Assembly (NCBI RefSeq): GCF_004765815.2
Contig: NZ_SBIS02000007.1
Coordinates: 434,001-498,000 of the forward strand
DNA length: 64,000 bases
DNA from: Halorussus salinus
Lineage (GTDB): Archaea > Halobacteriota > Halobacteria > Halobacteriales > Haladaptataceae
Direction of reading: 5' to 3'
Part shown: one piece after another, positions 1-64,000 of the stretch
How positions within the stretch are numbered: the first letter of the stretch is position 1
Layout of the letters: every line of letters starts with the position of its first letter
Notes under the pieces: model-generated
What the model was told of the DNA's origin: nothing
The model's input: the letters and a program-made list of their open reading frames with translations, nothing else
Databases searched by the model: none
Translations under genes and position numbers: made by a program

Positions 1-1
1 C

Positions 2-670
2 ACGCCCCGGCCCTACTCGGTCGCCTGCTCGCCCAACGAGAGCTACCTCGAAATGGCCATCCGGCGGGTCCCCGGCGGGACGCTGACCGGCGACCTCTGC
101 GACGACGTGGATGCCGGGAAGGACGTGACTTTGCGCGGACCGAACGGCGACTTCACGCTACAGGAACCCTCCGAGCGCGACATGGTGTTTCTCTGCACGG
201 GCACGGGGGTCGCGCCGTTCCGGAGCATGATAGACTACACCTTCGAGGAGGGCCGCGACGAACACGCGGGCACCGAGCGGGACCTCTGGCTCTTCCTCGG
301 CACGGGGTGGAGAGACGACGTGGCCTACCGCGACCACCTCCAGCGACTGGACGACGAGCGCGACAACTTCCACTTCGTGCCGACCCTCTCGCGCGAGGAG
401 TACCTCAGCGACTGGGACGGCGAGACTGCCTACGTCCAACAGACGCTCCTGAAGTACGTCGAGAGCGAGGCCGTCGAGGACGCCGACCTCCCGCCCGCGA
501 TGGCCCGAGTCGCCGACGAATCGCCCAACTACGACATCGACGCGCGCATCGACCCCGAGAACGCCGAGGTGTACGCCTGCGGGACCAACGTCATGGTCGA
601 GGGACTGCTCGACGCGGTCCGGAGCATCGGCGTGCCCGAAGAGTGGGTCGAGAGCGAAGGCTACGGATAG
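2..670 (+). CDS. FAD/NAD(P)-binding ferredoxin reductase-type protein, 5' end outside the window
   Basis: This is the C-terminal 222 residues of a flavoprotein of the ferredoxin-NADP(H) reductase superfamily, which moves electrons between NAD(P)H and a protein or small-molecule partner. The visible part opens with the FAD-binding signature RPYSVACSP. The nucleotide-binding motif follows (LCTGTGVAPFRSMI), and the C-terminal VYACGTNVMVEGLL matches the usual CGP/CGxxxM region that closes the NADP domain. The frame is open to the left edge, so the true start is upstream. An internal ATG at 53 would cut through the FAD motif and is not the start. The electron partner cannot be told from this fragment. 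Confidence 0.85.
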   Translation, partial: TPRPYSVACSPNESYLEMAIRRVPGGTLTGDLCDDVDAGKDVTLRGPNGDFTLQEPSERDMVFLCTGTGVAPFRSMIDYTFEEGRDEHAGTERDLWLFLGTGWRDDVAYRDHLQRLDDERDNFHFVPTLSREEYLSDWDGETAYVQQTLLKYVESEAVEDADLPPAMARVADESPNYDIDARIDPENAEVYACGTNVMVEGLLDAVRSIGVPEEWVESEGYG

Positions 671-699
671 GGAAATCGGAGAGGGACGGGACCACCGGT

Positions 700-1137
700 T
701 CAGAGCGGTTCTACCTCGTCGCCGACCGAAATCTCGCCAGACTCGATTACGTCGGCTTCGAGACCGCCGCGGTGTAGTAGCGCGGAGACCGCGCCCTCCT
801 CGGTCAGCGATTCGAGGTGGCCGCAGGGTTCACAGAGGTCGGTCCCCTCGCACACCACCTCGCCGACGCGGAATCGCTCGCCGACGAGGTGGTTCAGCGC
901 GGCGTCGCTCGTGGTGACGTTGCGCCGATGCTCGCCGTCGTCCAAGTCGATGCCCTCCTCGGCGGCGGCGGCGAGTGCTTCGCGCTCGATGAGCGTGATG
1001 TCGGCCTTGTCTTTCCCGAAGTGGCGGTCCCCGCGCACGCCCTCGCCCGCGACGGCCTCGACCTCGTCGGTCGGTTCGGTCTCCTCGCCCGACTCGGGCG
1101 CGAGGTGGATGGCCTCGACGCGTCCAGTTCCGTCCAT
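700..1137 (-). CDS. MOSC domain-containing protein
   Basis: A 145-residue single-domain MOSC protein. MOSC domains occur in molybdenum cofactor sulfurases and related enzymes that bind sulfur or Mo-ligands through a conserved cysteine. The N-terminal strand (GRVEAIHLAP), the GVRGDRHFGK turn, the NVTT motif and the Cys cluster CEGTDLCEPCGHLESL match the family. I chose the ATG at 1137; a GTG at 1161 would add eight residues and nearly touch the upstream stop codon. It lies 24 nt after the phosphotransferase-fold gene on the same strand, so the two are probably co-transcribed. The substrate is unknown. Confidence 0.85.
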   Translation of the reverse strand: MDGTGRVEAIHLAPESGEETEPTDEVEAVAGEGVRGDRHFGKDKADITLIEREALAAAAEEGIDLDDGEHRRNVTTSDAALNHLVGERFRVGEVVCEGTDLCEPCGHLESLTEEGAVSALLHRGGLEADVIESGEISVGDEVEPL

Positions 1138-1161
1138 ACTCGGGACTCTGGCCGGAGCCAC

Positions 1162-2118
1162 TTAACTCTCGCTCGTCGCTCGCAACTCCTCGACGGTCTC
1201 GCGGACCGACTCGCAAACGCGCACCGCGAACCGCGCTTTCGCCTGCCCGGTTCGCTGGCGCTGGAGGTGGAGCGACTTCAGGTACGAGACCGCGTTTACG
1301 AGTCGGAAGCACTCGCTCCGACGGTCGGAGCCGGTGGGGAGCGGTCGGACCGACTCGTAGCCTGCGTTGAAGGCGGCGAATTCGTCGCCCTCTCGGGTGA
1401 CACCGGACCTGCCGAGGAGTGGCATCGCGGTCCGCCAGTAGTCGTACTCGGCGGGCGCGACCAATGCGTGTTCCCAGTCTACGACGCAGGTTGGGTCGCT
1501 GTCGGCGACCGCGACGTGCGCCGGGAGGTAGTTGCCGTGGGCCAGCACGGGGTCGTCGGACCCCGCCAGCAGGTCGGGGCGTGCTTCGAGGAAGGTTCGG
1601 GCCTCCTCGGCCACCTCGGCGTACCCGAAGTCGGCGAGGTAGTCGCGCAGGTCCGCGAGGAAGTCGAGCGTCGTCTCGGTCCACGAGTCTCGGGTCTCGA
1701 CTGCGAGCGGTCCGGTCTCACCGCCCGTGGCGCGCGGGAAGCCGGTCTCCTCGAACGCGCCAGCGGTCTGGTCGTGGAGCGTCGCCAGTCCCGCCCCGAG
1801 CGTCCGCGCCCGAGAGGCGTCGAGCGTCGGCTCCTCGTCGGGCAGTCCGTCGCACCACTCGGCGACGAACCAGTCGTCGCCCGCGCCGAGTATCTCGGGG
1901 ACGGGGACCCCGGTCTCCCGGCCGACGAACTCCATCACGCGAGCCTCGGTCGCGGGGTCGGCGCGCGCTCCTCGGGCCACTTTGCAGACCGCGCGGGTGC
2001 CTTCGACCGAGACCTCGTAGACCGCGTGGGGCGGTACGGCGTGGAGTTCGCCCCGAATCCGGTAGTCGTTCGACAGCGTTGCGAGTGCGTCGCGTACGTC
2101 AGTTGGGTCGTCTGTCAT
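1162..2118 (-). CDS. APH-fold phosphotransferase family protein with degenerate catalytic loop
   Basis: A 318-residue protein of the aminoglycoside phosphotransferase/choline kinase fold. The N-lobe Lys lies in RAVCKVARG, an Ala/Gly-rich helix follows, and the C-lobe carries the DWEHALVAP metal-binding motif around residue 214. The Brenner catalytic loop normally reads HxDxxxxN; here it is HGNYLPAH (residues 194-201), so both the catalytic Asp and the metal-binding Asn are replaced. The protein may therefore be a non-catalytic or altered kinase. The MOSC gene follows 24 nt downstream. The ATG start is clear. No substrate can be inferred, and it should not be read as an antibiotic resistance gene. 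Confidence 0.8.
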   Translation of the reverse strand: MTDDPTDVRDALATLSNDYRIRGELHAVPPHAVYEVSVEGTRAVCKVARGARADPATEARVMEFVGRETGVPVPEILGAGDDWFVAEWCDGLPDEEPTLDASRARTLGAGLATLHDQTAGAFEETGFPRATGGETGPLAVETRDSWTETTLDFLADLRDYLADFGYAEVAEEARTFLEARPDLLAGSDDPVLAHGNYLPAHVAVADSDPTCVVDWEHALVAPAEYDYWRTAMPLLGRSGVTREGDEFAAFNAGYESVRPLPTGSDRRSECFRLVNAVSYLKSLHLQRQRTGQAKARFAVRVCESVRETVEELRATSES

Positions 2119-2338
2119 AGTTCACGTCGCGTGACGTGCGACGGCCGGTCGCATCGCAGGGCCAGTCCTGCGGCTACGACCGAGGAGAAGACATTCTCGA
2201 ATTGTCCGTGGTGTGACTTGAACGTTCGGATACTCCACGTACGAACTCACGTTCCCGTCGGCGGTGTCCGACGCTTCGCAAAGACTCCTCGAAAGCGAAT
2301 CAGACCAATTTTGTACTCGGAAAGTCACACTCCGAGTC

Positions 2339-2929
2339 GTGCCGCGGTTCGACTACCCCTGTCCCGACTGCCGGACGACGAGCAACCTCCACGGCCCCGA
2401 CTGCGAGTTCGAGGGCGCGTCGTGGGCCGACATCGAGAAGGCCTACACCGACCTCGTGGCGGTCCTCTCGGCCAACTCGCTCCCCGAGGAGGCGGTCCGG
2501 AACGCGGTCCACGGTCGGTGGAGCAACCTCCACAACTCCGCGCTGGACCGGCTGGTCCACGAACAGCGCGTGATGGAGGACGAGCAGGGACACCTCGAAC
2601 TGCTGACCGCCGAGGAGTACAAGGAACACGTCACGGACCCCAACGTCGAACCCATCAAGACCGTCGCTCGGAAGGGGTCGGTGCCCGGTGCCCACGACAA
2701 CGCCGTCTTCGCCATGATAGCGTGGTACGAGATGGTCGGCCTCTCGTGGACCGAGACCCGCGAGCGCGTCGTGGACTGGCTCCGAGACACCGGGACGTGG
2801 ACCCGCGGCGGGTTCGAGGAGGCCTCGCCCCAAGAACTCGTCAACAAGAAGCGCCACGTCTACGAGGCGGGCTACGGCTGGAAGGAGAAGGCCGAGGCCG
2901 CGAAGGCGGTCATCGACCGAAGTCTGTAG
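2339..2929 (+). CDS. Conserved haloarchaeal protein with N-terminal CxxC zinc-binding motif
   Basis: A protein of about 196 residues that begins with a short cysteine cluster (YPCPDC, then HGPDC), which looks like a treble-clef or rubredoxin-type metal site. A helical region follows with many conserved charged and aromatic residues (WADIEKAYTDL, WSNLHNSALDRL, WYEMVGLSWTETRERV). I place the start at the GTG at 2339, since upstream codons to 2264 look non-coding and the Cys motif would then start the protein. I recognise it only as a family shared among haloarchaea. Function is unknown. It is transcribed away from the APH-fold gene across a 220-nt gap with no other clear feature. Confidence 0.75.
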   Translation: MPRFDYPCPDCRTTSNLHGPDCEFEGASWADIEKAYTDLVAVLSANSLPEEAVRNAVHGRWSNLHNSALDRLVHEQRVMEDEQGHLELLTAEEYKEHVTDPNVEPIKTVARKGSVPGAHDNAVFAMIAWYEMVGLSWTETRERVVDWLRDTGTWTRGGFEEASPQELVNKKRHVYEAGYGWKEKAEAAKAVIDRSL

Positions 2930-3028
2930 CGCCACGCGTCGTCGGTCTACCCCACCGTTCTACGCTTTTCCGACTGGTCGCTAGTCGCTTCGAGAACTGT
3001 AGGAGAAATCGAGGTGGCGGACGCCGAA

Positions 3029-3772
3029 TCAGTCGCTCTGGATGCGCGGCGCGAGCATGAAGGTGACGTTGCCCTGCCCCTCCGCGATGTCGAAGTGAAG
3101 CTTGACGGGGAACTCCTCGCCGAGTTCGATGGTGACCTCGGCGTCCTTCGGGATGGCCTTGTTCATGTCCTTGAGGTAGTCGAGGCTAAAGAGCGAGCGG
3201 GCCGGACCGGCCTGCAGGTCCACGAGGTCCTCGCGGTCCAGTTCGAGGCGCACGTCGTCGGTGTCGCCCTCCGCCTCCACGACGAAGGTCTCCTCGTCGG
3301 CGTCCACCGCGAGCGCGATGTGGTCGCTGACCATGTCGGCGGCCGTGACCGAGCGGTCGATGTCCTTGCCCTCCACGACGATCTCCGCGGAGAGGTCGAG
3401 GTCCGGAATGTCGGGTTCCTGTCGGATGGAGTCGGGGTCGATGAGCGCGAGGGTGTACTCCAGCCCGTCGATCTGGATGTGGAGCTTGCGGGTCTCCTCG
3501 TCGAGTTCGAGGTGGACCGGCTGGTCGCCGCTGGCCATGCCAGCGATGTCTTCGAGTCGGTCGAGATTCACGCCGATGATGCCGCCGTCCGCCTCGTAGG
3601 ATTCGAAAGCCGCCGCGTCGAGTTCGAGGTCCACCATCCCCACGTTGGCGGGGTCTACGGCACGAATAGCGAGACCGTCCTCTTCGAGGTGGATCTTACA
3701 CTCGTCCACCAGCACGCCCACGGAGTCGATAGTATCCTTGAGCGTGTCGGCGCTCACGATAGCCTTAAACAT
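3029..3772 (-). CDS. pcn: DNA polymerase sliding clamp (PCNA)
   Basis: The 247-residue archaeal PCNA forms a homotrimeric ring on DNA. It tethers replicative polymerases, FEN1, ligase and other PIP-box proteins. The N-terminus ([18 protein letters not shown]), the AMVAL-type loop equivalent near [10 protein letters not shown], the acidic interdomain connector ([18 protein letters not shown]) and the C-terminal FMLAPRI are diagnostic, and length fits the family. A TATA-like element at 3798-3806 lies 26 nt upstream of the ATG, giving a probable leaderless mRNA. It diverges from rlmE. The clamp loader small subunit, rfcS, is also in this window at 38749. Confidence 0.97.
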
Positions 3773-3797
3773 CTTGGCAAGTGGTACGAACCCCCGG

Positions 3798-3806
3798 CAT
3801 AAAAAG
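3798..3806 (-). promoter_or_regulatory. TATA-like box of pcn
   Basis: On the minus strand the sequence reads CTTTTTATG, ending 26 nt before the pcn start codon at 3772. This spacing is standard for a haloarchaeal TATA box serving a leaderless transcript. No ribosome binding site is visible between it and the ATG. Confidence 0.6.
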
Positions 3807-3913
3807 TCACCCGTTCGGGCGCGTGCGCGTGAGAGCCTGACGAATTCGAGAAGTGACGTTTCCCGGCAAACGAAGCGCGTAAACCCGTCGCGCGACTATC
3901 CACTTCCAATCGA

Positions 3914-4678
3914 ATGAGCCACAAAGACCACTACTACAACAAATCCAAGCAGGAGGGCTACCGGTCTCGGGCCGCCTACAAACTCAAGCAACTCGACCGC
4001 GAGGAGGACCTCCTCCACGAAGGAAAGAGCGTCGTGGACCTCGGCGCGGCCCCCGGCGGGTGGCTACAGGTCGCCAGCGAGGAGGTCGGCGAGACCGGCA
4101 CCGTCGTCGGCGTGGACCTCCAGCGAATCAAGGACGTAGACGGCGTGGAGACGGTTCGGGGCGACATGACCGACGAGGCCACCAAGGAGAAGGTCCGGGC
4201 GATTGCGGGCGACGCGGTAGACGTGGTGGTCTCGGACATGGCACCCAACATGACCGGCGAGTACAGCGTGGACCACGCCCGGTCGGTCCACCTCGCCCGG
4301 CAGGCGTTCGAGACCGCACTCGACGTGCTGGACACCGGCGGCGACTTCGCGGTGAAGGTCTTCGAGGGGCAGGACTTGGACGACTTCCGCGAGGAGGTCG
4401 GAGACGAGTTCCAGTACGTCCGGACGCTCCGACCCGACGCCTCGCGGGACTCCTCGTCGGAAATCTACCTCGTCGGCAAGGGCCGGATGACCGCCCCGGT
4501 CGCGGAGGGCGACGTAATCGAGGTCGAAATCGTGGACGAAGGTTCGGAGGGCGACGGCGTGGCCAAAGTCGAGACCTACACGCTGTTCGTCCCCGGCACC
4601 AGCGAAGGCGAGACGGTCGAAGTCGAGGTCACGGAGGTCAAGCCGCGGTTCGGCTTCGCGGAGCGAACCGACGAGTAG
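3914..4678 (+). CDS. rlmE: 23S rRNA (uridine-2'-O-)methyltransferase RlmE with C-terminal TRAM domain
   Basis: A 254-residue FtsJ/RrmJ methyltransferase that 2'-O-methylates a uridine in the peptidyl transferase region of 23S rRNA using S-adenosylmethionine. The SAM motif is VVDLGAAPGGWLQVA (about residues 40-54). The K-D-K-E catalytic tetrad is visible in YRSRAAYKLKQ, VVSDMAPN, DFAVKVFEGQD and SSEIYLVGKG. Residues 205-250 form a TRAM RNA-binding domain (EIVDEGSEGDGVAKV ... VTEVKPRFGFAE), the usual arrangement in haloarchaea. It starts at ATG 3914 and diverges from pcn with a 141-nt shared promoter region. Confidence 0.95.
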   Translation: MSHKDHYYNKSKQEGYRSRAAYKLKQLDREEDLLHEGKSVVDLGAAPGGWLQVASEEVGETGTVVGVDLQRIKDVDGVETVRGDMTDEATKEKVRAIAGDAVDVVVSDMAPNMTGEYSVDHARSVHLARQAFETALDVLDTGGDFAVKVFEGQDLDDFREEVGDEFQYVRTLRPDASRDSSSEIYLVGKGRMTAPVAEGDVIEVEIVDEGSEGDGVAKVETYTLFVPGTSEGETVEVEVTEVKPRFGFAERTDE

Positions 4679-4696
4679 CGAACGACCGCCAAGCAG

Positions 4697-5227
4697 TCAG
4701 AAGTCGGGGTCGTACCCTTCGACTCGCGCTTTTTCGACGACCGACTCGATGAAGTCCGATTTCTCGCGGGTGTACTTCGGCACGTCCTCGGGATGCTTCT
4801 CGGCGGCGGCGCGCTTGATTCGGGCGTACTCGTCGCGGGCCGCGGGATGGTCGCGCAGGTACTCCCGAAGTAGAAGATACCGCGACACGGCGTCGGAGTT
4901 CCGCGGCCGGACGTGGACGTTGAACTCTTGGCCGTCGTCGGCGGTTCGACCGAGTTCGATCCAGTCGTCGCCCCGGTCTTTCTCGCTCCGATAGTAGCCG
5001 TTCTGCTGGAGGAGGTCGGCACACCGCTCGCCGTCGTCCATGTCGGTGACGACCGGACAGATGTCCACGATTGGCTTGGCCGCGAGGCCCGGCACGGCGG
5101 TGCTACCAACGTGTTCGACGCTGACGACGGTCTCACCGAGAACGTTCCGCATCCGAGTCGCTTCGCGCTCGAACCGGACCGGCCACTCGGGGTCGTACTC
5201 GGCGATTTCGATTCGGTACGCTCCCAT
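4697..5227 (-). CDS. GrpB family protein (UPF0157, nucleotidyltransferase fold)
   Basis: A 176-residue member of the GrpB/UPF0157 family, which has a minimal nucleotidyltransferase fold. Signatures seen are YDPEWPVRFEREA near the N-terminus, VEHVGSTAVPGLAAKPIVDI in the active-site region, and a C-terminal YTREKSDFIESVV helix. Members are often described as dephospho-CoA kinase-like, but their biochemical role is not settled. It is convergent with rlmE (18-nt gap). It is unrelated to the DnaK co-chaperone GrpE despite the similar name. Confidence 0.9.
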   Translation of the reverse strand: MGAYRIEIAEYDPEWPVRFEREATRMRNVLGETVVSVEHVGSTAVPGLAAKPIVDICPVVTDMDDGERCADLLQQNGYYRSEKDRGDDWIELGRTADDGQEFNVHVRPRNSDAVSRYLLLREYLRDHPAARDEYARIKRAAAEKHPEDVPKYTREKSDFIESVVEKARVEGYDPDF

Positions 5228-5270
5228 ACTCGTCGATTCTCTCGCTAGTCGCCCTTAGTTCTACGCGCTG

Positions 5271-5492
5271 TCAGATTCGCGCGCCGACGCCCGCCCACCT
5301 GACCACGCCGCGGAAGAAGATGACGACGCCGACCAGAAACGCAGTCAGCGCCGCGAGCATCGCCGTTGCGTCGAGCGTGGGACCGCCGAGGAAGGGGCCG
5401 CGAACGAGCATCCAGCCACCGAGGAGCGCGACGCCGAGACCGAACAGCGCCGTCGTGGCACCGAGTAGTTTTCGCATGTCCGTCTTGCTCAC
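5271..5492 (-). CDS. Small two-helix membrane protein
   Basis: A 73-residue protein with two predicted membrane helices: LLGATTALFGLGVALLGGW (about residues 9-27) and a second from TAMLAALTAFLVGVVIFF. A basic C-terminal tail follows. The glycine-rich first helix and the charged ends are typical of small haloarchaeal membrane proteins with no assigned function. It stands alone on the minus strand between the GrpB gene and a lipoprotein gene. I do not recognise the family beyond this. Confidence 0.7.
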   Translation of the reverse strand: MSKTDMRKLLGATTALFGLGVALLGGWMLVRGPFLGGPTLDATAMLAALTAFLVGVVIFFRGVVRWAGVGARI

Positions 5493-5567
5493 TCTATCCC
5501 AGCGAAGAAACGTTTATGGCCAAAACACCGGAAAAAGTGTCGTATCGTCGCGGTCGTCAGTCGCAGA

Positions 5568-6329
5568 CTACGAGTCCGTCGAGTTGCGGGCCTCGTCGAG
5601 CCACGCCGGTTCCGCGACGGTCGTCTCGCCCACGTCCGAGACGTTCATCGAGAACTCGGTCCGGGCCTGCTGGCCCTGTCGGGCGGCCGAGACCTCGACC
5701 GACACCGAGTGGACGACGCCCTGCTGGTCCACCAGCATCGTCGCGTTGTAGTCGGTGACGTTCATCTGCTGGCTCTGAGTCGCGTTGCTCCCGTCGGCTT
5801 CGAGGACGACGAGCGTCGTGCCCTCGACGGTGCGGACGCCGGTCGGCGTGAAGTTACCCGACCCGGCGAACCGGTCGAGGTAGCTCCGGCCGGTGTACGA
5901 CGACGGGACGATTTGGCTCGACTCGGGCGTGCGGTCGGCGACCTGATACCGCGCCTCGCCGTCGGCGACGTTCAAGCGCGTGAATCGCTTCTCCTCGGTC
6001 ACGTAGACCGACACGTCCTGCCCGAGCGCGGAACCGTTCACGCGAATCTCCTCGCGGTCGGCCCCGACGGCGGCGTCGAGCGCGACCGACTGGTTGCCCA
6101 TCGAGGAGTTGACGGTGGACGCGACTTCGAGGGTGAAGCTCTGGTTCTGGAGGGTGTTCTCGTGGGCGTCGGCGAGGGCCGTCAGATTGGTCCCGTTCTC
6201 CGAGACGCCCGCGGGGTACGTTACGTCGTCTAGCGTCTGTGCGCCGTCGCCGCCCGAGAGCGCGCCGGAGCAACCGGCGAGGGCCACGAGGGAGGCGACG
6301 ACGAGCAACTGGAGGGCTTTGCGTCGCAT
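5568..6329 (-). CDS. Secreted lipoprotein, haloarchaeal, function unknown
   Basis: A 253-residue exported lipoprotein. The N-terminus MRRKALQLLVVASLVALAGC is a short signal peptide with an LAGC lipobox, so the mature protein would be lipid-anchored at Cys20 on the outer face of the membrane. The mature part is rich in Asn, Ser and Thr (many NxS/T sites such as NGT, NLT, NQS), which suggests N-glycosylation. It is predicted to be mostly beta structure, resembling LolA/DUF6612-type lipoproteins. No catalytic motif is seen. It is transcribed separately from its neighbours. Confidence 0.8.
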   Translation of the reverse strand: MRRKALQLLVVASLVALAGCSGALSGGDGAQTLDDVTYPAGVSENGTNLTALADAHENTLQNQSFTLEVASTVNSSMGNQSVALDAAVGADREEIRVNGSALGQDVSVYVTEEKRFTRLNVADGEARYQVADRTPESSQIVPSSYTGRSYLDRFAGSGNFTPTGVRTVEGTTLVVLEADGSNATQSQQMNVTDYNATMLVDQQGVVHSVSVEVSAARQGQQARTEFSMNVSDVGETTVAEPAWLDEARNSTDS

Positions 6330-6401
6330 GTGACTCGTCGGTGGCAGGGCGACCGCAAAGAACTGTCGGTGTCGGGTTTCGGTGTCCGGAATCCGACTCG
6401 T

Positions 6402-7130
6402 TTAGTCGGCGGTCCGCGGCGCGGGCGCGGCCGACCCGCGCGACCGGAGGTAGCCGACGACCGCGTAGACGAACGGCGTGTCCGCGACCGCGATGCCGAG
6501 TTTGAGGACGTACTGGCCGACGACGAGACCGAGGAGGGCGTTCGTCCCCATCGGGTCGCCGCCCCGGAGCGCGGGCATCGCGGCGAAGCCGACGAACACG
6601 AAGATGAGCGTGTCGAGCAGTTGGCTACTCGCCGTCGAGCCGACGTTCCGAATCCACAGCGAGTCGCCGTCGGTCGCCTCCCGAATCGCGTGGAAGACCC
6701 GCACGTCCCAGTGCTGGCTGACGACGTACGCCAGCAGGCTGGCGACCACGATGTTCAGGCTCGCACCGAGGACCGCCTCGAACGTCGCGGGGTCCACCGC
6801 GCTGAACGGCGCGGCGGGCGCGGCGATGGTCGAGTACACCAGCGCCAGCAGGACGAAGTTCATGGCGAAGCCGACGTTGACCATCTTGTGGGCCTCGTCG
6901 GGACCGTAGAGTTCCGAGTAGCAGTCCGACGCGAAGAACGTCACGGCGTAGGCCAGCGCCGCGCCGGGCATGACCAGCAGGTTCCCCGAGAAGGGGAGCG
7001 AGAACGGAATCGAGAACCCGAGGAGTTTCGAGGCCGTCAACTGCGCGGTCACCAGCGCGGTGACGAACAGCGCGACGAGCGCGATGCGACCGGTCGGGAG
7101 CGGCGTCGTGTCGCGGTAGTGGTCGGTCAT
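6402..7130 (-). CDS. Queuosine precursor transporter (YhhQ family)
   Basis: A 242-residue membrane protein with six predicted helices of the YhhQ/QueT-type vitamin uptake family. Bacterial YhhQ imports preQ0/preQ1; in archaea the same precursors feed archaeosine in tRNA. The motif VMPGAALAYAVTFFASDCYS around residues 52-71, with Asp-Cys-Tyr, is characteristic, and a polar motif NVGSTASSQLLDTLIFV lies near residue 165. It starts 14 nt after a ribbon-helix-helix gene on the same strand, so the two probably form an operon and the small protein may regulate uptake. The substrate is inferred from the family. Confidence 0.88.
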   Translation of the reverse strand: MTDHYRDTTPLPTGRIALVALFVTALVTAQLTASKLLGFSIPFSLPFSGNLLVMPGAALAYAVTFFASDCYSELYGPDEAHKMVNVGFAMNFVLLALVYSTIAAPAAPFSAVDPATFEAVLGASLNIVVASLLAYVVSQHWDVRVFHAIREATDGDSLWIRNVGSTASSQLLDTLIFVFVGFAAMPALRGGDPMGTNALLGLVVGQYVLKLGIAVADTPFVYAVVGYLRSRGSAAPAPRTAD

Positions 7131-7144
7131 CGTCGAGTCCTCGC

Positions 7145-7318
7145 TCAGTCGTCTTCGAGTCGGCCGTGGCGCTCGTCTATCTCGTCCAGTACGTCCAGCA
7201 TCTTCCGGACCGACGCGCGGATGGCCTCGCTCCGGTTGACGAACTTGCCCTCCTCGCCGACGTGGCCGTCGAGGTCTTCGAGGAGTTCGTCGGGCACTTC
7301 GACGCTTATCTTGCTCAT
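7145..7318 (-). CDS. Ribbon-helix-helix (CopG/Arc-like) DNA-binding protein
   Basis: A 57-residue protein, starting at ATG 7318. The N-terminus MSKISVEVPDELLEDLDGHV is a beta-strand and first helix of a ribbon-helix-helix fold, and FVNRSEAIRASVRKML is the second helix. Such dimers insert a two-stranded ribbon in the DNA major groove. The C-terminus is acidic. The YhhQ-type transporter gene follows 14 nt downstream on the same strand, which suggests co-transcription and possibly local regulation. A TATA-like stretch (TTTAAACC on the minus strand, near 7340) precedes it. Confidence 0.85.
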   Translation of the reverse strand: MSKISVEVPDELLEDLDGHVGEEGKFVNRSEAIRASVRKMLDVLDEIDERHGRLEDD

Positions 7319-7411
7319 ACTGGGATATTATCCTTCGGTGGTTTAAACTGTTCGAGATTTCGAGACGCGCGTGAATTGAGGTTGGAGTGGAATGGTCTCG
7401 TGTTGCATCAC

Positions 7412-7567
7412 GACTGCACAGCGGACTATCGCCGACTCCTATCGTACCGCCAGCCGCACAGCACCGCTACCACGGGCCTCACACCTCCCCAACCTCCTCG
7501 CTCACTGCGTTCGCTCGTCCCTCGCGCGGACGGGTGCGCCACGGAGGGCGCACTCCCACGCGCCGGG
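7412..7567 (+). repeat. Dispersed intergenic hairpin repeat, copy 1 of 4
   Basis: The 377-nt gap 7319-7695 holds this element and nothing else I recognise. Conserved blocks in order are CACAGCGGAC, GCCGACTCCTATCGTACCGC, CACAGCACCGC, CCTCCCCAACC, CCCTCGCGCG and CACGCGCCGG. Between the last two lies a hairpin, GTGCGCC paired with GGCGCAC around a 6-nt loop, flanked by GGG and CCC. The same blocks recur in the same order at 16712, 35484 and 37241, where the hairpin stems have different sequences. The role is unknown. Confidence 0.75.
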
Positions 7568-7695
7568 AGTCAGTCCAGACGCTCGAAGCAATCTGGTCAA
7601 GTCGGTCGAACTCCAGTCACTCGAACGGGCGAATCGAGAAACGTGTCTGGCAAACGAGGAGACCGGGAAAACGGCCGAGAAATCGAGCGTCGTCG

Positions 7696-9957
7696 CTACC
7701 GTCGTCCGCCAGCCGTCACGACGAACAGGCCGCCCAGTCCGATGAGGTAGGCGACCGAGAGCGGGATGGCGACGAGGAACATCGTGTAGATGCTGTCGGG
7801 CGTCGCCAGCCCCGCGACCGCGAAGATGGCGATGACGACCTCGCGCCAGCGGTCTTTCATCGCGTCGAACGAGACGATGCCGCCGCGCTCGAACAGCCAC
7901 ATCGTCAGGGGCACGTCCGCAAGCAGGCCGATGCCCGCGGTGGTGAAGAACACGAGCCAGAAGAAGTTGCTGACCCGGTAGGAGATTATCATCTCGGCGC
8001 GGAGCGCGTCGGCGACCAGCCACGAGATGACGCTCGGCGCGACGATGGTGTACCCCAGCGCGCTCCCGGCGACGAGTCCGGCCGCGATGGTCACCGACCA
8101 GAGACCGAACACGCGCCGGTCACCGGCGGCGAGACCGCGTTCTTTCATCGCAGGCCACGAGTAGTACAGGACCAGCGGGACGACGGCCACCGCGCCAAGT
8201 AGCGTCGCTATCTTGACCTCGAAGACGAGCGCCTCGACGGGGTGGAGCGTCACGATGTTCAGCACCGTCTCGCCGGACCCCATCTCGGGGCGGACCTCTC
8301 GGGGCAGTCGCTCCAAGAAGTCCCGGCGAATGACGCCGATGCCGCCCCGGTAGAGGAACGTGAACACGCCCGCGAGGACTATCATGAACAGGCCGACGAT
8401 GCGGAACATCTTCGACGTGAGACTCTCGAAGATGAACCGCAGGTCGTAGAACCACCCGCCGATGTCGTCCTCGGTGGTCTCGTCCTCGGTGAAGGCGTCG
8501 GCCATGCCCGCGGCCGTACTCTCGAAGACGTTGCCCGAGTCGTCGGGTTCGTCGGACTCGCGGGGGAACGTCGCCTCCTCGACCTCCTCGTCGGCGGCTT
8601 CGGCGTCGGTCGCCTCCGCGCCCGCCGCGGCCCCTGCGGCCGCCTCGGCGGCTTCGTCCTCCTCGTCGTCCTCGGGGTTGAGTTCGTCGTAGCGGTCGAG
8701 GATGGCTTGGGCCTTCTCGGCGTTGTCGGCGTCCATCGCCTCGCGGGCGTGGCCGACTGCGTCCTCCTCGGACATGTCGGCGAAGACCTCCGGCGGGGCC
8801 GCGCGGACCGCGCCCGCGTCGAGATTTTCGAGGTCGATGTCGCCCGGCGCTCCGGCGGCCGGTGCCGAGACGTTCGCGGCGACCTCGTTGAGTTCTTGGG
8901 TCAGGAAGTAGAGGAACGTGACGACGAACGCGACCAGCGCGACCGCGCCGGACGCGACGAGGACGGACTCCTGTCGGGGAAGCCCTACGACCGACTCGAC
9001 GGCCGGGAGCGCGTACTTCGCGGGGAGTTCGGCGTTGATGGTCTCGACGCCCGCGCGAGTGAAGAAGAATCTGACCAGCAGGAACGCCAGCGCGGGGACT
9101 CCGAGCATCCGAATCGCGTTGTTCCGGACGACGCCGAAGAAACTCAGTCGCTCGCTTCCGCGCTTGAGCGTCACGACGATCTTCGTGAGATAGAGGCTGA
9201 ACCCGTACAGCAGGATGAGCGGCGTCGCCCACATGATCTGGGTGAACGGGTCCGGCGGCGACGCGACGGCACCGAACAGGAAGATGCCCATGACGGCGTA
9301 GCGCCACTTGTCGCGGAACGTCTCGTACTTGACGATGCCGGTGTAGGCCAGTCCGCTCATCGCCAGCGGGAGTTCCGCGGCGAGACCGAACGACAGCGAG
9401 AGGAACGCGATGAACTCGGTCCACTTCACGATGGAGTAGCGCGTCTCGAAGCCAGCGTTCGTGGCGTTGTCCGCGAGGAACTGGAACATCAGCGGGAAGA
9501 AGACGCCGTAGCCGTACAGCATGCCGCCGGTGAACAGCGCCAGCGCGAGCAAGACGAGTATCGCTATCTTCCAGCGAGCGATGGGTGCGCCGGGGTACCA
9601 CGAGCGTTGGCGGAGCGAGTCGCGCGAGTAGTACAGCAAGACCGGGAGCGCGACGACGCCGCCCGCGATAGCTCCTATCTTCGCCTGTAGGAGAATCACG
9701 TCGAACGGCGTCACCGCGATGACGGTGACTTGCTCGGCCAGCGAGGGCGGCATCTGGGATTTGGTAACTTCTTTGAGGAATGGCCACCCGGCGGAACGAA
9801 GCGCGTAGAAAGACGCGACGAAGCCGACGAGGAAGACGATGAATACCTTCTGTAGATGCTCCTGCGCCGTCGAGAGCATCGCTCCGATGGTCTCTCGGCC
9901 GCTGTTGACGGCGCGGGCGGTGTCCTCGTCGACGACGCTACTTCCAGTCCCGGACAT
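7696..9957 (-). CDS. tatCt: Twin-arginine translocase subunit TatCt (tandem TatC fusion)
   Basis: A 753-residue protein made of two TatC domains joined by an acidic, Ala-rich linker. Domain 1 covers about residues 25-300 (multiple membrane helices, PVLLYYSRDSL, GMLYGYGVFFPLMFQFL); the linker at about 370-480 is rich in Glu and Asp; domain 2 covers about 500-750 (VPLVLYYSWPAM, GYTIVAPSVISWL). TatC recognises RR signal peptides in the membrane receptor complex. Haloarchaea, which export much of their secretome by Tat, are known to carry this fused form beside a single-domain TatCo. It diverges from tatCo with 93 nt between starts. Confidence 0.95.
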   Translation of the reverse strand: MSGTGSSVVDEDTARAVNSGRETIGAMLSTAQEHLQKVFIVFLVGFVASFYALRSAGWPFLKEVTKSQMPPSLAEQVTVIAVTPFDVILLQAKIGAIAGGVVALPVLLYYSRDSLRQRSWYPGAPIARWKIAILVLLALALFTGGMLYGYGVFFPLMFQFLADNATNAGFETRYSIVKWTEFIAFLSLSFGLAAELPLAMSGLAYTGIVKYETFRDKWRYAVMGIFLFGAVASPPDPFTQIMWATPLILLYGFSLYLTKIVVTLKRGSERLSFFGVVRNNAIRMLGVPALAFLLVRFFFTRAGVETINAELPAKYALPAVESVVGLPRQESVLVASGAVALVAFVVTFLYFLTQELNEVAANVSAPAAGAPGDIDLENLDAGAVRAAPPEVFADMSEEDAVGHAREAMDADNAEKAQAILDRYDELNPEDDEEDEAAEAAAGAAAGAEATDAEAADEEVEEATFPRESDEPDDSGNVFESTAAGMADAFTEDETTEDDIGGWFYDLRFIFESLTSKMFRIVGLFMIVLAGVFTFLYRGGIGVIRRDFLERLPREVRPEMGSGETVLNIVTLHPVEALVFEVKIATLLGAVAVVPLVLYYSWPAMKERGLAAGDRRVFGLWSVTIAAGLVAGSALGYTIVAPSVISWLVADALRAEMIISYRVSNFFWLVFFTTAGIGLLADVPLTMWLFERGGIVSFDAMKDRWREVVIAIFAVAGLATPDSIYTMFLVAIPLSVAYLIGLGGLFVVTAGGRR

Positions 9958-10050
9958 TCTTTGGAAAGGGTAGCCGTGTCGTAGTTATCAATCTTCTCGT
10001 ACAGACGGTCACAGAAGACCTATAAGAACGGCAGGACGTAGAGCCACTGA

Positions 10051-10887
10051 ATGGCTGACGAATCGGAGGCGACGGCCAGCAATCTCACGCCCGCGGACGA
10101 CACGGCCGCTCCGCCGCGGGAGACGGAGACGCTGAACGACCCGGCCGCAAGACCGGAGGAGCCGCTGGAAGACGAGGAGATGCCGCTGGCCGACCACATC
10201 GAGGAGATGGTGAAGCGGCTCGCGGTCGTCATCGTCGTCGCAGGGACGATTACTGCAATCGCGCTTCCGTTCTCCGAGCAGGTTATCAACTTCCTGTGGT
10301 ACAACATCATCCCGTTCGACCAGCTCGGCGAGCAGGCGCGGCCGCGGCTCTACCACCCGCTCGCGTTGGTGCTGACCAAACTGAAGGTCGGTAGCCTCGC
10401 GGGCATCGTCGTCGCGCTCCCAGTGTTCGTCTATCAGACGTACCTCTTCATGCGGCCCGGCCTGTATCCCCACGAACGTCGCTACTACCTCGCGGCGGTG
10501 CCGACGAGTCTGATACTGGCGGTCGTCGGCGTCAGTTTCGCCTTCTTCCTCGTGTTGCCCGCGGTGTTCACGTACTTCATCTCCTACACCGAAGGGGCCG
10601 CGCAGTTGGCGTTCGGCCTGACGAAGACGTTCAACCTCATTCTAATGTTGATGGGGTATCTGGCGGTCGTGTTCCAGATTCCGCTGTTCATCATGCTCGC
10701 CATCATGATGGGGCTGACGACCCGCCAGTGGCTCGCGGACCGTCGCCTGCTGTTCTGGGGCGCGTTCCTCGGCATCTCGTTCCTGTTCACGCCCGACCCG
10801 ACCGGGATGGCTCCCATCCTCGTCACGCTGACGATGATCACCCTGTTCGAGGGAACGCTCGCGCTCCTCAAGTGGACCGGGAACTGA
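10051..10887 (+). CDS. tatCo: Twin-arginine translocase subunit TatCo
   Basis: A 278-residue TatC with six predicted membrane helices. The cytoplasmic N-terminal segment is acidic (EPLEDEEMPLADHIEEMVKRL) and contains the conserved DHxxEL/M-type signal-peptide recognition region; FMRPGLYPHERRYY is the conserved loop after helix 2. Family knowledge says TatC binds the RR motif of folded cargo and partners with TatA-type pores. Several RR-signal proteins lie in this window (12211, 13772, 19211). It diverges from tatCt, so both are likely driven from one 93-nt intergenic region. Confidence 0.95.
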   Translation: MADESEATASNLTPADDTAAPPRETETLNDPAARPEEPLEDEEMPLADHIEEMVKRLAVVIVVAGTITAIALPFSEQVINFLWYNIIPFDQLGEQARPRLYHPLALVLTKLKVGSLAGIVVALPVFVYQTYLFMRPGLYPHERRYYLAAVPTSLILAVVGVSFAFFLVLPAVFTYFISYTEGAAQLAFGLTKTFNLILMLMGYLAVVFQIPLFIMLAIMMGLTTRQWLADRRLLFWGAFLGISFLFTPDPTGMAPILVTLTMITLFEGTLALLKWTGN

Positions 10888-11002
10888 CCGCCGTACGACG
10901 GTTTCGCCTCTTTCACGATTCGTCTTCCCGCCGCCAACGACGCGTTTCCGCTCGCGTAATCGGCCTATAACTAAGGGGTAGCAGTACCTACAGTTTCGTA
11001 GC

Positions 11003-11085
11003 GTTCGCGCCTGCCACATAGCTCGCGTGCCAGCAGCTACGTACCGCAGTTCGCGTGCCAGCAAACTGCCACCCTAGGTGCGAAC
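11003..11085 (+). ncRNA. Candidate structured RNA: two hairpins with identical loops inside an outer stem
   Basis: In the gap between the convergent tatCo and larE genes, GTTCGCGCCT (11003-11012) can pair with AGGTGCGAAC (11076-11085). Inside are two hairpins: TAGCT/AGCTA (11019-11039) and GCAGTT/AACTGC (11046-11069). Both display the same loop, CGCGTGCCAGC, although their stems differ in sequence. A TATA-like CCTATAAC lies about 35 nt upstream on the plus strand. This is my own structural reading. Strand and expression are unproven, and I know no family that matches. Confidence 0.45.
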
Positions 11086-11153
11086 GCCCATGCCACTTTC
11101 TCGAACCCGACTGACGAGTGACGACCACTCGGTATCGTTGCCGTCGCGAGTCG

Positions 11154-12068
11154 CTACTCCGCGGTGGGATACTCCGAGGAGAACACATCTTCGACCAGCG
11201 GTTCGTCGCCGTCGTCTCCGCCCTCGGCCGTCGCCTCGCCGGTGTCGGCCTCGCTCTCGTCGCCCTCGGGGCTGACGCTCCCGGTCCGGTAGCCGTGGAG
11301 GTCCAGCGTCACGTGGTCGAACCCGATATCGGTCAATCGCTCGCGGGCGGCCGCCACGAAGTCCTCGTTCAGCGCCGCGTCGAGTTCGTCGCGGCCGACC
11401 TCGATGCGGGCGAGACCGTCGTGGTCCCGCACCCGGAACTGCGAGAACCCCCACTGGCGGACCAACTCCTCGGCCTGCTCGACGCGAGAGAGTTTCTCCT
11501 CGGTGACTTCGAGTCCGGTCGGAATCCGCGACGAGAGACACGCCATCGAGGGCTTGTCGGCGACCGAGAGGTCGTAGTCGTCGGCCAGTTCCCGGACCTC
11601 GTCCTTGTCGATGTCGTGGGCCAGCAGCGGCGAGTAGGCGTCGAGTTCTTCGACCGCCTGTAGTCCGGGACGGTGGCCGCCGTCGGCGTCGCTGGCGTTC
11701 GTGCCGTCACAGACCACCGGAATCCCCAACTCGTCGGCCGTCTCGAACATCTTGCCGAGACGCATCGTCCGGCAGTGATAACATCGGTCGTCGCCGTTGA
11801 CCACGAAGTCGGGGTCGTCCAACTCCGAGAACGACACTATCTCGTGGCGAACGCCGATTTCGTCCGCGACGCGCTTGGCGTCGGCGAGTTCCGCCTCGGG
11901 CAGGGTCTCGCTCTTGGCGGTACACGCCACCGCGTCGTCGCCGAGCGCGTCGTGTGCCAGCGCCGCGACGACCGACGAATCCACCCCACCGGAGAACGCG
12001 ACGAGTACGCCCTCGCGGTCCGCGAGGTCCTCCCGGACCGCACGGGCCTTCTCCTCGATAGTAGCCAT
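11154..12068 (-). CDS. larE: ATP-dependent sulfur transferase LarE (nickel-pincer cofactor synthesis)
   Basis: A 304-residue PP-loop enzyme. LarE adenylates pyridinium bis-mononucleotide and inserts sulfur to build the nickel-pincer cofactor of lactate racemase-type enzymes. The PP-loop is SGGVDSS (residues 26-32). Three cysteines stand out: Cys96 and Cys99 in RCYHCR, and Cys177 in PSMACLSSR. This pattern is known from LarE forms that hold a [4Fe-4S] cluster and reuse external sulfide, unlike the sacrificial single-Cys type. I start at ATG 12068; an upstream start at 12104 adds 12 unlikely residues. larB lies 14 kb away at 25892. The C-terminal 35 residues are acidic and variable. Confidence 0.9.
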   Translation of the reverse strand: MATIEEKARAVREDLADREGVLVAFSGGVDSSVVAALAHDALGDDAVACTAKSETLPEAELADAKRVADEIGVRHEIVSFSELDDPDFVVNGDDRCYHCRTMRLGKMFETADELGIPVVCDGTNASDADGGHRPGLQAVEELDAYSPLLAHDIDKDEVRELADDYDLSVADKPSMACLSSRIPTGLEVTEEKLSRVEQAEELVRQWGFSQFRVRDHDGLARIEVGRDELDAALNEDFVAAARERLTDIGFDHVTLDLHGYRTGSVSPEGDESEADTGEATAEGGDDGDEPLVEDVFSSEYPTAE

Positions 12069-12151
12069 GTCCCGGCAGTTGGAGTCTGTGAGCAAAAAGG
12101 GCATTGAACGCGGCGACCGCGAGTCAGTCAGCCGACTGTTCGCTAAACCTC

Positions 12152-12183
12152 TTAAATTCTAGTTGTTTAGGTATAGAATTTAA
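12152..12183. promoter_or_regulatory. Perfect 10-bp inverted repeat, possible operator
   Basis: TTAAATTCTA (12152-12161) and TAGAATTTAA (12174-12183) form a perfect inverted repeat with a 12-nt spacer. It ends 27 bp before the ATG of the Tat-exported protein at 12211, where TATA and BRE elements should lie. It is also between divergent larE and that gene. A bound dimer would block the promoter. The winged-helix protein at 12890 is a candidate ligand by proximity only. Confidence 0.4.
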
Positions 12184-12210
12184 TCCGGTGGCGAATGAGT
12201 GTGTTATTGT

Positions 12211-12843
12211 ATGCCACGAAACGACGCGAACCGAGGTAGCACCGGACCCGACCGACGCTCGGTCCTGAAAGCCGTCGGCGCGAGTGCGGTCGCTGGCGTC
12301 GCGGCCGCCGGAAACGCGAGCGCAGAGGGTGCGGTCGCCGACCTCGACCGCTTCGAGCGGTCGTTCGCCAGTCCGACCCGCGCGAGGAGGGCCGTCGCGG
12401 AACACGCCGACGCCGTGCTGGCGGAACTCACCGACCGCGGCTACCTCGACGCCGCCGACGCGTCGGCGTTCGACCTGTCGCCGGTCGGCACCGACCTCGA
12501 GGGCGCGTCGGTGATGGGCGTCTGGCTCGACGGCGATGCGACCGCTCAAATCGAGGTCGCCCGCGAGACGGCGACCCACGAGGTGCGCCTCGTCGTCCGA
12601 CCCCACCGCGACGAGAGCTACGCCACTGCGAGACCGCTCGACGGCGGCGACCCCATCACCGTCCGGGACCGAGACGGAGACGTATCCACGTCGGGCTGTT
12701 GGACCGAATCGCGATGCACGTGCGACCCCTGCGACCTCAACTCGTGCGTCTACGAGGAGCGCACCTGCTGTGACGGTCTCAGCGACGGGGTGGACTGCGG
12801 GTCGTGGTCCGACGAGGGCTGTTGTGGCGCGTGCTGTAGCTGA
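12211..12843 (+). CDS. Tat-exported protein with 12-Cys C-terminal tail (halocin-like candidate)
   Basis: A 210-residue protein with a twin-arginine signal (DRRSVLKAVGAS near residue 15). An Ala-rich helical middle part of about 110 residues is next, then a C-terminal segment of about 48 residues holding 12 cysteines, including three CC pairs. Residues around LDGGDPITV are shared with the paralogue at 13772 (RDGGDPLTV). Tat signal, pro-region and Cys-rich tail are the layout known for halocin C8 precursors, but I cannot show sequence homology to one. ATG 12211 is preferred to a GTG at 12199. The upstream region is AT-rich and carries an inverted repeat. Confidence 0.75.
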   Translation: MPRNDANRGSTGPDRRSVLKAVGASAVAGVAAAGNASAEGAVADLDRFERSFASPTRARRAVAEHADAVLAELTDRGYLDAADASAFDLSPVGTDLEGASVMGVWLDGDATAQIEVARETATHEVRLVVRPHRDESYATARPLDGGDPITVRDRDGDVSTSGCWTESRCTCDPCDLNSCVYEERTCCDGLSDGVDCGSWSDEGCCGACCS

Positions 12844-12889
12844 ACGCGGCGAGTTTCGAGAAACGGCTCGGGAAAGCGAGCGGACCCGC

Positions 12890-13237
12890 CTACTCCTCGG
12901 GGATGCAGTCCAAGAGGTCCCACTCCAACTGTGCGAGGTCCTCGGCGGCGGGGTTATCGCGGTTTATTTGGTACATCTGGCTGTTACCGACGGTCCGGGT
13001 CTCCTCGACGATATCGTAGGCAACGAGGTCGTCGATATGTTCGTAGAACGTGCTTCGGTCGATACCGGCTAGTCGGGCGATGTCGGTCGGGTTGAGGTCG
13101 CGGTCGTTCTCGCCGAGCAGAGCGACGAGAATCTTTACCTTCGCGTGCGGGCCGAGAATGTCCGTAAGAACGGTGTTCTCGGCGTCAGCTTCGACTGCGG
13201 ACTCGGCCGAGCTTTCGTCGGTCCGCGGTGTACTCAT
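12890..13237 (-). CDS. Winged helix-turn-helix transcriptional regulator
   Basis: A 115-residue regulator. After an acidic, probably disordered N-terminus, LGPHAKVKILVALLGENDRD and LNPTDIARLAGIDRSTFYEH form the helix-turn-helix, and VGNSQMYQINRDNPAAEDLA is the wing and C-terminal helix. Many haloarchaeal ArsR/MarR-like one-component regulators look like this. No metal- or ligand-binding cysteine pattern is visible. It sits between two paralogous Tat-exported Cys-rich proteins and points toward the first. A perfect palindrome at 13245-13257 just upstream of its start suggests self-regulation. Confidence 0.85.
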   Translation of the reverse strand: MSTPRTDESSAESAVEADAENTVLTDILGPHAKVKILVALLGENDRDLNPTDIARLAGIDRSTFYEHIDDLVAYDIVEETRTVGNSQMYQINRDNPAAEDLAQLEWDLLDCIPEE

Positions 13238-13244
13238 GTTGGTC

Positions 13245-13257
13245 GGAGTTATACTCC
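13245..13257. promoter_or_regulatory. Palindrome GGAGT-TAT-ACTCC upstream of the winged-helix gene
   Basis: A perfect 5-3-5 palindrome centred 14 nt upstream of the regulator's start codon (13237, minus strand). Its position between promoter and start fits an autoregulatory operator. No second copy of this exact palindrome was found near the two Cys-rich protein genes. Confidence 0.35.
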
Positions 13258-13369
13258 AAGGCGTATTAAAAGCATTGGTTACGGACCCGAAAGAAGACGA
13301 TAGCTACCAATACTATTGCTGGATAAAAAGAACAGGTATAAATATAAAAGTCGAATACCCGACGTTTGA

Positions 13370-13651
13370 ATGGCAGGCGATGAACAGTTGTGCGTGAAGA
13401 TAATAAAAAAGATGACCCGAAAACGAGTCGTCGGCGGACATAAAAAGCAGGTCGGAACTGTCAAGAACTGGGTAGCAACGAGCGACCAAGGCCGTGCCGA
13501 AGACCTGATTCGTGAAATGATTCGAGACCCAGAGGCACCGCTCGAAGGATACGGCGGCAGTCGGGACAACGTTCGACTGACGAGCATCGAAGACGCGAAG
13601 AGGTACATCCGGGACCACGGTGGCGACCTCCCGTGGGGACTCCGCGAGTAG
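13370..13651 (+). CDS. Small protein of unknown function
   Basis: A protein of at most 93 residues; an internal ATG at 13412 would give 79 residues beginning MTRKRVVGGHKKQVGTVKNW. The N-terminus is strongly basic for a haloarchaeon (KIIKKMTRKRVVGGHKKQ). The rest has two predicted helices (GRAEDLIREMIRD and SIEDAKRYIRDHGG) and ends in LPWGLRE. No signal peptide or membrane helix is seen. It lies in an AT-rich stretch between the winged-helix regulator and the second Cys-rich exported protein, 120 nt before the latter. A role with them, for example protection or processing, is only a guess. Confidence 0.55.
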   Translation: MAGDEQLCVKIIKKMTRKRVVGGHKKQVGTVKNWVATSDQGRAEDLIREMIRDPEAPLEGYGGSRDNVRLTSIEDAKRYIRDHGGDLPWGLRE

Positions 13652-13771
13652 CGGACGGGTCGAAATCGACGCTCTCGAACGATGGAGACACACATTTATT
13701 TTATAATTCTTATATTTATATGCCGTAATTTGTGCAGTTTTATTTCTTTGCAGTTAGAACGGGAATTTTGC

Positions 13772-14374
13772 ATGTCGCGAGATGATTCACGAGAGAGCGA
13801 AATCAGTCGGCGCTCGGTGCTGAAAGCGGTCGGCGCGGGAGCAGGGGCGGCCGTCATCCCGTCGCTCGGGGTCGAAACCGCGAGCGCGAGCGACGTGACG
13901 CAGGCCGAGATGGAGCGGGCCGCCGCGGCCCACGACGACGCCGTGCGGGCGCGCTGGACCGTCGCCGAGGAGGCCCGCTCGGTGCTGGACGAACTCGCCG
14001 CCGAGGAGGTCCTCTCCTCGGACGACCTCGGTGCGCTCGACTTCGAGGGTACAGAAACCCTCGGGATGCAGAAAGACGGCGTGGCCGCGGGCCAGATTAC
14101 GGTGCCCGTCGAGACCGACGACTACACCGGCGAGGTCGTCGTCAGGCCGGAACTGGACGAGGCGCTCGCGTCGGTGACGCCGCGCGACGGCGGCGACCCC
14201 CTCACGGTGGACGCCCGCGGCGACGCGGTGGAGACGAAGGACGTGCGGACCGAACTCGACTGCTCGACCACGAAGTGTTTCGCCGGTTGCTACCAGTTCA
14301 GCCAGTCGTGCAGCGACGGCACCTGTGAGACGGTCACCGACGGGTGCTGTGCGTGTCCGGGCGACCCCATCTGA
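13772..14374 (+). CDS. Tat-exported protein with 8-Cys C-terminal tail, paralogue of the gene at 12211
   Basis: A 200-residue protein starting at ATG 13772, with a twin-arginine signal SRRSVLKAVGAGAGAAV. The middle, rich in Ala and Glu, resembles that of the neighbouring paralogue; both have VVRP, then DGGDP(I/L)TV about 25 residues later. The final 39 residues carry eight cysteines (LDCSTTKC, FAGC, QSC, GTC, DGCCAC), so the tails differ in spacing and number. The upstream 100 nt are very AT-rich (TTTATTTTATAATTC), unlike the surroundings. A role as an exported Cys-rich peptide precursor is an inference from layout. Confidence 0.75.
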   Translation: MSRDDSRESEISRRSVLKAVGAGAGAAVIPSLGVETASASDVTQAEMERAAAAHDDAVRARWTVAEEARSVLDELAAEEVLSSDDLGALDFEGTETLGMQKDGVAAGQITVPVETDDYTGEVVVRPELDEALASVTPRDGGDPLTVDARGDAVETKDVRTELDCSTTKCFAGCYQFSQSCSDGTCETVTDGCCACPGDPI

Positions 14375-14402
14375 CGACGAGCGTCCGGCCGTTCCGCGAA
14401 CG

Positions 14403-14410
14403 TTTTTTAT
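14403..14410 (+). promoter_or_regulatory. TATA-like box of the MutS-like gene
   Basis: TTTTTTAT ends 24 nt before the ATG at 14435. This is the spacing expected for a leaderless haloarchaeal transcript, and no purine-rich ribosome binding site lies in between. Confidence 0.5.
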
Positions 14411-14434
14411 CCTCGACGCGAGAAGTCGCGCCCG

Positions 14435-16564
14435 ATGGAGTTGGAGGCGATACCGGGCGTCGGGTCGAAGACGGCGGCGGCGCTCTCTGAGTTGGACGAC
14501 CCCGAGCGCGCGCTGGAGACCGGCGACGTGGCCGAACTCGCCAGCGCGCCCGGCATCACCGAGGGCCGAGCGGCGGCCATCGCTCGGGGTGCCGTCCGGC
14601 GGCGTCACGACGACCCCGGCGGCTTTCTGGCGACCGACCGCGCGAAGGAGATACACCGGGACGCGCTCGGCCTGCTCAAAGACCGGACGGTCACGAGCTA
14701 CGGCGAGAAGCGCCTCGAAACGCTCTACCCGAGCGGGGTCTCCTCGCGCGTCGAGGAGGCCCGCGAGTTCGCTGAGTCGGCGCTCGAACGAACGCCCGAC
14801 CCCGAGGTGCTGGAGGCGCTGACCGACGTGGAACCGCTCGCCGACCCCCGGAGCGTCACGGTCCGCGACCGGTGTCTGGCGACGACCGACGCCGAGCGAT
14901 ACAGCGAGGCCCAGCACGAGATGCCGGAGTTGAGCGTCGAAGTGGTCGAAGACGCTCGGGACCTCGCGGACCTCGCGCGGGGCTACTCGACGGTCATCGC
15001 GCTGGACGAGGAGTTCGCGGGCGTGGCCGTCGAGGGCGACGTGCGCGTCGAACCCGACGCCTTGGACCGGCCCGCCGAGGTGGTGCCCGAGCGCGTGCTG
15101 GCGTTCTACGCCGCGAACCGCGACTGCTTGCGGGCGGCCGCGCGGGTCCACCGCGCGGCGGGCATCGACCCGCCGCTGGACGTGGACGCGCTCGAAGACG
15201 CGCTCTCCCGCGTCGATTCGGACGGCACCGTCGTCGGCGACGACGAGTTGGACCGCCTCGCGCGGGCCGTGGATGACCTCGACGCGGCGGTCTCGACCGC
15301 CGAGAGCGTCGCCAACGACGCGCTCCGGGACGCTATCGAGGAGCAGGACGTGACCGTCGAAGGCTCGGACCTGCTGTCGCTGGTCGAACAGGGCGCGGGC
15401 GTCGATTCGTTGCTCTCGCGGGAGTTGAGCGACGAGTACGCCGCCGCGGTCGAGCAGGCCCGCGAGGAGCTAATCGACTCGCTGGACTTGGACACCGGCG
15501 AGGCGGAGGTCGCGCGCCGAGCGTTTCCCGAAGAACCCAGCTTCCCGGTCGAGCGCGACGACGAGGTCGTCTCGCGCCTTCGCGACGACTTGCAGGCCGC
15601 GAAGGACCGCCGGGCCGCCAGTCGGAAGCGCGAACTCGCCGCCGACCTCGCGGACCGGCGCGGGGACGCCGAGGAGTTGGTCCGGACCGCGCTGGAACTC
15701 GACGTGGAGTTGGCCGTCGCGCGCTTCGCCGAGGACTTCGACTGCGTGATGCCCGAGTTCGTCGGGGACGGCGCGGCGGAATCGGGGGACGAGGCGACCA
15801 ACTCGGGCTTCGAAATCGTCGGCGGGCGCTCGCCCCTGCTGGACGTGGAGTTCGCGGCGGTCGAACCGGTGGACTACGACGTGTCGGGCGTGGCGCTCCT
15901 CTCGGGCGTCAACAGCGGCGGGAAGACCTCGACGCTCGATTTGGTCGCGCTCGTGGCGATTCTGGCTCACATGGGCCTGCCGGTGCCCGCCGAGGAGGTT
16001 CGCATCGAACGCTTCCGCGAACTCCACTACCACGCCAAGACGCAGGGGACGCTTGACGCCGGGGCCTTCGAATCGACGCTCCGGGAGTTCGCCGGACTGG
16101 CGACGGGCGGCGAACCGTCCGCCGGGCGCTCCTCGGGCGGGCGAGCATCCGGCGGGCGGTCGGCGAGTCGCGCGGACGGGTCGGGCGGTGCGGGCGGCGA
16201 GGACGAAGCGGGCGGCGGGGACGTATCGGGCGGCGCGGACCGACTCGTCCTCGTGGACGAACTGGAGAGCATCACCGAACCCGGCGCGAGCGCCAAGATA
16301 ATCGCCGGAATCCTCGAAGAACTGCGCGACGGCGACGTGACCGGCGTGTTCGTCTCGCACCTCGCCGCCGAGATTCGGGAGATGGCCGACTACGACGTGC
16401 CCGTAGACGGCATCGAGGCGAAGGGACTGGAGGACGGCGAGTTGGTCGTGAACCGCTCGCCGGTGAAAGACCACCTCGCGCGCTCGACGCCCGAGCTAAT
16501 CGTCGAGAAACTGGCCGGGGACTCCGACGGCGAGTTCTACGATAGACTGCTAGAGAAGTTCTAA
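14435..16564 (+). CDS. MutS-like ATPase with N-terminal helix-hairpin-helix domain
   Basis: A 709-residue archaeal MutS-family protein. Residues 1-50 hold helix-hairpin-helix motifs (AIPGVGSKTAAAL, SAPGITEGRAAAI) for DNA binding. A long coiled-coil lever-like core follows. The C-terminal ABC ATPase has Walker A GVNSGGKTS near residue 490 and Walker B LVLVDELES near residue 605. It lacks the mismatch-recognition domain I of bacterial MutS, as in MutS2/MutS5-like archaeal proteins. A Gly/Ser-rich insertion (repeats of SGGR) interrupts the ATPase just before Walker B. Mismatch repair or recombination control is inferred from the family. Confidence 0.87.
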   Translation: MELEAIPGVGSKTAAALSELDDPERALETGDVAELASAPGITEGRAAAIARGAVRRRHDDPGGFLATDRAKEIHRDALGLLKDRTVTSYGEKRLETLYPSGVSSRVEEAREFAESALERTPDPEVLEALTDVEPLADPRSVTVRDRCLATTDAERYSEAQHEMPELSVEVVEDARDLADLARGYSTVIALDEEFAGVAVEGDVRVEPDALDRPAEVVPERVLAFYAANRDCLRAAARVHRAAGIDPPLDVDALEDALSRVDSDGTVVGDDELDRLARAVDDLDAAVSTAESVANDALRDAIEEQDVTVEGSDLLSLVEQGAGVDSLLSRELSDEYAAAVEQAREELIDSLDLDTGEAEVARRAFPEEPSFPVERDDEVVSRLRDDLQAAKDRRAASRKRELAADLADRRGDAEELVRTALELDVELAVARFAEDFDCVMPEFVGDGAAESGDEATNSGFEIVGGRSPLLDVEFAAVEPVDYDVSGVALLSGVNSGGKTSTLDLVALVAILAHMGLPVPAEEVRIERFRELHYHAKTQGTLDAGAFESTLREFAGLATGGEPSAGRSSGGRASGGRSASRADGSGGAGGEDEAGGGDVSGGADRLVLVDELESITEPGASAKIIAGILEELRDGDVTGVFVSHLAAEIREMADYDVPVDGIEAKGLEDGELVVNRSPVKDHLARSTPELIVEKLAGDSDGEFYDRLLEKF

Positions 16565-16711
16565 GAATAGGCAGAGGATTGTTTTGCGATTATTTGTGTT
16601 GCTTTTCCGTGGGGCCGTGAGTGACTGTCGTTTTCTGAGGGTCGCACTACTCGTCCAGAACGAGCGTCGAGGACGGGCAGAGCGAAGCGAGCCATCACCG
16701 ACGCCGAGTCG

Positions 16712-16901
16712 TGACCGCACAGCGGACCGCGACCACACAGCGGACCACGACCGCACGGCAATCTAACGCCGACTCCTATCGTACCGCTAGCCACACAGCA
16801 CCGCCGCCGCTCCTCGTCCTCCCCAACCGCGGCGGCCGCGTCTGCGGCCGCCGCCCTCGCGCGATGGGGCGACCCACGATGGGTCGCCCCGCACGCGCCG
16901 G
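16712..16901 (+). repeat. Dispersed intergenic hairpin repeat, copy 2 of 4
   Basis: This copy lies in the 580-nt gap 16565-17144 before orc1/cdc6. It begins with imperfect tandem CACAGCGGACC units, then has the shared blocks GCCGACTCCTATCGTACCGC, CACAGCACCGC, CTCCCCAACC, CCCTCGCGCG and GCACGCGCCGG. It has two strong hairpins: GCGGCGGCCGC/GCGGCCGCCGC, and GGGGCGACCC/GGGTCGCCCC with loop ACGAT. The rest of the gap has a candidate origin box at 16913-16934 and an AT-rich segment near 17090; nothing else was recognised. Confidence 0.8.
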
Positions 16902-16912
16902 AAGTGCGTCAC

Positions 16913-16934
16913 GTTTTCCACCGGAAACGAAGGG
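16913..16934 (+). promoter_or_regulatory. Candidate origin recognition box (ORB) upstream of orc1/cdc6
   Basis: GTTTTCCACCGGAAACGAAGGG matches the archaeal ORB layout: an imperfect dyad TTTCC-N3-GGAAA followed by a G-rich run on one side. It is 210 bp upstream of an Orc1/Cdc6 gene, the usual setting of haloarchaeal origins. Only one box is convincing here; origins normally have two or more in opposite orientation plus a long AT-rich unwinding element, which is weak here. Confidence 0.5.
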
Positions 16935-17144
16935 CCGGGTTCGGGACGCCGAATGCGAGGAGCTAGCCCCGAGGAGCCAGCGGCGAACCACCTCACGGCC
17001 GGAGAGGTCCGAGGAGTGACACCGACTCGGCCCAAGCACTCGCCGCCCGGCCGAGACGCGCTGAACCGCCGCGTTGGACACCTCTTAGCTCCAATATTTT
17101 TACCTGCCGAAAGGTTAAGTAGCTGGGACATCGAGGTGAAAGTG

Positions 17145-18278
17145 ATGGCAGACGACCCCGAGGAGGGGATGCTCTCGTGGGACGAATCCGTGTTCCGGGA
17201 CGAACACGTCTTCGAGATAGATTACGTCCCCGAGACGTTCGCCCACCGCGAGAGCGAGATGCGGAGCCTGAAATACGCGCTCCGGCCCGCCGCTCGCGGC
17301 TCGCGTCCCCTCAACGTCATCGCTCGCGGCCCGCCGGGAACTGGCAAGACCACGGCGGTCCAGAAGGTGTTCGGCGAACTCGGGGCCCAGACCGACGTGC
17401 GGACCGTCCGCGTGAACTGTCAGGTCGATTCGACGCGCTACTCGGTGTTCTCGCGTATCTTCGAGGGCATCTTCGAGTACGAACCGCCCTCGTCGGGCAT
17501 CTCGTTCAAGAAGCTGTTCCGCCAGATTACCGAGAAACTGGTCGAGGAGGACGAGGTACTCGTCGTCGCGCTGGACGACGTGAACTACCTCTTCTACGAG
17601 GGCGAGGCATCCGACACGCTCTACTCCTTGCTCCGGGCGCACGAGGCCCACAGCGGGGCCAAAATCGGCGTCATCGTCGTCTCCTCGGACCTGAACTTGG
17701 ACGTAATCGAGGACTTGGACGGTCGCGTCCAGAGCGTCTTCCGCCCCGAGGAGGTCTACTTCCCGGTGTACGACAACGAGGAGATAGTGGACATCCTGCG
17801 CCACCGCGTCGAGCGGGGCTTCCACGAGGGGGTCGTCTCGGCCGACGTGTTGGACGAGGTGGCCGAACTCACCGCCGAGAGCGGCGACCTGCGGGTCGGC
17901 ATCGACTTACTGCGGCGCGCGGGCCTGAACGCCGAGATGCGCGCGAGTCGGAGCGTCAACCTCCAAGACGTGGAAGAGGCCTACGAGAAGTCCAAGTACG
18001 TCCACCTGAGCCACAGCCTACAGGCCCTCTCGGAGAGCGAAATCGAACTGCTGGAAGTCATCGCCCAGCACGACGGCGAGCGCGCCGGCGACGTGTACGA
18101 CGCGTTCCACGACCAGACCGGACTGGGCTACACCCGCTACTCCGAGATTATCAACAAACTCGACCAACTCGACATCATCGACGCGACCTACACCAACGTC
18201 GAGGGTCGCGGGCGCTCGCGGCAACTCTCCCTGCGCTACGAACCCGAGGCCGTGCTGAATCGGCTCGAAGGGAACTGA
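17145..18278 (+). CDS. orc1/cdc6: Orc1/Cdc6-type origin-binding replication initiator
   Basis: A 377-residue AAA+ initiator. It has Walker A GPPGTGKTTAV near residue 62, Walker B VVALDDVNYLF near residue 143, sensor 1 VIVVSSDLNLDV, and sensor 2 GDLRVGIDLLRRAG. The C-terminal third is a winged-helix DNA-binding domain (LSESEIELLEVIAQHDGER ... YTRYSEIINKLDQL). These proteins bind ORB elements and recruit the MCM helicase. I start at ATG 17145; upstream in-frame codons run through the intergenic region and look non-coding. It is one of several paralogues normally found in haloarchaea, and which origin it serves cannot be told. Confidence 0.93.
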   Translation: MADDPEEGMLSWDESVFRDEHVFEIDYVPETFAHRESEMRSLKYALRPAARGSRPLNVIARGPPGTGKTTAVQKVFGELGAQTDVRTVRVNCQVDSTRYSVFSRIFEGIFEYEPPSSGISFKKLFRQITEKLVEEDEVLVVALDDVNYLFYEGEASDTLYSLLRAHEAHSGAKIGVIVVSSDLNLDVIEDLDGRVQSVFRPEEVYFPVYDNEEIVDILRHRVERGFHEGVVSADVLDEVAELTAESGDLRVGIDLLRRAGLNAEMRASRSVNLQDVEEAYEKSKYVHLSHSLQALSESEIELLEVIAQHDGERAGDVYDAFHDQTGLGYTRYSEIINKLDQLDIIDATYTNVEGRGRSRQLSLRYEPEAVLNRLEGN

Positions 18279-18343
18279 GAGAGGAATCGGGAAACAGAAC
18301 CCCGAACTTTTAGGTGAGTTAGACTATATCGTACACAGAGACG

Positions 18344-18463
18344 ATGCCAAACGTGAGATCCGCGCAGGAACTCGCCGAGATGGCCGAAGTGGATATCGAA
18401 GTTATCGAATCCGGCGACGAAGCCGCGGCGTACTTCACCGATATCGAATCGAGCCATAATTGA
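18344..18463 (+). CDS. Small acidic protein upstream of a possible HEPN gene
   Basis: A 39-residue open frame starting MPNVRSAQELAEMAEVDI and ending in SSHN. It is acidic with one likely helix. It begins 65 nt after orc1/cdc6 and ends 33 nt before the next gene on the same strand. A TATA-like TTTTAGG lies 35 nt upstream. Its size and place would fit an antitoxin or leader peptide, but no family is recognised and it could be chance. Confidence 0.4.
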   Translation: MPNVRSAQELAEMAEVDIEVIESGDEAAAYFTDIESSHN

Positions 18464-18496
18464 CTATTTCGTCTCTATTTCAGTAATTTTACGTTG

Positions 18497-19168
18497 GTGG
18501 ACTCGATAATCGATTCCGTCGTGAACGAAGTCGAAGCGCTGCTCGGGGCGGAAACCGGCGGGCCGACCGAGAACACCCCTGTCACGAGAGACGAGTTCGC
18601 TCGCGTCGAGATATCGCGTACCATCGTCTTGGGGAACTTCGCCGACCTCAAATCGTTCGTCGACGGCCGGATAGCGGACGATGCATGGATAGTCATCCAC
18701 GATTCACAGGAGCCGCGAGCAGTCGCCCGCACGCTCTTTCAGCACCTTCACAACTACCTCGCGTCGCTGTACTCGTTCAACGAGCAGATTCGAGAGATAG
18801 TGAACGCCAAGACGGCAGGAATGGCAATCGAGAAGCGAGATTTCTCGCCGCGAAAAGGGGAATCGCCGACGTGTGAGTACGTCGAGAAACTTACGTTCCT
18901 CCGCGGACTCCGCCACAGCATGCAACACGGTGACTATCGGGCGCTCGACTTTCGGCCGGTGGAAGCGACGAACGGGTTCGAGTTCTGGGAAGTCACGTTC
19001 GACCGACAGAAGTTCGAGAGCGGAGCGGTGAACTACCCGAGGAGTTTCGTCCAGTACGGCGACGCCGTTCGGATGGCGAGACCGCTCCAGTACGTCGCCG
19101 ACTTCCACCAAAATCACTTCGTCGGATTCACCGAAGACTGTATCGACTGGTTGAACGGAGACCCGTAG
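18497..19168 (+). CDS. Uncharacterised protein with an Rx4H (HEPN-like) motif
   Basis: A 223-residue, mostly helical protein. Near residue 140 it has FLRGLRHSMQHGDYRAL, in which Arg-x4-His resembles the catalytic motif of HEPN nucleases. Other conserved-looking parts are LFQHLHNYLASLYSFNEQIRE and VADFHQNHFVGFTEDC. No signal peptide or membrane helix is seen. The start is GTG 18497 (a TTG three bases earlier is possible). Its base composition is a little more AT-rich than its neighbours. HEPN assignment rests on one short motif and helix content, so it is tentative. Confidence 0.6.
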   Translation: MDSIIDSVVNEVEALLGAETGGPTENTPVTRDEFARVEISRTIVLGNFADLKSFVDGRIADDAWIVIHDSQEPRAVARTLFQHLHNYLASLYSFNEQIREIVNAKTAGMAIEKRDFSPRKGESPTCEYVEKLTFLRGLRHSMQHGDYRALDFRPVEATNGFEFWEVTFDRQKFESGAVNYPRSFVQYGDAVRMARPLQYVADFHQNHFVGFTEDCIDWLNGDP

Positions 19169-19210
19169 TACGAGTATCGAAAACGAAAACCGCGAGTGCG
19201 AGCGGCCGAC

Positions 19211-20500
19211 CTATCGCTCGGAAATCTCTATCTGCACAGCGTCGGGCACGTCCACCTCGACGAGGTCCCCGGAGAAGGCGAACCGGTCGTCGCCCGTGCC
19301 GACGGTCCCCTCGACGCGGACCCGACCGTCGGTCTCAGAGATGAGATCGACCGCCGCGCCGCCGTCCTCGTCCGGTTCGAGGTTTTCGAGGTCGCCCGTC
19401 ACCTCGAAGACGTAGTTCATCTGTTCGTCGGTGCCCGGACTGGAGACGACGGCCACCTTCGGCAACGGCCCGTCTTGGGCTTGGTCGTCCTCCTCGTCGT
19501 CCTGCTGGTCGTCGGCCTGCTTCTCCATCCCGGCCTCCTTGCGCACCGCCTGCATCAGTTCGGCGACCGTGCCGCTGGTCTGGAAGTCCGAGACGACCGC
19601 TTTCCCGTTCTCCGTGACCTTGCCGAACGACAGCTCGAACATCGCGCTCTTGAGCGCCTTCAGCGTGTTCGCGACCGTGACCCCGGAGTCGGCCGCGGCC
19701 GACTTGATGGCCGAGAGGGTGAGATGGCCCTCCGCACCCAACTGCCGCACCTTCGAGGCGAACTGAACGTGCGGCGCGGGAATCGTCGCGGGCGGCATGA
19801 TGTCCAACGCCATGTCGCTGAACTCGAACGTCCGACCCGAGACCTCCGCGGTCCCGCCGGGCGACGCGATGGCGAACCTCGTGCCGTCGAGTTGCATCGT
19901 CACGTCGTTCGCGAGGAAGGTGGCGTCTCGGCGCGTGATCCGGAGCGAACTCCATTCGGCGGCACCGAGCGACGCGAGCGCGGACAGCGACCCGCCGCCC
20001 GAGAGGAGGTCCCGCGTCCCGTCGGGGACGACACTTCCGACCGTGCCCTCGGCGACTATCTCGTCGGCGAGGAGCGTCCCCTGACTCTCGACCGGCCCGA
20101 GCGACACGGTGAGACCGCTCTCGGGGTTCGCATCGGCGTCCGCGAGCGCGGAGAGCAACGGCGACAGCGACTGCCCGTCGTACGCCTCGACCATGCCCGC
20201 CCGGACCGTCGCGTACGTCTCGGGGGTCACGTCGCTCACGTCGATGCGCGTGCGGCCGACCGACACGGGCTTGCCCGCCGCCTGCATCGCCCAGTCGTCC
20301 AACTGCAACCGCATCGTGCCGCCCTCGTACTGGAACGTGGCGCGACCGACCATCGCGGTCGCGTCGCCGAGTTCCACCGATACGTCTTCTATCTCCAACG
20401 GTTCCGTCTCCTGTGCCGATGCGTCGGCCGCCGCGCTCGATACCCCACCGAGCGAGAACGTTGCGGTTGCGAGCATCGCGCCGAACTGACGCCGTTTCAT
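19211..20500 (-). CDS. Large exported protein with RR signal, function unknown
   Basis: A 429-residue protein starting MKRRQFGAMLATATFSLGGV, a probable Tat or Sec signal ending near residue 30. The mature part alternates strands and short loops and is rich in Thr, Val and Asp (IEDVSVELGDATAMVGRATF). A Gln/Asp/Glu-rich low-complexity linker (DDQQDDEEDDQAQDG) lies near residue 335, and a beta-rich C-terminal region follows. No catalytic motif is visible. It is convergent with the HEPN-like gene and has its own 250-nt upstream region. The cell-surface location is inferred from the signal. Confidence 0.75.
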   Translation of the reverse strand: MKRRQFGAMLATATFSLGGVSSAAADASAQETEPLEIEDVSVELGDATAMVGRATFQYEGGTMRLQLDDWAMQAAGKPVSVGRTRIDVSDVTPETYATVRAGMVEAYDGQSLSPLLSALADADANPESGLTVSLGPVESQGTLLADEIVAEGTVGSVVPDGTRDLLSGGGSLSALASLGAAEWSSLRITRRDATFLANDVTMQLDGTRFAIASPGGTAEVSGRTFEFSDMALDIMPPATIPAPHVQFASKVRQLGAEGHLTLSAIKSAAADSGVTVANTLKALKSAMFELSFGKVTENGKAVVSDFQTSGTVAELMQAVRKEAGMEKQADDQQDDEEDDQAQDGPLPKVAVVSSPGTDEQMNYVFEVTGDLENLEPDEDGGAAVDLISETDGRVRVEGTVGTGDDRFAFSGDLVEVDVPDAVQIEISER

Positions 20501-20575
20501 GCTTCTCACGCCGCAGTTCTAATCCGGTCACTGGAATAAATCGGAGATACCGTTCGGACCGTTCACGCAGATAAG

Positions 20576-20610
20576 CCGGGTTTTCCGCCGTCGCAATGGG
20601 AAACACCCGG
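20576..20610. promoter_or_regulatory. Imperfect 11-bp hairpin in the region upstream of the exported protein
   Basis: CCGGGTTTTCC (20576-20586) can pair with GGAAACACCCGG (20599-20610), with a one-base bulge and a 12-nt loop. It is 76-110 nt before the exported protein's start. A second small palindrome, TAACA-GCT-TGTTA, is at 20661-20673. Neither has a known ligand. Confidence 0.3.
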
Positions 20611-20756
20611 TATCGGGAGCGTTCGAAACTGTCCGGGTCGGGACGGTTGTATTCGGTCGATAACAGCTTGTTACAGTAAGCGGTCTGTCGTTAGGGGAAC
20701 CGTTAGATTGCCCGCGAGGCGACCCAATTCGGGGTTCTCTCGGGTTTTCGGACAGT

Positions 20757-21065
20757 TCAATCGTCGGTCACGGACCGACCGGCGGTCGGGTCGTCGCGGC
20801 GCTCGCCGGTCTGGAGGACGAACGTCCGTTCGGGTGGCGGTGCAGCCCGCAACTCGACGGTCTTCGCGAGGTAGTAGTATTTCCGGTTACCCCGCTCGTA
20901 GTAGGCGACGAGTCCGGCCTCCTCCAGTTTCGAGAGGTGGTGGACCGCGGTCTTGCCGTCCATCCCGACCGTCTCGGCGAGTTGGGAGACGTACTGCGGT
21001 TCCCGCGAGAGTTCCCGGATGATTTCGATTCGGGCCTTGCTCCCGATGAGGTCGATGAGAGACAC
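20757..21065 (-). CDS. ArsR-type winged-helix regulator
   Basis: A regulator of about 102 residues. LIDLIGSKARIEIIRELSRE opens the domain; YVSQLAETVGMDGKTAVHHLSKLEEAGL is the recognition helix-turn-helix, and YYERGNRKYYYLAKTVEL is the beta-wing. The C-terminus is a short basic/acidic tail. The start is uncertain: a GTG at 21065 fits a TATA-like CACTTTTG about 30 nt upstream, while a TTG at 21092 would add nine residues. It is divergent from the amphi-Trp gene. No metal-binding cysteine pair is seen, so a metal sensor role is unlikely. Confidence 0.82.
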   Translation of the reverse strand: MSLIDLIGSKARIEIIRELSREPQYVSQLAETVGMDGKTAVHHLSKLEEAGLVAYYERGNRKYYYLAKTVELRAAPPPERTFVLQTGERRDDPTAGRSVTDD

Positions 21066-21159
21066 GCCACTCCATTCGGCGTCGGTCGGCAAAAGTGACC
21101 GGGCAGGAGACCCCCGAGCGGCCGGACAGCATTAGGCGCGCCGGAGCGAAGCCGACGGC

Positions 21160-21462
21160 ATGGGAGACCGGGTAGACCTGCCCGACGACAGGGACCGACA
21201 GCGAACCACCGTGACCGACGGCTTCTTCGAGCGGGAGATTCACCTCTCGCGGGCCGCGACCGCCGAGTTTCTGCGGGACTTGGCCGACCAGATAGAGGCC
21301 GACACCAGTCTGACGCTCTCGTCGCAGGAGTGGGAGATACCCTTCGAGTACCGCGAACCGGTCGAGGTCGAAGTCGAGTTCTCCGGCGGGCGCGAATCCG
21401 AGTTGGAAGTCGAGTTGGAGTTCACCGAACCCCGCGGCGGCGAGGAGTTGAGCGTGGAGTGA
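21160..21462 (+). CDS. Amphi-Trp domain-containing protein
   Basis: A 100-residue acidic protein of the small amphi-Trp family, named for an amphipathic strand with conserved Trp. TTVTDGFFEREIHLSRAATA, AEFLRDLADQIEAD and SSQEWEIPFEYREPVEVEVE match the pattern of one helix followed by strands. Its molecular function is not known. It is monocistronic and diverges from the ArsR-type regulator, which could act on it. Confidence 0.8.
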   Translation: MGDRVDLPDDRDRQRTTVTDGFFEREIHLSRAATAEFLRDLADQIEADTSLTLSSQEWEIPFEYREPVEVEVEFSGGRESELEVELEFTEPRGGEELSVE

Positions 21463-21570
21463 GACGGTATGAGAAATACTTATCAAAATCGGTGCCGTAG
21501 GTAAATCCGTCTGCGGGGAGGCCCCGGTGGCGTCGGTAGACGACGAGTGTCATCGGCCCCTCCCCGTGTT

Positions 21571-22251
21571 CTACAGTCTCAAGTCGTTGAGGTCTCGGCT
21601 CGCTCGTCCGGGAGCCCCGGCCGTGAGTTGCTGACGGCGGACGAAAGCCGCGATATCGGCCAACTGTATTCCGGGTGTGCTGTGGCTCTTTGCGGTTGCG
21701 AACTGTACGTGGGGCATCCAGTCGATGTTCTCGACCATCCGGCTGACGGTGAGCCGCGGGCGTTCCCACGTCGTGTCATCTAAGACGACGTGATACGACC
21801 GAATCGGCGCGTTCACTCGCTCTCCGAGTCGAAAGAGTGGAGCGATTACCGAAGCCAAGGCTATCACCTGCGGTGTCGTTCCAGTTCCGGACTCGCCGAG
21901 GTGTCGTTCGGCAATCGACCGTCCGAGGTCGCTCTCGGAATCGTAGAGCGTGTACGCGACCGGTGAGCGAACGTCCCACGGGTGGTCGTACTGGTCGATA
22001 CTCTCGTCGTCGGTAATCGCCTTTCGGAGCGTCGAGAAGACGTGTGCGAGCGTCTCGTCGTCGAATCGTTCGCCCTTCAACTCGCCGTCGCCGTCGCTCG
22101 ACAACCAACTGGCTAACTTTCGTTTCGTCGGCTTGAGAACTGCCGACGATTTCGTCACGTCCGTCAGGCACCAACACCCGGCGACGACGTAGCAATCGCG
22201 TCGAGAATGATTGCCGCTCTCGTCTACGAACACGTATAGCCGTCTTCCCAT
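21571..22251 (-). CDS. DUF3800 domain-containing protein
   Basis: A 226-residue protein of the DUF3800 family, thought to have an RNase H-like fold. The N-terminal YVFVDESGNH carries the family's Asp-Glu pair, and the C-terminal TPGIQLADIAAFVRRQQ the second acidic site. DUF3800 genes are common in mobile and defence-related contexts, but no defence partner is visible beside this one. It is convergent with the amphi-Trp gene and separated from the ABC exporter by 72 nt. Nuclease activity is a prediction from fold only. Confidence 0.85.
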   Translation of the reverse strand: MGRRLYVFVDESGNHSRRDCYVVAGCWCLTDVTKSSAVLKPTKRKLASWLSSDGDGELKGERFDDETLAHVFSTLRKAITDDESIDQYDHPWDVRSPVAYTLYDSESDLGRSIAERHLGESGTGTTPQVIALASVIAPLFRLGERVNAPIRSYHVVLDDTTWERPRLTVSRMVENIDWMPHVQFATAKSHSTPGIQLADIAAFVRRQQLTAGAPGRASRDLNDLRL

Positions 22252-22323
22252 TCGTCCGTCGAAACTTGAGAGGAACGCCGTATGAAAGTTACCACATCTC
22301 CCACGAGACGTGGGCCGGTCTTC

Positions 22324-23567
22324 TTACTCGTACCGGAGCGCGTCGATGGGGTCGGTCTTCGCGGCGCTCCACGCCGGGTAGAGACCCGCGACGACGCCCA
22401 CGCCGACGCCGACCGCGACTGCGATGGCGAACCACTCGTAGGGCAGGACGAGGCTCAGGCCGATGTACTCGGCGGCGGCGTACGCCCCGCCGACACCGGT
22501 CGGAATGCCCAGAAGCGCGCCGAAGAGTCCGAGCATCACGGCCTCCAGCAGGAACAGTTGGAGGATGTCGCGGTTCTGCGCGCCGACCGACTTCATGATG
22601 CCGATCTCCTTGGTGCGCTCGGTGACCGAGACGAGCATGATGTTGGCGATGCCGATGGAGCCGACCACGAGCGAGATGACCGCGATGCCCGTGATGAAGT
22701 TCGTGAGCGTGGTCAGTAGCTCCTCTATCTGGTCCACGAGGTCTTGGTCGGTCTCGACGGAGAAGGCGTAGTTGCCGGGGACGAGCCGGGCCGCGGCCGA
22801 GTCGTTGTCGAGGTACGACTGCACGCCGGTCTTCACCTCGGGGACTCGCCCGAAGTCCTCGGCGACGACCGTGAGCGTGGGGTAGACGCGCTCGCTCTCG
22901 CCGGTCGTGGGACTCTCGATGGTCGTCCGGTAGAACGGGTCGGTCGGCACGAACACGAGCGGTTGCGAGCCGCCCAGTCCCTCGAAGGCCCCGCCGCCCG
23001 ACGAGCCGTTGAGGAGACCGACGACCTCTGCCTCGACGGAGTTCCCGGAGGCCAGTCGCAACGTGACGTTCTGACCGACGCCGACCGAGGGGTCGAACAG
23101 GTCGGCGGCCTGCTCGTTCAACACGACTTCGCGCGACCCCTCGCGGAAGCTCCGGCCCTCGGCGAACGCGCCCCCGTCGAAGTAGCTCGGCGAGGTGGCG
23201 ATCACCTGCCGCTGGGCGACCGTCTCGCCGCCCGCCGAGAGCGCCGCGGTGGGTACCACGCCCCTCGGAATCACGGATTCGACGCCCGAGACGTTCCGGA
23301 GCGCGTCCACGTCGCCGCTCGTGAACACCGGTTGCGCGCCAGCGCCCGGCTCGCCCTCTTGGCCCTCGGGTCCGGCCCAGACGTAGACGTTGGGCGTGCG
23401 GTCCGCGCCGACCTGCCCGAGAACGTCGGCCCGGAGGCTGGTGCCGAGCGTGACGAAGGTGATGACCGCCGCGACGCCGATGACGACCCCGAGCGTCGTC
23501 AGCGTCGAGCGGAGCTTGTGGCTCTTGATGGACCGCCAACTTAGTCGGAGGCTCTGTGTGAACTCCA

Positions 23568-23568
<1 letters not shown>
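22324..23568 (-). CDS. MacB-type ABC transporter permease
   Basis: A 414-residue permease of the MacB/FtsX superfamily. Its topology is one N-terminal membrane helix (TLTTLGVVIGVAAVITFVTL), a large extracytoplasmic MacB-PCD domain of about 230 residues, and three C-terminal helices (FITGIAVISLVVGSIGIANI and two more). The C-terminus is PAWSAAKTDPIDALRYE, typical of the family. Its ATG overlaps the stop of the ATPase gene (TGATG), so the two are translationally coupled. MacB-like systems use the ATPase to drive export or mechanotransmission. The substrate is unknown. Confidence 0.92.
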
Positions 23569-24374
<806 letters not shown>

Positions 24375-24519
24375 TGTCGAATCTAGTACGGTCGGGCGTG
24401 TCAAAACATTAGCGCCCGTTGGGACGGGAAACGTTCCGTTGCCGAGTCCGGGTGGGTCGCCGGTCGGAACGGAGTCGCCTTCGACCAGACTTTTCACTCG
24501 CGGCGACCGAGGAGCGAGC

Positions 24520-25206
24520 ATGAAATCGACGGGCGGAAGCGACGCACAGAAGCGCGCCGCGGGCGAGAGCGCGGCCGAGGCGGTCGAAGACGGCGCGGTC
24601 GTCGGACTCGGCACGGGTTCGACCGCGGCCCACGCGATTCGAGCCATCGGTCGGAAGGTCGATAGCGGCCTCGACGCGCGTGGAATCCCGACCTCGTTCC
24701 AGTCGCGAGAGTTGGCCAAGCGGGCCGGGGTGCCGCTCACGACGCTGGACGAGGAGTCCGCCGTGGACCTCGCCATCGACGGTGCCGACCAGTTCTCCGG
24801 CCCGCACCTCGTGAAGGGCGGCGGCGCGGCCCACGCCCGCGAGAAGATCGTGGACGCGGCCGCCGACCGCCTGCTGGTGGTCGCGGACCCGAGTAAGGCC
24901 GCCGACCGACTCGACCACTCGGTCCCCGTCGAGGTCCTGCCGGACGCGAGGACGACCGTCGCGGCGGAACTCCGCTCGCTCGGCGGGTCGCCGACGCTCC
25001 GGAGCGCCGAGCGCAAGGACGGCCCGGTCGTGACCGACAACGGGAACCTCGTGCTGGACTGCGATTTCGGCGAAATTCCGGCTCCGGCGGAACTCGCGGC
25101 CGACCTCGCACGACTCCCCGGCGCGGTCGAACACGGCCTGTTCGTCGGGATGGCCGACGAGATTCACGTCGGCCGCGAGGACGGCGTGGACGTAGAGGAG
25201 TTCTGA
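24520..25206 (+). CDS. rpiA: Ribose-5-phosphate isomerase A
   Basis: A 228-residue RpiA, interconverting ribose 5-phosphate and ribulose 5-phosphate for nucleotide synthesis. Active-site motifs are [12 protein letters not shown] (phosphate loop), DGADQFSG (catalytic Asp), [11 protein letters not shown] (catalytic Lys and Glu), and VLDC with DNGN near the C-terminus. It starts at ATG 24520, about 25 nt after a TATA-like ACTTTTCAC. Length fits the family. In haloarchaea, which lack an oxidative pentose phosphate pathway of the classical kind, this enzyme joins ribose metabolism to other routes. Confidence 0.95.
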
Positions 25207-25317
25207 GCGTATCCGCCCGACCCCGCGGACGCGCTCGGCGAACCAACCGCCGCGGCCGTACTCGGCGAATCGGCCGCCGTGGGTGGATGAAGGGGCCGTC
25301 CGGTCGCGTGCAGTTTA

Positions 25318-25375
25318 GTCGCTGGCCAGCCCCTATCCGACGCAACTACGTCCGTCGGATATGCTGGTCAGCGAC
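25318..25375. ncRNA. Long two-tier hairpin in the rpiA downstream gap
   Basis: Within the 337-nt gap 25207-25543, GTCGCTGGCCAGC (25318-25330) pairs with GCTGGTCAGCGAC (25363-25375), 13 bp with one G-U. Inside, ATCCGACG (25335-25342) pairs with CGTCGGAT (25353-25360) over a 10-nt loop. The stem is too long for a simple terminator and has no U-tract. It could be a small RNA, a processing site or a miniature mobile element. Nothing else was recognised in the gap. Confidence 0.4.
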
Positions 25376-25543
25376 CGCGAGCGGGCGGGGGCTTCGGAAG
25401 GCGACAACACGTCAATTTCGTAGTTAATACTCGGAGTTACATCGAGTACGAATCGAAGCGAGTCAGAAGCCACGACCGACGTATCGGAAGCTACGAGCTA
25501 CGGAGTATCTGGCGCAATAAAAGAAACGTAGCGGGTCCCCGGT

Positions 25544-25711
25544 TTACAGGTCGCGGGGCTGGACGGTCTTTCGGTCGTTGGCCTCGGCGCGGCGGGCAGC
25601 CTCGTCGAGGAGTTCGTCGACGCGGTCGTCGAGGGCGTCGTAGAAGTCCGACGCCACGTTCTTGTCGTCCAGTGCGTCCTTGACAGCTGCTTTGACGATG
25701 AGGTCTGCCAT
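25544..25711 (-). CDS. Short histone-fold protein (DUF1931-like)
   Basis: A 55-residue protein starting MADLIVKAAVKDALDDKNVA and ending KTVQPRDL. The pattern of a short helix, a long central helix (YDALDDRVDELLDEAARRAE) and a C-terminal R-K-T-V-x-x-x-D motif is that of a minimal histone fold. The last motif matches the L2/alpha3 region of archaeal histones and DUF1931 proteins. It is too acidic for strong non-specific DNA wrapping. A TATA-like TAATAAAG sits upstream near 25738. Whether it binds DNA is unknown. Confidence 0.8.
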   Translation of the reverse strand: MADLIVKAAVKDALDDKNVASDFYDALDDRVDELLDEAARRAEANDRKTVQPRDL

Positions 25712-25891
25712 ACGGACGTTCCTTTCCTGCCACTCCTAATAAAGCTTCTCAAATCTGCGGGCGAACGGGCCGCTGTCGTTCAATTCCCGGTCATCTATCA
25801 CAAAGGCCAAAAGCTATAAATACTATCGGGTTGTGTGCCACCGATTCCGCGGGTCGGAGGATAGGAGTACGTAGAGTGCCCAGAGTTGGAC

Positions 25892-26695
25892 ATGCGCGAA
25901 TTACTCGACGCAGTTGCGGCGGGCGAGGTGAGTCCGGCCGACGCCGAGGCGCGACTCTCCGGTTACGCGACCGACGAGGCGGGGCGGTTCGACGCCGCCC
26001 GAGAGACCCGACGAGGAGTCCCCGAAGCGATTCTGGGCGACGGCAAGACGCCCGACGAAACCGCGTCGCTGGCCGAGACCGCGGTCGAGACGACGGGACG
26101 GGCAATCGTGACGCGAACCGACGCCGACCAACAGCGGGCGGTCCGACGGCGGCTCGCCGACGACTACCCCGCGGCCGAGGTGACGGTCCACGAGCGGTCG
26201 GGCGTCGTGGTCGCCCACGCCGCGGACTTCGAGCCGCCGGACGTGGCCGCGACCGTCGGCGTCGTCACCGCGGGCACGAGCGACGCGATTCCCGCGGGCG
26301 AGGCCGCCCTCCTCGCCGAGGAGATGGGCGCGACCGTCGAGCGCGTCGAGGACGTGGGCGTCGCGGCGCTGACTCGTATCGTGGACCAACTCGACCGCCT
26401 GCGCCGGGCCGACGTGTTGGTCGTCGCGGCGGGCCGGGAGGGCGCGCTCCCGACCGTCGTCGCGGGACTGGTCGATACGCCCGTCATCGGCCTACCGGTC
26501 TCGACGGGCTACGGCTTCGGCGGCGAGGGCGAGGCCGCGCTGTCCGGGATGCTCCAGTCGTGTTCGGTCCTCTCGGTCGTCAACGTGGACGCCGGGTTCG
26601 TCGCGGGCGCGCAGGCCGGACTAATCGCCAGAGCGGTCGGCAGTGGCGGAGACGAATCGACCGGCGACTCGCGCGACGAGACCGCGAACGAATAA
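25892..26695 (+). CDS. larB: Nickel-pincer cofactor biosynthesis carboxylase LarB
   Basis: A 267-residue LarB, which carboxylates and hydrolyses nicotinic acid adenine dinucleotide to start nickel-pincer cofactor synthesis. The N-terminal helical segment (MRELLDAVAAGEVSPADAEA) precedes a PurE-like domain with VGVVTAGTSDAIPAGEAA, REGALPTVVAGLVDTPVIGL, PVSTGYGFGGEGEAAL and CSVLSVVNVDAGFVAGA. ATG 25892 is preferred to a TTG six bases upstream. larE is in this window at 11154 but not adjacent; larC and a LarA-type enzyme are not seen here. Confidence 0.93.
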   Translation: MRELLDAVAAGEVSPADAEARLSGYATDEAGRFDAARETRRGVPEAILGDGKTPDETASLAETAVETTGRAIVTRTDADQQRAVRRRLADDYPAAEVTVHERSGVVVAHAADFEPPDVAATVGVVTAGTSDAIPAGEAALLAEEMGATVERVEDVGVAALTRIVDQLDRLRRADVLVVAAGREGALPTVVAGLVDTPVIGLPVSTGYGFGGEGEAALSGMLQSCSVLSVVNVDAGFVAGAQAGLIARAVGSGGDESTGDSRDETANE

Positions 26696-26893
26696 TCTCG
26701 CTCGACACGTCGTCTTACCTCGATACAACGCGTTATTACAATCCGGATATTTGAATTGTGGCCTCGAAATTGAAGCACAATTATCGAAAACGTTCTTTGC
26801 GTTTCCCAAAAAGAGATTTGGACTTGGGAAGGATTTTTAGTAGTGGGGCGCGAAGGGTGAAGTACTGGCAGCGACCCTGCCAGATGAAACCCA

Positions 26894-27049
26894 ATGCCAA
26901 AGTGTGACCACTGTGGCGCGCACATCTCCGAGCGATTCGTCCGCGTGTTTGCCGACGAGGACGGCCACGTGCGAGCGTGCGTCTCGTGTTCGGCGAACGC
27001 TGGAATCGCAGAAGTCGCGCGCCAACGCGCCAGAGAGGCGAGAGCATAG
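26894..27049 (+). CDS. Small zinc-finger protein (DUF7563-like)
   Basis: A 51-residue protein with two CxxC pairs: MPKCDHCGAHISERFVRVFA and RACVSCSANAGIAEV. It should fold around one zinc ion. Such very small two-knuckle zinc-finger proteins are abundant in haloarchaea, and some affect biofilm formation or stress responses. A small stem-loop, CTGGCAG/CTGCCAG at 26865-26883, lies just before the ATG. The 198-nt stretch after larB is unusually AT-rich and otherwise empty. Confidence 0.8.
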   Translation: MPKCDHCGAHISERFVRVFADEDGHVRACVSCSANAGIAEVARQRAREARA

Positions 27050-27106
27050 CCCGTCAACCGGGCGGGAATCGAAACAATAAGAACCACCACGCGAAGCCTG
27101 TAAGGC

Positions 27107-27370
27107 GTGCCGGTCCACTACTGGGTCTACGTGATCGAGTGTGCCGACGACAGTTTTTACACGGGGTATACCACCGACGTAGAGCGACGCGTCCGCGAAC
27201 ACGACCGCGGCGAGGGCGCGAAGTACACGCGCGGACGAACTCCAGTCGAGTTGGTCCACACCGAGGAGTTCGACTCGAAATCGGCGGCGATGTCCCGCGA
27301 GTACGAAATCAAACAGCTCTCGCGTCGCCGGAAAGAGGAGCTAATCGAGGCGGACGCCGACGCCGAGTAG
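27107..27370 (+). CDS. GIY-YIG nuclease superfamily protein
   Basis: An 87-residue single-domain GIY-YIG protein of the UPF0213/YhbQ type. [17 protein letters not shown] holds the two Tyr of the YV-x-YTG form of the motif; [20 protein letters not shown] carries the catalytic Arg and the following Tyr; and the Glu is in [19 protein letters not shown]. Bacterial relatives cleave DNA in repair contexts. The start is GTG 27107, as no ATG is available. It is convergent with the SDR gene, 3 nt apart. Confidence 0.9.
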
Positions 27371-27373
27371 CTC

Positions 27374-28270
27374 TCAGTCGTCCAGCGGGTCGCCCTCGGG
27401 CACCGACTCGGGAAGTCCGACCAGTTCGGCGCTTCGCTCCCACAGTCGCCGTCGGAGGTCGGCGTCGTCGGCCGCGCTGGCCGCCGCCGACCGCTCTTTC
27501 CGGTCGAAGTACGCGCCCGACACGTCGGCCACTTCGTCACTCGTGACGAGGTAGACCAGTGCCTCGGCCGCACCCTCGACGCTCTCGAAGGGGCCGACCG
27601 GCGCGACGCTGGCGACGAGGGCGGCCGCGCTCGTGAACAGCTTCGAGAACCCGGTCGCGTTCCGCACGAGGTCGGTGTTCGGAATCCACCCCGGATGGAC
27701 GCAGTTGGCGGTGACGCCGGTCCCGTCGAGTCGGGCGGCCAACTCGCGGGTGAACAGCACGTTCGCCAGCTTCGAGTCGGCGTAGGCGTCGAGACCGTCG
27801 AACTCGTCGCCGCGGACGACCGCTTCGAGGTCCGCGAGCGAGCCGTCCTCGTGGAGCGCGCTACTGGTGGTAACGACTCGTGCGGGCGCGCTCTCGCGCA
27901 GGCGCGAGGAGAGCAGGTTCGTCAGCAGGAACGGCGCGAGGTGGTTGACCGCGAACGTGAACTCGACGCCCTCCGCGGTCCGGCGCTCGCTCTGGGAGGT
28001 CCCGGCGTTGTTCACCAGCGCGTCGAGGCGGTCGTAGTCTGCTCGGACCTCGCGGGCCAGTCGGCGGACCTCCTCGAAGTCCGCGAAGTCCGCGCGGTAG
28101 AACTCGCCGTCGCCGTCGGGGTGGGCGTCCCGAACCGCCGAGCGGACTTCCGCTCCGGCCTCGCGGTCCCGGCCGGTGAACAGGACGGTACAGCCACGGT
28201 CGGCGAGGCGGAGGGCGGCCTCGCGGCCGATGCCGCTCGTTCCACCGGTCAGGAGGACGACGTGAGTCAC
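27374..28270 (-). CDS. Short-chain dehydrogenase/reductase
   Basis: A 298-residue SDR with the cofactor motif TGGTSGIG (residues 8-15), structural NNAG, catalytic Ser in TTSSALHED, and catalytic Tyr and Lys in YADSKLAN. It resembles the retinol dehydrogenase/WW-domain oxidoreductase branch and should reduce or oxidise a hydrophobic carbonyl or alcohol using NADP(H). It lies 6 nt after the flavin reductase gene and is the last gene of a P450-flavin reductase-SDR run on one strand, which suggests a shared oxidative pathway. The substrate is unknown. Confidence 0.9.
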   Translation of the reverse strand: MTHVVLLTGGTSGIGREAALRLADRGCTVLFTGRDREAGAEVRSAVRDAHPDGDGEFYRADFADFEEVRRLAREVRADYDRLDALVNNAGTSQSERRTAEGVEFTFAVNHLAPFLLTNLLSSRLRESAPARVVTTSSALHEDGSLADLEAVVRGDEFDGLDAYADSKLANVLFTRELAARLDGTGVTANCVHPGWIPNTDLVRNATGFSKLFTSAAALVASVAPVGPFESVEGAAEALVYLVTSDEVADVSGAYFDRKERSAAASAADDADLRRRLWERSAELVGLPESVPEGDPLDD

Positions 28271-28276
28271 GGCGAA

Positions 28277-28918
28277 TCAGTCGTCGGCGTCGGCCTCGGT
28301 CTGTCCGGCGTCCGCGTCGGTCTGTCCGCCGTCGGCCTCCGCGCTCGCGGTCTCGTCGATTCCGGCGTCCGGCGCGGTCACGTCCGGGTGGATGAAGGCG
28401 TACTCGACGGCCTGCTGGCCGAGCTTTCGGACGCGCTCTTCGATGTCCTCGTCGGTTATCTCGCCGTCTTCTATCTTGTTCCGGGCGCTCCGGATGCCGA
28501 CCTGATGGGGCAGGACCCACGCGTGGACCCCGCGGGCGGTCACGCGCATGTGGTCGAGCGTGCTGGCGAACGACCCGCCTCCGGCCGACGCCAGCAGGCC
28601 GACCGTGGTGTCCTCGTACTCGTCGAAGCTACAGTAGTCGTGGACGTTCCGGAACGCCGAGGAGTACGACCCGTGGTAGACGGGGCTCCCCCACAGAACC
28701 GTGTCGGCCTCTCGAATCTTGCGCTTGAGTTCGGTCGCGGCCTCGGGTTCCTCCTCGTCGGGGTCGAAGACGGGTAGGTCGTACTCGCGCACGTCCAGCA
28801 GTTCGGTGTCGGCACCGCGCTCGGCCGCCGCGTCAAGGGCGTGTTGCAGGGCGACGCGGGTGTAGCTTCCGTCGCGCATGCTCCCGGCGAGCGCCACGAC
28901 GACAGGGGTTCCGTTCAT
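28277..28918 (-). CDS. NADPH-dependent FMN reductase family flavoprotein
   Basis: A 213-residue flavodoxin-fold protein. VALAGSMRDGSYTRVALQHA holds the FMN phosphate loop, and DTVLWGSPVYHGSYSSAFRN and LASAGGGSFASTLDHMR line the flavin ring. The last 30 residues are a Thr/Ala/Asp-rich, repeated tail (DGGQTDADAGQTEADADD). The family reduces FMN, quinones, azo compounds or chromate with NADPH. Start at ATG 28918. It lies 80 nt after the P450 gene and 6 nt before the SDR gene, so electron supply to a shared pathway is plausible but unproven. Confidence 0.9.
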   Translation of the reverse strand: MNGTPVVVALAGSMRDGSYTRVALQHALDAAAERGADTELLDVREYDLPVFDPDEEEPEAATELKRKIREADTVLWGSPVYHGSYSSAFRNVHDYCSFDEYEDTTVGLLASAGGGSFASTLDHMRVTARGVHAWVLPHQVGIRSARNKIEDGEITDEDIEERVRKLGQQAVEYAFIHPDVTAPDAGIDETASAEADGGQTDADAGQTEADADD

Positions 28919-28998
28919 CTTGACCGATTCTAGGGGGCTGAGTAGGAAAACAGTTTCCGGAACGGCATTTTTGTAACTAAAACTACACGGTGATGAGG

Positions 28999-30318
28999 TC
29001 ACCGACGCCGGGTCGTCACCGGCACGTCGCCCTTCGGTTGGAGCGTGACCGCCGCCGAGAGTTCGAGGTCGCCGTAGTCCCTGTCGAGCGTCCACTCGGA
29101 CGCCATCGTCGCCAGCACGAGTTGGGCCTCGGTCATGGCGAACTGCTGGCCGATGCACCGGCGCGGTCCGCCGCCGAAGGGGAAGAAGGCGTACTCGGGG
29201 CGGTCCGCGCTCGCTTCGCCGTCGAGGAACCGCTCCGGGCGGAACTCCTCGGGGTCGTCCCAGAACCGGTCGTCGCGGTGGAGGACCCACGTGGGCAGGA
29301 CGACCAGCGACCCCTCCGGGACCTCGTAGTCGCCGAAGGTCACGTCTTCGGTCGGTTCGCGGCGAATCTCGTGGGCGGGCGGGTAGAGGCGCATCGCCTC
29401 CTCGACCACCGCCTCGGCGTACTCGAACTCGAACACGTCCTCGATGGTCGGGCGCTCGTCCACGACTTCGGCGAGTTCCTCGTGGAGTCGCGCCTCGGCC
29501 TCGGGGTTGCGCGACAGCAGGTCCCAGACGTACGTCAGGGTGAGCGCGGTCGTCTCGTGGCCCGCGAACAGGAACGTCAGCATCTCGTCGCGTATCTGCT
29601 CGTCGGCCATCTCGGCGTCGGAGTCCAGCAACATCGCCAGCAGGTCCTCGCGGTCGGTGTCGGCGCGTCGGCGCTCTTCGAGGAGGTCGTACACCTGCGC
29701 GTCGAGGTGGTCGAGCGCCCGGTCGGCCCGCCGGAGGAACGGCACGGGTGCCCAGTCTGGTGCGAGGAAGGTGACGGGCTGGTTCTGCGGTTTCAGCGGT
29801 TCCTGCATCGCTTCCACGGCGTCGTAGATACCGCGGGCCGCCAAGTCGATGTCCTCGCCGAACATCGCCTCAACCAGAATTTCGAGCGTCGTGCGCATCA
29901 TCTCCTCGCGGAGGTCCACGGTCGCGCCGTCGCGCCAGCCCTCGATGGTGTCTTCGGTCCGCGAGACCATGATTTCGGCGTAGTTCTTGATGTGGCTCAT
30001 GAAGAACGCCGGTTGGATTGCCTCGCGCTGGCGCTCCCAGCGGTCGCCGCCGCTGGTGAGCAGGCCGTCACCGACTATCTCCCGAAGTTTGTCCGTACTG
30101 CTATCGTGTTTCGGAAACGTGTCGGTGTCCTCCAGCACGCGCTTCACGTCGGCGGGGTCGGTCAGCATGTAGGCGTCCCAGCCGATTATCTCGAAGTTGA
30201 CGACCCGGCCGTACTCGTCGGCGCACTCCTCGCGGAACTCGCAGGGGTCGCGCGCCCACTGGTGAGTGTTTCCGAGTACTGGAAGGCCGCGCGGTCCCGG
30301 TGGTGATTGCGTCGTCAT
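28999..30318 (-). CDS. Cytochrome P450
   Basis: A 439-residue P450 monooxygenase. The I-helix oxygen motif is AGHETTALTL (about residue 250), the K-helix EXXR is EEAMRLYP, and the heme-thiolate motif is FGGGPRRCIGQQFA (Cys about residue 387). It has no membrane anchor and no fused reductase, so it needs separate electron carriers; the flavin reductase gene 80 nt downstream is one candidate. It looks like soluble class I haloarchaeal P450s near CYP174-type enzymes. The HTH-10 regulator is divergent, 86 nt away. The substrate is unknown. Confidence 0.94.
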   Translation of the reverse strand: MTTQSPPGPRGLPVLGNTHQWARDPCEFREECADEYGRVVNFEIIGWDAYMLTDPADVKRVLEDTDTFPKHDSSTDKLREIVGDGLLTSGGDRWERQREAIQPAFFMSHIKNYAEIMVSRTEDTIEGWRDGATVDLREEMMRTTLEILVEAMFGEDIDLAARGIYDAVEAMQEPLKPQNQPVTFLAPDWAPVPFLRRADRALDHLDAQVYDLLEERRRADTDREDLLAMLLDSDAEMADEQIRDEMLTFLFAGHETTALTLTYVWDLLSRNPEAEARLHEELAEVVDERPTIEDVFEFEYAEAVVEEAMRLYPPAHEIRREPTEDVTFGDYEVPEGSLVVLPTWVLHRDDRFWDDPEEFRPERFLDGEASADRPEYAFFPFGGGPRRCIGQQFAMTEAQLVLATMASEWTLDRDYGDLELSAAVTLQPKGDVPVTTRRR

Positions 30319-30404
30319 GTTCGAAGAGAGGAGCCAGTCGGCCCTGACTCTACTGCCGTGAATCCACGGTCTCTTTATCAGGGTCGGCGTAGACGGACAC
30401 GGTA

Positions 30405-31064
30405 ATGCGGTACGCGCGAGTCCGAGTCACGCCGACCGAGGGAGCGGGCGACCACCCGCTGGGTGCGCGCCTCGCGGAGGTCGAGGGCGTCGAACGAAAG
30501 CGAGTCCACCGCATCGAACTGCTGGACGACGGCACCGGCCTGTTGCTCGCGGAGGCCAGCGGCGACCGGGAGCGATACGAGGAGCTTCTCGCCGACAGCG
30601 AGTTCGTCCACGACTACGCCGTCACCGGGGCCGAGGGCGACTGGTACGCCTACGTCCACTTCGAGCCGAACGAGCGCGTCGAGGGGACCCTCGCCGAGTT
30701 CCGCGACTCGGAGCTGATGATAGAGATGCCCATCGAGGCGTTGCCCGACGGCGTGCGCGAGATTACGTTCGTCGGCGACGAGGCGGCCTTCGCCGACGCG
30801 GTGCCGACCGACACGGACTACTACGAGGTCGAACTGCTGGAGACCGGCGAGCGCCCGCCGCGGGCCGACGACCTGTTCGCCTGCCTCACCGAGCGCCAGC
30901 GGGAGGTGCTTTCCGCCGCGCTCGAACTGGGTTACTACGAGGACCCACGACAGGCGACCCACGGCGAGGTGGCCGCCGAACTCGGCGTCTCGCCGAGTAC
31001 CGCGGGCGAACACCTCCGGAAGATAGAGTCGCGGGTGTTCGCGCAGTTCGCCCGCGAGCGGTGA
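30405..31064 (+). CDS. HTH-10 (bacterio-opsin activator-like) transcriptional regulator
   Basis: A 219-residue regulator. An N-terminal alpha/beta sensor-like domain of about 155 residues precedes a C-terminal HTH-10 domain: LTERQREVLSAALELGYYED, then THGEVAAELGVSPSTAGEHLRKIE. These Bat/DmsR-type proteins often regulate a neighbouring operon. This one diverges from the P450-flavin reductase-SDR run, making those genes the likely target. No PAS or GAF domain is seen. Start at ATG 30405. Confidence 0.9.
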   Translation: MRYARVRVTPTEGAGDHPLGARLAEVEGVERKRVHRIELLDDGTGLLLAEASGDRERYEELLADSEFVHDYAVTGAEGDWYAYVHFEPNERVEGTLAEFRDSELMIEMPIEALPDGVREITFVGDEAAFADAVPTDTDYYEVELLETGERPPRADDLFACLTERQREVLSAALELGYYEDPRQATHGEVAAELGVSPSTAGEHLRKIESRVFAQFARER

Positions 31065-31071
31065 GGAGGGC

Positions 31072-31131
31072 GACGAGGGCGGTGTGGCCGACGAGGGCGA
31101 TGTGGCCGACGAGGGCAATGTGGCCGACGAG
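31072..31131 (+). repeat. 18-bp tandem repeat, 3.3 units
   Basis: GACGAGGGCGGTGTGGCC is followed by two near-copies (GGCGAT and GGCAAT variants) and a partial fourth unit. It lies directly between the stop of the HTH-10 gene and the stop of the convergent MFS gene. It looks like slippage of coding-like sequence past the stop codon. A terminator role is possible but has no support. Confidence 0.6.
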
Positions 31132-32379
31132 TCAGTCCGCTGGCTCCTCGCTCCTCGCGGGTCGGTCGGCGAACGGCGACGCGCCCGCGAGGAGGGCCGC
31201 CGACCCGACCACCAGAATCGCCCCGAAGAGACCGATGGTCGGGACGATGCCGAGCGCGTCGGCGAGTCGGCCCGCGCCGAGTTCGAAGGGGATGGTGACG
31301 ACGTTGTAGACCATCCCCGCCGCGCTCAGGACAGTCGCGCGTCCGACCGACTCCACGTGGTCGTTGATGTACTGGTTAGCCAGCGGCATCGTCACGCCGC
31401 GGGCGGCCCGCATGACGAGGAAGACCGGAATCGCCGTCGCCGGAACGAGGGCGACGCCGACGAACAGCGCGCCGAGGAGGACCGGCGCGAGCGCGAACCA
31501 CCGGCGGATGCCGACGACCGACCGAATCAGGTCGGTCCGGTAGCTGACCGCCGCGGCGACCGCGGTGAATCCGCCGTAGAGCCACCCGAGCGCGCCGACC
31601 GACAGGCCGAGCGTCTCGACGCCGAACGGTTGGACGAAGAAGTTGACGCCCCAGTAGACGCCGACGAACAGGCCGAGGTAGGGCACGAACGACCGGAGCG
31701 GCGGCTTCGAGAACTCCTCGCGGACGATAGGGAGCGCATCTACCACGGTGAACTGGTCGTCACCGTCGTCGATGTCTCCGTCGTCAGTGTCCGCCGAAGT
31801 ATTTCGTCCGGGCGTCGATTCGGGAAACGACAGCAGGACGGGGACGCTCAGGGCAGTCACGCACGCCGAGGAGAGGTAGGCCGCGGGCATCCACGCGTCG
31901 GCGATGTAGCCGCCGAGGATGCCGGTCGCGCCGGTCACGACGTACATCACGGCGTTGCCCCGGCCCCTGACCGCCGCGAAGTCGTCTTCGTCCATCCGTG
32001 CTTTCAGCGTGTCGTAGAGCCACGCGTCGGCGGTGCCCGACCGGAACGTCGAGGCGAACGCCCAGAACCCCATCACGACCGCGAAGTGGACGAACTCGCT
32101 GGAGGCGGCCATCGCCACCTGCGCGACGGTGATGAGTACGCTGGCGAGGAGCAGGCTGTTCCGACGACCGATGCGGTCGCCGACGATGCCGGTCGGAATC
32201 TCGAACAGGAGGAGTCCGGCCCACCAAATCGCGTCCACGGCACCCACGAGCGCGTAGGACTCGACGTTGACCTCGATGTAGTAGTACCAGATGGGCGTCG
32301 TGAATCCGGCGGCCATCGCCGCCCGATAGAGGTAGTACTTCGCGACGTGGCCGGTCGGGAGTCTCCTCGCGGGCCTCAC
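31132..32379 (-). CDS. MFS transporter
   Basis: A 415-residue major facilitator with 12 predicted helices. The loop between helices 2 and 3 has the MFS signature GIVGDRIGRRNSLLLAS. A cytoplasmic acidic central loop is present (DTDDGDIDDGDD). The first helix begins VAKYYLYRAAMAAGFTTPIW. I take GTG 32379 as the start, because that helix needs the residues before the first internal Met. It diverges from the phosphohexomutase gene (124 nt). It resembles drug/sugar efflux MFS proteins, but the substrate is unknown. Confidence 0.88.
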   Translation of the reverse strand: MRPARRLPTGHVAKYYLYRAAMAAGFTTPIWYYYIEVNVESYALVGAVDAIWWAGLLLFEIPTGIVGDRIGRRNSLLLASVLITVAQVAMAASSEFVHFAVVMGFWAFASTFRSGTADAWLYDTLKARMDEDDFAAVRGRGNAVMYVVTGATGILGGYIADAWMPAAYLSSACVTALSVPVLLSFPESTPGRNTSADTDDGDIDDGDDQFTVVDALPIVREEFSKPPLRSFVPYLGLFVGVYWGVNFFVQPFGVETLGLSVGALGWLYGGFTAVAAAVSYRTDLIRSVVGIRRWFALAPVLLGALFVGVALVPATAIPVFLVMRAARGVTMPLANQYINDHVESVGRATVLSAAGMVYNVVTIPFELGAGRLADALGIVPTIGLFGAILVVGSAALLAGASPFADRPARSEEPAD

Positions 32380-32503
32380 GCTCGGCCCTACAGAGTCAGC
32401 GTACAAAACTGTCAGCGGAAGCTCGTTTTTGTAGAAAAATCTACTATTTCGTGAGAGGGCACCACGCGGTGGTTTTTTCGGCGGGCGTAGCGACCCTTGG
32501 AGT

Positions 32504-33904
32504 ATGGAGACGCCGATTTCGTTCGGAACCGACGGCTGGCGAGCGACGCTCGACGAGTTCACCGCACCGCGCGTCCGGATGGTCGGGCAGGCGGTCGCCG
32601 ACTACCTGCGGGAGGTCGAGGAGCGCGACGGCGGCACGGTCGCGGTCGGCTACGACGCCCGCGAGACCTCGCGCGGGTTCGCCGAGGAGCTATGCCGCGT
32701 GCTGGCGGCCAACGGGTTCGACGCGCTGATTCCACCGCGGGACTGCCCGACGCCGCTGGCGGTGTGGACCATCGCCGACCGCGAGTTGGCTGGCGCGCTG
32801 GTCGTCTCGGCGAGTCACAACCCGCCGAACTACAACGGTGTGAAGTTCTTCCCCCACGACGCCGCGCCCGCCCTGCCCGAGGTGACCGACGAAATCATGG
32901 CCCGTATCGCCGAACCGCGCGCGCTCCCCGAGGAGGAACAGGGAAGCGTCCGCGAGGAGGACCTGCTGGAACCCTACGCGGACCACGCCTTCGACGTGGT
33001 GGGCGTCGGTCCCGACGAGGAGTCGGACCTCGACGGCCTGACCGTGGTCTACGACGCGATGCACGGGTCGGGCCGCGGGTTCACCGACGAACTGCTCGAA
33101 CGTGCCGGGGCGACCGTCCACCGGCGGCGATGCGAGCAGGACGCCGAGTTCGGCGGCACGAACCCCGAACCGAGCGCCGAGAACCTACAGGGCCTCGTGG
33201 AGGCGGTTCGCGAGAAGGACGCGGACCTCGGCATCGCCAACGACGGCGACTCCGACCGCATCGCTGTCGTGACGCCCGACCGCGGCTTCTTGGACGAGAA
33301 CCTCTTTTTCGCCGCGACGTACGACTACCTCCTCGAAGACGACTCCGGCCCCGCGGTCCGGACCGTCTCGACCACCTTCCTCGTGGACCGCGTGGCCGAA
33401 GCCCACGGCGAGGAGATAGTCGAGACCGCGGTCGGCTACAAGTGGGTCGCCGAAGCGATGGGCGAACACGACGCGCTCATCGGGGGCGAGGAGTCCGGCG
33501 GCTTCTCGATTCGGGGCCACGTCCGCGAGAAGGACGGCGTGCTGATGGCGCTGCTAGCCGGAGCGGTCGAGAGCGAACGCTCCTACGACGACCGGGTGGA
33601 CGAACTCCTCTCGGAGTTCGGCAAGATTCACCAATCGAAGGTCAGCGTGGACTGCCCGGACGACCGCAAGCAGGACGTGCTGTCGGCGCTGGAATCCGAA
33701 CTGCCCGACGAGGTGGCGGGCGAGCGCGTCGAGGAGGTCAACGACACCGACGGGTTCAAGATTCTGTTGGAGGACGGGTCGTGGTTGCTGGTCCGTCCGA
33801 GCGGGACCGAACCGAAGATGCGCGTCTACGCCGAGGCCGCGAGCGAGGAGCGCGTGGAGGCGCTACTGGACGCGGGGCGTGAACTGGTCGAGCCGCTGGT
33901 ATAG
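32504..33904 (+). CDS. Phosphohexomutase (phosphoglucomutase/phosphomannomutase family)
   Basis: A 466-residue alpha-D-phosphohexomutase with four domains. It has the phosphoserine loop VSASHNPPNYNG near residue 107, metal loop GDSDRIAV near 247, sugar-binding loop GGEESGGFS near 328, and phosphate-binding loop RPSGTEPKMRVYAE near 428. It converts sugar 1-phosphates and 6-phosphates for glycan and nucleotide-sugar synthesis. The glucose versus mannose preference cannot be read with certainty. Start at ATG 32504. Confidence 0.94.
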   Translation: METPISFGTDGWRATLDEFTAPRVRMVGQAVADYLREVEERDGGTVAVGYDARETSRGFAEELCRVLAANGFDALIPPRDCPTPLAVWTIADRELAGALVVSASHNPPNYNGVKFFPHDAAPALPEVTDEIMARIAEPRALPEEEQGSVREEDLLEPYADHAFDVVGVGPDEESDLDGLTVVYDAMHGSGRGFTDELLERAGATVHRRRCEQDAEFGGTNPEPSAENLQGLVEAVREKDADLGIANDGDSDRIAVVTPDRGFLDENLFFAATYDYLLEDDSGPAVRTVSTTFLVDRVAEAHGEEIVETAVGYKWVAEAMGEHDALIGGEESGGFSIRGHVREKDGVLMALLAGAVESERSYDDRVDELLSEFGKIHQSKVSVDCPDDRKQDVLSALESELPDEVAGERVEEVNDTDGFKILLEDGSWLLVRPSGTEPKMRVYAEAASEERVEALLDAGRELVEPLV

Positions 33905-33932
33905 CACCTCGGCAACGGTTACTCGTCGTCAC

Positions 33933-34484
33933 CTACCGCGACGGTCGTTCGAGCGTGAGCGAATCGCCGCACTCGATTTCTTCGCCGTAAATGTCGCCGT
34001 CGAACTCCGGCACGTCGCCGGTCCAGTCGATACAGTTCAACACGACCGGCAAGTGATTCAATCGCGTTTCGAGGACGTTGAGCGGATGCGAGTCCACGAA
34101 TCCGGCGGCCTGTACGTCGGCCACGTCACCACCGGAGTCGAGTTGGAGGTGACACTCACCGAGTTGGTTTCGATGGTCGTCGCGATGCCAGCCGACGGAG
34201 GCGTCACGGTCGGGTTCGACCCACTGAATCCGATAGTACTCGTGGGACTCGTTCTGTGGAAACTCGAACTGCACTTCGAGCCGCACGGTCGAAGCGTCGT
34301 AGTCGGTTTGCAGCATTACGCCGGGGTCTACGTCGGCGTGAACCGCCTCTCGGCGAATACTAGACGGTTCGTAGCGGACAGTTTCGAATCCGGCGTGTCC
34401 CGAGAGCCAGTCGTGAACCGCTTCGTGGACGGTGGTCTGAGTGAGTCGCGCTCGATTAGCGAGCAAGAGCGGAAACGGCGACAT
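33933..34484 (-). CDS. Partner protein of a DUF7342 regulator, function unknown
   Basis: A 183-residue protein starting 3 nt after the stop of the DUF7342-like gene, so the two are one operon. The first part (LTQTTVHEAVHDWLSGHAGFETVRYEPSS) looks like a helix, then strands. The middle is a beta-rich region (YDASTVRLEVQFEFPQNE, YYRIQWVEP) and ends in DGDIYGEEIECGDSLTLE. It is acidic and lacks signal, membrane or catalytic motifs. Codon use is slightly more AT-rich than neighbours. Pairs like this recur in haloarchaea, but their role is unknown. Confidence 0.7.
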   Translation of the reverse strand: MSPFPLLLANRARLTQTTVHEAVHDWLSGHAGFETVRYEPSSIRREAVHADVDPGVMLQTDYDASTVRLEVQFEFPQNESHEYYRIQWVEPDRDASVGWHRDDHRNQLGECHLQLDSGGDVADVQAAGFVDSHPLNVLETRLNHLPVVLNCIDWTGDVPEFDGDIYGEEIECGDSLTLERPSR

Positions 34485-34487
34485 GGC

Positions 34488-35024
34488 TCAGGCGGGCGAA
34501 GTCGTCCGGGAACTATTTTCGAGGTCGGCGAGGTCGTCGTACAGTTCGAGACCGTGGCGGAGTATCGTCTTGGTCTCCTCGTTGCGCTTCCACCGCCGAA
34601 GAACGCGATTTCGGCGGCGAACCTCGTCGCCCGAGAGGTCCTGCTCGGTCAGCGAGGCTTCGAGTTCGGCACGGCTCTCGACGCCGAACTCGTCTCGCCA
34701 GCCGTGAATCTCGTCCTGAATCGCGGCGACCTCCTCGCGTAACTCCTCGCGGGTGTGTTCGTCGGTCAGGTCCCGGATGTGGGAGAGATACTGCGTTTTG
34801 TAGTCGGGGCGGTAGCGTGGGTTCTCACCGTTCTCCCGACTGTCGTCGGCGAAGACGCGCTTGAGTTGATTGTGAGCGACGAGTCGGTCGAGTTCGTCTT
34901 TCGCCGTCTGCCACGACACGTCGGCCTCGTCTCGAATCCAGTTCACTGACCGCGGACGTGAGAGAGTAGTTGCGACCTCTCGAACCCGCTCACGAGCGCT
35001 GAGTTCGTCTTTCCACGAATTCAC
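34488..35024 (-). CDS. DUF7342-type winged-helix protein
   Basis: A 178-residue protein. The N-terminal half is a winged helix (ARERVREVATTLSRPRSVNW, then IRDEADVSWQTAKDELDRLV). The C-terminal half is helical and probably coiled-coil (LREEVAAIQDEIHGWRDEFG, RRRNRVLRRWKRNEETKTIL). I recognise it as the haloarchaeal DUF7342 family, usually encoded beside one small gene, as here. A DNA-binding role is likely. The two-gene arrangement would fit an antitoxin-like regulator, but there is no direct support. Confidence 0.78.
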   Translation of the reverse strand: MNSWKDELSARERVREVATTLSRPRSVNWIRDEADVSWQTAKDELDRLVAHNQLKRVFADDSRENGENPRYRPDYKTQYLSHIRDLTDEHTREELREEVAAIQDEIHGWRDEFGVESRAELEASLTEQDLSGDEVRRRNRVLRRWKRNEETKTILRHGLELYDDLADLENSSRTTSPA

Positions 35025-35102
35025 TGTGAATCTCTCCGGACGAAGATACGTCCGTGGTTCTCAAATAAGTTAGGCCGTTCTGGATTTATTGAGAGAAAGG
35101 AG

Positions 35103-35303
35103 CTACTCGCCTTCACCGAAGTCCAGCATTCCGTTCGGATTCACGTAGTAGACGTAGGCCAGTCCGAGACCCATCAGCACCGCGACCAGTCCGAGGAGGT
35201 CGCCCGCGTCGGTCGTGAACCCGTCGGCGAACGTGACGTAGGCCATCACGAACGCGAAGACGGTCCAGATGACGGAGACTCGTCGGCGTCGTTGCTCGTC
35301 CAT
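35103..35303 (-). CDS. Small two-helix membrane protein
   Basis: A 66-residue protein with a basic N-terminus (MDEQRRRRVSV) and two membrane helices, VIWTVFAFVMAYVTF and LLGLVAVLMGLGLAYVYYV, ending in an acidic tail. The positive-inside rule puts the N-terminus in the cytoplasm. Family and function are unknown. It is followed upstream by the 423-nt gap that holds repeat copy 3. Confidence 0.75.
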   Translation of the reverse strand: MDEQRRRRVSVIWTVFAFVMAYVTFADGFTTDAGDLLGLVAVLMGLGLAYVYYVNPNGMLDFGEGE

Positions 35304-35483
35304 ACCGGGTCAGGGGCGTCGGGGAAGTTGGGTCTTTGGAGTTCGTCCGGCGGGATTCGCGTCTCTCGAATCGTTTTCGATTCTCTTTAGCAATCTCTTT
35401 CGTTGTCTTGTAATGGTAGAGGTTGTTCCCGTCCCGTGAGCGGACAGCGGCGTAGGACGTGTTGCTGGCGACGCTATAGCGTC

Positions 35484-35703
35484 ACTGCACAGCGCCGTAT
35501 CCGGATGGCGGGCCGCCACCGCACGGCAGACCGCGACTGCCACCGTACGGCGGACTTTCGCCGACAACGAGGAGTCACCGCACGGCACCGCAACCGCCCC
35601 GCGCCTCCCCAACCGCTTGCGTTGTCTGCGAACCGCGTTCGCAGACTACTCGCCCCTCGCGCGGATGGGGCGTCGCCCACGGCGACGCACCCGCACGCGC
35701 CGA
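35484..35703 (+). repeat. Dispersed intergenic hairpin repeat, copy 3 of 4
   Basis: The longest copy, in the 423-nt gap 35304-35726. It has CACAGCGCCG, several CCGCACGGC units, GCCGACAACGAGGAGT, CTCCCCAACCGCTTGCGTTG, CCCCTCGCGCG and CCCGCACGCGCC. Hairpin 1 is GTCTGCGAA/TTCGCAGAC; hairpin 2 is GCGTCGCC/GGCGACGC with a 3-nt loop, flanked by GGG and CCC. Together with copy 4, in the same orientation, it brackets the GNAT and SAMP2-redoxin genes. The left 180 nt of the gap hold no recognised feature. Confidence 0.8.
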
Positions 35704-35726
35704 GGAGGTCCATTCGAACCGTCGTG

Positions 35727-36296
35727 TCACCCCTCGCCGCCGTAGCGCCCGCGAAGCCGGTCCGAATCGCCCTCGACCGGCGCAATCGAAAAGTCGAGGG
35801 CGTCGTAGAACGGCCGGACGCCGGGGTCGAACTCCGCGGTCAGGCGGGCGTGGCGCTCGGCCGCGGCGCGGACCAGCGCGGACCCGATGCCCTGCCCGCG
35901 GCGCGCGCGTCGAACCGCCACGGCGTCGATGTGCGCGTCGTGGACGTGCGCGGTGTCGTCGTGCGTGGCGTCGGCGTGTATGGCGTCGTCGCCGTGTGTG
36001 GCGTCGTCACCGGCGGCGTCCTCCTCGGCGTCGTTCCGCCGGACGAGTACCAGCGCGCCGAGAATCGGCGTCTCCCGGTCGGCGGTCTCCACGCAGTCGG
36101 CGGTCTCCTCGCGGGTCGGTTCGCGAGCCACCAACACGTCCCCGACCGCGATGCGCTCGCGGAGGTCCGCGCGCACGTCGAGCATCGCGGCGTCGAGGAC
36201 GCGCCGGACCCCCATCCGGTCGTCGTCGGTGGCCTCGCGAACCACGACGCCCGCCCCGTGGTTCAGAGCGTCGGGACTCGTAGCGTCGTTACTCAC
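35727..36296 (-). CDS. GNAT acetyltransferase with an inserted His/Asp-rich repeat
   Basis: A 189-residue GNAT N-acetyltransferase. The acetyl-CoA motif A is VRRARRGQGIGSALVRAAAE and the C-terminal part is VRPFYDALDFSIAP. Between strands 3 and 4 lies an insertion of about 28 residues built from repeats of D-A-x-H (DDATHGDDAIHADATHDD, then TAHVHDAHID) with seven His. This could bind metal or be simple repeat expansion. The GTG start at 36296 overlaps the TGA stop of the SAMP2-redoxin gene by 3 nt, so the two are coupled. The substrate is unknown. Confidence 0.85.
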   Translation of the reverse strand: MSNDATSPDALNHGAGVVVREATDDDRMGVRRVLDAAMLDVRADLRERIAVGDVLVAREPTREETADCVETADRETPILGALVLVRRNDAEEDAAGDDATHGDDAIHADATHDDTAHVHDAHIDAVAVRRARRGQGIGSALVRAAAERHARLTAEFDPGVRPFYDALDFSIAPVEGDSDRLRGRYGGEG

Positions 36297-37117
36297 CGGT
36301 CTCGCTCCCGGTCGTCGCCGAGGAGCCTCTCGACCATCGCCAGCACGTCGTCCACCGGCGGCCGGTCGTCGGTGCCCTCGCCGCGGTGGACCGCGAACAG
36401 TTCCACGTCCCCGCCGCGGCCGTCCAGAATCGCGGTCTGAGGCAGTCGCCCGAGGAGGTCGTGAAGCCCGCCCAACTTCCCCAGTCGCGTCGGCTGACCG
36501 TACTGCTCGGCGACGGTCGTCTCGGCGTCGGCGACGACCGGGAACGGCAGATGAGTCTTCTGCTGCCACTTCGTGGCCTTCGCCTTCGATTCGGGCAGGA
36601 CCGCGACGACCGCCGCGTCGCGGTCGCGGAACTCGCCGTAGCGGTCGGCCACCGCCCGGACCTGCTCGCGGCACGACCGACTGTAGTAGTCGCGCAGAAA
36701 GAGGAGGACGAGCGCGTCGTTGTCCTCGGGCGGCGTCCGCGTGCGGTTCGGTCGCCGCGCCGCGAGGTCGGGGTCGGCCGCGAGGGCCGAGAGGAGTACC
36801 GGGTCGGGTCCCGCGCCCGCGTTGGGCAACTCGAAGTCGAGTTCCGAGACGCCGAGGGCGTCGGTTCGGGGGCCAGCGACGGCGGTCGGGACCGGGGAGT
36901 CGGCCGTCGCCGAACCGCCGCTCCCGCCCTTGATGAGCCGCAGTACCTTCACGTGGTCGGTCTCGACGGGTTGGTCCTCGGGGACCGGGCGACCGTCCAC
37001 CATCACCGAGACCTCGTGTGGACTCAAATCCACCTTCGCCAGCAGGTCGGCGTAGGTCGCGTCCTCGATTTCGAAGTCGCGGGTCTCCTCGCCGACGACT
37101 TCGACGGTCACGTTCAT
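36293..37117 (-). CDS. Fusion of SAMP2-type ubiquitin-like domain and redoxin domain
   Basis: A 274-residue protein. Residues 1-65 match the small archaeal modifier SAMP2: MNVTVEVVGEETRDFEIED, SPHEVSVMVDGRPVPEDQ, and the terminal VKVLRLIKGG with Gly64-Gly65. SAMP2 normally stops there, because the free diglycine is needed for conjugation to lysines and for tRNA thiolation. Here the frame continues through GSGGS into a peroxiredoxin/thioredoxin-fold domain (ELDFELPNAG, LLFLRDYYSRSCREQ, FPVVADAETTVAEQYG). The redox site has one Cys (Cys149) where CxxC would be usual. It may be a precursor needing cleavage, or a non-conjugating fusion. A GNAT gene is coupled downstream. Confidence 0.88.
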   Translation of the reverse strand: MNVTVEVVGEETRDFEIEDATYADLLAKVDLSPHEVSVMVDGRPVPEDQPVETDHVKVLRLIKGGSGGSATADSPVPTAVAGPRTDALGVSELDFELPNAGAGPDPVLLSALAADPDLAARRPNRTRTPPEDNDALVLLFLRDYYSRSCREQVRAVADRYGEFRDRDAAVVAVLPESKAKATKWQQKTHLPFPVVADAETTVAEQYGQPTRLGKLGGLHDLLGRLPQTAILDGRGGDVELFAVHRGEGTDDRPPVDDVLAMVERLLGDDRERDR

Positions 37118-37240
37118 AGCGTTGGATTTCGCGGCGCGCGTGGTAAGCGTGTCGGGCTACGAGAGTGCGTCGAGTTTCGGGAGGGGTTCGGAGGTCTCTC
37201 GGACCGAGAAACGCCAGTCGAACGCGAAGAGAAGCTAGCT

Positions 37241-37389
37241 ACTGCCGACAACGAGGAGTTACCGCTCCGCACAGCACCGCGACGGCCACGTCCTCCCCAA
37301 CCGCTTGCGTTGCTCGGTCTCCGACCTGCGCTACTCAGCCCTCGCGCGAACGGGCGCGGCCACGAGAGGCCGCGCCCGCACGCGCCGGT
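37241..37389 (+). repeat. Dispersed intergenic hairpin repeat, copy 4 of 4
   Basis: This copy fills the middle of the 326-nt gap 37118-37443. It has GCCGACAACGAGGAGTTACCGC, GCACAGCACCGC, CCTCCCCAACCGCTTGCGTTG, CCCTCGCGCG and CCCGCACGCGCCGG. The second hairpin is GGGCGCGGCC/GGCCGCGCCC with loop ACGAGA; the first is short (GGTC/GACC). It shares the GCCGACAACGAGGAGT and GCTTGCGTTG variants with copy 3, so these two are the closest pair. Nothing else was recognised in the gap. Confidence 0.8.
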
Positions 37390-37443
37390 GGTCTGACGTG
37401 AAACTCGTCGGCGAGGAGAATCCGAAATCGTCGCCCTCTCCGT

Positions 37444-38496
37444 CTACAGCGTCGAGTCGGTCGTCGTCGCCGTCTCGTCGCCGCGGCCGCCGTATCGCGC
37501 TCGGCCGCCGAGCGCGAGCGCGCCGAGACCGAGGAGCAACACGACGAACTGAATCAAGCCCCCGAGAATCGGGACGAAGCCGACCAGCGAGACCAGTACG
37601 AGGCCGACCGCGAGCGCGACCCACTTGCTGTCGCTGTCGGCGAATCCGGCCAGCCACGCGCCGAGCGCGAACGCGCCGTAGACGTACCCGAGCCACAACA
37701 CGAAGGCGTAGAGAATCGACCCGAGGATGCCGAGCGGAATCCCGACGAGCGAGACGAAGAGTAAGACGAGCAGTATCGGAATCCCGACGAACAACAGGAG
37801 ACCGACCCCGGCCGACCGGAGCGGGTCGGCGATAGCCCTGTCGGCGACGCCGCCGGAGAACCGCGAGAAGACCAGCAGGACGACCGCTCCGAGCAGGAAG
37901 TTCACGACGAAGCCGTACACCGCGCCGACCCAACTCGGGAACAGGGGACCGCCGACGCCCACGCCGAGGTCCACGTTCGGCTCCTCGCGGACCTCGCCGT
38001 CGATTCGGGCACCCTGCGCCCTGTCGAGGTCGCCGTCGTACACGAAGTCGCCGCCGACGACCGCACTCGGTCCGAGCGTGATGGTGCCCGCGCCAACTCG
38101 CGCGTCCCGCCCGACCTCGCCCTCGACCACGACGTTGCCCGCCGCGGCCTCCAACTCCCCGCCGATTCGACCGCCGTCGGCGAGGAGGAAGTTCCCGCCC
38201 GCGGCGCTGGCGTCGCCGGTCACGGTGCCGTTGACCCGGACGTTGCCCGCGAACGCTTCGAGGTCGCCGTTCACTCGCCCGTCCACGAACACGTTGCCCG
38301 CGAACGCGGTCAGGTCGCCCTCGACGGTCCCGCGGACGATGACCGTCCCCCCGAACGCGGTCAGGTCGTCGGTTATCGTCTCGCCCTCCTCGACCACGAC
38401 GGTCCCGCCGCTCCGGGTCTCGTCGGCCGCGACCGGCGCGGGCACCGCGGCGAGGAGGACCAGCGCCGCGAGCAGGACCGCGAATCGCTTCTTCAT
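37444..38496 (-). CDS. Bactofilin-like polymer-forming protein with C-terminal membrane helices
   Basis: A 350-residue protein with a signal-like N-terminus (MKKRFAVLLAALVLLAAVPA), then a right-handed beta-helix of short repeats, each resembling GNVxVxGxVxGDxxAFAG, over about residues 30-165. At least four membrane helices follow (VGAVYGFVVNFLLGAVVLLV, then two Leu/Ile-rich segments) and a short acidic tail. Related haloarchaeal proteins are annotated as polymer-forming cytoskeletal. The signal implies the beta-helix is outside the cell, which would argue against a cytoskeletal role. No operon partner is seen. Confidence 0.82.
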   Translation of the reverse strand: MKKRFAVLLAALVLLAAVPAPVAADETRSGGTVVVEEGETITDDLTAFGGTVIVRGTVEGDLTAFAGNVFVDGRVNGDLEAFAGNVRVNGTVTGDASAAGGNFLLADGGRIGGELEAAAGNVVVEGEVGRDARVGAGTITLGPSAVVGGDFVYDGDLDRAQGARIDGEVREEPNVDLGVGVGGPLFPSWVGAVYGFVVNFLLGAVVLLVFSRFSGGVADRAIADPLRSAGVGLLLFVGIPILLVLLFVSLVGIPLGILGSILYAFVLWLGYVYGAFALGAWLAGFADSDSKWVALAVGLVLVSLVGFVPILGGLIQFVVLLLGLGALALGGRARYGGRGDETATTTDSTL

Positions 38497-38619
38497 AGCG
38501 AACCCGTCGATAGCCTCCGAATTAGTAGTTTCCCGGTTATCGTCAAAACCAGAGGTTAAGCACGTCTTACGACCGGACGAGTGAATCGGAGCGTCCCCCG
38601 GAGTCGCCGAGTCACTGGC

Positions 38620-38663
38620 AGGCGTAGACCGGGTCGCGGGTAGGCGTGGACCGGGTCGCGGGC
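38620..38663 (+). repeat. 22-bp direct repeat upstream of rfcS
   Basis: AGGCGTAGACCGGGTCGCGGGT is repeated once in tandem with two changes (A to G, T to C), about 85 nt before the rfcS start. It may be slippage or a paired regulator site. Each half contains GACCGGGTCGC, with GACCgGGTC partly palindromic. Confidence 0.45.
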
Positions 38664-38718
38664 GAGCGAAGGCCGAGTCGGCGACCGGACTCTCGGCCGT
38701 GTGACCTACCTCGGGGAG

Positions 38719-38724
38719 TTTAAG
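38719..38724 (+). promoter_or_regulatory. TATA-like box of rfcS
   Basis: TTTAAG, 25-30 nt before the ATG at 38749. This is the common haloarchaeal TATA form and spacing for a leaderless transcript. Confidence 0.5.
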
Positions 38725-38748
38725 ACCGGGAAGCCCCTCGTGTCCCTC

Positions 38749-39816
38749 ATGACCGAGGTCGAGAGCGAGGCCGACAGCGAGGCCGACGAGGCGGCCGAAT
38801 CGGACGAGGGAGTCGCGCCGGACGACGAGGCCGCGCCCGAGACGACCGCCGACTCCTCCGAGGCGGCCCGCGGGGAGATTTGGATAGAGAAGTACCGCCC
38901 TCAGCGGTTGGACGAGGTGGCGGGCCACGAGGACATCACCGAGCGCCTGAGTCGCTACGTCGAGCGCGACGACCTGCCGAACCTTCTATTTTCAGGCCCT
39001 GCAGGCGTGGGCAAAACCACTTCTGCGGTCGCCATCGCCAAGGAACTCTACGGCGACGACTGGGAGAGCAACTTCCTCGAACTCAACGCCTCCGACCAGC
39101 GCGGCATCGACGTGGTCCGGGACCGCATCAAGAACTTCGCCCGGTCGTCGTTCGGCGGGGCCAACTACCGCATCATCTTCTTGGACGAGGCCGACAGTCT
39201 CACGTCCGACGCCCAGTCAGCCCTGCGCCGGACGATGGAGCAGTTCTCGAACAACACGCGGTTCATCCTCTCGTGTAACTACTCCAGCAAGATTATCGAC
39301 CCCATCCAGTCGCGGTGCGCGACGTTCCGGTTCGGTCCCATCTCCGAGGAGGGCGTCACCGAGCAGATTCTGAAAGTCGCCGAGCAGGAGGGTATCGAGA
39401 CGACCGAAGACGGCATCGAGGCGCTGGTCTACGCCGCCGACGGCGACATGCGCAAGGCCATCAACGCGCTCCAAGCCGCGGCCGTGATGGGCGAGGTCGT
39501 GGACGAGGAGGCCGTGTTCACCATCACCAGCACGGCCCGCCCGGAGGAAATCGAGGAGATGGTCACCTACGCCATCGAGGGCGATTTCAGCAAGGCGCGC
39601 TCGATTCTGGACGACCTGCTGACGAACAAGGGGATGGCGGGGGGCGACATCATCGACCAACTCCACCGGTCGGTCTGGGAGTTCGAGTTGAGCGACGAGG
39701 CCACCGTGCGGCTGATGGACCGCGTGGGCGAGGTCGATTACCGCATCACCGAGGGCGCGAACGAGCGCGTCCAGCTAGAGGCACTACTGGCGTCGCTGTC
39801 GCTCGAAGACCAGTAG
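38749..39816 (+). CDS. rfcS: Replication factor C small subunit (clamp loader)
   Basis: A 355-residue AAA+ clamp loader subunit that opens PCNA rings for loading on primed DNA. It has [20 protein letters not shown] (RFC box II), Walker [14 protein letters not shown], Walker [13 protein letters not shown] motif [10 protein letters not shown], and [12 protein letters not shown] 40-residue acidic N-terminal extension is added before the conserved start, and there is no intein. Start at ATG 38749; a GTG at 38701 would lie in the promoter. It works with PCNA (3029), also in this window. It appears monocistronic. Confidence 0.96.
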
Positions 39817-40007
39817 CGTCGGCGTAGCCTCGACGCGGCGTCGGAGGAGCGTTAGCGCGAGGCTGACCGCGACGCAATCGGCCGTTTCGACGCTCGCCGC
39901 CGTCGGCGCGCTCGCTCGCCGCGAGAAAGCCCGCGTTGCGTCGGAAAACGGTCCGAAACGGCCACCCCTCTTATGCATCGGACCGCCGTACCGATGTGGG
40001 AGTACAC

Positions 40008-40190
40008 ATGGGACGCTATCCGAGAACAGCACGGGACGCGCGCTTGAAGTGCATCGAGTGCAACGCACCCGTCGTCGAGACGGTCGAAGGAAACTACGCC
40101 TGCGTGGACTGCGGCACCGCGCCGATTGCCACTCGGTCGGACGCGACGGCGTCCACCGCCGACGACGCGCGGTCCCCGGCGGACGACTGA
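40008..40190 (+). CDS. Small zinc-ribbon protein
   Basis: A 60-residue protein with two CxxC knuckles, LKCIECNAPVVET and YACVDCGTAPI, forming a likely zinc ribbon. An acidic, Ser/Ala-rich tail follows. The start is ATG 40008 (MGRYPRTARDA). No family name is recognised with certainty; it is one of the many small zinc proteins of haloarchaea. It sits alone between rfcS and the ABC exporter operon. Confidence 0.75.
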   Translation: MGRYPRTARDARLKCIECNAPVVETVEGNYACVDCGTAPIATRSDATASTADDARSPADD

Positions 40191-40354
40191 CGCCGTTCGG
40201 GGGCGACGACACGAACCACACTTTTGTCACTGGTCGGCGAAGACGAGACCATGAGCCACGCACGTCTCGAACCGACGGACGCCCTCCGCACCGTCCGAAC
40301 CGCGAACGCCCACCGAACCGCGGACGCCCACCGAACCGTCCGACGGTCCCGCGC

Positions 40355-41143
40355 ATGACCGCGAACGCTCCCATCCGCACCGAGTCGCTGACCAAGCGGT
40401 ACGGCGACGCGACCGCGGTCCGGGACCTCACCTTCGAGGTCGAGCGCGGCGAGGTGTTCGGCTTCCTCGGTCCCAACGGCGCGGGCAAGACCACGACGAT
40501 GCAGATGCTGACGACGCTGACCCGGCCCAGTTCCGGCGAGGCGTGGGTCGCCGGAGCGCCCGTCACCGACCGCGACGCGGTGGTCGAAGAACTGGGCTAC
40601 ATGCCCGAGGAGCCACCCATCTACGACGAACTCACCGGGCGCGAACAGTTGGGGTACGTCGCGGGCCTCCGGGACCTGCCCGAGAGCGAGGCCGACCGCA
40701 AAATCGGCGACCTCCTCGAGCGGTTCGACCTCGCGGGGGACGCCGACGACCGTATCTCGACGTACTCGAAGGGGATGAAACAGAAGACCGCGCTGATTCA
40801 GGCGCTCGTCCACGACCCGCAAGTCGTGTTTCTGGACGAACCGACCTCGGGGCTGGACCCGCGGGCGGCGCGAACCGTCAGGAATCTGGTCTCGGAACTC
40901 CGCGACGAGGGGATGACCGTCTTCCTCTCGACGCACATCCTCCCGGTCGTCGAGGAGTTGGCCGACCGGGTGGGCGTCCTCCACGACGGTCGCCTCGTCG
41001 CCGAGGGGTCGCCGGAGTCGCTGACTCACCGGGCCGAGTCGGGCGAGGAGTCCACGCTCGAAGAGGTGTTCCTCGAAGTGACGAGCGAACACCCCGAGGG
41101 CGAGGTCGGCCGGGACGCCGAGCAGTCGGAGTTCGCGCGATGA
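40355..41143 (+). CDS. ABC transporter ATP-binding protein
   Basis: A 262-residue ABC-2 class ATPase. It has Walker A GPNGAGKTTTM, a Q-loop region EELGYMPEEPP, signature STYSKGMKQK, Walker B VVFLDEPTSGLDP, and switch STHILP. It drives the permease encoded next, whose ATG overlaps this stop codon (ATGA). I start at ATG 40355. A 35-codon reading frame, 40251-40358, ends overlapping this start and may be a leader. Substrate unknown; such pairs export lipids, peptides or drugs. Confidence 0.92.
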   Translation: MTANAPIRTESLTKRYGDATAVRDLTFEVERGEVFGFLGPNGAGKTTTMQMLTTLTRPSSGEAWVAGAPVTDRDAVVEELGYMPEEPPIYDELTGREQLGYVAGLRDLPESEADRKIGDLLERFDLAGDADDRISTYSKGMKQKTALIQALVHDPQVVFLDEPTSGLDPRAARTVRNLVSELRDEGMTVFLSTHILPVVEELADRVGVLHDGRLVAEGSPESLTHRAESGEESTLEEVFLEVTSEHPEGEVGRDAEQSEFAR

Positions 41144-42855
41144 AGGTGCCCGACCTCTCGCACGCGACTCGCATCGCCCGCGTGGAAGTCCGGCGGAGCG
41201 TCCGGGCGATGCGGTCGAGCGGCACCCGGACCATCGCGTTCGGCTTCGCGCTCCTGTTCTGGGTCGCCGCGCCGACGCTGGTCGGCGGGTTTCTGGCCTA
41301 CCGACTCGGGCAGGCGCTCCCGACCGTCCCCTTCGAGTTCCCGGTGCTGGACCTCGCTCGCGGCGGGACCGCGGTCGGGTGGGTCGGTCTCGCGGCGCTC
41401 GCGGCGGCCCGGTCGGCGGGCGGCAAGAGCGAGGTCGATTCGCCGGAGGGAATCCTGACGACCGTGCCAGCGCGGGACGCCGCGCTCGGCCTCCTGCTCG
41501 CCGAGTACGTCCGGATGGCGCTGGTCGCGGCGATTCCGGTCCTCACCATCGCCGGGGCGCTCGCGGTCGGCGCGGGCGTCGGCGTCCCGCTACTCGCGGT
41601 GCCAGCGACCGCCGCCCTCGTCCTCGCCGTCGGACTGACGGTCGGCTTCCCGGTCGGTATCGCCGTCAACTGGCTCACGATGCGAGTGCCGTGGGTCGCC
41701 CGCCACAAGACGGCGCTCCTCGTCGTCGCGGGCGGCCTCTACTTCTTCGCGTTCGTCTCGGACACGTTCAACGAGGTAGTCACGTTCCTCCAGCGCGCGC
41801 TCCGGGACACGCCGCTGGCGTGGTTCGGCGACGCCGCCCTGCTTGGCCTGCCGGGCATCGACGCCGTGGCGGTCCACGCGCTCGGCGCGGCGGCGGTCGC
41901 GGCGGTCCTCCTCCCGACGCTCGCGGGCGTCGGGATTCGCGCCGCCACGACGGTCTGGTACACCGACCGAGCGCAGACGACCGAGGAGACCGACGAAACG
42001 CGAGCCGACGCGGGCGTTCGCGGCCGGGACGGCACGCCCGCGGGCGGAACCGCACGCGAGAGCGGACCCGCGAGCGAGGGCGCAGGAGCGACGAGCCTCG
42101 GCGAGCGCGCGCTCGCGCCCCTCTCGGGACTCCTCGCCCGACCGACGCGGACCCTGACGCTTGCGGTCTGGCGGCGGACCAAGCGCGCGCCGATTCGCGT
42201 CCTCTACGTCGCCTACCCCCTCTTTTTCCTCTACGCGCCGCTCCGGACAGCCGTCGAAAGTGGCGTCTCGACGCTCCTGCCGGTGATGGTCGCGCTCTAC
42301 GGGACGTGGGCGACGGGCGCGCTGGTGTTGAACCCGCTCGGCGACGAGGGATCGGTCCTGCCCGCGACCCTCCTGTCGGGCATCGGCGGCCGCCAGTTCG
42401 TCGTCGCCCACGTCCTCTCGGCGGCGCTCGTCGGGGTGCCGGTCGTGGCGCTGGCGACCGCGGTGACTGGCGCGCTGAGTCCGCTCGCTCCCGCGCAGTG
42501 GGTGGCGCTGACCGCCGCGAGCGCCCTCCTCGTCGTCGCCGGGACGGTGCTGGCCGTCGCTACCGGGACGCTCCTCCCGCGGTTCGGCACGGTCGAGGTG
42601 TTCCGGAGCCGCGAGGTCACGATGCCGAGCAAGGGCGCGTTCGCAGCCTACTCGCTGGCACTCCTCGGTGGTGCTGTCGGGGCCGTCGTCGCGCTCCTCC
42701 CGGCGCTCGCGGGGTTCGTCGGCGGGGTGGTCGGCGTGCCGGGCGTCGGGGTTCGCGTCGTCGGCGGACTGGTGGCAGTGCTGGTCGCCGTCGTCGGTCC
42801 GGTCGCGGGGTTCCGGTGGGCCGCCCGAACGTTCGAGGAGTTCGTCGTGGACTGA
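41140..42855 (+). CDS. ABC transporter permease, large
   Basis: A 571-residue membrane protein with about 12 predicted helices in two groups: [19 protein letters not shown] and following, then, after a Thr/Arg/Glu-rich cytoplasmic loop near residues 280-325, a second set ending in VGLPVAGF-like [20 protein letters not shown]. It is translationally coupled to the upstream ATPase by an ATGA overlap. The length and two-half layout resemble an internally duplicated ABC-2 permease. No substrate-binding protein is encoded nearby, so export is more likely than import. Confidence 0.87.
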
Positions 42856-42931
42856 GGTCGGCGGTCAGTGTGGGACCAGTTGCACACGTTGCGGAACTGT
42901 TTTACGCGCTCGTTGGCGAAATACGGATAAT

Positions 42932-45724
42932 ATGAGCGAACTCGAAGAGGAGTACCGCCTCGATTATTTCGAGGAAGAGGGCTTCGTCAGGAAGGAGTGT
43001 ACCGACTGCGGTGACTTCTTCTGGACCCGCGACCCCGACCGAGAGACCTGCGGCGAACCGCCGTGCGAGAACTACCAGTTCATCGACGACCCCGGATTCC
43101 CGGAGGCCCACACGCTCGAAGAGATGCGGGAGGCGTTCCTCTCGTTCTTCGAGGAGAACGACCACGAGCGAATCGAGCCGTACCCGGTGGCCGCGAACCG
43201 CTGGCGCGACGACGTGTTGCTGACCCAAGCGTCTATCTACGACTTCCAGCCGCTCGTCACTTCGGGCGAGACTCCTCCGCCAGCCAACCCCCTCACGATT
43301 AGCCAGCCCTGCATCCGGATGCAGGACATCGACAACGTGGGCAAGACGGGGCGACACACGATGGCCTTCGAGATGATGGCCCACCACGCGTTCAACGCCC
43401 GCAAGGAGGTCGGCGACGAGTACGCCTACTCCGGAGAGGTCTACTGGAAGGACGAGACCGTCGAGTACTGCGACCGCTTCTTCGAGTCGATGGGGGCCGA
43501 CTTGGACGAGATTACCTACATCGAGGACCCGTGGGTCGGCGGGGGCAACGCCGGGCCAGCCATCGAAGTCATCTACAAGGGCGCGGAACTGGCGACGCTG
43601 GTCTTCATGTCGATGGAGCAGGACCCCGACGGCGACTACGAGATGAAAGACGGCAACCGGTACTCCAAGATGGACACCTACATCGTGGACACCGGCTACG
43701 GCCTCGAACGCTGGACGTGGGTCTCGCAGGGCACCCCGACCGTCTACGAGGCGGTCTACCCCGAGATGATTTCGTTCCTGAAGGACAACGCTGGCATCGA
43801 CCACTCCGACGAGGAGGAGAAACTCGTCCATCGCTCCTCGAAACTGGCGGGGCACATGGACATCGACGAGGCCGAGGACATGGAGGCCGCCCGCGACAAC
43901 ATCGCCCGCGAGTTGGACGTGTCCAAGACGCGCCTCGAAGACCTGCTGGAACCCCTCGAAGACATCTACGCCATCGCGGACCACTGCCGGACGCTCGCCT
44001 ACATGCTCGGCGACGGCATCGTCCCGAGCAACGTCGGCACGGGGTATCTCACCCGGATGGTCCTGCGGCGGACCAAACGGCTCTGTGACAACGTAGGCGT
44101 GGACGCGCCACTGGACGAACTCGTGGACATGCAGGCCGAACGCCTCGAATACGAGAACCGCGACACGATTCGGGACATCGTGCGCACCGAGGTCGAAAAG
44201 TACCGCGAGACGCTCGAACAGGGCGGCCGCCGGGTCGAACGACTCGCCAAGGAGTACGCCGAGAAGGGCCAACCCATCCCGACCGACGAACTGGTCGAGT
44301 TGTACGACTCCCACGGCATCCAGCCCGACATGGTGGAAGAAATCGCCGCGGACTTCGGGACCGAGGTCGAGGTCCCCGACGACTTCTACAGCGTCGTCGC
44401 CTCCCGCCACGACTCCGGGCAGGCCTTCGAGGAGGAAGCGGACGAAGACGACCGGCTGGCCGACCTGCCGAAGACCGACCGGCAGTTCTACGAGGACCAG
44501 TACGGCACCGACTTCGAGGCCGTGGTCCTCGACGTGTTCGAGCGCGAGGGCGAGGGAACGGACGGCGAGACCGCCTACGACGTGGTGCTGGACCAGACGA
44601 TGTTCTACCCGGAGGGCGGTGGCCAACCCGCCGACCACGGGACGCTGACCACCGACGAGACGAGCGTACGGGTCGGCGACGTGCAGGTCCGGGACGGCGT
44701 CATCCTCCACCGGACCGACGACGAGGTCGGCAAGGGCGACATCGTGCGCGGGAAGATAGACCGCGACCGCCGCCGTCGGCTGATGCGCCACCACACCGCG
44801 ACCCACCTCGTCGTCCACGCGGCCCGCGAGGTGCTGGGCGACCACGTCCGGCAGGCCGGTGCCCAGAAGGGCACCGATAGCTCGCGCATCGACGTGCGCC
44901 ACTACGAGCGCATCGACCGCGAGACCAAAGACGAGATCGAGATGGTCGCCAACGAACTCGTGATGGAGAACACGTCGGTCCAGCAGGAGTGGCCCAACCG
45001 CCACGAGGCCGAAGAGGAGTACGGCTTCGACCTGTATCAGGGCGGCATCCCGGCCGGACAGAACATCCGGCTCATCCACGTCTCCGAGGACGTGCAGGCC
45101 TGCGGTGGCACCCACGTCCGGCGTACAGGCGACGTGGGCACCATCAAGATTCTGAACACCGAGCGCGTGCAGGACGGCGTGGAACGGCTCACCTTCGCCG
45201 CGGGCGAGGCCGCCGTCGAGGCGACCCAGCGAACCGAGACCGCGCTCGCCGACGCCGCCGACATCTTGGACGTGGCTCCCGACGAGGTCCCCGAGACCGC
45301 CCAGCGGTTCTTCGACGAGTGGAAGGACCGGGGCAAGCAGATAGAGGACCTGAAAGAACAGCTCGCCGAGGCCCGCGCGTCGGGCGGTGGCGGCGGCGAG
45401 GAGGTCGAGGTCGGCGACACCACGGCCGTCGTCCAGCGCCTCGACGCCGACATGGACGAACTCCGGGCGACCGCGAACGCCCTCGTGGAGGAGGGCAAAA
45501 TCGCGGTCATCGGAAGCGGTGCCGACGGCGCGACGTTCGTCGTCGCGGTGCCCGACGGCGTCGGCGTCAACGCTGGCGAAGTCGTCGGGCAACTCGCCCA
45601 GAAGGTCGGCGGGGGCGGCGGCGGTCCGCCGGACTTCGCGCAGGGCGGCGGCCCCGACGCCGAGAAGTTGGACGACGCGCTGGACGAGGCTCCAGACGTG
45701 CTGAAGCAGGTCCAGAACGCCTGA
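42932..45724 (+). CDS. alaS: Alanyl-tRNA synthetase, archaeal type
   Basis: A 930-residue AlaRS. The N-terminal archaeal extension has a [20 protein letters not shown] cysteine motif; the class II catalytic core includes [20 protein letters not shown]; the editing domain has [11 protein letters not shown] and [11 protein letters not shown], the four zinc ligands; and the C-Ala domain ends [19 protein letters not shown]. It charges tRNA-Ala and clears mischarged Ser and Gly. Start at ATG 42932, with a TATA-like GTTTTACG about 33 nt upstream. There is no intein. Confidence 0.97.
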
Positions 45725-45795
45725 GCGACGACCGTCGGAACGGCCGACCGACCTCCGATAGCTCTTTTCCCGCGGCGACCGATTTCGACCGAACG

Positions 45796-45891
45796 ATGAC
45801 TGACCCGACAGAGGCGACCGACTCGCCTCCCTCTCGTCCCGTCACCGTGACCGTCGCCGAGTGGGAGTTCACCCTCCGCGTGAACGACTGA
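45796..45891 (+). CDS. Possible very small protein downstream of alaS
   Basis: A 31-residue open frame, MTDPTEATDSPPSRPVTVTV then AEWEFTLRVND. The second half looks like a beta-hairpin. A TATA-like CTCTTTTCCC lies 30 nt upstream, and codon use is haloarchaeal. It is too short to judge by composition, and could be chance. Confidence 0.35.
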   Translation: MTDPTEATDSPPSRPVTVTVAEWEFTLRVND

Positions 45892-46016
45892 CCCGAGCGG
45901 TGTCGTTGCGAGTGGCGTCGGCGCGAACGGTCGGTGATTGTTACTCGGCGGCGTGTCACTAATTCCACGACACGCTGAAGTGAGACGAGTCGAAAGAACG
46001 CTACCGGAGTCAAACA

Positions 46017-46310
46017 GTGACGAGCGACGAGCCTCCGCTACGCGAGCCTAACGACTCGGTGGCCGACGCCACCGACGAATCCCGCCCGTCCCAGAGCGAC
46101 GACTCCGACGCGGCGAACGCGACGAACGCGACGAGCGCGGCGGACGACGCTTCCCTCACGTCGGACGCCGACGGCCTGCTGGCGAGGGCCGACGACGCCG
46201 ACGCGACCGCCGCCGACCTCGACGCGACCGACCCCGACGCGACCGACGACGAGCGCTCTCCCGAGGACGCCGACCTCGAACGCGCGCTGGACGACTTCTA
46301 CGCGGACTGA
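46017..46310 (+). CDS. Low-complexity acidic protein, possible
   Basis: A 97-residue open frame from a GTG (46017), very rich in Asp, Ala, Ser and Thr (SDDSDAANATNATSAADDAS; DATAADLDATDPDATDD), ending in LERALDDFYAD. It would be fully disordered apart from that short C-terminal helix. No motif is seen. The acidic composition is compatible with a real halophilic protein, but such frames arise easily in GC-rich sequence. It is convergent with the YihY/BrkB gene. Confidence 0.4.
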   Translation: MTSDEPPLREPNDSVADATDESRPSQSDDSDAANATNATSAADDASLTSDADGLLARADDADATAADLDATDPDATDDERSPEDADLERALDDFYAD

Positions 46311-46387
46311 CTGGGCCGGACGCGTCGACCGGGACCCGAACCGACGCCAAGCCGCGGCGTCCCGGCTCGGGTCGCACACTCGGCGGG

Positions 46388-47590
46388 CTACCGGTCGAAC
46401 AGCCACTGCTTCGCTCGCCGGACGACCGACCGGCGGCGGGCGAGTCGCCGGTTCAACGCGTCGTTCACCCGGCGGAGTCGCGCGTTGTCGGCTTCGAGTC
46501 GGCGTAGCTCCTCGCGGAGTCGGTCGGCGTCGGCTTCCGGTCGCCCGTCGGCCCGGCGTCGGTCGGCGTCGGAGCGAGGTCGTTCCATCGTCCGCACGCG
46601 GTCGGCGGGTGACGGGCGCTCCGGGGCCGGAGTGCGGTCGCCAGTCGAGACGGACTCGCTCGGCGGGCGACGACCGGACGCGCCGCCGTTGACCTGCGCC
46701 GCCCCGCGGTCGGTTCGACCGTCGCCGACGCTGCCTCGCTCGGTCGCGTCCCCGGCGCTCGACCCGAGCGCCGCCAGCGCGCGCTCGTCGCGGATGCGAC
46801 CCGCGAGGACCGCGTTGACGACCGCGCCGACCAGCAGGACGAGACTGCTGAAGTAGAGCCAGATGAGCAGGATGAACGCGCTCCCGAGGGTGCCGTACAC
46901 CGCCTCGTAGCGCCCCGCGAGGAGGACGTAGGCCTGAAACGCCGCCTCCATCGCGGTCCACCCGACCGCGGCGAAGACGACGCCGGGCAGGACCTCGCGG
47001 GGCGTCACGTCCGCATCGGGGAAGACGTAGTAGATGGGGAAGAACGCGACCGCGAGACCGACAGCGAGGAGAAGTGGGTTGGACAGCGCCGGATACGGTA
47101 GGTCGGGGACTCGGGCGGCCACCGCGCCCGCGACGAGGAACGCGACGACGGCCAATCCGAGCGCGACGACCACGACGAGGGCGTTCTCGATTTGAGCGCG
47201 AACGGACTTGTTCGAGGCCGTACCGTAAATTTGGGAGAACGCCACGTCGAGACCGCGGAATATCTTCGAGACGCCCCACAGGAGCGTCACCGCACCGACG
47301 ACCGACACGCCGGTCCGGGCGGTGGCCACGTCGAGCGACTCGACCAGCAGGTCGCGGGCGTAGGCGGTCAGGAACGGTTCCGTGACCGCCGCGACCGACG
47401 CCGTGAACTCCTCGTTGCCGACCGTCGTGAGGACGACGAGGACGAACAGCAACAGCGGGAGCATCGAGACGAACGCGTGGTACGCGATGCTCCCGGCCAT
47501 GAACGTGATATTCTGGTCGTGTACCTCGCGCCACGACGCCCGGACGACACGCTCGGTCGCCCGCCAGAGTTCCCTTCCCCGGCCCCCCAT
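46388..47590 (-). CDS. YihY/virulence factor BrkB family membrane protein
   Basis: A 400-residue protein. Residues 15-285 have the six-helix YihY/BrkB fold (ITFMAGSIAYHAFVSMLPLL, ALVVVVALGLAVVAFLVAGA, FILLIWLYFSSLVLLVGAVV). The last 120 residues are a charged cytoplasmic tail with a likely coiled coil (RLREELRRLEADNARLRRVN). Family members are widespread inner-membrane proteins, once wrongly called RNase BN; their role is unsettled. Start at ATG 47590. The long Arg-rich tail is larger than usual. Confidence 0.9.
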   Translation of the reverse strand: MGGRGRELWRATERVVRASWREVHDQNITFMAGSIAYHAFVSMLPLLLFVLVVLTTVGNEEFTASVAAVTEPFLTAYARDLLVESLDVATARTGVSVVGAVTLLWGVSKIFRGLDVAFSQIYGTASNKSVRAQIENALVVVVALGLAVVAFLVAGAVAARVPDLPYPALSNPLLLAVGLAVAFFPIYYVFPDADVTPREVLPGVVFAAVGWTAMEAAFQAYVLLAGRYEAVYGTLGSAFILLIWLYFSSLVLLVGAVVNAVLAGRIRDERALAALGSSAGDATERGSVGDGRTDRGAAQVNGGASGRRPPSESVSTGDRTPAPERPSPADRVRTMERPRSDADRRRADGRPEADADRLREELRRLEADNARLRRVNDALNRRLARRRSVVRRAKQWLFDR

Positions 47591-47659
47591 GCAAAGCTAT
47601 CACGGGTGCTGTCGGTAAAACGTCGTTGCCCGTTCGGGGGTAGTTATTCCCGTGTCTTA

Positions 47660-48040
47660 GATGGCTATAATTGTGTGAACTACCCCACCCTACCGCGCTC
47701 GGGGCTACTCGCCCCTCGCTTGTTGAGGGTGGGGCTTCCTGTTTCTGCGTCGGCACTTGTATCCGACGTGGACACAGCGGTTCCAGACTCCGCAGGCGAC
47801 TTCCCTTTACAGGCGGTTTGGAGTGTCCCACTCCTACCAGATGGACACTCGGCCACAATCGACGGTGCGCGCTTGTTGTCGCGCTTGAACACCGTCGGAG
47901 ACGTGGCGAGCATCGTACTACCTCGTTTGACCGCAGGGGTAGTAAGCGTGGCGGAGAACGTGTATGCGAACCATGTGGGCGCTGTATCCCCTCCCTGCTC
48001 GCTTTGCTCGCTGAGGAACGGGGCTTAGCGCCCTCGATTA
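47660..48040 (-). mobile_element. Remnant resembling the 3' end of an IS1341-type TnpB element
   Basis: This lies in the 669-nt gap 47591-48259. On the minus strand one frame stays open from about 48027 to the stop near 47680 without a clear start (pieces: TWFAYTFSATLTTPAVKRG, AETGSPTLNKRG). Two nested structures bracket it: GGGCGCT/AGCGCCC with CCCC/GGGG inside (47977-48033), and CCCCACCCT/AGGGTGGGG (47683-47734) with GGGGC/GCCCC inside. From memory, such sequence is common at the ends of haloarchaeal TnpB elements, where a guide-type RNA overlaps. Nuclease residues are absent. 48041-48259 holds a TATA-like box and a doubtful frame. Confidence 0.5.
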
Positions 48041-48057
48041 AAGCTAACGACCGTCCG

Positions 48058-48064
48058 TATATAT
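48058..48064 (+). promoter_or_regulatory. TATA-like box upstream of dps
   Basis: TATATAT about 20 nt before an ATG at 48084 that opens a frame of doubtful value overlapping dps. The dps start is at 48260, so if this is the promoter the dps mRNA has a leader of about 170 nt. Confidence 0.35.
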
Positions 48065-48259
48065 CCGAGAGGTGGTCGAAGCGATGCTATCACGGCCCGA
48101 GGAGACCGCGGCTTTCGCGTCGGGACTCCTCGGCATCGGACTCGCGGTCGGAGGGTGGGCGGTCGGTCCCGGCGATCGCACTCGGCCGCTGTCGGAATCG
48201 CTGACAGACGCCAGAATACTCTTGCCGACCGCCGTCGTCCCGTTACCGGGGGAGAGCGA

Positions 48260-49183
48260 ATGGCACAACGACAGTCACGACGACAGTTTCGACGGAACGA
48301 ACGGCGGACGAGTCAGCAATCACAGACCGGTCAGCAGTCTCAGACCGACCAGCCGTTCCAGACCGGCCAACAGTCCCGGAGCGACCAGCAGTCTCGGAGC
48401 GGCCAGCGGCCTGCCCGGACGTACCGGAGTGCGGTGGGGCTTCCCGACGAGACGCGACGGTCGATGGTCGGGTTGCTCAACCAGAGTCTCGCGGACACGA
48501 CCGACCTGATGACCCAGTGTAAGTTCGCTCACTGGAACGTCAAGGGGATGAACTTCTATCAGTTACACCTCCTGTTCGACGAGATAGCCGAGGAGTTCGA
48601 GGAACACGCCGACATCATCGCCGAGCGCGCGACCGCGCTCGGCGGCGAGGCGACCGGAACCGTCCGAATCGCGGCGCAGAACAGCCGGATTCCCGAGATG
48701 CCGCCGGAGGCGACGACCGGGCCAGAGTACGTGCAGGCGCTGGTCGAGCGCGTGGGCATCCACGCCAACCACCTCCGACGGGAGATAGAAATCGCGGTCG
48801 AACACGACGACGAGGACACCGCCGACATGTTCACCGAACTCTCTCGGGAGGTGGACAAGCAACTGTACTTCCTCGAAGCCCACCTGCAAGCGGTCAATCC
48901 CGAAGCGATTCCCGAGAGTCCCGGCGGGATGGTTCGGGGCGACCAATCGTCGCAGTACCGCGAGCAGTCCGGGACGGGTCAACAGACGCAGGCGAGCCAA
49001 GGGATTCCAATCACGGGGCAATCGCAGTCCGGCCAGCAACCGCAGTCGAGTCAGCAACCGCAGTCCGGCCAGCAACCGCAGTCCGGCCAACAACCACAGT
49101 CCGGCCAACAACCACAGTCCGGCCAGCAACCGCAGGCCGGTCAGCCACCGCACCAGCGCCGGTACGGCGGGAGCGGACGGTAG
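48260..49183 (+). CDS. dps: Dps/ferritin-like protein with Gln-rich repeat tails
   Basis: A 307-residue protein. The central 150 residues are a DpsA-type four-helix ferritin domain: LLNQSLADTTDLMTQCKFAH, then WNVKGMNFYQLHLLFDEIAE with the ferroxidase His, Asp and Glu, and HADIIAERATALGG. Dps oxidises Fe(II) and protects DNA. Unusually, both ends are long Gln-rich tails. Residues 15-50 hold SQQSQTGQQSQTDQPFQTGQ-like units, and the C-terminus has six tandem QPQSGQ-type hexapeptides. Normal haloarchaeal DpsA is about 180 residues. Start at ATG 48260 after a purine-rich GGGGGAGAG. Confidence 0.88.
   Translation: MAQRQSRRQFRRNERRTSQQSQTGQQSQTDQPFQTGQQSRSDQQSRSGQRPARTYRSAVGLPDETRRSMVGLLNQSLADTTDLMTQCKFAHWNVKGMNFYQLHLLFDEIAEEFEEHADIIAERATALGGEATGTVRIAAQNSRIPEMPPEATTGPEYVQALVERVGIHANHLRREIEIAVEHDDEDTADMFTELSREVDKQLYFLEAHLQAVNPEAIPESPGGMVRGDQSSQYREQSGTGQQTQASQGIPITGQSQSGQQPQSSQQPQSGQQPQSGQQPQSGQQPQSGQQPQAGQPPHQRRYGGSGR
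49034..49141 (+). repeat. 18-bp tandem repeat encoding the Dps C-terminal tail, 6 units
   Basis: Six in-frame units of the type CAGCAACCGCAGTCCGGC, each encoding QPQSGQ or a one-residue variant. Units 2-5 encode the same hexapeptide with CAG/CAA and CCG/CCA changes. A shorter unordered set of QS/QT repeats is encoded near the gene's 5' end. Confidence 0.9.
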
Positions 49184-49224
49184 CGACGTAGACAGTCCGA
49201 GCGAGCGCCGACTACCCGCTTTTC

Positions 49225-50388
49225 TCACGTCGCCAGTCCTAACACGCGCTCGGCCGCCGCTTCGACCTCGGGGAGCGACTCCTCGGGGGCGTAGACGCCG
49301 AGTCGCCACTGGGCGCGGCCCGCCGCTCGTAGACCCTCGACCAGCGGCGACTCGTCGGCGAGTCGCCGAACCTCGCCGTCCACGACCACGCGCGTCGAGG
49401 TTTCGGGCATGCTCGGTTCGCCGGGGGTGTCGAGGAGAACCGCCTCGGGGGCCACGTCGGCGACCGACGCGATGTCGCGCTCGAACGCCCGGACCGCCTC
49501 GCGGTCGGCGGTCACGACCTCCGGGGGCACGGCGTCGAGTTTGGCCCAGACCGCCCGCTTGTAGAGGTCCCGGTGTTCGAGTCGCCGGGCGGCGTCGGCG
49601 GTCTCCTCGCAGTCGCGCAGCGCCCCGAGGAGTCGGCCGTCGGTCATCCGGGCGAACTCCTCGACGCCGAGGTCGGTCGAGTCGAGGAGGCGCTCGCCCG
49701 CGCGTTCGAGCATCGCGCCCGCGATGCGCGAGACGTGGTGGCGGTAGACCGTGGCGTTCATCAGCGCCCGCGCGACGAGCGTCCCCTCGGCGGTCTGGAC
49801 GTTGCCCTCCGAGAGGACCAACTCGTCGTCGCGGAACTGGAGCGCCGCGAGCAACCGCGAGTGGTCGATGGTGCCGTACGGAACCCCGGTGTGGTGGGCG
49901 TCGCGGACGAGGTAGTCCATCCGGTCCACGTCGAGTTCTCCGGCGACCAGTTGGCCGAGTCGGCCCGTGCCCTCGACCAGCGCGGCGACCTCGGCGGGGT
50001 CGAGACCGTGGCGTTCCAACACCGCCGCGAGTCGCCCCGCCCCGAGGAGGTCGGCCACCTCGTCGTGGTGTCGCCCGAGTCGGCGCTCGATGATGCCCTC
50101 GGTCTGGTGGCCGTAGGGACCGTGACCAACGTCGTGGAGGAGGGCGGCCGCCCGGACCGCGAGCGCCCGGTCCTCCTCGACCCCGAGGAGCGAGCAGGCC
50201 TTCCGCGCGAGGTGGTAGACCCCGAGGCTATGTTCGAATCGGGTGTGGTTCGCGGAGGGGTAGACGAGTCGGACCGTGCTGAGTTGCTTGATGTGGCGCA
50301 ACCGCTGGAGTTCGGGCGTGTCGAGCAGGTCGGCCGCGAGGTCACAGATAGGAACGTGGTCGTGGACACTGTCCTTGATGGCTTTCAT
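49225..50388 (-). CDS. HD domain phosphohydrolase (SAMHD1/dGTPase-like)
   Basis: A 387-residue HD-superfamily protein. KDSVHDHVPICDLAADLLDT opens it; the metal ligands are in HTRFEHSLGVYHLA, LLHDVGHGPYGH and ELDVDRMDYLVRDAHHTG. This layout matches SAMHD1/YwfO-type phosphohydrolases, which in studied cases hydrolyse dNTPs or related nucleotides. The C-terminal third is helical and less conserved. Start at ATG 50388. It diverges from a membrane protein gene, and its function in haloarchaea is not established. Confidence 0.9.
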   Translation of the reverse strand: MKAIKDSVHDHVPICDLAADLLDTPELQRLRHIKQLSTVRLVYPSANHTRFEHSLGVYHLARKACSLLGVEEDRALAVRAAALLHDVGHGPYGHQTEGIIERRLGRHHDEVADLLGAGRLAAVLERHGLDPAEVAALVEGTGRLGQLVAGELDVDRMDYLVRDAHHTGVPYGTIDHSRLLAALQFRDDELVLSEGNVQTAEGTLVARALMNATVYRHHVSRIAGAMLERAGERLLDSTDLGVEEFARMTDGRLLGALRDCEETADAARRLEHRDLYKRAVWAKLDAVPPEVVTADREAVRAFERDIASVADVAPEAVLLDTPGEPSMPETSTRVVVDGEVRRLADESPLVEGLRAAGRAQWRLGVYAPEESLPEVEAAAERVLGLAT

Positions 50389-50523
50389 GGAGTTGGGATT
50401 GACAGACCGGTGGCAAAAGTGGCCCGTCTCCGGGTCGCTCCTCGGAACCCGGTTTGCGAGGGGAGACCGGGAAACCCCGACCGAGAAGTTTTTGCTTTGA
50501 TAGGTCGTACCCCGGACAACTCC

Positions 50524-51069
50524 GTGTCCTCGCGCGACTCCTCCACGTCCGAACTCGCCGCCGGTCTCCTGCTGTTGGGGGCCGCCGCGGTCGTCGCCGT
50601 CGTCTCGGTGACCGATATCTATCCACTTCCCGAGTGGTGGCTTACGATCGCCTACGTGTGGGCCGGGCTGGGACTCTTCCGGACGCTGAAGGCCGGGTCG
50701 GCGCGATTCCGGCGGGTCTGGTTCGACCCGCGCGTCCGGAGCCTCCTCGCGCTCGTCGCGTTCGCGGCCGCCGGAGGTCTCTACGCGACTGCAACCGAGG
50801 AGACCGCCGCCTTCGCGGCGTTCCTCGGCGTCCTCCTCGGTGTTAGCTCGGCCGTCGAGTCGCACAAGCGCGGGTCGCTCCTGACGAATCCCGCCTTTCT
50901 CCTCGTCGTGGCGCTGGCCGGTCTCGGCTTCGTCGCGCTCGGATGGTATCTCCGGACGACCTACCCGTACTTCGGCGTCACCGTCATGGCGGCGACCAGC
51001 GCCGTCACCGGCCTCGCGTGTCTCGCGTGGACGGTTCGGATGGCGAGACGACCCCGAGTCCGGGAGTGA
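50524..51069 (+). CDS. Multi-pass membrane protein, function unknown
   Basis: A 181-residue protein from GTG 50524, with five predicted membrane helices (ELAAGLLLLGAAAVVAVVSV, WLTIAYVWAGLGLFRTL, SLLALVAFAAAGGLY, AFAAFLGVLLGVSSAV, FLLVVALAGLGFVALGWYL) and a basic C-terminus. A TATA-like TTTTTGCTTTG lies 30 nt upstream. No motif is recognised. It is followed by the alpha/beta hydrolase-fold gene on the same strand, 59 nt on. Confidence 0.75.
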   Translation: MSSRDSSTSELAAGLLLLGAAAVVAVVSVTDIYPLPEWWLTIAYVWAGLGLFRTLKAGSARFRRVWFDPRVRSLLALVAFAAAGGLYATATEETAAFAAFLGVLLGVSSAVESHKRGSLLTNPAFLLVVALAGLGFVALGWYLRTTYPYFGVTVMAATSAVTGLACLAWTVRMARRPRVRE

Positions 51070-51128
51070 CGGGACGCCACCGAGCCGGGAGCGAACCACT
51101 GAAACGCCCCGGCTTCCAACCTCCGGCC

Positions 51129-51959
51129 ATGCCTTACGCGGACAACGACGGCGTTTCTATCCACTACACGGTCGGCGGCAACGGCGCGGTCGAACCGGAC
51201 GCACCGGTCGTCTTGCTGGCCGACGCGGGGTACGGCCCGTGGCAGTGGGGCTGGCAGTTCTCGGCGCTCGCGGGCCCCTTCGAGGTCGTGGTCCCCGCCA
51301 CGCGCGGGACCGGCGACTCCGACGCTCCGGCCCCGGACGAGTCCCGTCCCGGACACGACTCGTACAGCATCGAGGAGATGGCCGCGGACCTCGAAGCGGT
51401 CCTCGCCGACCACGGCGCGCGCACGGCCCACCTCGTCGGCGCGGGGCTGGGCGCGATGGTCGCGTTGCAGTACGCGCTCGACTTCTCGCGCGCTCGGTCG
51501 CTGAGTCTCCTCGGTTCGTCGCCCGGCGGCCCGCGCACGACTCCCGTCGCCGACGGCGTGCGCGAGCGATTGGAAGCGAGTCCCGACGACTCCTCGTCGC
51601 TCCGGAACTCGCTCGAACCGGTCGCCAGCGAGGAGCTACTGGAGACCGACGACCTCGTGGAGCGCATCGTCGCGTGGCGGCGCGACGAGGACGCCAACCC
51701 CGCGGTCCAGCGCGCGCACTTCGACGCGATGGCCGAGTTCGACGCCAGCGACCGACTCTACGAGATTACGATTCCGGCGCTGGTCTGTCACGGCGCGGAC
51801 GACCGCGTGATTCCGGCCGACGACGGCGAACTCCTCGCCGACGGTCTCCCGAAAGGCGAGTTCGAGGAGTTCCCCGGCGAACACCTGTTCTACGTCGAAC
51901 GCTCGCGGGAGGTCAACGACGCGCTCGTCGGATTCCTGACCGAGCGCGCCGAGGAGTGA
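51129..51959 (+). CDS. Alpha/beta hydrolase-fold protein lacking the serine nucleophile
   Basis: A 276-residue alpha/beta hydrolase fold. MPYADNDGVSIHYTVGG, the oxyanion region VVLLADAGYGPWQW, and the ATRGTGDSDAP turn are typical. The nucleophile elbow, normally GHSMGG, reads VGAGLGAMVALQYAL: the catalytic Ser is Gly106 and the preceding His is Ala. The triad Asp (CHGADDRVIP) and His (PGEHLFYVE) positions remain. It may be a non-enzymatic relative or use another chemistry. Start at ATG 51129. Confidence 0.87.
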   Translation: MPYADNDGVSIHYTVGGNGAVEPDAPVVLLADAGYGPWQWGWQFSALAGPFEVVVPATRGTGDSDAPAPDESRPGHDSYSIEEMAADLEAVLADHGARTAHLVGAGLGAMVALQYALDFSRARSLSLLGSSPGGPRTTPVADGVRERLEASPDDSSSLRNSLEPVASEELLETDDLVERIVAWRRDEDANPAVQRAHFDAMAEFDASDRLYEITIPALVCHGADDRVIPADDGELLADGLPKGEFEEFPGEHLFYVERSREVNDALVGFLTERAEE

Positions 51960-52039
51960 GCGACGGACCGACCCCACTCGGTAGCCGTGGGTAATAGTGG
52001 GTAATATTTATTCGACGGCGGGGCATCTATACGCGTGAT

Positions 52040-52273
52040 ATGAAAGTAGACGCCAACGACTTCCAGACTAGTGAGACTGACGATAGAGGACGAATCTATC
52101 TCGGAACCGAATACGCCAACAAGCGTGTAACCGTCGCCGTAGTCGAAGTCGAGTCGAATCGCCCCGACGAAGACGAGTTGGCCGCCGCATACCGCGACGC
52201 GTCCGAGAGCGCCGAAACACTGGTCGAAGCGTGGGACGACGCATCGGGTGAAGCGTGGGACGATTTAGAGTGA
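52040..52273 (+). CDS. Antitoxin-like protein of a MazEF/PemIK-type pair
   Basis: A 77-residue acidic protein starting MKVDANDFQTSETDDRGRIY. The first half resembles a swapped-hairpin (AbrB/MazE-like) strand pair (RGRIYLGTEYANKRVTVAVV); the second half is a long acidic tail (DEDELAAAYRDASESAET) suited to wrap a basic toxin. It overlaps the toxin-like gene by one base (TGATG). Regulation by self-repression is usual in the family but not shown here. Confidence 0.8.
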   Translation: MKVDANDFQTSETDDRGRIYLGTEYANKRVTVAVVEVESNRPDEDELAAAYRDASESAETLVEAWDDASGEAWDDLE

Positions 52274-52626
52274 TGACCAGCGATACCGAAGTTCGTCGCG
52301 GCGATGTCGTAGTCGTTCGACTGGACCCCGCCGAAGGAAGTGAGATAAAGAAGACGCGACCGGGAGTCGTCGTGCAGAACGATGTCGGCAATCGAAACGC
52401 CAATACCACGATTATCGCACCCGCAACAAGGACTCACCGGGGGTATCCCTTCGAGGTACTAGTCGAAGCGGACGATTCGCCGTTCGAATCGGACTCATCA
52501 GTTCGTCTAGATCAGATTCGGGCGGTCTCCATTGAATCGCGAATTCACTCTATCGTCGGTCGTCTCGACGACCAATACGTGAGCGAGATAGACGAGGCAC
52601 TGAAACTAAGTCTCGATCTCGACTGA
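52273..52626 (+). CDS. MazF/PemK-family endoribonuclease toxin
   Basis: A 117-residue PemK/MazF-fold protein. VRRGDVVVVRLDPAEGSEIK and KTRPGVVVQNDVGNRNANTT hold the conserved Arg and the Thr/Ser face; IIAPATRTHRGYPFEV and SSVRLDQIRAVSIESRI complete the fold. MazF proteins cleave mRNA at short sequences. It is coupled to the antitoxin-like gene by a TGATG overlap. The pair is AT-richer than its neighbours, as expected for a mobile module. Confidence 0.9.
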   Translation: MTSDTEVRRGDVVVVRLDPAEGSEIKKTRPGVVVQNDVGNRNANTTIIAPATRTHRGYPFEVLVEADDSPFESDSSVRLDQIRAVSIESRIHSIVGRLDDQYVSEIDEALKLSLDLD

Positions 52627-52693
52627 CGAGTCATAGCTACTCGAACACCGCACCGCAACAACGCCTACCTACGCCGACGCCGAACCTCCCGAC

Positions 52694-53977
52694 ATGACGC
52701 TCTCGCTCGAACGCCGGGCCGCGCTGTGGGGGGACCGACTCGCGGTGGTGGACGCGAGCGCCGACCGGCGGGTCAGCTACGCCGACCTCGAATCGGAGGC
52801 CGACGCGATGGCTCGACGGCTCTCGGCGCTCGGCGTCGGGCCGGGCGACCCGGTGGCGGTCGTCTCGCGCAACCGAATCGAGACGCTGGCGCTGTTGTTC
52901 GCGGTCCGGCGACTCGGCGGGATTTTCGCGCCGGTCTCCTACCGGCTCACGCCCGCGACCGTCGAGGAGCCGCTGGAGACAATCGACCCCGAGGTCGTCG
53001 TCCACGAACCCGCCCAGCGCGACCTCGTTCGGGAGTTGCCCGACGAGCGAACCCACTCCTTCGAGGAGTTAGGACGCCACGAGGGCGAGGAGTACGAGCG
53101 CGCCGACGGGGCTTCCGAAGGTTCCGACCGGGACTCCGGACGCACCGACCGCGACGCCGAGGAGTCGCTCCTGTACCTGCACACCGACCCGAGCGACGAC
53201 CGAGAAGACGGCGTGCGAGTCGTGGACTACCCCGCGCGAGCGGTCGAGTGGAACTGCGTCACCGCCGCGGCTGGGTGGGGACTGGGCCGCGACGACTGCG
53301 CGCCCGCCCTGTTGCCCTTCTCGGATGCCGACGGTCTCCTCCGGTTCGTCCTGCCACTGCTCTACGTCGGCGGGCGCGTGGCGCTCCTCCGGGCGTTCAG
53401 TCCGGACGACGCGCTGGCCACCGTCGCCGAGGAGGGCGCGACCGCGCTGTTCGCTGGCGCGACCGAGTACCGCGAACTCGTCGCCGACGAGACGTTCGGA
53501 GCGACCGACTTCGCGGGCGTCGAGTGGGTCGCCGCACGCTCGCCCCTCCCCGCCGACGCCCGCGAGGAGTTGGCCCGGCGCGCGCCGGTCGTCCGGACCT
53601 ACGGCCGCGTCGAGACCGGGCCGAACGCCCTCCTCGTGCCGCCCGAGCGCGGCGCGTCGGCGGGCGGCCCCGGCGCGAGCGAACGAGGAGGCCCGGACGA
53701 CGCCGACCGCGTAGGTCGCCCGTTCCCCGACTGCGAGGTCCGAATCGCCAACGACGAGGGGATGCCGGTCGCCGAGGGGGAGGCCGGGGAACTCCGGTTC
53801 CGCGGAGCCGTGACGCCGCGCGGGTATCTGGGACGCGACGGCGAGGGCGCGACCGAGGAGTTCCCCGAGTGGGTCCCGACCGGCGACCTCGGCTACCGGG
53901 AGGGCGGCGACTGCTACCTCCTCGGACCGGCGGACGAGCGCGGTGCCGACGGCGAGCGGGGTTCCGACGACGGGTGA
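52694..53977 (+). CDS. AMP-dependent synthetase/ligase family protein, degenerate and C-terminally short
   Basis: A 427-residue adenylate-forming enzyme homologue. The N-terminal domain is recognisable (VSYADLESEADAMARRLSAL, GPGDPVAVVSRNRIETLALL). The phosphate-binding loop, normally YTSGTTGxPKG, is LHTDPSDDREDG. The C-terminal domain with the catalytic Lys is missing: the protein ends soon after VPTGDLGYREGGDCYLLGP. It is thus unlikely to make acyl-adenylates. It may be a regulatory or binding relative of acyl-CoA ligases. Start at ATG 52694. Confidence 0.8.
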   Translation: MTLSLERRAALWGDRLAVVDASADRRVSYADLESEADAMARRLSALGVGPGDPVAVVSRNRIETLALLFAVRRLGGIFAPVSYRLTPATVEEPLETIDPEVVVHEPAQRDLVRELPDERTHSFEELGRHEGEEYERADGASEGSDRDSGRTDRDAEESLLYLHTDPSDDREDGVRVVDYPARAVEWNCVTAAAGWGLGRDDCAPALLPFSDADGLLRFVLPLLYVGGRVALLRAFSPDDALATVAEEGATALFAGATEYRELVADETFGATDFAGVEWVAARSPLPADAREELARRAPVVRTYGRVETGPNALLVPPERGASAGGPGASERGGPDDADRVGRPFPDCEVRIANDEGMPVAEGEAGELRFRGAVTPRGYLGRDGEGATEEFPEWVPTGDLGYREGGDCYLLGPADERGADGERGSDDG

Positions 53978-54006
53978 GCCTCGGTACCGACTCGGGGGCC
54001 GTCGGC

Positions 54007-55068
54007 TCAGGTCATCTCGGACCCGGACCCGCCAGAACCGGTCGATTCGACCGACTCGTCGGCGAGGTTGAGTCCCGAGACGAGGCGGTTGGTCACGACG
54101 CGCGCCACGATACCGACCAGTTCCGCGTCGGTGCCGTCGGCGGTCAGGTCGGCGAAGACGCCGAGCGGAATCTGGCCACCGGCCATCTCGCGGTGGCCGC
54201 CCGCGCTCCCCACGTCCGCGAAGATGTCGTGGAGGGCGTTGCCGACGTGGACCCGCGAGTCGGTCGAGCGCGCGCTGAGTTCTATCTCGTCGCCGACGAT
54301 GCCGAAGACGATGGCGGTCTCGACCCCCTCCAGCGTGGCGAGGTAGTCGGCGGCCTGCGGGAGCGCGTCGCGCTCGTTGGTCCGACCGACGTGCGAGACC
54401 AGCACCGACCCGCGGACCACGCGGTTGTCCACCGCGTCGGCGATGGCGTCCACCGTCGCGCCGCTGACCGCGGGCGTCGAGAGTCGCCGGAGCATGTCGG
54501 GGTCGGCGAACTCGTGGAGGACGGCCGCGGCCCGGTACTCGTCGGCGGTCACGCCCCGGAGAAAGCCCAGCGTCTCCCGACGAATTGCGAAGAGGAGGCC
54601 GGTCGCCAGCGTCTGGTCGAAGGTCACGCCGAGTTCGTCCACGTACTCGGTCAGGATGGTCGCGGTCGCGCCGACCTCCTCGCGGTGGTCCACGAACCGG
54701 GCTTCGATTCCCTCGGCCGTGTGGTGGTCGATGACGATATCTATCGGTACGTCCTCGGGCACCTCGTTGTTGACGCCGGGGAGCGAGTGGTCCACGAACG
54801 CGACCAGCGAATTCTCGGCGCGCTCCCGGACCGTCTCGGGGTCGAACTGCTTCAGGTCGAGTTCGAGCAGATTGACGAACGCGCGGCTCTGCTGGTGGGA
54901 GATGTCGCCGCTGTAGAGGATGCGACGCTCGTCGATTCCGGCGTCGGCCGCGATGCGCCCCAGCGCGAGCGCGCTGGCCAGACAGTCCGGGTCGGGGTTG
55001 TTGTGACAGACGATGGTTAGCTCCTCACTGTCGGCCAACAGGTCGTGGAGTTCCGCGGCTTTGCTCAT
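54007..55068 (-). CDS. DHH family phosphoesterase
   Basis: A 353-residue DHH-DHHA1 protein. It has motifs CHNNPDPDCLASALAL (I), VDHSLPGVNN (II/III), VIDHHTAEG (DHH), and GGHREMAGGQIP (DHHA1). Relatives are nano-RNases, oligoribonucleases and archaeal RecJ-like proteins; this one lacks an OB or CBS domain, so an nrnA-like role is possible. Start at ATG 55068. Its Ser/Gly-rich C-terminal tail is probably disordered. Confidence 0.9.
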   Translation of the reverse strand: MSKAAELHDLLADSEELTIVCHNNPDPDCLASALALGRIAADAGIDERRILYSGDISHQQSRAFVNLLELDLKQFDPETVRERAENSLVAFVDHSLPGVNNEVPEDVPIDIVIDHHTAEGIEARFVDHREEVGATATILTEYVDELGVTFDQTLATGLLFAIRRETLGFLRGVTADEYRAAAVLHEFADPDMLRRLSTPAVSGATVDAIADAVDNRVVRGSVLVSHVGRTNERDALPQAADYLATLEGVETAIVFGIVGDEIELSARSTDSRVHVGNALHDIFADVGSAGGHREMAGGQIPLGVFADLTADGTDAELVGIVARVVTNRLVSGLNLADESVESTGSGGSGSEMT

Positions 55069-55256
55069 CGGTTGCGGCCTTCGTGGCATAGCGCCAAGAG
55101 GTTGTGGTCGGGAAGGCGTACGAAGTCACTCGTCGCGTTTCCGGGGTTCGTACGGTCACGAACGGTCTGCGTTCGAGAACTGCCCCGAGTCACGAGTACC
55201 GGCAGTACTCCCCACGGGGGAACGCCTTTTGTCCCCGAAACGAGTTGTATGCGGTA

Positions 55257-55973
55257 ATGAGTCGATTGCGAATCGCGTTCGTCAACGCCGCCCACGAGGG
55301 CGCGGACACCCGGCGGAACTTCCGGCGGGAGTTGGACGCCGACCTCGTGGAGTTCGACGCGACCGGCGGCGAGTTACCCGAGACCACCGACTTCGACGGC
55401 GTGGTCGTCTCGGGTTCGCGGTCGTCGGTGTACTGGGACGAGGAGTGGATAGAACCGACCAAGGAGTGGGTCGGCGAGGCCATCGACGCCGGACTCCCGT
55501 GTCTCGGGGTCTGTTGGGGCCACCAACTCCTCGCGGACGTGCTGGGCGGCGAGGTCGCCGACATGGGCGAGTACGAAATCGGCTACCGCGAGGTCGGACA
55601 TACCGGCGACTCGCGGCTGTTCGACGGCGTTGACGACGAGTTCACCGTCTTCACGACCCACTCCGACGCCGTGATGGAACTCCCGCCGGGCGCGGAAGAA
55701 ATCGCCGCGAACGACTACTCGAACCACGGCTTCCGGAAGGGCCGCGTGTTCGGCGTACAGTTCCACCCCGAGTACGACGCCGAGACCGCCGAGTCGGTGA
55801 CGAAGGGCAAGGACCTCGCCGACGAGCGCATCGAGTCGGTCCTCGCGGGCATCACCGACGAGAACTACCGGGCGGCCTGCGAGGCGAAACTCGTCTTCGA
55901 GAACTTCTGTGACTTCGCCCGCGAGGTCCGCGAGCGCGACGCCGAGAGCGACGGCGAGACCGTCTCGGCGTAG
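55257..55973 (+). CDS. Type 1 glutamine amidotransferase-like protein
   Basis: A 238-residue class I glutamine amidotransferase domain. The nucleophile is in GVCWGHQLLADVLGG (Cys near residue 85), and the His-Glu pair in GVQFHPEYDAET. The oxyanion turn is VVSGSRSSVYWDEEW. It stands alone without a synthetase partner, as in GMP synthase-like or gamma-glutamyl hydrolase-like proteins. Start at ATG 55257; upstream in-frame codons are not coding-like. The physiological substrate is unknown. Confidence 0.9.
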   Translation: MSRLRIAFVNAAHEGADTRRNFRRELDADLVEFDATGGELPETTDFDGVVVSGSRSSVYWDEEWIEPTKEWVGEAIDAGLPCLGVCWGHQLLADVLGGEVADMGEYEIGYREVGHTGDSRLFDGVDDEFTVFTTHSDAVMELPPGAEEIAANDYSNHGFRKGRVFGVQFHPEYDAETAESVTKGKDLADERIESVLAGITDENYRAACEAKLVFENFCDFAREVRERDAESDGETVSA

Positions 55974-56011
55974 CGAACGGTTTATATTTCTAACCGGACG
56001 TGGAGTAGTCG

Positions 56012-56227
56012 ATGGGTCCTCCTTGGCGGTCCGACACGGTGTTGGAGTACAAGGCCTTCGAGTTGAAACTCACGTCCGCCCTCGCCGCAGTGTTCGGCGT
56101 CGCCGTGGTCCTTTCGGAGTTTCTCGGGTACCTCTCTTCGAACGATACCGAGTTCGCTTTGCACCTCGTCGCGCTCTGTTTCGGTGTAATCGTCGTCATA
56201 CTCTGGCTGGCCGGGAAGTACGCCTGA
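56012..56227 (+). CDS. Small two-helix membrane protein
   Basis: A 71-residue protein with two membrane helices: LTSALAAVFGVAVVLSEFLG and HLVALCFGVIVVILWLAGK. A TATA-like TTTATATTT lies 25 nt upstream of the ATG, giving a leaderless start. No family is recognised. It is convergent with taw2. Confidence 0.75.
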   Translation: MGPPWRSDTVLEYKAFELKLTSALAAVFGVAVVLSEFLGYLSSNDTEFALHLVALCFGVIVVILWLAGKYA

Positions 56228-56266
56228 GCGCGGGGCGGTCTCCACCTCGGCGCAGGGGGCCGACCG

Positions 56267-57364
56267 TCACTCGACTCGCGCGTCCACGACGACGTGCCAG
56301 ACGCCCTCGCTGTGGCTCTTGACCGTCCGGCGGTCCAGCACCTCGATTTCTCTCCCGGCGTCCGCGGCCGCATCGCGCAGGCGCGAGACCGGCCGGTCCC
56401 ACAGGAGGTCGTCGGGGGTCGCTTCGTGCATGTGGACGACGCCGCCGGGGGCCAGCGCCGCGAGCGCCGAATCGAGGTAGTCGTGGGCGTCGTAGTAACC
56501 CATCACCACGCGGTCGGCGCGGGGGTCAACGTCTACGTCGCGGCAGTCCGCCCGGAACGCCGAGACGCGCTCGGACACGTCGTTGAGCATCGCGTTCTCT
56601 ATCAGGTAGCGGAACGCCGCGGGGTTGCGCTCGACGGCGGTCACGTTCGCTCCGGCGCGGGCCATCGGCAGGGTGAAGTAGCCGATGCCCGCGAACATGT
56701 CGAAGACGCGCTCGCCGGGTTCGACCGCCTCGCCCATCCGGGCGCGCTCGGCCTTGTTGCCCGGCGAGAACATGACCTCCGCGAGGTCGAGGGCGTACCG
56801 GGTGCCGTGTTCGGTGTGGACCGTCTCGGTGTCGCCCGCGCCCGCCACGACCGAGACGGAGGGTTCGCGGTGGTCGCCCGAGACGCCCTCGTTGGCCAGC
56901 ACGGTGTCGGCCTCGCCGTGGAGCGCGAGGAGGGCTTCACCGACCTCCTCGCGCTCGATGCCCCGCCCGTCCTCGTCGTCGCCGGAGGAATCGTCCGCGC
57001 CGCCCTCCTCGTCGCCGAAGGTGACGAGGAGGACGCTCCCGACGACCGCCCACGAACTCGGCGCGCGGGCTATCTCGTCGTCGGTCCACCCCATCTCGCG
57101 GAGGTGTGCTTCGAGGTCCGGCAGGCGTCGCTCCGGTTCGACCTGTTCGACCACGTCCAGCACGTCGGTCTCGCTCGGCGGGTCGGTGACGGGGAGTTCG
57201 ACCAGTCGGTCGTCGCGTTCCCGGACCTTCCGGGTCTCGTCGTAGACGCCTTCCTCCTGCAGGGCCGCGATGGTCGTCTCGCTGTCGGGCTTGCGGACGA
57301 CCGCGGCGAGATGCGGTCCGGTATCGCTGTCGCCGTCCATCTCTCTCGTCGGGTTACTCTCCAT
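56267..57364 (-). CDS. taw2: tRNA wybutosine-pathway aminocarboxypropyltransferase Taw2 (Trm5/Tyw2 family)
   Basis: A 365-residue class I SAM enzyme of the Trm5/Tyw2 family. Shared motifs are LDLAEVMFSPGNKAERARM, the SAM loop VFDMFAGIGYFTLPMARAGA, and VTAVERNPAAFRYLIENA. Trm5 m1G methyltransferases have an NLP motif at the active site; here it is VVMGYYDAHDYLDSA, as in Tyw2/Taw2, which transfers the aminocarboxypropyl group of SAM onto 4-demethylwyosine at position 37 of tRNA-Phe. It overlaps the 3' end of nmd3 by 11 nt and is translated after it. A 30-residue acidic insertion lies near residue 125. Confidence 0.88.
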   Translation of the reverse strand: MESNPTREMDGDSDTGPHLAAVVRKPDSETTIAALQEEGVYDETRKVRERDDRLVELPVTDPPSETDVLDVVEQVEPERRLPDLEAHLREMGWTDDEIARAPSSWAVVGSVLLVTFGDEEGGADDSSGDDEDGRGIEREEVGEALLALHGEADTVLANEGVSGDHREPSVSVVAGAGDTETVHTEHGTRYALDLAEVMFSPGNKAERARMGEAVEPGERVFDMFAGIGYFTLPMARAGANVTAVERNPAAFRYLIENAMLNDVSERVSAFRADCRDVDVDPRADRVVMGYYDAHDYLDSALAALAPGGVVHMHEATPDDLLWDRPVSRLRDAAADAGREIEVLDRRTVKSHSEGVWHVVVDARVE

Positions 57365-58493
57365 CGTCCTCGTCCGGCACGACGTGAAGCCCCGCGCGAC
57401 TCTTCAGCACCGGCACCGTCTCGGCGTCGGTGTCCATGAACTCGGGCCGCGCGATGGTCTTGGTCCGGTAGGTCTCGGGGTCCAACACCTGCACCGCGCG
57501 CTCGTCTTCGACCGCGACGAGGGTGGTCTCCTCGGCGTCTTCGAGGCGGCCGAGTCGCCGAGCTTCGGGCGCGTCGCCGACCTCGTACCCGGCCTCGTAG
57601 TCCTCGCCGGTGGTGAGTCTGGTCCCCTTCAAATTCCCGCGAACGCTCCGAACGAGGACCGGCCCGCCGTCGTCGTCTTTCAGGTCGATTATCTCGCCGG
57701 GCGAGTACGGCGGCAGGTGGACGGCGTAGGTCACGCGGTACACCTCCTCGCCGTCCTCGTCCTCGGTCACGAGCGTCTCGGAATCGGAGTACTCGCCGCC
57801 GAACTCCTCTATCATCTTGGCGGCAATCTTTTTCCCGATGTTCGTGGTCGAGACCTTGATGTTCACGCCGTCGTCGGTCTCGCTGACCTCGGTGACGAAG
57901 GCGTTGCGGTCGCCGGTCTCCTCCATCTTCTCGACGATTTCGTGGGCGATCTCCTCGGCGCGCTCGACCTCCTCGGTCGTCGGGTCGCGGTCGCGTGCCC
58001 GGACTTGGACCGTGCTGGCGTAGTAGTCGCCCGCGATGCGCCCACAGCGCGTGCAGGTCTGCCGGGAGATTTTGACCGGGACGACGACCTCCTCCTCCAC
58101 GAACGTCTCGCGCACGATGCCCGAGAAGTGACAGTGCATCCGGATGGTGTTCTGGTCCACCTGCTCGGGGTCCACCTGCCACGACACGTCGTAGGCATCG
58201 AGGTGGACGCCGAGGGCTTCGCTTACCTCCTCGATGGCAACGTCCGTGTAGTCGCGGGCGTCCACGTCCACCCAGCGGTTGCCGCGGTGGACCGCCCCGC
58301 ACCGCGCACAGACCAGCACCTCGATGCGGTCGGGCGCGTCCACGAGGTCGAATCGGTCGAAGTAACACGAGTCGCAGAGCTTCTGCTCCTTGCCGCGCTT
58401 CCCGGCGGCGTCGGGCAGGGGCGTCCGCTCGGCGGGGTCCACTTCCATGGGGTCCCCGCAGTTCGGACAGAACTCGCGGGCGTCGGTAGTCAT
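57354..58493 (-). CDS. nmd3: NMD3-related ribosome biogenesis protein
   Basis: A 379-residue archaeal homologue of NMD3, the eukaryotic adaptor for 60S subunit maturation and export. Four CxxC zinc knuckles are visible: CPNCGD, CDSCYF, CARCGA and CTRCGR. The following domains (YAVHLPPYSPGEIIDLKDDD, RSVRGNLKGTRLTTGEDY) correspond to the eIF5A-like and SH3-like parts. The archaeal role is probably in large-subunit assembly, inferred from the family. It is the first gene of an overlapping pair with taw2. Confidence 0.94.
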   Translation of the reverse strand: MTTDAREFCPNCGDPMEVDPAERTPLPDAAGKRGKEQKLCDSCYFDRFDLVDAPDRIEVLVCARCGAVHRGNRWVDVDARDYTDVAIEEVSEALGVHLDAYDVSWQVDPEQVDQNTIRMHCHFSGIVRETFVEEEVVVPVKISRQTCTRCGRIAGDYYASTVQVRARDRDPTTEEVERAEEIAHEIVEKMEETGDRNAFVTEVSETDDGVNIKVSTTNIGKKIAAKMIEEFGGEYSDSETLVTEDEDGEEVYRVTYAVHLPPYSPGEIIDLKDDDGGPVLVRSVRGNLKGTRLTTGEDYEAGYEVGDAPEARRLGRLEDAEETTLVAVEDERAVQVLDPETYRTKTIARPEFMDTDAETVPVLKSRAGLHVVPDEDDGE

Positions 58494-58562
58494 GTGGTCG
58501 GGTAGGAGTTTGGCGGGTTTAAGCTTGAAGAACCGCAGAGGTCTCCGAACGTCCCGGCGAGG

Positions 58563-59015
58563 TCAGCGTTTCAGGACGAGGATTCCCAGTCCGAGAACCA
58601 ACAGACTCGCGCCGACCCAGTGAGGATTGAACGCTTGAGTCCCGTGAACCACATCGTGCATCCCCAGCAGATAGTGGTCCACGATGCCGTCGAAGAGGTT
58701 GAACAGTCCGACCCCGACCAAAATTCCACCGACCACCCGAATCCCGGAGCGCGGTTCCGAGGAGCGATTCACCGACTGCCACAGCAGGCCCGCGCCGACG
58801 AGCATGACGCCGGTCATCGTCAGCGCGAACACGCCGTCCCAGTAGATGTTCGCCTGCAAGCCGTGGAGGCTGTGCGTCGAGATGCGGTCCGAGAGGAGGT
58901 GGTGCCACTGGAGAATCAGGTGGAACACCACCACGTCGAGGAGCGCGCCGAAGCCGAACCCGAGCGTCCCGCTCCCGACGAGCAGGCGACGGCCGCGAGC
59001 GAGTCGAGAACTCAC
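58563..59015 (-). CDS. DUF2243 domain-containing membrane protein
   Basis: A 150-residue membrane protein with four predicted helices. GFGFGALLDVVVFHLILQWHH, LFNLFDGIVDHYLLGMHDV and the His-rich loops define DUF2243. The five or more conserved His and Asp in or near helices could bind a metal or heme, but this is not established. The GTG start at 59015 gives VSSRLARGRRLLVGSG. It ends the segment between nmd3 and the epimerase gene. Confidence 0.85.
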   Translation of the reverse strand: MSSRLARGRRLLVGSGTLGFGFGALLDVVVFHLILQWHHLLSDRISTHSLHGLQANIYWDGVFALTMTGVMLVGAGLLWQSVNRSSEPRSGIRVVGGILVGVGLFNLFDGIVDHYLLGMHDVVHGTQAFNPHWVGASLLVLGLGILVLKR

Positions 59016-59059
59016 ATGCGAGATTCGGACGCGAGGTGCAAAATCTCGGGGGCCGCCGG

Positions 59060-59959
59060 TCAGTCCTCCCGAACCAACTCCGGTCCCGCGACTGCCTCGT
59101 CGGCGGCCTCGCGCCACGAGTAGTCGGGTTGCCAGTCCAGCACCTCGTCGGCCTTCTCGACGGAGAGGGCCGACTCGTCGCCCGCCACGTTGCAGTCGTC
59201 GGGCAACTCGCCGAAGTACTCTTCCAGCGCCTCCTCGATGGGTCGCTCTAGATAGGTGTCCGCGGCCGCGGCGTGGAACGCCTCGTGGCCCGAAAAGTCG
59301 GCCTCTACGGCGGCGGACACGATGCTCGCAACGTCCCGAACGTCCACGTACGACCAGAAGTTGCCCGCGCCCGCGGCGAGGTCGTCGCGGCCCTCGACAC
59401 ACGCGTACTCGCCGGGGTACTGAATCCACGACGAGCGAACCGACGCGACCGGGACCCCGAACCGACGGGTCACCATCTCGGCGACCTCCTCGCCGACGAC
59501 CTTCGAGGTGCCGTAGGGGTCCTCGGGGCGCAGGGCGTCGGCCTCCCGAATCGGCAATCGGTCGGGGAGGCGGTCCTCCTCGGCGAAGGCGTAGCCGTAC
59601 GCGCTCTCGCTGGAGGCCCACGCGACCCGCGCGCCCGCCCGACCTGCGCCCACGAGGACGTTGTACGCCGCCAGCACGTTCGTCTCGAAGACCCGGCCCC
59701 CGGCGTGGCGCGTCGGCGAGGGCAGGGCCGCCCAGTGGACCACGGCGTCGGGGTCGAGGTCCGCCAGCAAGTCCAGTGCTTCGCCACGGTCGGTGAGGTC
59801 GGCCGCCCGGAAATCGAGGTTCTCGCGCGCGTCGATTTCCCAACCGGGGTGGGTCTGGTCCACGCAGACGACCCGCCACTCCTCGTCGGCGAGGAGGTCG
59901 GCTATCCAGCGCCCGGAGCGGCCGAGACCGCCGGTCACGACGACAGTTCGCTGTGGCAT
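59060..59959 (-). CDS. NAD(P)-dependent epimerase/dehydratase (extended SDR)
   Basis: A 299-residue extended SDR. It has the dinucleotide loop VTGGLGRSGRWIADLL, active-site Ser in ASSESAYGYAF, and Tyr-Lys in DPYGTSKVVGEE. It belongs with sugar-nucleotide epimerase/uronate dehydrogenase-like enzymes; the substrate is not known. Start at ATG 59959. A possible operon with the DUF2243 gene is weak because 44 nt separate them. Confidence 0.9.
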   Translation of the reverse strand: MPQRTVVVTGGLGRSGRWIADLLADEEWRVVCVDQTHPGWEIDARENLDFRAADLTDRGEALDLLADLDPDAVVHWAALPSPTRHAGGRVFETNVLAAYNVLVGAGRAGARVAWASSESAYGYAFAEEDRLPDRLPIREADALRPEDPYGTSKVVGEEVAEMVTRRFGVPVASVRSSWIQYPGEYACVEGRDDLAAGAGNFWSYVDVRDVASIVSAAVEADFSGHEAFHAAAADTYLERPIEEALEEYFGELPDDCNVAGDESALSVEKADEVLDWQPDYSWREAADEAVAGPELVRED

Positions 59960-60008
59960 GGGTCGGAGTACGGCGAAGGGCAGGTAAACGGTTGGGGGTG
60001 GAGAGTTG

Positions 60009-60776
60009 TCATTTAAGTTGACGCGATTCACCGCCGTCTGTTTCGGTCTTTTGTTGTGGTTCAGTACTCTCTTTACTGCGTTGTTTTTCCGTACTGCTCG
60101 TACCTGTCCCTTGCTCTCTTTGAAGTCGAAGAACGGACCAAATTCGTTTCCGACCGAAGAAAGCGATGAGAAGGCCGAGGAGGGCGATGAGGATTTCCGG
60201 CTCGGTAAGCGTCTGCCAGATTTGAGTCAGATGACATCCGATCGGACAGACCACTCGGATAGTGAACCTCTCGGTGTCTGTATGCGGCGGGTTTTTGAAC
60301 CTCGTTTCGATGTCGATACGATTTTCCCCGACTGGAAAAGACTCTCCCGAAGGAAGAGAAACTGCCAACGGAACAGACTCAACTCTGTCTACCTCTCGCG
60401 CTGGAATGTACCCGCCGTTGTCGGACCCCGGACAGACGAGTCCGAGACCGGGGAGAAGATTGAGCGGTATAACATCGTTGCTATGGAACTCTATGTTAGC
60501 GGGGCGATTGAACTGGCCGTTTACGCATATCGTAATCCCATCTCCTTCGTCAGCGTCTTCGATACGGACGACGAACGTCGTAGACTGGTCTCGGAGAATC
60601 AAAGTTTCTCTCGGAATTACCTGTGCGTCTGGCGAATCTACCGGTCCGATTGGTACCGCGACTTGCTCCGACCCGTCTACCGCGTCCCGAGACCGCTCTG
60701 CAGGCGCGAACGCGACCGAGCCACCGACCAGTACGAAAAGTAGGCAAACCGCGGCGAGCGTCTTGGAATTGGCCAT
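60009..60776 (-). CDS. Surface protein with signal peptide and C-terminal membrane anchor, unknown
   Basis: A 255-residue protein. A signal peptide (LAAVCLLFVLVGGSVAFAPA) is followed by an extracellular beta-rich domain with four cysteines (ITICVNGQFN, LVCPGSDNGG, VVCPIGC). A membrane helix ILIALLGLLIAFFG lies near residue 205, and the cytoplasmic tail is basic and Gln/Ser/Thr-rich. GC is lower and codon use differs from neighbours, suggesting recent transfer. A hairpin GTCGGGA/TCCCGAC at 60785-60804 lies just upstream of the start. No family recognised. Confidence 0.72.
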   Translation of the reverse strand: MANSKTLAAVCLLFVLVGGSVAFAPAERSRDAVDGSEQVAVPIGPVDSPDAQVIPRETLILRDQSTTFVVRIEDADEGDGITICVNGQFNRPANIEFHSNDVIPLNLLPGLGLVCPGSDNGGYIPAREVDRVESVPLAVSLPSGESFPVGENRIDIETRFKNPPHTDTERFTIRVVCPIGCHLTQIWQTLTEPEILIALLGLLIAFFGRKRIWSVLRLQREQGTGTSSTEKQRSKESTEPQQKTETDGGESRQLK

Positions 60777-60884
60777 GTGTCTCTGTCGGGAGTGGCTTCC
60801 CGACTAGCTAGCATCCGACGTGACAGGGCATCAACGCTCTGTAAGCTGAGAGACAGAATTGTTACTTATTCTTCCGCAGACCGA

Positions 60885-62231
60885 CTATCCGAACACTTCA
60901 CCAGTCGCGTCGTCCAGCACGCCGACCGCCTCCCGAACGTCCTCCTCGTCGGCGCACAGCGGCGGCGCGACGACGAGTTGGAAGCCCGGTCGCCCGCCGC
61001 CGACCAGCACGCCCGCGTCCGTCGCGGCTTCTTTCACCGTCATCACGGGGTTGTCTCCACCCTCGTCCTCCTCGCCCGCCCACGGGTCCACGAACGGGTC
61101 GCCGGTCGCGGGGTCGGCGAACTCGACCGCCCAGAGGAGTCCCCGGCCGCGCACGTCGCAGACCTCCTCGTGGGTGTCGCCGAGCGCGCGGAGTTCCGAT
61201 TCGAGCGTCGGGGCGACCGCTCGGGCGTTGTCGAGGAGTCGGTCGTCGTAGGCGTCCATCGCGGCGACCCCGGCGGCGCAGGCGACCGGGTGGCCAGCGA
61301 ACGTCTGACCCACGTCGATGCCCTCCTCGCGGAGCGAGTCGCCGAGCGAGTCGCGGACGAGGACGCCCGCCAGCGGAGCGTACGCGCTGGTGACGCCCTT
61401 AGCGAACGTTATCATGTCGGGCTGGACCTCCTCGGCTTCGATGCCGAACCAGTCGCCACAGCGTCCGAAACCGGTGATGACCTCGTCGGAGATGAGGAGG
61501 ATGTCGTACTCGTCGCAGAGGTCGCGGACGCGCTCGAAGTAGCCCGGCGGTGCCGGGAACGCCCCGCTGGTACCCCCGACCGGTTCCATCAGGACGGCGG
61601 CGACGGAGTCGGGGCCTTCGTTGCGAATCACGAATTCGAGGTGGTCGGCCGCCTTCTCGGCGAGGTCTTCGGGACTCTCGGCGTCGAACGCCGCCGGAAT
61701 CGGCGGGAGGAACTTCCCGGAGCCGGAGGTCGCGGCGTAGCGTTCGACCGTGGCGCGGGTCTCGGGGTCGCCCGTGAGCGCCGCCGCGCCGTAGGTCGCG
61801 CCGTGGTACGACCGCCAGCGCGTCAGCACCTTCGGTGCGTCCTGTTCGGCGCGGGCGAACTGGACCGCCGCCTCGTTGGCCTCGCTCCCGGAGATGGCGA
61901 AGTACACCTCCGAGAGGTCGCCCGGCGCGATTTCGGCGAGTCGTCGGGCGAGTTCGGTGCGCGCGTCGTTGTGCTTCGAAGACGAGACGTAGGGAATCTT
62001 GCGGGCCTGTTCGGTCATCGCCTCGACGATGGTCTCCTCGCTGTGGCCAGCGTTGACGCAGTACAGTTGCGAGGCGAAATCGAGGTACTCCGTTCCCTCG
62101 TCGTCGTAGACGCGAACGCCGTCGCCGCGAACGAGGGTCGGTATCTCGCCGTCGCTATCGGACCAGTGAGGGAGACTTCTCCCTCTCGGGGTCTCCTCGA
62201 CCGGCGTCGTCGGTCGGTCGCTTTCGGTCAT
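60885..62231 (-). CDS. Class III (PLP-dependent) aminotransferase
   Basis: A 448-residue class III aminotransferase. Typical elements are LDFASQLYCVNAGHSEETIV, FAISGSEANEAAVQFARAEQ, WRSYHGATYGAAALTG, DEVITGFGRCGDWFGIE, and the PLP lysine in MITFAKGVTSAYAPL. It resembles omega-amino acid/pyruvate (beta-alanine, taurine or similar) transaminases rather than ornithine-type ones. The donor is not determined. Start at ATG 62231, and the gene is monocistronic. Confidence 0.92.
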   Translation of the reverse strand: MTESDRPTTPVEETPRGRSLPHWSDSDGEIPTLVRGDGVRVYDDEGTEYLDFASQLYCVNAGHSEETIVEAMTEQARKIPYVSSSKHNDARTELARRLAEIAPGDLSEVYFAISGSEANEAAVQFARAEQDAPKVLTRWRSYHGATYGAAALTGDPETRATVERYAATSGSGKFLPPIPAAFDAESPEDLAEKAADHLEFVIRNEGPDSVAAVLMEPVGGTSGAFPAPPGYFERVRDLCDEYDILLISDEVITGFGRCGDWFGIEAEEVQPDMITFAKGVTSAYAPLAGVLVRDSLGDSLREEGIDVGQTFAGHPVACAAGVAAMDAYDDRLLDNARAVAPTLESELRALGDTHEEVCDVRGRGLLWAVEFADPATGDPFVDPWAGEEDEGGDNPVMTVKEAATDAGVLVGGGRPGFQLVVAPPLCADEEDVREAVGVLDDATGEVFG

Positions 62232-62294
62232 ATCACCCTGTCAGTCCCACCCGTGATAAACGTTCCCGACCGAACAGGTCCCGTCGGGAAGCTG

Positions 62295-63059
62295 TCAGGC
62301 CGGGAGGACGGCGGACGCGACAGCGGCGGCGTCGGGAATCAGGTCCGACGAGAGGACGACGTAGGCGAGTGCGAACAGCAAAGCGTCGTAGAAGCCGTGA
62401 ACCAGAACCGGGACGACCAGATTGTCGGTCCAGACGTAGAGATAGCCGAGGAGAATCGAGAGACCGAACAGGACGACGAGCGTCACCGAGACGGCGAGGG
62501 GGTCGGGAGTCGCTATCCACGTCGTCGGCAGGTGGACCAGCGCGAACAGGACGCTGGTGAGGACGACCGCGGGACCGCGCGAGAACGCGCCGTCGAGGTA
62601 GGGCTGGATGACCCCGCGAAAGAGGAACTCCTCGGCCGGGCCGACCACCAGAACCGAGAGCGGGACGAGAACGAGGAGCGTCGCGAGGACGCCCTCCTCG
62701 GCGAGTTGCGTGACCGAGTTACCAGCGAGCGGAAGCCCGAGGGCCTGCACGGCCGCGATGGCGGCGAGTCGGTAAGCGAACAGCGCGACGGTCCCCGCGA
62801 CGACGACCCCGAGCGCCCTGAGGTCCGGGATCCGAATCCGGAAGAAGTCGAGACTGTTGCCGGTCGCTCGGAGGAAGACGAGTCCGGCCGCGACGAATCC
62901 CAGTTCCGAGAGGACGAGCGCGACGACGAACTGCGCGACGGTGCCCAGCGAGACGACGAGGACGGGGACCGACAGCAGAACGCTGAAGACGACGCCGAGG
63001 AGCGTGAGCGCAGTCGCGACCCCGACGCGCCGGGCAGGGTTGACGGACTGGTGAGACAT
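62295..63059 (-). CDS. CPBP family intramembrane metalloprotease
   Basis: A 254-residue membrane protein with about seven helices of the CPBP/Rce1 (ABI) family. The catalytic motifs are VGPAEEFLFRGVIQ (EExxxR), VLFALVHLPT and VPVLVHGFYDALL. Members cleave peptide or prenylated substrates within the membrane; in haloarchaea the targets are unknown. Start at ATG 63059. It diverges from htpX, with 123 nt between starts. Confidence 0.9.
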   Translation of the reverse strand: MSHQSVNPARRVGVATALTLLGVVFSVLLSVPVLVVSLGTVAQFVVALVLSELGFVAAGLVFLRATGNSLDFFRIRIPDLRALGVVVAGTVALFAYRLAAIAAVQALGLPLAGNSVTQLAEEGVLATLLVLVPLSVLVVGPAEEFLFRGVIQPYLDGAFSRGPAVVLTSVLFALVHLPTTWIATPDPLAVSVTLVVLFGLSILLGYLYVWTDNLVVPVLVHGFYDALLFALAYVVLSSDLIPDAAAVASAVLPA

Positions 63060-63152
63060 CACGAGTACTGACAACGCCCGATGGCAAGTAGCTTTTCGGG
63101 GGAAATCGCCCGCCGATGTCGGCGTGGTCGCCGGGCGGCGAGCCGACGAACG

Positions 63153-63158
63153 TTTAAA
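63153..63158 (+). promoter_or_regulatory. TATA-like box of htpX
   Basis: TTTAAA, ending 24 nt before the ATG at 63183: the spacing for a leaderless haloarchaeal transcript. Confidence 0.55.
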
Positions 63159-63182
63159 CGGTCTCGAACCCTACAGGCGGAT

Positions 63183-64000
63183 ATGAAGTGGAAAACAGAT
63201 TGGGGACTCCGGGGGCGCATGGCCCTGACGATGTTCCTGCTGTTCGCGCTGTACGTCGTCTTCATCGGTATTCTGAGTACGCAGTTTACGAACATCTTCT
63301 TCGCGGTCGCGCTACTGGGCAGTTTCTCCATCGCTCAGTTCTTCTTCAGCGACAAACTGGCGCTGTGGAGCATGGGCGCGAAGGAGGTGACCGAGGACGA
63401 GTATCCGGAACTCCACCGGACGCTCGGCCGCCTCTCCCAGCAGGCCGACCTGCCGAAACCGAAGGTCGCGGTCGTGGACAGTCGCGTCCCGAACGCGTTC
63501 GCCACGGGGCGCTCCCAGAAGAACGCCGCCGTCGCGGTCACGACCGGTCTCATGAACACGCTGGACGACGACGAGTTGGAGGGCGTGCTGGCCCACGAAC
63601 TCGCGCACGTCAAGAACCGCGACGTGATGGTGATGACCATCGCGTCGTTCCTCTCGACCATCGCGTTTCTCGTGGTCCGGTGGGGCTGGTGGTTCGGCGG
63701 TGGCGGCGACAACCGCAATCAGGCTCCGGTCTGGGTCGCCATCGCCGCTTCGCTGGTGGTCTGGATAGTGAGCTTCGTCCTCATCCGGGCGCTCAGCCGC
63801 TACCGCGAGTTCGCCGCCGACCGCGGCGGAGCGACCATCACCGGCAAACCCTCGGCGCTGGCTTCCGCACTGATGACGATCGACGGGAGCATGAGCAAGG
63901 TCCCGAAGGAGGACTTCCGCGAGCAGTCCGAGATGAACGCCTTCTTCATCATCCCGCTGAAGAACGACTTCATCGGCAAGGTGTTCAGCACCCACCCCAG
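63183..64000 (+). CDS. htpX: HtpX-like M48 membrane metalloprotease, 3' end outside the window
   Basis: The first 272 residues of an M48B protease that removes damaged membrane proteins. Two N-terminal helices (RMALTMFLLFALYVVFIGIL and the next) precede PKVAVVDSRVPNAFATGRS, the zinc-binding GVLAHELAHVKNRDV (HExxH), two more helices, and the third ligand in RALSRYREFAADRGGA. The frame is open at the right edge. Start at ATG 63183. Confidence 0.94.
   Translation, partial: MKWKTDWGLRGRMALTMFLLFALYVVFIGILSTQFTNIFFAVALLGSFSIAQFFFSDKLALWSMGAKEVTEDEYPELHRTLGRLSQQADLPKPKVAVVDSRVPNAFATGRSQKNAAVAVTTGLMNTLDDDELEGVLAHELAHVKNRDVMVMTIASFLSTIAFLVVRWGWWFGGGGDNRNQAPVWVAIAASLVVWIVSFVLIRALSRYREFAADRGGATITGKPSALASALMTIDGSMSKVPKEDFREQSEMNAFFIIPLKNDFIGKVFSTHP

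Follow-up and report, generated by a model that had tools for sequence, protein, structure and literature searches.

In eukaryotes, fusions of ubiquitin to ribosomal proteins place a modifier head-first on an unrelated functional protein and supply the two at a 1:1 ratio after cleavage. Among archaeal systems, HvJAMM1 cleaves a linear SAMP1-MoaE precisely after the C-terminal glycine in vitro and also cleaves it in vivo, where the cut restores enzyme function (PMC4443979); hydrolysis of linear SAMP1-3 linkages by the same protease has been described (PMC4048286), and the SAMP precursors of Caldiarchaeum are cut and matured by CsJAMM (PMC6043591). Fusions of ubiquitin-like (Ubl) domains and Ubl precursors matured by JAMM proteases are already known, and the GNAT neighbour of SAMP2 in Halobacteria has been on record since 2010 (PMC2948915). 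In yeast, the peroxiredoxin Ahp1 is the main known target of Urm1, with conjugation coupled to cysteine persulfidation (PMC12954526), and Ahp1 is also conjugated in yeast by a Sulfolobus Urm1 (PMC12645042).

The locus presented here, from a 64,000-nucleotide stretch of Halorussus salinus DNA (the window), carries SAMP2 in frame with a second folded protein, the diglycine lying at the junction, as seen in the open reading frame and the AlphaFold model. It shares its family, its RLIKGG end and its GNAT neighbour with Haloferax volcanii SAMP2 (HVO_0202; 2l32, 4hrs), but Haloferax volcanii SAMP2 ends at the diglycine whereas the Halorussus frame goes on to encode another folded domain. Ubl-MoaE fusions, including the engineered SAMP1-MoaE, likewise join a sulfur-carrier Ubl through the diglycine to a partner enzyme, although they pair a MoaD-type Ubl with a partner in cofactor synthesis, whereas Halorussus pairs a ThiS-branch SAMP2, the only one in its genome, with a redoxin; SAMP1-MoaE is released by JAMM1 (PMC4443979), and such a release is one that we infer for the Halorussus fusion. 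The likeness that we propose to the pro-ubiquitin and SAMP precursors of Caldiarchaeum (PMC6043591) lies in JAMM-type maturation after Gly-Gly in an archaeon, but the Caldiarchaeum ubiquitin precursor carries a nine-residue tail in place of a folded enzyme. The thaumarchaeal Cgi121-Ubl fusion is likewise an archaeal, lineage-wide Ubl fusion, with a KEOPS complex subunit as partner (PMC2948915). Yeast urmylation of Ahp1 also pairs a sulfur-carrier Ubl with a peroxiredoxin, but that link is post-translational and made to lysine, whereas the SAMP2-redoxin link is genetic and runs through the main chain (PMC7016264, PMC12954526). Relative to ubiquitin-ribosomal protein fusions, both the partner and the modifier family differ, and cleavage in Halorussus is presumptive. 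Within the open-licence literature searched, we found no report of a SAMP2-redoxin fusion (an architecture that domain databases may list automatically), none of a genus with the fusion as its only SAMP2, and no mention of SAMP2 together with Halorussus.

Architecture of the SAMP2-redoxin gene

The features of the locus, in window coordinates, are as follows.

36293..37117, minus strand: SAMP2-redoxin fusion gene, ATG to TGA, 274 amino acids plus stop
36923..37117, minus strand: SAMP2 domain, residues 1-65, with the C-terminal end RLIKGG (NF041919 score, AlphaFold pLDDT)
36923..36928, minus strand: diglycine G64-G65, the putative cleavage point, invariant across fused homologues
36854..36922, minus strand: linker, residues 66-88, variable in length and sequence, with no conserved internal start codon
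36296..36853, minus strand: AhpC/TSA peroxiredoxin-fold domain, residues 89-274
36671..36673, minus strand: Cys149, the sole cysteine, aligned with the peroxidatic cysteine of solved peroxiredoxins
35727..36296, minus strand: downstream GNAT acetyltransferase gene, which follows SAMP2 across Halobacteriales

The initial annotation had read residues 1-65 as a complete SAMP2 whose frame runs on into a peroxiredoxin-like domain with a lone Cys149 in SRSC, and had described a GNAT gene coupled to it by an overlapping stop and start. All of these readings are borne out. Two curated models agree on SAMP2, namely PF21965 in Pfam (E=1.9e-30, residues 1-62) and NF041919 in NCBIfam (116.1 bits against a curated equivalog cut-off of 70, residues 1-65), and the nearest solved structure to this part is Haloferax SAMP2 (2l32/4hrs), with a match that extends through the last glycine. 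The redoxin part is matched by AhpC-TSA (E=2.7e-15, residues 134-234) and, in Foldseek, by the peroxiredoxin fold with probability 1.00 (5epf, E=6.9e-10, TM 0.81 on the target); the single cysteine of the whole protein lies in YYSRSC, and the GTG start of the GNAT gene overlaps the TGA of the fusion. AlphaFold pLDDT is 94-97 over SAMP2 residues 1-60 and mostly above 90 in the redoxin, and falls below 50 at residues 64-71 and 73-78, so that the diglycine sits where a disordered linker begins. With 209 residues following Gly65 in frame, the diglycine is not the chain end as encoded, and we class this part of the protein as a SAMP2 domain within a fusion rather than a free SAMP2.

Distribution and origins of the fusion

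The same open-frame fusion is present in 17 of 18 Halorussus genomes, a count that includes the partial metagenome-assembled genome (MAG) G011, which has a later frame break inside the redoxin. The remaining genome, G017, has one base fewer in its G run at the glycine codons, which costs SAMP2 and the redoxin their common frame: SAMP2 closes with GGAV-stop, and the redoxin, now read in a different frame, could begin at an overlapping GTG (L048, G017:C1:3505598-3517792, about 6190-6250). G017 sits well within Halorussus in the tree and may represent either a homopolymer read error or a true split. A profile search over 392 genomes of Halobacteriales recovered open-frame fusions in three further genera, represented by five genomes (G157, G093 and G221 in one genus, G324 and G265). 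An apparent fusion in the MAG G146 has a frame-broken SAMP2 part and was left out of the count. Alignment of homologues across haloarchaea, which the initial annotation had proposed, thus finds the fusion kept in 17 Halorussus and five other-genus genomes, a conservation that leaves no room for chance or sequencing error. That annotation had also allowed for a hidden stop after Gly65 or for homologues lacking the diglycine; the open frame is common to 17 Halorussus species, its conservation across genomes rules out that a stop or a frameshift lies concealed in the window's copy, and every homologue retains the diglycine. Frame problems at this spot do occur in G017 and in G146, with none for the window, but with the frame open in the same way across 17 Halorussus and five other genomes, a sequencing or assembly artefact has a practically negligible probability.

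In a tree of SAMP2 plus redoxin, the G157/G093/G221 group joins G324, while Halorussus and G265 stay apart. A single origin of all fusions was rejected (p-AU 0.003), with four changes on the best tree, and a single origin for all non-Halorussus fusions was not firmly rejected (p 0.056). These topologies point to at least two, probably three, independent origins of the fusion. SAMP2 and the redoxin are unfused neighbours in at least six other families, and the unfused pairs often share a reading frame with a single stop codon between them, which suggests loss of that stop codon as the route to fusion. Plasmid records held only unfused redoxins, at below 60% identity.

The conserved gene order around these genes is rfcS, a bactofilin-like gene, SAMP2, an optional redoxin, GNAT and a phosphohexomutase-like gene, where the bactofilin-like and phosphohexomutase-like labels are our own presumptive reading. 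Several variations on this neighbourhood were seen. The MAG G036 carries an in-frame SAMP2-GNAT fusion (L061:3555-4136, RLIAGG-SVEIR...), a single unconfirmed case, and in the sister MAG G050 a stop codon separates the two genes. The neighbouring rfcS is broken by an intein splicing domain at L032:2173-4479 on the minus strand (Pfam E=3.9e-15), and at L046:1091-4249, also on the minus strand, it is interrupted by a 2 kb insert at a different place.

Evidence for a probable processed precursor

We consider it likely, on comparative evidence, that the gene encodes a ubiquitin-precursor-like fusion that is cut after Gly65, most probably by JAMM1, into SAMP2 and a redoxin partner. Translation of the fusion gene would give a single chain, to be cleaved after Gly65, and the likeliest enzyme for this step is the cell's JAMM1-type metalloprotease. 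This cleavage would free a mature SAMP2 bearing the free diglycine needed for activation by UbaA in tRNA thiolation and sampylation, and the same cut would yield the peroxiredoxin-fold partner at a fixed 1:1 ratio to SAMP2. The cleavage, the protease responsible for it and the functions of the released parts are all steps that we infer.

The initial annotation had suggested looking for a separate SAMP2 elsewhere in the genome. Neither protein nor profile searches found a second SAMP2 in the window's genome, which is 100% complete, so the fusion is its sole copy, and the remaining genomes with an intact fusion also have one SAMP2 each, the fusion being their only one. Across the order, SAMP2 was found in 212 of 214 sampled Halobacteriales genomes, as a single copy in all but one; G079 (99% complete, family f5) had no SAMP2 match at E <= 1e-8. 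With the fusion as the only source of SAMP2 in nearly all sequenced Halorussus, SAMP2 probably has to be cut out of it to work, as happens with ubiquitin in human cells.

The end of the SAMP2 domain is under strong constraint. The 16 full-length Halorussus fusions that were aligned all share an unchanged RLIKGG, and the last ten SAMP2 residues within Halorussus have a pN/pS of 0.033. Over the whole SAMP2 domain, pN/pS is 0.140 in fused genes within Halorussus versus 0.143 in unfused genes of sister genera, and within the Halorussus fusions it is 0.75 for the linker and 0.44 for the redoxin. The linker begins right after the diglycine and ranges from 16 to 54 residues among these fusions. In a set of distinct haloarchaeal SAMP2 genes that is enriched for long frames, the diglycine is kept in 102 of 102, followed by a stop in 62, by 2-24 extra residues in 18 and by long extensions in 22. 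The short-tailed genes include those at L057, L064, L067, L073, L099, L169, L177 and L199. Such tails past the diglycine in non-fused SAMP2 imply that many haloarchaea must trim SAMP2 for use, and SAMP2 maturation may be widespread in this group.

Besides a precursor, the initial annotation had offered a permanent tag or docking unit for the redoxin, and these patterns bear on that choice. In the second case the fusion would be left uncut, its beta-grasp domain would dock or target the redoxin, and thiolation and sampylation would have disappeared or passed to another beta-grasp protein. The window genome does hold further diglycine beta-grasp genes, SAMP1-like and SAMP3-like, as possible replacements, and a binding surface might in principle be what purifying selection keeps in the tail. 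Against this arrangement, the tail and diglycine are constrained as in free SAMP2 though they are not terminal, SAMP2 is nearly universal in Halobacteriales, and the window genome keeps one strong E1-like (UbaA-like) gene and an NcsA-like thiolase-like gene. A permanent docking module would give little reason for the linker-adjacent tail to be the most constrained stretch, and a diglycine substrate in an open linker would need to evade JAMM1. We regard an uncut fusion as quite improbable, and the comparative data taken together (sole copy, tail constraint, presence of the protease and repeated origin) favour a precursor.

The predicted protease is encoded in the same cells. At least two JAMM-family genes, JAMM1-like and JAMM2-like, are present in 18 of 18 Halorussus genomes and in all five other fused genomes, and one JAMM gene in each of these genomes is a strong JAMM1-like match. 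The Halorussus JAMM1 copies that were read are homologous to solved JAMM1 (5lda/5ld9) and have the HxH...S..D motif and the catalytic glutamate intact. JAMM1 is expected generally among haloarchaea, and its presence is for that reason weakly diagnostic.

Free SAMP2 could also arise from the same gene by a ribosomal frameshift or stop, with no proteolysis involved. In its favour, G017 has a run of G here and its SAMP2 ends GGAV-stop, but the fusions have neither a slippery run in common nor a conserved alternative-frame stop after the diglycine, and several are stop-free in both alternative frames for 100 codons, which makes such a release highly improbable. Separate initiation of the redoxin was considered and rejected, as nine fused genes lack any ATG, GTG or TTG between the diglycine and the domain and the candidate starts elsewhere are scattered.

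If cleavage of the precursor does take place, Halorussus would require a JAMM-type protease for any free SAMP2, and JAMM1 would gain a biosynthetic role beyond the removal of conjugates. The locus would then be a natural instance, in an archaeon and beyond the molybdopterin pathway, of the ubiquitin-fusion-precursor strategy.

The redoxin and its pairing with SAMP2

C149 aligns to the peroxidatic cysteine of solved peroxiredoxins, and within the PxxxT/SxxC motif the cysteine and serine are aligned (SRSC) while the proline position is occupied by Arg142. The window protein has no resolving cysteine, and its single cysteine implies that the redoxin is at most of the 1-Cys type and dependent on an outside thiol. 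In a pattern-based tally of the cysteine motif, with three rows misread, homologues mostly have CxxC, with SxxC in six fused proteins and AxxC in some unfused ones; one fused Halorussus homologue, in G007, has CxxS. Given the CxxC of most relatives, the lone cysteine is a local variant.

Because the two genes adjoin, unfused, in many lineages, the redoxin is probably a partner of SAMP2 rather than a chance passenger. The best lead to a reason for the pairing is the yeast Urm1-peroxiredoxin link, taken as a hypothesis by analogy. The redoxin would then be the preferred target of SAMP2 thiocarboxylate, its reactive cysteine becoming persulfidated with conjugation nearby, and the fusion would keep redoxin and SAMP2 at 1:1, a proposal that extends the precursor model and does not replace it. 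The unfused SAMP2 and redoxin neighbours in other families, the peroxidatic position of C149, and the conjugation of Ahp1 by yeast Urm1 with coupled persulfidation (PMC12954526) and by Sulfolobus Urm1 in yeast (PMC12645042) are indirectly in line with such a cognate pair, but SAMP2 is a ThiS-branch protein and no Urm1 orthologue, and the cysteine motif varies among CxxC, SxxC, AxxC and CxxS. We hold this role to be possible while leaning against it. A recurring SAMP2-redoxin pairing, fused or not, is nonetheless a candidate archaeal counterpart of Urm1-peroxiredoxin modification, an actively studied question.

Alternatively, the released redoxin could act as a reductant or sulfur relay for SAMP2 chemistry, for example by resolving persulfide or disulfide intermediates of UbaA or NcsA, a role that is compatible with processing. 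The gene pairing and the CxxC of most homologues would suit such a function, but the lone cysteine of the window protein and the CxxS of G007 indicate that a two-cysteine reductant role is not general, and we judge the relay unlikely. The broadest reading, which is somewhat doubtful and which we offer tentatively, is that the modifier has repeatedly been turned into an obligate fusion precursor with a dedicated peroxiredoxin target, with maturation by JAMM1 setting the supply of both; SAMP2 function would then depend on the desampylase, and an archaeal Urm1-like peroxiredoxin modification would be tied to a single gene. Among the unfused relatives, the SAMP2-adjacent redoxin of one genus (L201:3256-4356 and L203:2320-3465) carries an extra C-terminal extension of about 200 residues.
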